Shown here: one piece after another, positions 1 through 17,892 of the stretch
How the letters are laid out: the number at the start of each line of letters is the position of its first letter
How positions within the stretch are numbered: position 1 is the first letter of the stretch
DNA from: Deltaproteobacteria bacterium
GTDB taxonomy: Bacteria > Desulfobacterota > Desulfobacteria > Desulfobacterales > ETH-SRB1
Assembly: GCA_030627475.1 (NCBI GenBank)
Contig: DAOURZ010000006.1
Location: 1 to 17,892 of the forward strand
Reading direction: 5' to 3'
DNA: 17,892 nt
Made by a program: the position numbers and the translations under genes
The notes under the pieces: generated by a model
The model's input: the letters and a program-made list of their open reading frames with translations, nothing else
The model's database searches: none
Told to the model about the DNA's origin: nothing

Positions 1-81
1 ATTCCTGCGGTTAAAATTTGCGTCTTCCTTGAACTTGAAAAAATTTTATAGTTTTCGTTCGGGCACTAAATATACCACTGA

Positions 82-154
82 AGCCGGCGAGCGGAATTGA
101 ACCGCTGACCTGCTGATTACGAATCAGCTGCTCTGCCATCTGAGCTACGCCGGC
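82..154 (-). tRNA. tRNA-Thr (anticodon CGU)
   Basis: The reverse complement folds as a full cloverleaf. The acceptor stem is GCCGGCG paired with CGCCGGC, followed by discriminator U. The D arm contains the usual GCTC/GAGC pairing. The anticodon stem GCTGA/TCAGC closes the loop TTCGTAA, giving anticodon CGT, which reads the threonine codon ACG. The T arm AGCGG/CCGCT closes the loop TTCAATT. CCA is not encoded. The gene runs divergently from mfd. No clear terminator is seen in the 81 bases after its 3' end. Confidence 0.96.
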
Positions 155-286
155 ATAATTTGTTGAAAACAAAATTTAAGTTTCAGGATTTAATTTTTAA
201 CTATCTGTTATAACAAAATAATATGACGGCTTAAAACTTAACTCCGGAAACTTAACTCCTTCACACATGAATGGATTACTTTTTTT

Positions 287-3200
287 ATGAGCCAAAATCA
301 AGAAAATATTACATTTAAATCTTTGATTAATCAAATTCCTCACAGGGATTGTGGAATAGATTGTATTGGATTGTCCGGATCTGATGCGGCATTTTTTGTA
401 TCAAGGTTGTATCCGGAACATGAAATGCCTTTGATTGTGATAATGCCTTCGCAAAAACAAGTCGAAATATTTATAAATGACCTGTCTTTTTTTATAAATG
501 AATTCGAACTGCATGTAACAGACTTTCCACCTTACAATATATTACCTTTTAAAAAACTGTCTTACCATAATGAAACAGCGGCAAAAAGGATCAGTACGCT
601 TTACCGGATTAGTAATGATGAATCGCCTTTAATTGTTGTTACTACTGTTAGCGCTCTTTTGCAAAAGCTTATTCCCAGACAGGAAATTTGCAACTATGCT
701 GAGCTTATTATGGCGGGTGAAGATATAGATCGTGATAATTTGATCGAAAAATTGATTTCCGGCGGATATGTCAGGTCAGCGATTGTAGAAGAACCCGGTG
801 ATTTTTGTATAAGAGGCGGCATTTTTGATATATTTTCTCCACTCTATCCGGATCCGCTCAGGATAGAACTTTTTGGAGATACAGTAGATTCATTGAGGTT
901 TTTTTCAGCAGCAACCCAGAGAACTGTAAAAAGTATCAGGGAAGCAGTTATTCTTCCGGCAAGAGAAGTAATTTTGAAAAAAGAATCTATGGTTCAAATG
1001 ATCAGCAGAATCAGACAGCAGGCATCAGAACTTGACATACCCGTAACCAAGGTTAGAGATATTGTTGACACTATCAAGAAGGAGGGAGTTTTCGCAGGAA
1101 TTGAAGGCTTGATCCCGCTGATTTATCCAAAGCTTGATACTTTTTTTGATTATGTTCCGAATAATGCAAATTTTGTTCTAATAGAACCAAAAAATCTTGA
1201 AAATATTGCCATTGAATCACAAGAGCAAACAAAAATAAACTACGAGAATGCCTGCATGGAAAAAAGGCTGTGTGTTGAGCCGAATTCTCTTTATCTGAGA
1301 TGGTTAGAGCTTAAAGAAATTCTTTTAAAAAACAAGCCGCTATCATTAAAGATGCTTCCTGTATTAAGCGAGAGCCGGGACAAGGGGATAACTTTTCCGC
1401 AGTATAATTTATCAGTGATAAACAACACCCCTATCAACGAGCAGCTTAAGTGTCGTCGTGGGGATGAGAAACAGTATTTGCCTCTAGCTGACTGGATTAA
1501 TGACAAGAAGCGTTTTGGATATACCACGGTTATTGTTTGCAGCAACAGGGCACGTGCCGGCAACCTGGAATCCATTCTTTCACCATATGGTATTCAAACC
1601 AGGTTTGTTGATAGTTTCCAGCATGTTGAACCCGACATAAATTGTGTTTATATATGTTATGGCGTTCTTTCATCCGGTTTTGTCATGCCCGATTTATCTC
1701 TCGCCATTATCACGGAAAATGAAATATTTGGAAAACAGCATAGAAAAGCAAAACACAGGCAGCCTATACAAGTTAAAGAGCTTTTATTTGAAGATCTGAA
1801 AAAAGGAGACTTTGTTGTTCATACAGAACACGGCGTGGGTAGATTTGATGGTCTGGTAAAATTGAAGATAAACGGAGCGACAAATGATTTTCTGCTTATT
1901 TATTACAGGAATGAGGATAAACTCTATCTTCCTGTAGAACGTATGAACATGGCGCAAAAATACATTGGAGTTGATGGAATACAGCCGATTCTTGACAAAA
2001 TGGGCGGTAAATCATGGGATCGAATTAAAAAAAGGGTTAAGAAATCGGTAGAGAAAATTGCCGGTGAGCTTCTCAAAATCTATGCAGAGCGTAAAGTTAA
2101 TAAAGGCTATGCTTATAAAGATATAGAAAGTTATTCCAGGGATTTTGAGTCCGGTTTTTCATATGAGGAAACAGATGGCCAGCTTAAGGCGATAGAGGAT
2201 GTGCTGCATGATATGCAGCAGCCAAGTCCGATGGACAGGCTGGTATGTGGCGATGTGGGGTACGGTAAAACAGAGGTTGCACTTCGCGCATCGTTTATGG
2301 CTGCGAATAACGGAAAACAGGTTGCTATACTGGTTCCAACTACAGTTCTTGCGGAGCAGCATTTTTTGACCTTTTCCGAACGATTCAAACATTATCCTTT
2401 TAATGTGTCATGCCTGAACAGGTTTAGAACTACAAAAGAACAGCGTGACATTATAAATGATCTCAAGACCGGCAAAATAGATATTATTATCGGAACTCAC
2501 AGACTTTTGCAAAAAGATGTAGATTTTAAAGATCTGGGCCTTTTTATTCTTGATGAAGAACAGCGTTTTGGTGTTAAGCAAAAAGAAAAGTTGAAAAAAA
2601 TAAGGACAACGATTGATGTTCTCGCATTAACAGCCACGCCCATACCCAGGACTCTTCAAATGTCCTTGCTTGGGATGCGCGACATAAGTATTATTTCAAC
2701 CCCGCCTGAACATCGCCATTCCATTATAACCTATATTGCGGAGTTTGATGATGTGATTATTGCGGAAGCTATAAGAAAGGAGTTAAAAAGGGACGGTCAG
2801 ATATTCTTTGTTCATAATAATATTCGTAATATATGGTCAATTGCAGAGCATTTAAAAAAACTGGTACCTGAGGTCCGGTTGAGTGTTGCGCATGGCCGTT
2901 TAAGCGAAAATGAGCTGGAAAGAGAAATATTTAAGTTTATGAAAAAAGAAATAGATATGCTGGTGTGTACAACTATAATTGAGTCAGGCATTGATATTCC
3001 TTCAGCCAATTCAATATTTATCAACAGGGCTGACAGGTTTGGATTGGCCCAGATTTACCAGCTTCGCGGTCGTGTTGGAAGAGCTGATGAGCAGGCATAT
3101 GCATATCTGTTTATTCCGGAAGAAAGCACATTGACTAAAGTTGCCAGGAAACGTCTTAAAGTGCTGATGGAGCATAGTGAGCTTGGGGCGGGCTTTCAAA

Positions 3201-3799
3201 TAGCCATGAGTGATTTGAAAATCAGGGGAGGCGGTACAATACTTGGTGCTTCACAGGCAGGTCATATCGCTGCGGTCGGATATGACACTTTTCTTGAGTT
3301 GATGAAAAATTCAATGTCTGAACTGAAAGGAGAAACAGTCGTAGAAAGTCTGGAGCCGGAGATTAACTTAACCCTCTCTGCTTTTATTCCTGAAAATTTT
3401 ATCCCTGATATTGATCAGAGACTTTCATTTTATAGAAGGCTGGTAAGGCTGACTGATTTAAAAGAATTATCCGACGGGAAGGCGGAATTGATTGATCGAT
3501 TTGGGGCTTTACCGGATGAGACTGCCAATCTTTTTTTAAAGATTAAGCTTAAGCTTTTATCCATAAAAGCTGGAGTAAAAAGGCTTGACCTGACAGGACA
3601 ACAGCTTTTACTTCGTTTTTCAACAATTCACCAAAAAAATTCCTTTGGAATAGTTGACATGATAGTTGCAAAACAAGATTGTTTTAAGGTTACACCAGAC
3701 CATATTTTTAAAGCCAGGCTTTCAGCAGGCAGTATAAAAAGTCTTTTAGTTCAGGTCGAAAATATCTTGAAAGAAATAGCCCTGCAGGTTAACGGATGA
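287..3799 (+). CDS. mfd: Transcription-repair coupling factor Mfd
   Basis: Mfd is an ATP-driven DNA translocase. It removes RNA polymerase stalled at lesions and recruits UvrA for nucleotide excision repair. At 1170 residues it has the family's usual full length. Visible parts in order are a UvrB-like N-terminal region (about 1-300), the RNA-polymerase-interacting CarD-like domain (about 500-570, with KKGDFVVHTEHGVGRF), Walker A GDVGYGKT (about 655), the DEEQ Walker B box (LDEEQRFG, about 755), the helicase C-terminal motor with GRVGRADEQ (about 930), and the C-terminal TRCF/D7 domain (about 1030-1130). The start ATG has only a weak ribosome site; a 7-codon reading frame beginning at 267 ends inside it (ATGA overlap). 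The stop lies just left of a recurrent repeat and an island. A diverged copy of the last 15 codons reappears at 8599. Confidence 0.97.
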   Translation: MSQNQENITFKSLINQIPHRDCGIDCIGLSGSDAAFFVSRLYPEHEMPLIVIMPSQKQVEIFINDLSFFINEFELHVTDFPPYNILPFKKLSYHNETAAKRISTLYRISNDESPLIVVTTVSALLQKLIPRQEICNYAELIMAGEDIDRDNLIEKLISGGYVRSAIVEEPGDFCIRGGIFDIFSPLYPDPLRIELFGDTVDSLRFFSAATQRTVKSIREAVILPAREVILKKESMVQMISRIRQQASELDIPVTKVRDIVDTIKKEGVFAGIEGLIPLIYPKLDTFFDYVPNNANFVLIEPKNLENIAIESQEQTKINYENACMEKRLCVEPNSLYLRWLELKEILLKNKPLSLKMLPVLSESRDKGITFPQYNLSVINNTPINEQLKCRRGDEKQYLPLADWINDKKRFGYTTVIVCSNRARAGNLESILSPYGIQTRFVDSFQHVEPDINCVYICYGVLSSGFVMPDLSLAIITENEIFGKQHRKAKHRQPIQVKELLFEDLKKGDFVVHTEHGVGRFDGLVKLKINGATNDFLLIYYRNEDKLYLPVERMNMAQKYIGVDGIQPILDKMGGKSWDRIKKRVKKSVEKIAGELLKIYAERKVNKGYAYKDIESYSRDFESGFSYEETDGQLKAIEDVLHDMQQPSPMDRLVCGDVGYGKTEVALRASFMAANNGKQVAILVPTTVLAEQHFLTFSERFKHYPFNVSCLNRFRTTKEQRDIINDLKTGKIDIIIGTHRLLQKDVDFKDLGLFILDEEQRFGVKQKEKLKKIRTTIDVLALTATPIPRTLQMSLLGMRDISIISTPPEHRHSIITYIAEFDDVIIAEAIRKELKRDGQIFFVHNNIRNIWSIAEHLKKLVPEVRLSVAHGRLSENELEREIFKFMKKEIDMLVCTTIIESGIDIPSANSIFINRADRFGLAQIYQLRGRVGRADEQAYAYLFIPEESTLTKVARKRLKVLMEHSELGAGFQIAMSDLKIRGGGTILGASQAGHIAAVGYDTFLELMKNSMSELKGETVVESLEPEINLTLSAFIPENFIPDIDQRLSFYRRLVRLTDLKELSDGKAELIDRFGALPDETANLFLKIKLKLLSIKAGVKRLDLTGQQLLLRFSTIHQKNSFGIVDMIVAKQDCFKVTPDHIFKARLSAGSIKSLLVQVENILKEIALQVNG

Positions 3800-3807
3800 G
3801 TGACTGT

Positions 3808-4008
3808 TCAGGAACGTGTGACGAAATAGCTTCCCACACTATGCATCACAGATTCAGACCGCCTTTGCCAAATCTCAAATCCCAGACATATTGAAATAGC
3901 TCGCTATTCCATCAACTTTTGTGATCTGTGCCCATATTTGAGATTTGGGCAAATTCGACCCAAATCTGTGCGCCTACTTGGGGAAGTTCATTCGTCCACA
4001 TTCCTGAG
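3808..4008. repeat. Imperfect palindromic element (about 200 bp) between convergent genes
   Basis: The two halves are inverted copies of each other. Nested arms include AGGAACGTG(T)GACGAA at 3810-3825 against its complement at 3991-4005, CTTCCC against GGGGAAG, CACAGATT against AATCTGTG, and AAATCTCAAAT against ATTTGAGATTT. At the centre, AATAGC-TC-GCTATT spans 3895-3908. The element lies between the stop of mfd and the 3' end of the convergent deaminase gene, whose last codons it supplies. Its RNA could fold into a long hairpin in either direction and act as a two-way terminator. It also resembles a miniature non-autonomous element. No transposase is present. Confidence 0.7.
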
Positions 4009-5448
4009 TATCAGATCGGAATACTCAGACATTTCAGCTTCAAATTTTTCAAAGCGAACGTCAAGAGAATTGGTTAATAAATCTTTATCACTTTCATAAA
4101 GAAAGGAATATTTAATGCTATTGTACACATACTTCTTCACCATTTTATAGCCTGGTTTATATCTTGCGGCTAACAAAACGTATTCGCCAGTTAAATTGTT
4201 CCTGGAAATTCCTGAATCGTCCGTACATATAACTATTGGGACATCATATGCAGAATATATTAGATAAGGGTGATCCCTGCCCTTAACTCCTAATATAAAT
4301 TCATTGCTGGTAAAACAGATTTCTACTACTGACTTCTCTTTGATTTCCTTCAACAGGTTAAGGGCTTCTTCTTCATAAGGCAAATCCACGCCATGCCCAA
4401 TCCTCTGAGCGCCAGCGATATATATAGCCTGAGAAATATGGAACTTCAGGTTTTTCGGGCGTACCATGCCAAGAGTAAGTTCACCCGCGTGTAATGCTCT
4501 GTTAACATTTGGGAATTTCTTTTTTAAGTATGCGAACATCTGCATGTGTAAATTGTAATCCTCAATTGCAACCACGCCATTTTCAGGGCCCACAATATTA
4601 ACACCTACTAAAAGATCGGATTGCTCAACAGCCTTAAATGCTGAATATAGAGCTGAAAACACTATGCTTGGTGAACTGTTTCTGGATGCATATGTTTGAT
4701 AACGCATCATAAATTGATCATCGTCTATACCCTTGTGAGCATTGTCAATTGTCTTAATGAACTCATAAACCTTATTATTAAACGTATCATCTGCGTCTAT
4801 TTTTGAAGATAGTTTGTCCAGAAGCAATAAAACAGCTTTATTGCCGGCAGCTTTTCTAATCTTTTGATCAAACGATGTGTCCGGATATGAATAACCAACT
4901 GACTTGAGCATGATCTCAATAAAGCTGACATTTTCTTTTATAGCCCGCTCTCTTAAAATCATTAGTCCTTCGTTGTAACGCTTTGAAATCGGCCCAAAAT
5001 AACTAAATGTATTAAAAAAACTGGCATCTGGCGGTAATTGTGGATGGTAATGGTTTTGGTAATCTTTGTCAGACCAAAGTGTTAACAGTTTTCTATAAAG
5101 CCTGGTGTCAGAACGTAATTGATCAACTGAAATACTACTGTTCGTCTTAGCCTTGCTGATATTAAGTGTGTTTTTGTCTATCCAATAACCAGCGACTTCG
5201 ACCCAATCTAAATATGTTTCCGCATAAATGCTTCCCGAATAGTGATTGTGTAAGTCTCCTCCCTTTGGCATTTTAGAAAAGAAAAGGTTAAGTTGAGCAG
5301 TATTCGGGGACTTTCCTTCAATCAATTCTTTGTAAAGCAATGCGGTCTTGTCTGCATTATCCGGATCAGAGTTCAATTTTATACCGATAGTTGAACATCC
5401 GACGATTGTGAAAATTACAACAATAAATATAGCTGATCTAAATTTCAT
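3988..5448 (-). CDS. Adenosine deaminase-family lipoprotein
   Basis: This predicted 486-residue lipoprotein probably deaminates adenosine or a related purine nucleoside outside the cytoplasm. The N terminus is a short charged start, a hydrophobic stretch (FIVVIFTIVG) and a lipobox ending at Cys18. Metal-site motifs of the family are present: PKGGDLHNHYSGS with His67 and His69, HAGE at 320-323, RIGHG with His352, and CTDD with Asp410/411. It is longer than cytosolic adenosine deaminases and closer in size to secreted ADGF-like forms. GGGGAG sits just before the ATG. The last residues RNVDE are encoded by the 3988-4008 repeat. The gene is A+T-rich, unlike the three genes upstream of it on the same strand. 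The substrate is inferred; a related amidohydrolase activity is possible. Confidence 0.87.
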   Translation of the reverse strand: MKFRSAIFIVVIFTIVGCSTIGIKLNSDPDNADKTALLYKELIEGKSPNTAQLNLFFSKMPKGGDLHNHYSGSIYAETYLDWVEVAGYWIDKNTLNISKAKTNSSISVDQLRSDTRLYRKLLTLWSDKDYQNHYHPQLPPDASFFNTFSYFGPISKRYNEGLMILRERAIKENVSFIEIMLKSVGYSYPDTSFDQKIRKAAGNKAVLLLLDKLSSKIDADDTFNNKVYEFIKTIDNAHKGIDDDQFMMRYQTYASRNSSPSIVFSALYSAFKAVEQSDLLVGVNIVGPENGVVAIEDYNLHMQMFAYLKKKFPNVNRALHAGELTLGMVRPKNLKFHISQAIYIAGAQRIGHGVDLPYEEEALNLLKEIKEKSVVEICFTSNEFILGVKGRDHPYLIYSAYDVPIVICTDDSGISRNNLTGEYVLLAARYKPGYKMVKKYVYNSIKYSFLYESDKDLLTNSLDVRFEKFEAEMSEYSDLILRNVDE

Positions 5449-5459
5449 ATACTCCCCTA

Positions 5460-5556
5460 TTAAGAGCCTATTTCAGTAGGCCATGCACGTATGGTTCGTG
5501 CCCTTCCAACTGGCCTTTTTGGTCGCGTTTAGTCGCCTACTGAAATAGGCTCTTAA
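5460..5556. repeat. 97-bp element with perfect 22-bp inverted ends (MITE-like)
   Basis: The left end (5460-5481) and right end (5535-5556) are exact reverse complements over 22 bases. They read TTAA followed by GAGCCTATTTCAGTAGGC, and the mirror image. The 53-base centre encodes nothing. The outer TTAA could belong to the inverted end or reflect a TTAA or TA target duplication. It lies between the stop of the helix-rich protein gene and the deaminase ribosome site. It may therefore work as a terminator of the upstream operon, and any deaminase promoter must lie inside it or be read-through from upstream. Confidence 0.8.
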
Positions 5557-5576
5557 TGGATGGCCCCATGCCCAAT

Positions 5577-6167
5577 TCAATCAGCCGTTTCTGAGTTTAC
5601 GAAATCGGAAATTTGAATTCGACTCAAGACCTTATTTAAAATAAAAATTCGGTCTGGCTGAGATAACGATGTCGCAAGATACAACGTAAGAGGTCGGGTT
5701 GCCTGGAATTGGCACAAGCGATTCCAAACCAAAAGCAGCCATGCTTGATACGGTGATACGGAATTTGGTAAGGGATTTTGCAATACTAACGCGGTTATTC
5801 CCTCGCACAGCTTGTCCTCGAAAAACTTGAGCCGTTCTTCGGCAGCAAGTAGTCGATCACGAAGAATTGCTTCAGATCGATCAAGAGCCTCTGCTGCCGC
5901 GACATTACGCGCCCGACGCAAAGTAGAGTGCGCCGGTCTGGTATCTCCCTTCCGCAGAGCGTCCATAGCCTTCAAGATGCGTCCTCGCAATGAGGATATC
6001 TCAGAACCTTCAGATAAGCGGAGTGAACTCATAGTTTTCTCCGCCTCTTCAAGCCACTTCAGTACATTGTCGGGGAAATTGACTTCTCCCCGCTGATACT
6101 GATCCATCAAGGGAGCGAAGGAACTCAGGCAAGCACTGATTTTTTCGATTTGAACGCAGAGAATCAT
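5577..6167 (-). CDS. Helix-rich protein of unknown function in the DUF2589 operon
   Basis: I do not recognise this 196-residue protein. It has no signal peptide and no membrane segment. Residues about 1-130 look almost wholly helical and rich in Glu, Arg, Ala and Leu (for example EEAEKTMSSLRL and LLAAEERLKFFEDKL), with coiled-coil potential. The C-terminal part is more hydrophobic with several Trp and Tyr. It starts 4 bases after the stop of the upstream gene. The ribosome site GGAG sits in that gene's last codons, so translation is probably coupled. A sampled stretch (5881-5940) has 38 G/C of 60, against 21 of 60 at 2521-2580 in mfd, which suggests a different origin. Confidence 0.8.
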   Translation of the reverse strand: MILCVQIEKISACLSSFAPLMDQYQRGEVNFPDNVLKWLEEAEKTMSSLRLSEGSEISSLRGRILKAMDALRKGDTRPAHSTLRRARNVAAAEALDRSEAILRDRLLAAEERLKFFEDKLCEGITALVLQNPLPNSVSPYQAWLLLVWNRLCQFQATRPLTLYLATSLSQPDRIFILNKVLSRIQISDFVNSETAD

Positions 6168-6171
6168 TATT

Positions 6172-7065
6172 CTACTCCGGTGTCAGTTTAGAGACTTGCT
6201 TTCCATCACATTCTTCAGTTACCCATTCCAGGCCTTCCTCATGCAAAACCATGTCCAGGCGGGTAACCGTATCCGATCCGCCACCAGTATTTTTAACATC
6301 AGCGGTGTTTACCGACACATAAAAATCAGGGGGGATGCTGATGGCTATCACAGTCTTCTTCTCTGCGGCATGGCGGACATTGTGGATCAGTCTAATAGTA
6401 ATTTCATGTCCCATCAGTTCCTGAATAGTTTTGTTAGCCCGTTCAGGATCAAGTTTACTGCCACGATCCATAGTTTTTTTGTAAATATATCCGGATATAA
6501 TTTCAGTCAAGACTTTGCGAACCACGTCTTCAGCCACTTGTCCGATTTTTTCCCGTAACGAGGCATCTGATGGGGTATCACCCTCCATTAGATTCAGATC
6601 GACATAGGCATTCTCTATGGCATCGGTGAGCTGTGTTTCAATACGTTGAAACACGTTTTCCTGTAGTGCTATATTCAGGATCTTTTCAAAACGACCGGTA
6701 AGTTCTTCTTCGCCCGGTTCGAATATAATTCTTTGTTGTTTTTTGAGGCTTTTTATGTCCGCAAATTGCTTCTTGGCACCGTCAATGGCTTTCTGCAAGT
6801 TATCGACGACCGATTTGGCTATGTCGATAGCTGGATTTCGTACAGCGGGCACAGCTGGGATAACCTCCGATATTATGATAGGAAGGCTAATGCTGACGTG
6901 TTTAATCCGCAATCTCGGGATCGGCATTCCTTTTAATAATTCATGCTGATTGTAATAATAAGCGATGCGCATGGCTTCCATGTCTGCCACACTGCGTGCG
7001 TAGGCCACCCCAGAAACCAAGCCGCCGATCACCTCTGAAAATCGATGTTTATGCGGGTTGTCCAT
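6172..7065 (-). CDS. DUF2589-partner protein, unknown function
   Basis: This 297-residue protein has no recognised enzymatic motif, signal peptide or membrane span. Its N terminus carries an IGG motif followed by an Ala-rich helix (residues 11-35), then MPIPRLRIK at 47-55 leading into a short hydrophobic beta-like stretch. The same order (IGG, Ala-rich helix, LPVPYITIK, beta strand) occurs in the neighbouring DUF2589 protein, which suggests distant kinship. A lysine- and alanine-rich helical middle (about 75-125) follows, then a more globular C-terminal half ending in a strand-rich segment. GGAG lies at proper distance before the ATG. A strong hairpin separates it from the DUF2589 gene, and the helix-rich protein gene follows at 4 bases. 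Confidence 0.82.
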   Translation of the reverse strand: MDNPHKHRFSEVIGGLVSGVAYARSVADMEAMRIAYYYNQHELLKGMPIPRLRIKHVSISLPIIISEVIPAVPAVRNPAIDIAKSVVDNLQKAIDGAKKQFADIKSLKKQQRIIFEPGEEELTGRFEKILNIALQENVFQRIETQLTDAIENAYVDLNLMEGDTPSDASLREKIGQVAEDVVRKVLTEIISGYIYKKTMDRGSKLDPERANKTIQELMGHEITIRLIHNVRHAAEKKTVIAISIPPDFYVSVNTADVKNTGGGSDTVTRLDMVLHEEGLEWVTEECDGKQVSKLTPE

Positions 7066-7087
7066 ATTTCAAGCTCCAGTAATGATG

Positions 7088-7119
7088 AAAGTCACTGGGC
7101 GTATCCGCCCAATGACTTT
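7088..7119 (-). promoter_or_regulatory. Intra-operon RNA hairpin upstream of the partner gene
   Basis: Arms 7088-7101 and 7106-7119 form a 14-pair stem around a 4-base loop. As minus-strand RNA every position pairs, with one U-G wobble. On the plus strand the same position would be a C-A mismatch. This fits a structure used in the operon transcript. No U-tract follows, so a processing, stability or translation-tuning role between the DUF2589 gene and its partner is more likely than full termination. A weaker second pairing (TTAGTTCG near 7140 with CGAATTA near 7166) lies upstream on the transcript. Confidence 0.6.
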
Positions 7120-7213
7120 TCGATAATAGTAAATGGTGATTAGTTCGATCAGCGCAAGCTATAAGCGAATTAGTTATGGCGTTTGCTATGGAATTGCCCC
7201 TCCCACTATAAGA

Positions 7214-8011
7214 CTATAGCTTAATATCAAGGCTCTTATTGATGATGCTTTCCGGCGGTGCAGTGTCCAGAGTTATTGTGGCAGGTACAGCGGCTGCAGT
7301 GTCTGTAGCGGGTGTAGCGGGTGTGGATTCCACTACTTTGTATGTAGTGCCAGCGTACTCGAAGGTGTTATCCGCCTTGATCAAAGAGAAGTCTGCGCAG
7401 TCGACAGTGATCTTTTTATCAGTTGAATTAAGGGTAGTTACCACCGCTCCGCAAGTCAGCAGTTTGTAGGCGGTTTTCTCCTGAATGCTGTTTTCCAGCA
7501 AGGTGAGAATACGTTCGGTGCCGGCGGGCATGTCTTGGTTAGCGGCCTCCACTCGTACATGCATATCAAAGGTGCGTTCCTCCTTATCCGAGGAAGCCGT
7601 CGTTCGCTGGTATGAGGTTTTGGAAGTCACTTTTGCGGATGCGAACCAGAAACCACCGCCCGCTGAGGCATCCACCTGCTGTTGGAAGTTGCTTGAAGTA
7701 TTCGATTCGGTTGTCGAAGTAATCTTGGCGTTGAATTCAATAACTGCGTTTTTGATGGTAATGTATGGCACAGGCAGCATGGTGATAAAAGGCAACGTCA
7801 GAGTAAATTCCTGGTCGCTTCCATCATCATTCTTACGATTGTAAGTAAAATCAACATTGACGACCTTGCCATCTTTGTCGAACCCGACTTCCTTGATGAA
7901 GTTGGCGGTGCTGATTGCAGACTTAGCTTGAGATTCAACAATGGCATTCAGTGGGCCACCGATCAAATTGGCAAAGTCTAAACTGGCTAATTCTTTTCCT
8001 GATACTGGCAT
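7214..8011 (-). CDS. DUF2589 family protein
   Basis: This is a 265-residue member of the DUF2589 family, whose function is unknown. Family hallmarks are visible: an N-terminal LIGGPLNAIVESQAKSA segment (16-32), a strand-rich FTLTLPFITMLPVPYITIK (69-87) leading to IEFNAKI, a Gly/Ser/Thr-rich middle (SAGGGFWF and the KTSYQRTT region), and a DMPAGTERILTLLENSI motif near 165-180. The last 80 or so residues are an extra beta-rich, Ala/Pro/Thr-rich tail beyond the usual family core. No signal peptide or membrane span is seen. AGGAGG lies 8 bases before the ATG, an excellent site that suggests high expression. It is the first gene of the island operon. A repeat copy (8036-8050) lies directly upstream of its ribosome site. 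Confidence 0.9.
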   Translation of the reverse strand: MPVSGKELASLDFANLIGGPLNAIVESQAKSAISTANFIKEVGFDKDGKVVNVDFTYNRKNDDGSDQEFTLTLPFITMLPVPYITIKNAVIEFNAKITSTTESNTSSNFQQQVDASAGGGFWFASAKVTSKTSYQRTTASSDKEERTFDMHVRVEAANQDMPAGTERILTLLENSIQEKTAYKLLTCGAVVTTLNSTDKKITVDCADFSLIKADNTFEYAGTTYKVVESTPATPATDTAAAVPATITLDTAPPESIINKSLDIKL

Positions 8012-8035
8012 GATGTTATCCTCCTAATTGAGTTA

Positions 8036-8050
8036 AGGAACGTGGACGAA
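8036..8050 (+). repeat. Boundary repeat copy C (AGGAACGTGGACGAA)
   Basis: Exact 15-base core, identical to the copy at 8644-8658. It lies about 10 bases upstream of the DUF2589 ribosome site and faces the inverted copy at 8585-8599. The pair brackets the non-coding block 8051-8584. Confidence 0.75.
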
Positions 8051-8352
8051 CTAACGATATTGATATTTAGACATGTACACTAAAAAATAGTTTCTTGAAT
8101 ACATCTTAGGGCTACCAACGTAAGACTGGACAGCCTGTAAATTGAATCAGTTAGCAACTCATAAGATTTTGCTTGATTGTGAAATTACCATGTGGAAAGT
8201 GTCCCGCTTTAAGTTGGCAGTCGAGTCGAGTCAATTAAATTTTTAAAGCAAGGTTTGTGCCGTGATTCAATAAAATCTATAGTAACGAAGGTATTCATGT
8301 ATAATATAAATAGGTTGGAAAATAGTTTTATAAAAGGATAGTAATAAGAAAT
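8051..8352. other. Non-coding stretch upstream of the DUF2589 operon
   Basis: About 300 bases of A+T-rich DNA with no credible reading frame. It must carry the promoter of the minus-strand DUF2589 operon unless transcription starts in the 112-bp repeats. The best minus-strand candidate I see is TTGACT, 16 bases, TTAAAG near 8210-8240, which is weak. A TATAAT at 8300-8305 on the plus strand lacks a matching -35 box. No RNA gene is recognised. Confidence 0.4.
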
Positions 8353-8456
8353 GGCTATTTTTTGCAATATGCCAAAAAAGTAAAGGTCTTTTATAGAAAA
8401 AATAATCGTACTACTTACTGCGAAGGGAAACTTTTAATAATGTGCAAATTGCAATA
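8353..8456 (+). repeat. 112-bp period tandem unit, copy 1
   Basis: This is the first of two nearly identical non-coding units. It runs from GGCTATTTTTTGCAATATGC through TAAAGGTCTTTTAT and CTTACTGCGAAGGGAAAC to GTGCAAATTGCAATA. Each unit has inverted ends (TTGCAATATGCA against TGCAAATTGCAA) and an inner AAAAGT/ACTTTT pair, so it could fold as one hairpin. Direction and function are unknown. It could be a small RNA, a protein-binding array or a miniature element. Confidence 0.7.
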
Positions 8457-8465
8457 ATATATTTC

Positions 8466-8568
8466 GGTATTTTTGCAATATGCAAAAAAAAGTAAAGGTC
8501 TTTTATGGAAAAAATAATCGTACCGCTTACTGCGAAGGGAAACTTTTAATAATGTGCAAATTGCAATA
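8466..8568 (+). repeat. 112-bp period tandem unit, copy 2
   Basis: Second copy, offset exactly 112 bases from the first through most of its length (for example TAAAGGTC at 8381 and 8493, and the terminal GCAATA ending at 8456 and 8568). Differences are a few substitutions and short A-run changes. The two copies are separated by 9 bases. It keeps the same inverted ends as copy 1. Confidence 0.72.
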
Positions 8569-8584
8569 TAGGATATCATCCCGA

Positions 8585-8599
8585 TTCGTCCACGTTACT
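8585..8599 (-). repeat. Boundary repeat copy D (inverted)
   Basis: The reverse complement reads AGTAACGTGGACGAA, one base from the core. It abuts the duplicated mfd terminus that starts at 8599, marking the right boundary of the island. Confidence 0.7.
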
Positions 8600-8676
8600 T
8601 AGTTCAGGTCAAAAACACCTTGAAAGAGATAGACCAGCATGTTAGGAACGTGGACGAATTAACTTCTCCCTCGTAA
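8599..8676 (+). pseudogene. Remnant copy of the mfd 3' end
   Basis: Bases 8599-8643 match the mfd terminus 3746-3790 at 38 of 45 positions. The frame is kept: it reads LVQVKNTLKEIDQHV, against LVQVENILKEIALQV in the intact gene. It continues through a boundary repeat (RNVDE) to a TAA at 8674-8676, which lies in the loop of a TCCCTCG/CGAGGGA hairpin. There is no start and no upstream homology, so it is a fragment. It could be a leftover of the original mfd end, displaced when the island arrived, or a duplication carried by the element. Confidence 0.8.
8644..8658 (+). repeat. Boundary repeat copy E (AGGAACGTGGACGAA)
   Basis: Exact core, placed directly after the mfd remnant and followed by TTAACTTCTCCC. 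It resembles copy A (3810-3825, then ATAGCTTCCC), which follows intact mfd. The unit mfd terminus plus repeat is therefore duplicated in direct orientation about 4.85 kb apart. Confidence 0.75.
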
Positions 8677-8683
8677 CGAGGGA
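8667..8683. terminator. Short perfect hairpin after the mfd remnant
   Basis: TCCCTCG and CGAGGGA pair perfectly over 7 bases around a TAA loop. No T-run follows on either strand, so it is at best a weak terminator or a relic of the old mfd 3' region. It lies 14 bases upstream of the lipoprotein gene. Confidence 0.35.
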
Positions 8684-8697
8684 ACAAACCGTGAACC

Positions 8698-9414
8698 ATG
8701 CATGAACCGTTACTTTATTATTTAATGAAAACATTCTGTAAGCTATCTTCAATATTAACAGTTTTATTGATTTTATCTGTATTGTCAGGTTGTGCCGAAC
8801 CTGAAGACAGACATGAGAATGAATATCTGATTCGGGTCGGCGAAAGAATTACGACTATAGATGATTTTAACATGGCTTTCGAGATAGTAAGGGCAGCTTA
8901 TCCTTATAATGCATTGAAGAGTTCAGCGTACTTGAAAAAAGCCCGGTTAAGTCTCTTGAATCAGTTAATTGAACAAATGATTATTCTGGAGAGAGCCGGA
9001 GAGCAAAATATCTGCATTTCCGATTCAGAGGTTGAAGAGGTTATAGCGGGGATAAAAAAAGATTATCCTGAAGGTGAATTTGACAGGACGTTACTTGAGT
9101 ATGCTATATCATATCAATTCTGGAAAGAGGCATTAAAGAATCGCTTGCTTATAGAAAAAGTTATCATAGCGGAGTTGGAGGAAAAAGTTGTAATAACTCC
9201 GAAAAGTATATCGGAATATTATGATAGAAATTATGATAGATTTTTTTTAAATTTTGATTCAAAAGAGGGTTCGTCAAATATGAATGAATTTCTTATAAAG
9301 CACCTACGTAAAGAAAATGCTGAAAAAGCTTATAATGGCTGGATTAAAAAACTCAGAAAAAATTCTAAAATTGAGATAAACAGAGAGCAATGGGAAAAAA
9401 TTAATTGTGGATAA
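8698..9414 (+). CDS. SurA N-terminal-like lipoprotein (periplasmic chaperone-like, no parvulin domain)
   Basis: This predicted lipoprotein of 238 residues has a signal segment ending in the lipobox LSGC. A SurA/PpiC-type helical chaperone core follows (LNQLIEQMIILERAGEQNICISDSEVEEVI, split here as LNQLIEQMII then LERAG and ISDSEVEEVI). Its C-terminal end (YNGWIKKLRKNSKIEI) matches the tail of the SurA fold. The roughly 100-residue parvulin domain that normally lies between these is missing; only KSISEYYDRNYDRFF and a short linker remain. It is therefore probably a chaperone without isomerase activity. ATG at 8725 (MKTFCKLSS) gives a more typical signal peptide and may be the true start; neither start has a clear ribosome site. 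It overlaps the next gene by 8 bases. Confidence 0.82.
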   Translation: MHEPLLYYLMKTFCKLSSILTVLLILSVLSGCAEPEDRHENEYLIRVGERITTIDDFNMAFEIVRAAYPYNALKSSAYLKKARLSLLNQLIEQMIILERAGEQNICISDSEVEEVIAGIKKDYPEGEFDRTLLEYAISYQFWKEALKNRLLIEKVIIAELEEKVVITPKSISEYYDRNYDRFFLNFDSKEGSSNMNEFLIKHLRKENAEKAYNGWIKKLRKNSKIEINREQWEKINCG

Positions 9415-10414
9415 ACTATCAGAACAAATATTTTGTAAAGCTTTTTATGTCCGGCACTTTTTTATTTTTTGCGCCTTTTGTTTTGTTATGACTGCTGATG
9501 TACAGAGCGCAGAAGTTGTTGATCGAATTGTTGCCGTTGTTAACGATGATATAATTTTACTTTCCGAATTTGACGAGTCGTTTAAGCCATATGCTGATAG
9601 AATAATGGCGCCTGGTTATTCGCTTGATGAGAAGCGCCGGAGGCTATTCAACGCTCGGAAGGAAATTCTCAACCAGCTTATTGATCAAAAACTTACTGAT
9701 CAGCAGATAAAGCAATCTAACATTACAGTCAGAAATGATGAGATAGATGGTGCAATAGAGCGTTTAAAAGAAGCAAATTTTTTTACTGATGAAGAGCTCA
9801 TTGAAATGCTGGGTGCAGAGGGTTTGACTCTTGAGGACTATCGTAAGCGTATAAAGAATCAGATTCTTCAGGCTAAACTGGTTAATTTTGAGATAAAATC
9901 CAAAATCGTAATTACAAAAGAGGATATAGAGTCTTACTACAAAAGCCACAGTGACAAGTATGGCGGCATAAAGAAATATCGCCTCAGCAACATAATTATG
10001 AAAGTCCCTTCTTTTGCTTCTGAAGAAGAGAAGCTTGTCGTATTGAAAAAAATGGAGATGGTTTTAACAGAATTGGAGAAAGATAAACCTTTTGACAGCA
10101 TAGCCGACATTTACTCTGAATCATCATATTCCAGCGATGAAGACGGTCTGGGTTTATTTGAACTTAAAGAACTCTCTCCCGGAATACAAGAATCAATAAA
10201 AGATCTGAAGACAGGTGAGTTTACGCCGGTAATTGATACTGATCAGGGGTATCAGATATTCTATATTAAAGAGATTGTCGATATTCCGGGAAAATCGATT
10301 AAGAAGGCATCTCTTGAGATTGAAGACATGCTTTATAAAGCAATAGTCGATAAAAAATTTCGTTCGTGGATAGATAACCTTCGAAAAATATCGCATATAA
10401 AAATTATAAAATAG
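9407..10414 (+). CDS. surA: SurA-type periplasmic peptidyl-prolyl isomerase/chaperone
   Basis: This 335-residue exported protein probably escorts outer-membrane proteins across the periplasm. A hydrophobic signal segment (about 12-30) ends near QSA before EVVDRIVAVVNDDIILLSE, the classic start of the SurA N domain. One parvulin-like domain follows at about 183-295, with GLGLFELKELSPGIQESI and TDQGYQIFYIKEI. The family's usual RHIL strand reads RLSNII, so a key His is replaced and isomerase activity may be weak or absent. The C-terminal helix (FRSWIDNLRK) completes the SurA core. E. coli SurA has two parvulin domains; this has one, as is common outside gamma-proteobacteria. The start is GTG, inside the 3' end of the lipoprotein gene, which implies coupled translation. 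Confidence 0.87.
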   Translation: MDKLSEQIFCKAFYVRHFFIFCAFCFVMTADVQSAEVVDRIVAVVNDDIILLSEFDESFKPYADRIMAPGYSLDEKRRRLFNARKEILNQLIDQKLTDQQIKQSNITVRNDEIDGAIERLKEANFFTDEELIEMLGAEGLTLEDYRKRIKNQILQAKLVNFEIKSKIVITKEDIESYYKSHSDKYGGIKKYRLSNIIMKVPSFASEEEKLVVLKKMEMVLTELEKDKPFDSIADIYSESSYSSDEDGLGLFELKELSPGIQESIKDLKTGEFTPVIDTDQGYQIFYIKEIVDIPGKSIKKASLEIEDMLYKAIVDKKFRSWIDNLRKISHIKIIK

Positions 10415-10445
10415 ATCGGAAATTAAGGGGTCAAGGTTATAATAT

Positions 10446-10934
10446 ATGATTGAAGATAAAGACTCTCTTTCATTTGGGCGATATCTCAAGTCGATAAGGC
10501 TTGCGAAAGGAATCGGTCTGAAAGAAATTTCAAATGAGACAAAGATCAGAATGGATATGCTCCTTCTTATTGAGAAGGATGATCTTGCCGCACTACCTGT
10601 TGAAGTTTATGTAAAAGGTTTTTTGCGAGCTTACTCAAAGGCTCTTGGTGCCGATGAGAAAGAAGCAGTCCGTCGTTATGAGTTGAGCAGATTTGTTTTA
10701 AAGAAAACCGACGGATATGAAACCAATCTGGAAAAATTTAACAGTAAATTTTGGATCCGTATTATTTTGTGTGTTGGAATATTGCTAACTATTATTGTTT
10801 TATCTATATATTCAAGTTTACTTTTTCAAGAACAGACATCATTAAATGGCCAGGCTAATCAACAAATAGCCGGAAAAAATATACAGAAGAATTCCATCAA
10901 ATTTTCTAATGATTTAGGAACAAAGTCCCGGTAA
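10446..10934 (+). CDS. RodZ-like HTH/transmembrane protein, short form
   Basis: This 162-residue protein has an N-terminal Xre-type HTH_25 domain (about 8-80: FGRYLKSIRLAKGIGLKEIS, then the YVKGFLRAYSKAL motif typical of RodZ), a linker, and one membrane helix (about 101-125, IRIILCVGILLTIIVLSIY). RodZ links MreB filaments to the membrane in cell-shape control. The usual C-terminal periplasmic DUF4115 domain is absent: only about 35 polar residues follow the helix. Whether this is a native short version or a truncation cannot be told from one sequence. It sits 31 bases after surA, with AAGG about 9 bases before the ATG, and 7 bases before mgtE, in the same operon. Confidence 0.8.
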   Translation: MIEDKDSLSFGRYLKSIRLAKGIGLKEISNETKIRMDMLLLIEKDDLAALPVEVYVKGFLRAYSKALGADEKEAVRRYELSRFVLKKTDGYETNLEKFNSKFWIRIILCVGILLTIIVLSIYSSLLFQEQTSLNGQANQQIAGKNIQKNSIKFSNDLGTKSR

Positions 10935-10941
10935 AAAGATT

Positions 10942-12294
10942 ATGCTGAGTGAACGCAATAAAATACTTGTTGAAAGCATCAAAAGATTGTTGAGAAGAAA
11001 TGCTACAACTCATCTCCGCAAAATTGTAGACAAAACACATGCGGCTGATATGTCTGTTGTGTTCCGTTCTTTATCACTTCTTAACCAGCACAAGCTCTTT
11101 GATATGATAAAGGAAGCACAGCAAAAGGGCGCCCTTTTCAGCGAGCTTGATGAAGATATCTTCTCTATCTTCATAGAAGATATGGATTTGGACGAAATTG
11201 TCGAAATTCTGGAACAAATGCCTACAGATGATGTTGCCGATATAATAGGACGGCTGCATATAGAAAAGTCTGATGCCATCCTCGAAAAAATGAAAAAAGA
11301 GGGGTCGGAAGAGGTTGAAGACTTACTGCGATATGGAGATGATACTGCCGGCGGTATCATGGTTCCGGATTTTATTGCCTTGAAGGAAGATACAACCGCA
11401 AAAGAGGCAATCAAGTCGCTGCAGAAAGAGCATCTTGATGTTGAGATGCCTTTTTACCTGTATGTTGTGGATGAATATGGCAGGCTTGTAGGCGTGAGTT
11501 CATTAAGGCAACTCGTTGTAGTCCATCCCGAAACTCCCCTTAAGCAATTTATGACAACTGATGTTTTTTCCGTTGAAACAGGAATGGATCAGGAAGAGGT
11601 GGCCAAGATAGTTGCCCGTTATGATATTCTTGCAGTGCCTGTTGTCGATGATACAAACAAGCTGGTTGGTATAGTTACCGTCGATGATATTATTGATATT
11701 ATCAGAGATGAGGCGACGCAGGATATATTGAAAATGGCAGGAGCGGGTGAGGAATTTATCGAAACCCAGTCTGTTCTTAAAAGCACGAGGATTCGTTTGC
11801 CCTGGTTATTTGCAAGCTGTATTGGTGGTATAATTGCATTTTTTATTATTAGTCGTTTTGAAGGTACTTTGAGCAAGCTCGCTTATCTTGCGGCTTTTAT
11901 CCCTGTAATCATGAATATGGGTGGAAATGTCGGCACCCAGTCTTCCTCTATTGTTGTACGTGGTCTTGCAACAGGGCAACTCAATGTAAGAGATATCTGG
12001 GCTGTCGTTTTTAAGCAACTATCCGTCGGTTTTATCCTGGGCGTGATATATGGTTTTCTTATTGGCATGGTGGCTCAATTTCGTTATGATACCTGGGCAC
12101 TTGCGCTGTCCGTTGGTCTTTCCGTTATCTGTTCCATGACTCTTGCCGCCCTGCTTGGCTCTGTGGTACCAATGGCTTTTGCGAGAATAAATGTAGATCC
12201 TGCCATAGCCTCCAGTCCTTTTGTAACAACATCTGTCGACATTATCAGCGTCTTTTTCTATTTTGAGATAGCTACAACCCTACTTGGTCTTTAA
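10942..12294 (+). CDS. mgtE: Magnesium transporter MgtE
   Basis: This 450-residue inner-membrane Mg2+ channel has the usual family length. Order: the MgtE N superhelical domain (about 20-130, with the EILEQMPTDDVADIIGRL repeat region), two CBS domains (about 130-255, including the TTAKEAIKSLQ and VVDDTNKLVGIVTVDDIIDII segments), a linking helix, and five membrane segments from about 280 to the end. Conserved pore motifs are present: NMGGNVGTQSSSIVVRGLATG, and an Asp near 433 in VTTSVDIISVFFYF that corresponds to the selectivity Asp of the family. Gating by Mg2+ at the acidic N/CBS domains is known for the family. No Mg2+ riboswitch is visible upstream; the gene lies inside the operon, 3 bases before recO. 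Confidence 0.96.
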   Translation: MLSERNKILVESIKRLLRRNATTHLRKIVDKTHAADMSVVFRSLSLLNQHKLFDMIKEAQQKGALFSELDEDIFSIFIEDMDLDEIVEILEQMPTDDVADIIGRLHIEKSDAILEKMKKEGSEEVEDLLRYGDDTAGGIMVPDFIALKEDTTAKEAIKSLQKEHLDVEMPFYLYVVDEYGRLVGVSSLRQLVVVHPETPLKQFMTTDVFSVETGMDQEEVAKIVARYDILAVPVVDDTNKLVGIVTVDDIIDIIRDEATQDILKMAGAGEEFIETQSVLKSTRIRLPWLFASCIGGIIAFFIISRFEGTLSKLAYLAAFIPVIMNMGGNVGTQSSSIVVRGLATGQLNVRDIWAVVFKQLSVGFILGVIYGFLIGMVAQFRYDTWALALSVGLSVICSMTLAALLGSVVPMAFARINVDPAIASSPFVTTSVDIISVFFYFEIATTLLGL

Positions 12295-12297
12295 TAA

Positions 12298-13104
12298 ATG
12301 TCAAGTTTTTCTACACCCGCCATCGTTCTCCGTCGCATTGATTTTGGTGATTATGATTTAATAATTAATTTTTTTACGTTAAACAAAGGAAAAGTTTCAG
12401 TAATTGTAAAGTCAGCAAAAAAAAGTGTTAAAAGATTTGCAGGAATTCTCGAACTATTTTCTGTTTTGGAAATAGTTTGCAGCCCCGGACGCGGCAAAGG
12501 GTTGCTTGTTCTGCAGGAGGCAACATTAAAACAATCGTTTTCAAAAAGCAGAGCAGATATAGTTAAAATTGCATATGCAAGCTACTGGGCTGAATTGATT
12601 AATATATGGATGGAAGATGGTAAAAAGCAGGTTCAAATATATCAACTTTTTCAGCACGTTCTTAGAGAACTGGATCTTGGCTATATGCCCCGGAAGACTC
12701 TGAGTATAATTTTTCAGATCAGATTTATTAAAATATCCGGTTTTTGTCCGGATTTAACGCAATGCGGCAACTGCCGAATTAAGATAGAAGAGATCAAGAA
12801 AGGAAGAATTGCTTTTGATATTGTTAAAGGCTGTCTTATTTGTGACAGATGTTCTTCTCCTGCGTTAAATAAAATATATCTTTCCAGGGGAACAATAAAA
12901 CAGTTATTATGGGTTGAAAACGGTGATTTAAAAAAGGCGGGAAGGATCAGGTTTACAAAAACAGCTTTAAGTGAGGGGTTGAAATTTTTAGAGGCGTTTG
13001 TACCTTATCATTTGGGAATAATGCCTCGAAGCTTGAAATTCCTGAGGCAAATAAGAGGCACTAATGATTATGTTCACAGTTCACAGTTTCCGGTTCACGG
13101 TTAA
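12298..13104 (+). CDS. recO: DNA repair protein RecO
   Basis: RecO, with RecR and RecF, loads RecA on gapped DNA. This 268-residue protein has the N-terminal OB fold (about 1-80, TPAIVLRRIDFGDYDLIINF), a helical middle and a zinc-binding set of cysteines: CGNC at about 157 and CLICDRC about 25 residues later. It follows mgtE at 3 bases. The last dozen residues (VHSSQFPVHG) are encoded by a GTTCACAG/GGTTCACGG repeat that continues past the stop. The C-terminal tail is thus probably overwritten by repeat DNA and unlikely to be conserved. Confidence 0.93.
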   Translation: MSSFSTPAIVLRRIDFGDYDLIINFFTLNKGKVSVIVKSAKKSVKRFAGILELFSVLEIVCSPGRGKGLLVLQEATLKQSFSKSRADIVKIAYASYWAELINIWMEDGKKQVQIYQLFQHVLRELDLGYMPRKTLSIIFQIRFIKISGFCPDLTQCGNCRIKIEEIKKGRIAFDIVKGCLICDRCSSPALNKIYLSRGTIKQLLWVENGDLKKAGRIRFTKTALSEGLKFLEAFVPYHLGIMPRSLKFLRQIRGTNDYVHSSQFPVHG

Positions 13105-13156
13105 CATACTTGAGTTGTTGCATAATTCATTAAAACAACCATAAACCGTGAACACT
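13073..13156. repeat. Inverted repeat of GTTCACGGTT / AACCGTGAAC type
   Basis: Two direct GTTCACAG units are followed by GGTTCACGGTT (13092-13102). About 40 bases later comes the inverse AAACCGTGAAC (13143-13153). An inner GTTGTT/AACAACC pair allows a long stem. The element spans the stop of recO and the first codons of the GHMP kinase frame. A further AAACCGTGAACC occurs at 8687-8698, just before the SurA-N lipoprotein start, which points to a dispersed repeat family. Confidence 0.6.
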
Positions 13157-14227
13157 TGTCTATCTATGTATAAGGATATTGGAAACATACTTGAATCAAA
13201 GAATATTGAGGTGTCTGTACCATGCAGAATCGACATGGGAGGAACCCTGGATATCAGTACTTTTCATTATCCGCTCAGGCATTTTTCCCCTTGCACATTT
13301 AACATAGCATTAGATTTAAGGACGAGGGTTTGCCTTTCGGCGTATAATAAAGGCATGGTAAAAGTATCTTCAAAAGGATTTAAAACTGCCGAATATCCAA
13401 TTGATACAGTTCCTTTTGATCATCCTCTCGGGCTTATGTTTGCAATTGCAGCTTATTTCGGGGTCAAAGGTGTCCATATCCGGATTGAATCTTCGTCACC
13501 ACCGAGAAGCGCCCTGGGAGGATCTTCTTCAGCGGCGGTCGCTCTTATTGCTGCGTTTTCAAGGGTCTTTGAAAAAATTGGCGCAAGCAGCCTTTTGTCA
13601 AGAAAGGATACCGCCATGCTTGCATATGCTATTGAGGGAAGTGTTGCAGGCGTGCCGTGCGGTCTTCAGGATCAACTGGCTGCTGCTTATGGAGGAGTGA
13701 ATACATGGTATTGGCTTGACGGAATTAAAAGCCCTTGTTTCAGGAAAAAAGCTGTTTATCGGAAAGATTTTTTAAAGAACTTTGAGAAACATCTTTTATT
13801 AGCCTATTGTGGAATTCCGCATGTATCAAAGGATATTAACGGAAAGTGGGTAAAGCAGTTTCTTTCAGGAAAATACAGGAAATGCTGGGTAGAAATAATT
13901 GCCCATACGCATAGATTTGTCGATGCTTTAATTAAACGCGATTTTAAATATGCGGCTGAATCAATGAACGAAGAAATGGCTTTAAGGAAAAAGATGACAC
14001 CGGAAGTTCTTGATTCAATGGGTGAAAAGCTTGTTGATTCGGCAGTTGAGAATAATTGCGGTGCAAGATTCACTGGCGCTGGAGGAGGAGGCTGCATATG
14101 GGCAATCGGTAAAATCGAAGATATTGCAACATTAGAAAAAAAATGGGAATATATTCTTTCAGAAAGAGAAGAAGCTTATATGCTTGATGTAAAGATAGAT
14201 TCTAATGGCCTGATCATTGATAGCTGA
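13148..14227 (+). CDS. GHMP family sugar kinase
   Basis: This 359-residue cytoplasmic kinase belongs to the galactokinase/homoserine/mevalonate/phosphomevalonate superfamily. It has an N-terminal substrate-side motif PCRIDMGGTLDIS (about 25-37), the ATP-binding loop PPRSALGGSSSAA (about 118-130), GLQDQLAAAYGG (about 175-186) and the C-terminal FTGAGGGGCIW motif (about 309-319). The combination resembles heptose-7-phosphate kinase-like members more than galactokinase, but the substrate cannot be set from sequence alone. The frame opens with GTG inside a dispersed repeat. ATG at 13166 is an equally good or better start. Neither has a clear ribosome site. It may be transcribed from the recO operon. 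Confidence 0.85.
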   Translation: MNTCLSMYKDIGNILESKNIEVSVPCRIDMGGTLDISTFHYPLRHFSPCTFNIALDLRTRVCLSAYNKGMVKVSSKGFKTAEYPIDTVPFDHPLGLMFAIAAYFGVKGVHIRIESSSPPRSALGGSSSAAVALIAAFSRVFEKIGASSLLSRKDTAMLAYAIEGSVAGVPCGLQDQLAAAYGGVNTWYWLDGIKSPCFRKKAVYRKDFLKNFEKHLLLAYCGIPHVSKDINGKWVKQFLSGKYRKCWVEIIAHTHRFVDALIKRDFKYAAESMNEEMALRKKMTPEVLDSMGEKLVDSAVENNCGARFTGAGGGGCIWAIGKIEDIATLEKKWEYILSEREEAYMLDVKIDSNGLIIDS

Positions 14228-14345
14228 TAATTAAACAAATTGTTATGAACTCATTACAACTCTGTCTGAAGATTGCTTGCAGTCCAAGCATGCTGGAAAT
14301 ACTCTCCATAAAAATATTTAAATAGCTAAAATAAAAGGAGGCCTC

Positions 14346-14456
14346 ATGGCCAAAGGAAAAAATGCTCAAAAGTCAGAAAAGAAAAAATCAGAAAAAACGT
14401 TGAAAGAAAAGCGCAAAGAGAAAAAAGATAAGAAATCCAAAAAGGGTATGATTTAA
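14346..14456 (+). CDS. Small lysine-rich basic protein (36 residues)
   Basis: A short frame begins MAKGKNAQKSEKKK and ends KKGMI with TAA. About half of the residues are Lys or Arg and there is no hydrophobic core. AAGGAGG sits 6 bases before the ATG, the best ribosome site in this part of the window. This argues for a real and well-translated gene. The composition fits a disordered nucleic-acid- or ribosome-associated peptide. Similar tiny basic proteins are found in many proteobacteria, but I cannot name the family. It stands alone between the GHMP kinase and a transposase remnant. Confidence 0.65.
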   Translation: MAKGKNAQKSEKKKSEKTLKEKRKEKKDKKSKKGMI

Positions 14457-14574
14457 TTCTTTAATCAAATGAGTTTTGCGACGAATAGGCCTGTCACGGA
14501 TTGATACTTAAGATGTGCATGAAGAAAAACAACTACGAACAAATGTGAGAGGGTCTCATAACAACACACTTAAC

Positions 14575-14890
14575 TCAGACGGCTGATACCGATGCGTTTT
14601 GACTGAATTTACAGTAAATCAAATTTTGAGCTTCCCATAAGGCGTTGGAAATTAACTCGCCGCTGGTTAGCTTTGCATTGCACCCTAATGAAGGTCGTGG
14701 ACTGACTCCCAGTTCGTCTAATTCCCAAAGAATTGCCTGATCGCCGCAAAAGAGTTCTTGGTTGTAGAGGCTGAGTCTCACCATCTTGACAATTTTTTCA
14801 ACCTCACGAGGCACATATTGACCCAGGTTTTTCACCATTGAGAAACCTTTGTACTGCCCATGCCCGTTTTTGCTGAATGTCTTTGCTCAT
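14575..14890 (-). pseudogene. Decayed transposase (integrase-core, IS481-like N-terminal part)
   Basis: With AAGGAGGGGCTC before it, an ATG at 14890 opens MSKDIQQKRAWAVQRFLNGE followed by KPGSICAS, the typical helix-turn-helix start of an IS481-like transposase. A TGA follows at once. After the break another frame carries PREVEKIVKMVRLSLYNQ and then FCGDQAILWELDELGVSPRPS, a linker that normally lies further along the same protein. The region between them is missing, so an internal deletion has occurred. After PRPSL the match is lost and the DDE catalytic core is absent. It is a dead fragment. Its upstream end now lies just before cinA. Confidence 0.75.
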
Positions 14891-14994
14891 GAGCCCCTCC
14901 TTATAAATTGAATCGTGTTCATAGGCATAAACGATATGGGTACTAAATTGTCAAAGAACTTATTCTTACATGGAAATTCCTATACTGGTACATT

Positions 14995-16260
14995 ATGAAA
15001 ACAGAAATTCTTGCCACAGGTGATGAAATACTGACAGGGGCTGTAATTGACAGCAATTCTGCCTATATTGCTCAAAAAATGGAAGAAGCGGGTCTGGAGG
15101 TTGTGCGTCATGGATGCGCGGGTGATAACATTGAGGCTGTTGCAGCTATTTTGAAAGAGATAAGCGCGCGTGCCGATCTGGCAATAATTACAGGTGGACT
15201 GGGTCCTACATCAGATGATATTACAGCAGAGGCAGCCGCAAAATCGGCAGGCGTTGAGCTTGTATTTGAAAGAAAAGCAATGTCTTGTATTGAAAATTTT
15301 CTTAAAACACAAAAACGCGAAGTTATTGCTTCCAACAAGAAACAAGCCATGGTGCCGGAAGGCGCTGAGTGTCTTTTCAATGCTGTTGGGACAGCCCCGG
15401 GCTTTGTGCTTAAAATCGGCGTGTGTTTGTTTTTCTTTATCCCGGGGGTTCCTTCTGAAATGCGCTGGATGCTTGCAAACGGGGTTCTGCCCTGGATAAA
15501 TAAGCTTCAGAAGGAAAAAAACTTTAGTCTTGTAAAGACCATATCAACATTTGGTTTGGCCGAGGCTGCTGTAGACAAACGTCTGGTGGGTTTGACAGAG
15601 GAATTCCCCGGAATCAGGCTGGGGCTGCGTGCGAAGTTTCCAGTAATTTATGTCAAACTTTATGTTCGAGATAAAGATGAAAACAGGGCAAATATCCTTT
15701 TGGAAAAAGCATCAAAATCGGTATCAAATAAAATTGGTAAATTTGCGTTTTCTACTGACGGTGAATCCATGGAAACTGTAGCAGGCAGTCTTCTTCGCAG
15801 GAAAAAGGCTACAATAGCAATAGCTGAAAGTTGTACCGGCGGCCTTATATCTCACTTACTTACCGATGTACCTGGCAGCTCTGATTATTTTCTCTTTTCC
15901 GGTGTGACGTATTCAAATAAAGCAAAAAGCAAAGTTCTTGGTGTGTCAGAGGCCACGTTAAAAAAATACGGGGCAGTGCATGAAGAGACTGCAAAAGAGA
16001 TGGCAGATGGTGCGCGGCGTGTTGCCGGAGCAACCTATGGTATATCAACAACCGGCATTGCCGGGCCCGGTGGTGGAACAAGGGAAAAGCCTGTTGGAAC
16101 GGTCTGCATAGGCATTGCCGCACCGGATTTTGTTGAGGGCTATCGTTTTAATTTTCAATTCAATGAAAGATCAAGAAATAAAAAAATCTTTGCGATAACA
16201 GCGCTTGATCTATTAAGACAAAAGCTTAAACATGCAGGTGAAATTAGTGAAATATATTAA
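14995..16260 (+). CDS. cinA: CinA-like protein (MoCF-type domain plus NMN deamidase domain)
   Basis: This 421-residue cytoplasmic protein has two domains. The N-terminal MoCF/COG1058 domain (about 1-170) has TGDEILTGAVIDSNSAYIA, GGLGPTSDD (67-75) and PGVPSEMRWML, and is linked in the family to ADP-ribose or FAD pyrophosphatase activity. The C-terminal PncC-type domain (about 260-415) has AESCTGGLISH and TTGIAGPGGGT, and deamidates nicotinamide mononucleotide to recycle pyridine nucleotide. The length fits the full two-domain family. No good ribosome site precedes the ATG. The upstream 100 bases derive from the transposase remnant's flank, so the promoter may have been altered. It overlaps or abuts the regulator downstream. 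Confidence 0.95.
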   Translation: MKTEILATGDEILTGAVIDSNSAYIAQKMEEAGLEVVRHGCAGDNIEAVAAILKEISARADLAIITGGLGPTSDDITAEAAAKSAGVELVFERKAMSCIENFLKTQKREVIASNKKQAMVPEGAECLFNAVGTAPGFVLKIGVCLFFFIPGVPSEMRWMLANGVLPWINKLQKEKNFSLVKTISTFGLAEAAVDKRLVGLTEEFPGIRLGLRAKFPVIYVKLYVRDKDENRANILLEKASKSVSNKIGKFAFSTDGESMETVAGSLLRRKKATIAIAESCTGGLISHLLTDVPGSSDYFLFSGVTYSNKAKSKVLGVSEATLKKYGAVHEETAKEMADGARRVAGATYGISTTGIAGPGGGTREKPVGTVCIGIAAPDFVEGYRFNFQFNERSRNKKIFAITALDLLRQKLKHAGEISEIY

Positions 16261-17892
16261 ACCTTCAATGGAGTTAAAAAAGACTCATGCCGAGCTCGAA
16301 CAGAGAGTGGAAGAACGAACCGCTGAAGCAATTAAAGCAAACGAGCTGCTTGGTCAGGAAATAGAAGAACGAAAGCGGGCAGAGGAGGCGTTGCGCGAAA
16401 GCGAAGAAAAATATCGTTCCATGATGGAGGCTATGAATGATCCTGTTTATATTTGTTCAAATGATTATCGTGTAACGTATATGAATCAATCTATGATAAA
16501 CAGAATCGGAACATCTGATATTGAAGGAATCCCCTGCTATAAATTAATGCACGGACTTGACGAAAAGTGTCAGTGGTGTGTTCATGACAAAATACAGAAA
16601 GGCGAGCATTCTGTAACTGATTTGATTAGTCCTAAAGACGGCAGGGTTTACCATGTTTCACACTCACCAATTTTTCACATAGATAAATCTGTTTCGAAAA
16701 TGACCATTTTCAGGGATATTACAAAATATAAACATGCAGAGCGAGCACTCAATGAAAGTGAAGAGCGATACAAAACGCTTACCGAGCATATTGCCGATGG
16801 CGTTACGCTTGTTCAGAATGGAAAGTTCTTATTTGTAAATAGTGTTTTTATTTCAATGTTCGGCCACACGAATGCGAACCAGATACTTGGCAAAAAAGCT
16901 GTTGATCTGATTTTATCCGGTTTTGATCAGGGTATCAAGGGAATTTATGGTAAGATTGAGTTGTGCCTTCCGGGTGAAAAAATTTTCAGGGCGCCTTGCA
17001 TTACACGTGAAGGACGTGAGTTTTGGGTAGAAGGGCATCATAATATAATTAAATGGAAAGGTAAGCCCGCTATCCTCACCACTATCAGGGATATCACAGA
17101 GAGAAGGCTGCAGGAAATTGCAATTCAGGAAGAGACAGAGCGCCTTAGAAATGAGAATATTCAATTAAGGTCTTCCATAAAGGAGAGATACAGATTTGGA
17201 AATATTATTGGCAAGAGTCGGCCAATGCAGGAAATATATGAACTTATTTTAAAGGCGGCTAATTCTGACGCAAATGTGGTTATTTATGGTGAATCCGGGA
17301 CAGGCAAAGAAATGGTTGCAAGAGCCATACATGATATGAGCAATAGAAAAAACAAGGTTTTTGTTGCCGTGAACTGCGGAGCTATCCCTGAAACGCTTCT
17401 TGAGAGTGAATTTTTTGGCTATAAAAAGGGAGCCTTTACCGGAGCAAACATGGATAAGCATGGATACCTGGACCTTGCAGGAGAAGGCACTCTTTTCCTG
17501 GATGAAGTTGCTGAGCTTGATCTTAACTTGCAGGTAAAATTATTAAGAGTTATTGACGGCGGAGGTTATACGCCTGTCGGTAGTAATAAAACAAAATACT
17601 CAGACTTCCGTATTATAGCCGCTACAAATAAAAACCTGGTAGAACAGGTTAACAAGAATTTGATGCGGGAAGATTTTTTCTACAGGATACATGTCATACC
17701 TCTTACGGTACCGCCTTTAAAGGAACGTAAGGAGGATATTCCTTTGCTGGTTGAACATTTCCTGGAACTTCATTGCAAGACTAAAAACAGGCAGAGCCTT
17801 CCGGTAAAAATTTTTGAAGCTCTTCACAATCATGATTGGCCTGGAAACGTTCGGGAACTTGAAAATGTTTTAAAACGTTATTTTACAATAGA
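16247..17892 (+). CDS. PAS-PAS-sigma-54-dependent transcriptional activator (partial, runs off the window)
   Basis: This regulator activates sigma-54 promoters. It opens with a coiled coil (ELEQRVEERTAEAIKANELL), then two PAS domains (about 51-165 and 170-285) and an AAA+ domain from about 315. The AAA+ domain has Walker A GESGTGKE (about 348), the sigma-54-contacting GAFTGA loop (about 395), Walker B LFLDEVAEL and the later WPGNVRELENVLKR motif. PAS1 has Cys residues in CYKLMHGLDEKCQWC, which could bind a cofactor or sense redox state; that is an inference. There is no membrane segment or receiver domain, so it is a cytosolic one-component regulator. I chose GTG at 16247 because AGGTGA lies 5 bases before it; ATG at 16232 or 16268 is possible. 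The 3' end, with the expected HTH, is outside the window. Confidence 0.9.
   Translation, partial: MKYIKPSMELKKTHAELEQRVEERTAEAIKANELLGQEIEERKRAEEALRESEEKYRSMMEAMNDPVYICSNDYRVTYMNQSMINRIGTSDIEGIPCYKLMHGLDEKCQWCVHDKIQKGEHSVTDLISPKDGRVYHVSHSPIFHIDKSVSKMTIFRDITKYKHAERALNESEERYKTLTEHIADGVTLVQNGKFLFVNSVFISMFGHTNANQILGKKAVDLILSGFDQGIKGIYGKIELCLPGEKIFRAPCITREGREFWVEGHHNIIKWKGKPAILTTIRDITERRLQEIAIQEETERLRNENIQLRSSIKERYRFGNIIGKSRPMQEIYELILKAANSDANVVIYGESGTGKEMVARAIHDMSNRKNKVFVAVNCGAIPETLLESEFFGYKKGAFTGANMDKHGYLDLAGEGTLFLDEVAELDLNLQVKLLRVIDGGGYTPVGSNKTKYSDFRIIAATNKNLVEQVNKNLMREDFFYRIHVIPLTVPPLKERKEDIPLLVEHFLELHCKTKNRQSLPVKIFEALHNHDWPGNVRELENVLKRYFTI

Follow-up and report, generated by a model that had tools for sequence, protein, structure and literature searches.

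A second mfd 3' end enclosed by two MITE ends downstream of mfd in a Desulfobacterales genome

Results

Four genes and several MITE sequences lie between mfd and a surA-like gene

We analysed a 17,892-nucleotide stretch of DNA (the window) in which an interval with four genes and several MITE sequences separates an intact mfd from a surA-like gene. The features, with their strand where one applies, are:

287-3799, plus: mfd, intact, with its own terminus and stop (Pfam TRCF, DEAD, CarD_TRCF_RID)
3747-3791, plus: source segment of the duplication, from TA (3747-3748) to TA (3790-3791)
3810-4005: El1, full-length palindromic MITE of 196 bp, from genome matches and hairpin fold
3988-5448, minus: adenosine deaminase-like gene (PF00962)
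5459-5557: member of a second MITE family, 99 bp, 23-nt perfect inverted ends
5577-6167, minus: 196-aa protein, third gene of the DUF2589 trio
6172-7065, minus: 297-aa protein, second gene of the trio, in the same order at G155
7214-8011, minus: DUF2589 protein, first gene of the trio (PF11655, E 1.6e-28)
8036-8055, plus: solo MITE end, with TA at 8034-8035
8584-8599, minus: solo MITE end, left edge of the mfd fragment, adjoining TA 8600-8601
8600-8644, plus: decayed copy of the mfd 3' end, TA to TA
8644-8669, plus: El3, solo MITE end of about 26 nt, right edge of the mfd fragment
8675-9414, plus: native upstream region and surA-like gene

As a first-pass annotation had stated, the four genes within 3988-8011 are all on the minus strand, opposite to the backbone. 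The deaminase-like gene has a start that looks lipoprotein-like by eye, matches adenosine deaminase families in NCBIfam below their cut-offs and the CARF-ADA model in PADLOC, and ends inside El1, which encodes its last residues (RNVDE) and stop; six of the seven homologues fetched terminate at the position of this R, and the closest, P0043, ends differently. Neither this gene nor the DUF2589 gene was found in the seven congeners searched, and the latter is present in 1 of 8 genomes of the genus and 8 of 291 of the order, the own genome being included in both counts. The 196-aa protein has no Pfam match and a 25% match at G155 in the same gene order. For the 297-aa protein, we found 42 related proteins at E <= 0.001 (itself included) and one weak match each in NCBIfam and PADLOC (E 0.01-0.1). 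Relatives of this protein were absent from the plasmid records and the viral collection searched, two plasmid records carried a distant DUF2589 relative, and phage records gave no near match to 3700-8750. The single Rfam match was a tRNA at 82-154.

The second mfd end is a piece of mfd between two MITE ends

The last mfd codons at 3746-3791 recur at 8599-8644 with 85% identity over 46 nt and a start-to-start spacing of 4853; compared from TA to TA, the copies are identical at 38 of 45 bases and keep the mfd reading frame. A whole-genome search with 3736-3800, in which all 8 candidates were scored, placed the two sites in the window at E 4e-28 and 1.8e-8 and returned otherwise only 15-17-nt matches (E 0.4-0.8), with no third copy, confirming the previously described match in the same orientation and frame.

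Only two of the seven differences are silent and the other five change residues (E/K, I/T, A/D, L/Q, Q/H), contrary to the earlier description of them as mainly third-position or conservative. The divergence between the copies (7/45, 15.6%) resembles the fourfold-site divergence from the closest relative, G005 (13-22%); therefore, an origin of the two ends in different strains or species, as had been suggested, is possible and not needed. A segment of 45 bp is insufficient for a tree. The fragment at 8600-8644 forms the loop of a 76-nt hairpin (z -4.8) and is probably without function and decaying.

Both edges of the fragment are TA dinucleotides that directly adjoin MITE ends. The same short repeat does follow both copies, as had been noted, directly at 8644 and 18 bases later at 3810, but it is a dispersed MITE end and not a local sequence. 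We conclude that the second mfd end is a piece of mfd enclosed by two MITE ends and involves no attachment site. Genomic islands that integrate at gene 3' ends carry a duplicated 3' end in direct orientation around their cargo, a configuration also seen here, and the first-pass annotation had likened the interval to a cassette that inserts into the 3' end of a housekeeping gene and restores or replaces its terminus. We disfavour this integrase-type explanation, with the mfd 3' end as attachment site, and regard it as extremely unlikely: the edges are MITE ends on TA with no shared core site, so that the limits of the 38/45 match are set by MITEs, the copies differ in their downstream spacing (18 bases before the repeat versus none), and, as already remarked in that annotation, no integrase is visible, in that no integrase family matched in the four cargo genes, two of which have no Pfam family above cut-off.

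The repeat is the end of a high-copy, TA-inserting MITE

The repeat after both mfd ends (AGGAACGTGGACGAA) is one terminus of a palindromic MITE that inserts at TA and occurs in high copy. In this genome we counted 292 ends compared with 9 for a reversed control; the 8 genomes of the genus carry 3 to 1101 ends each, and the family is also present in records labelled EthSRB1 and C00003106. Of 201 own ends, 163 had TA in the expected register and 42 had it at a control position four bases further out; for the 310 ends from other records, the corresponding counts were 294 and 75. At the level of elements, for which the registers were picked after inspection of paired ends while the end-by-end control was run separately, TA flanked both sides in 76 of the 101 elements from other records; the 31 own elements comprised 13 with TA on both sides, 13 with partial TA, and five with TA on neither side. 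Among paired ends less than 1 kb apart, 39 of 42 were spaced by 32-209 bp (modal spacing 182), a count that excludes four further pairs 3.9-9.4 kb apart, and the elements are short and non-coding with inverted terminal repeats.

In each of the two own-genome match searches, 40 first-look candidates were scored, out of 147 and 224, respectively, and the 101 stretches from other records were chosen for an exact match to the MITE-end pattern. Because the 94 own contigs were picked for listed MITE matches, counts from them describe these contigs and are not genome-wide. The end sequence had no match in a full-text literature search, the 22-base pattern had no exact match in the viral collection, and plasmid records contained no El1 relative.

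El1 has at least 45 matches in the genome, itself included (best 40 of 147 first-look candidates scored), and folds as a single hairpin of 196 nt (-69.6 kcal/mol, z -7.9); its flanks are CA and GA, not TA. Unlike an intact element, 8036-8599 retains family sequence only at its two ends (20 and 16 nt).

The junction in relatives has neither island nor second mfd end

In G001, G002, G003, and G005, mfd is followed by surA without the island or a second mfd end, and from 8675 onwards the window again matches G005, in native sequence preceding the surA-like gene. The expectation of the first-pass annotation for island-free relatives was thus largely borne out: in these four genomes, none of which carries both copies, mfd leads to surA. 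It was not borne out in G004, where mfd is followed by other genes and by neither island nor surA. Also expected was a terminus in relatives like that of the 8599 copy, and this holds in part. The mfd end is readable in six relatives (G001-G005, G007). At three of the seven differing sites, all six share the base of the 8599 copy and the intact mfd differs, and at a fourth site five of the six agree with the fragment; at the three other sites it is the intact copy that has the base of all six, indicating that both copies have drifted.

Over the 45 bases, the intact terminus is closest to G005 (4 differences, compared with 6 to 9 for the other five relatives), and mfd is 93.7% identical to G005 in nucleotide sequence over its last 2.3 kb. 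Judged by sequence, the intact terminus does not look imported. This bears on the possibility that an intact mfd end, El1, and the cargo arrived together from a related strain by homologous recombination, with crossovers in mfd and in a MITE that left the resident mfd end behind as the fragment. The four sites at which the fragment sides with the relatives speak for such an import, which we nevertheless consider unlikely, since the intact copy has the relatives' base at the other three, the divergence of mfd from G005 makes no jump to a distant source, except in a tail of low similarity to each of the five relatives compared, and the divergence between the copies fits decay within the lineage.

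Nor do the junctions suggest a composite transposon: the outer flanks are CA at 3810 and TA at 8599, which is no matching target duplication, and these flanks are not adjacent in G001, G002, G003, or G005, so that no contiguous empty site was seen there. None of the six relatives with a readable mfd end has a MITE inside it.

We also considered that contigs of two strains were joined at a repeat during assembly of a strain mixture. The genome is in 483 contigs, and 18 of 202 examined MITE ends of this genome are at contig edges, as such an artefact might produce; it is nonetheless improbable, in that the MITE end at the critical joint has just 16 nt, below the usual assembly word length, El1 is at most 84% similar to longer copies among the matches listed (91% over shorter stretches), and 2 contigs are listed for the 297-aa cargo protein, the longest having 51,421 bases and the second known from the listing alone.

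No comparable duplication or transposase was found at other MITE ends

We compared the flanks (up to 90 bp) of 200 own and 308 other MITE ends, each with its own contig or stretch only, yielding 7 own and 25 other rows. Two own rows were the window itself; of the remaining five, four were inverted and one was a 28-nt match. Among nine flanks followed up, there was no comparable duplication: L152 consists of two similar genes in tandem, L132 gave a weak match of 44 nt, and L099 matches five places, while L139 (two flanks) and L149 had 37 to 341 matches per database, presumably to the MITE itself, and L086, L128, and L270 had 12 to 18. The follow-up left out L217, L271, L075, L078, L101, L115, L127, L164, four of five L128 rows, and one of two L086 rows. 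We therefore treat the mfd case as a single event. At L161, what seemed an mfd end joined to a MITE proved to be a different gene whose 3' end carries a MITE.

No transposase was recognised by eye in the reading frames of five MITE end pairs 300-3000 bp apart in the contigs examined. A DDE_3 transposase was not found in G000, and of 11 DDE_3 loci in the genus, one had a single similar end and none a pair; thus, the DDE_3 loci searched revealed no autonomous element with matching ends of the kind expected for a MITE derived from IS630/Tc1-mariner.

In reversed-end (alternative) transposition, known from maize Ac/Ds, a transposase pairs the outward-facing ends of neighbouring elements and copies host DNA between or beside them. 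The position of the fragment between outward-facing MITE ends with TA at both edges is what this mechanism would leave. However, outward-facing intervals of up to 600 bp numbered 11 in own and 19 in other contigs examined, and in a comparison covering these contigs the interval with the mfd fragment was the only one seen to copy a neighbouring gene end; 3 of the 11 and 12 of the 19 had a match elsewhere in these contigs, and these matches, the window aside, were short stretches or multi-place repeats, not classed gene by gene. As no transposase was found either, we consider this origin very unlikely. The corresponding general idea, that neighbouring MITE pairs in the genus could be used by a transposase in reversed orientation, copying and boxing host gene ends, is highly doubtful; if true, it would give bacteria a way to duplicate DNA in tandem and capture gene fragments, of which the mfd fragment would be a frozen product.

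Discussion

On balance, we lean towards reading the interval as a scar left downstream of mfd by several MITE events, with the fragment generated by MITE recombination. Specifically, two MITEs would have entered the terminal codons of one mfd copy, at TA sites separated by 43 bp, and recombination between MITE copies would have joined that copy to one with an intact mfd and El1 behind it, located on a sister chromosome or in a related cell. The product would be intact mfd, MITE, 45-bp fragment, MITE, and surA. Foreign DNA may then have been placed between MITE ends by further insertion or recombination, with the deaminase and the DUF2589 trio arriving separately, and a MITE transposase, if any, may have acted in trans or since been lost. 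We infer this order of events, as a single genome cannot reveal the sequence of steps.

This reading is supported by the extent of the fragment from TA to TA of mfd with a MITE end on each side, by a divergence between the copies like neutral divergence, by the excess of ends of a TA-inserting family over the control, by the remnant ends of 8036-8599 and the termination of the deaminase frame in El1, and by the island-free mfd-surA junctions in four relatives. Counting against it are the lack of a MITE in the relatives' mfd ends, the non-TA flanks of El1, the failure to find a transposase with matching ends, and the own elements with partial or no TA. The whole interval looks like ordinary DNA shuffling by MITEs and not like a novel cassette type, and a plain mechanism takes the place of the new mode of integration that had been suggested.

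Correia/NEMIS of Neisseria and RUP of Streptococcus pneumoniae are short, non-coding, TA-inserting MITEs with inverted ends and many copies (PMC2229807). The present MITE, likened to these by features and not by sequence, is similarly short (mostly under 210 bp) with inverted ends, TA at the ends, and many copies, but it folds as one long palindrome, reaches up to 1101 ends in one genome, and was seen with no matching-end transposase. Unlike 3'-end islands, the interval has MITE ends as boundaries and no matched integrase; and it differs from MITE-bounded or MITE-recombined genomic segments in that two MITE ends enclose 45 bp from the end of a host gene. In this genus of Desulfobacterales-type MAGs the family is dense, and shuffling involves repeats, gene ends, and acquired modules alike; MITEs also rewrite the C-termini of neighbouring proteins, as exemplified here by the deaminase.

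Duplication of the mfd 3' end between two TA sites

The first-pass annotation had read the mfd 3' end and its second copy as the footprint of a cassette; the observation was confirmed while this interpretation was supported in part only. The features concerned are:

287-3799, plus strand, mfd (intact source of the duplicated end, 3747-3791)
3810-4005, El1, full-length copy of a palindromic MITE
3988-5448, minus strand, deaminase gene
5459-5557, second MITE
5577-8011, minus strand, DUF2589 three-gene operon
8600-8644, decayed copy of the mfd end (the fragment)

All four genes between the copies are on the minus strand, as had been described. A repeat search of the window returned 3746-3791 and 8599-8644 (85% over 46 nt, spacing 4853) and, from TA to TA, 38 of 45 positions are identical with the mfd reading frame kept, documenting that the duplication is real; two of the seven differences are silent and five replacing. 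The concern that the 8599 match might be no better than chance was removed by a whole-genome search with 3736-3800, which recovered both window copies (E 4e-28 and 1.8e-8) and no third, the remaining matches being just 15-17 nt long with E 0.4-0.8 (8/8 candidates scored). Homology begins and ends at two TA sites: the fragment reads CGTTACT-TA-GTTCAGG on its left and CATGT-TA-GGAACG on its right, and the mfd source CTTT-TA-GTTCAGG and CAGGT-TA-ACGG at the same places. In the simplest reading, two MITEs would once have entered both TA sites of one mfd copy, and the DNA between them would have persisted.

A MITE family that inserts at TA

The sequence AGGAACGTGGACGAA is the terminus of a palindromic element family, with 292 matches in the own genome when two mismatches are allowed (167 on the forward and 125 on the reverse strand) versus 9 for the reversed pattern. 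In the own contigs examined, 39/42 paired ends less than 1 kb apart were spaced 32-209 bp, with modes near 35, 68, 109, 182 and 195 bp; lone ends are frequent (60/202 own ends examined). El1, which folds into a single hairpin (z -7.9), had to be entered manually in the paired-end list, its left end being too diverged. Two registers, TA-GGAACG and TA-A-GGAACG, were set after looking at end flanks; they correspond to a single, slightly asymmetric element read in its two orientations. TA occurred in either register at 163/201 own ends and 294/310 ends in other records, compared with 42/201 and 75/310 for a TA four bases further out. It was present at both flanks of 13/31 own and 76/101 other elements, in part at 13/31 and 25/101, and at neither flank of 5/31 and 0/101. 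Therefore, we conclude that the family inserts at TA, like the RUP and Correia elements, for which such insertion is described (PMC2229807).

At up to one mismatch, ends numbered 205 in the own genome (G000) and 1101, 3, 10, 61, 317, 79 and 15 in its congeners G001 to G007, respectively; the reversed control matched only once across all eight genomes, in G005. The 1101 ends of G001, in 3.5 Mb as against 3 and 10 in G002 and G003, are a burst specific to that lineage. Among the matches listed, the records that bear names are MAGs assigned to Desulfobacteraceae, Desulfobacterales and Deltaproteobacteria; some carry the label EthSRB1 and one C00003106. Relatives of these MAGs are probably ANME partners. 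Judging by match positions, G001 is JABZFQ01 and G006 JAFDFV01.

Empty sites in relatives and the two mfd ends

Relatives without the island had been expected to carry mfd, then sequence of the 8644-8697 type, then surA. The succession of mfd and surA holds for G001, G002, G003 and G005, where mfd leads to surA genes with neither the island nor a second mfd end, but not for G004, in which an intact mfd end is followed by other genes, with neither island nor surA. In G003 the small surA-like gene is also gone except its end; the G007 contig stops shortly past mfd and that of G006 upstream of the mfd stop codon. In the closest relative, G005 (mfd differing by 6.3% over the last 2.3 kb), homology to the window restarts at 8675, shortly past the 26-nt MITE end; the G005 intergenic stretch is itself ~100 bp longer and therefore an imperfect image of the ancestral site.

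The fragment has the base of 6/6 readable relatives at three of the seven differing sites and of 5/6 at one more, and the intact copy that of 6/6 at the other three; drift has been about equal in both. The fragment differs from the intact end by 15.6%, and fourfold-site divergence from G005 is 13.9% in mfd, 13.4% in surA and 21.7% in mgtE; fragment divergence thus resembles neutral decay. The earlier proposal was that the ends come from different strains or species; a different species may be involved, but these figures do not require one. The intact mfd tail is nearer to G005 than to four other relatives compared, with the last bases before the stop more like G001-G003 than like G005.

Cargo genes

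The deaminase gene has a GC content of 0.37, close to the genome sample (0.388), and the DUF2589 trio one of 0.45-0.48; they seem to have been acquired separately, and the second MITE, at 5459-5557, lies between them. Searches of the seven congeners (completeness 74-99%) found neither the deaminase nor the DUF2589 gene; DUF2589 occurs in 8/291 genomes of the order, own genome counted. The deaminase is 84% identical to a homologue named from Desulfobacter curvatus. Its frame closes with RNVDE and a stop, both encoded by El1, whereas six of seven fetched homologues stop at the position of the R and the closest, P0043 (96%), ends differently (RSSLFP); therefore the window deaminase has a MITE-written C-terminus. 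Consistent with the earlier remark that no integrase is visible, profile searches matched none of the four genes to an integrase or transposase family. The operon at 5577-8011 has the same gene order in another genome, G155, and partly in G142.

Proposed origin of the island, and its other repeats

The island is MITE-bounded and probably MITE-recombined, of a kind already known. TA edges and MITE ends are present, four relatives have empty sites, the cargo genes searched for were not found in congeners, and the two mfd ends have diverged as by neutral decay. We suggest that two MITEs inserted into mfd, that unequal or inter-strain recombination between MITE copies followed, and that the cargo then came to sit between MITE ends. 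Rearrangement is supported by the stretch 8036-8599, where the family is reduced to 20 nt at one end and 16 nt at the other and other repeats lie inside. Among outward-facing intervals of up to 600 bp in the contigs examined (11 own, 19 other), the one with the mfd fragment was alone in being seen to copy the end of a neighbouring gene, and the followed-up rows of a MITE-flank scan gave no second comparable duplication; we therefore treat the event as a single accident.

The element at 5459-5557 belongs to a separate MITE family, whose inverted ends are perfect over 23 nt and which has relatives in own and related contigs; its flanks, by eye, suggest that it too inserts at TA and shares the one-base asymmetry of the main family. 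A third dispersed repeat, CTACCAACGTAAGGCGGGACA ... GTCCCGCTTTAAGTTGGTAG (8110-8224, ~120 bp), recurs in several own and related contigs, and at 8359-8568 a ~99-nt stretch stands twice in tandem (95% alike, spacing ~112). Finally, 8243-8487 is 72% similar to an intergenic stretch elsewhere in the genome (G000:C129:4853-5098), flanked by response regulator-like and NtrC-type regulator-like genes (by eye), and is possibly another copied host fragment.
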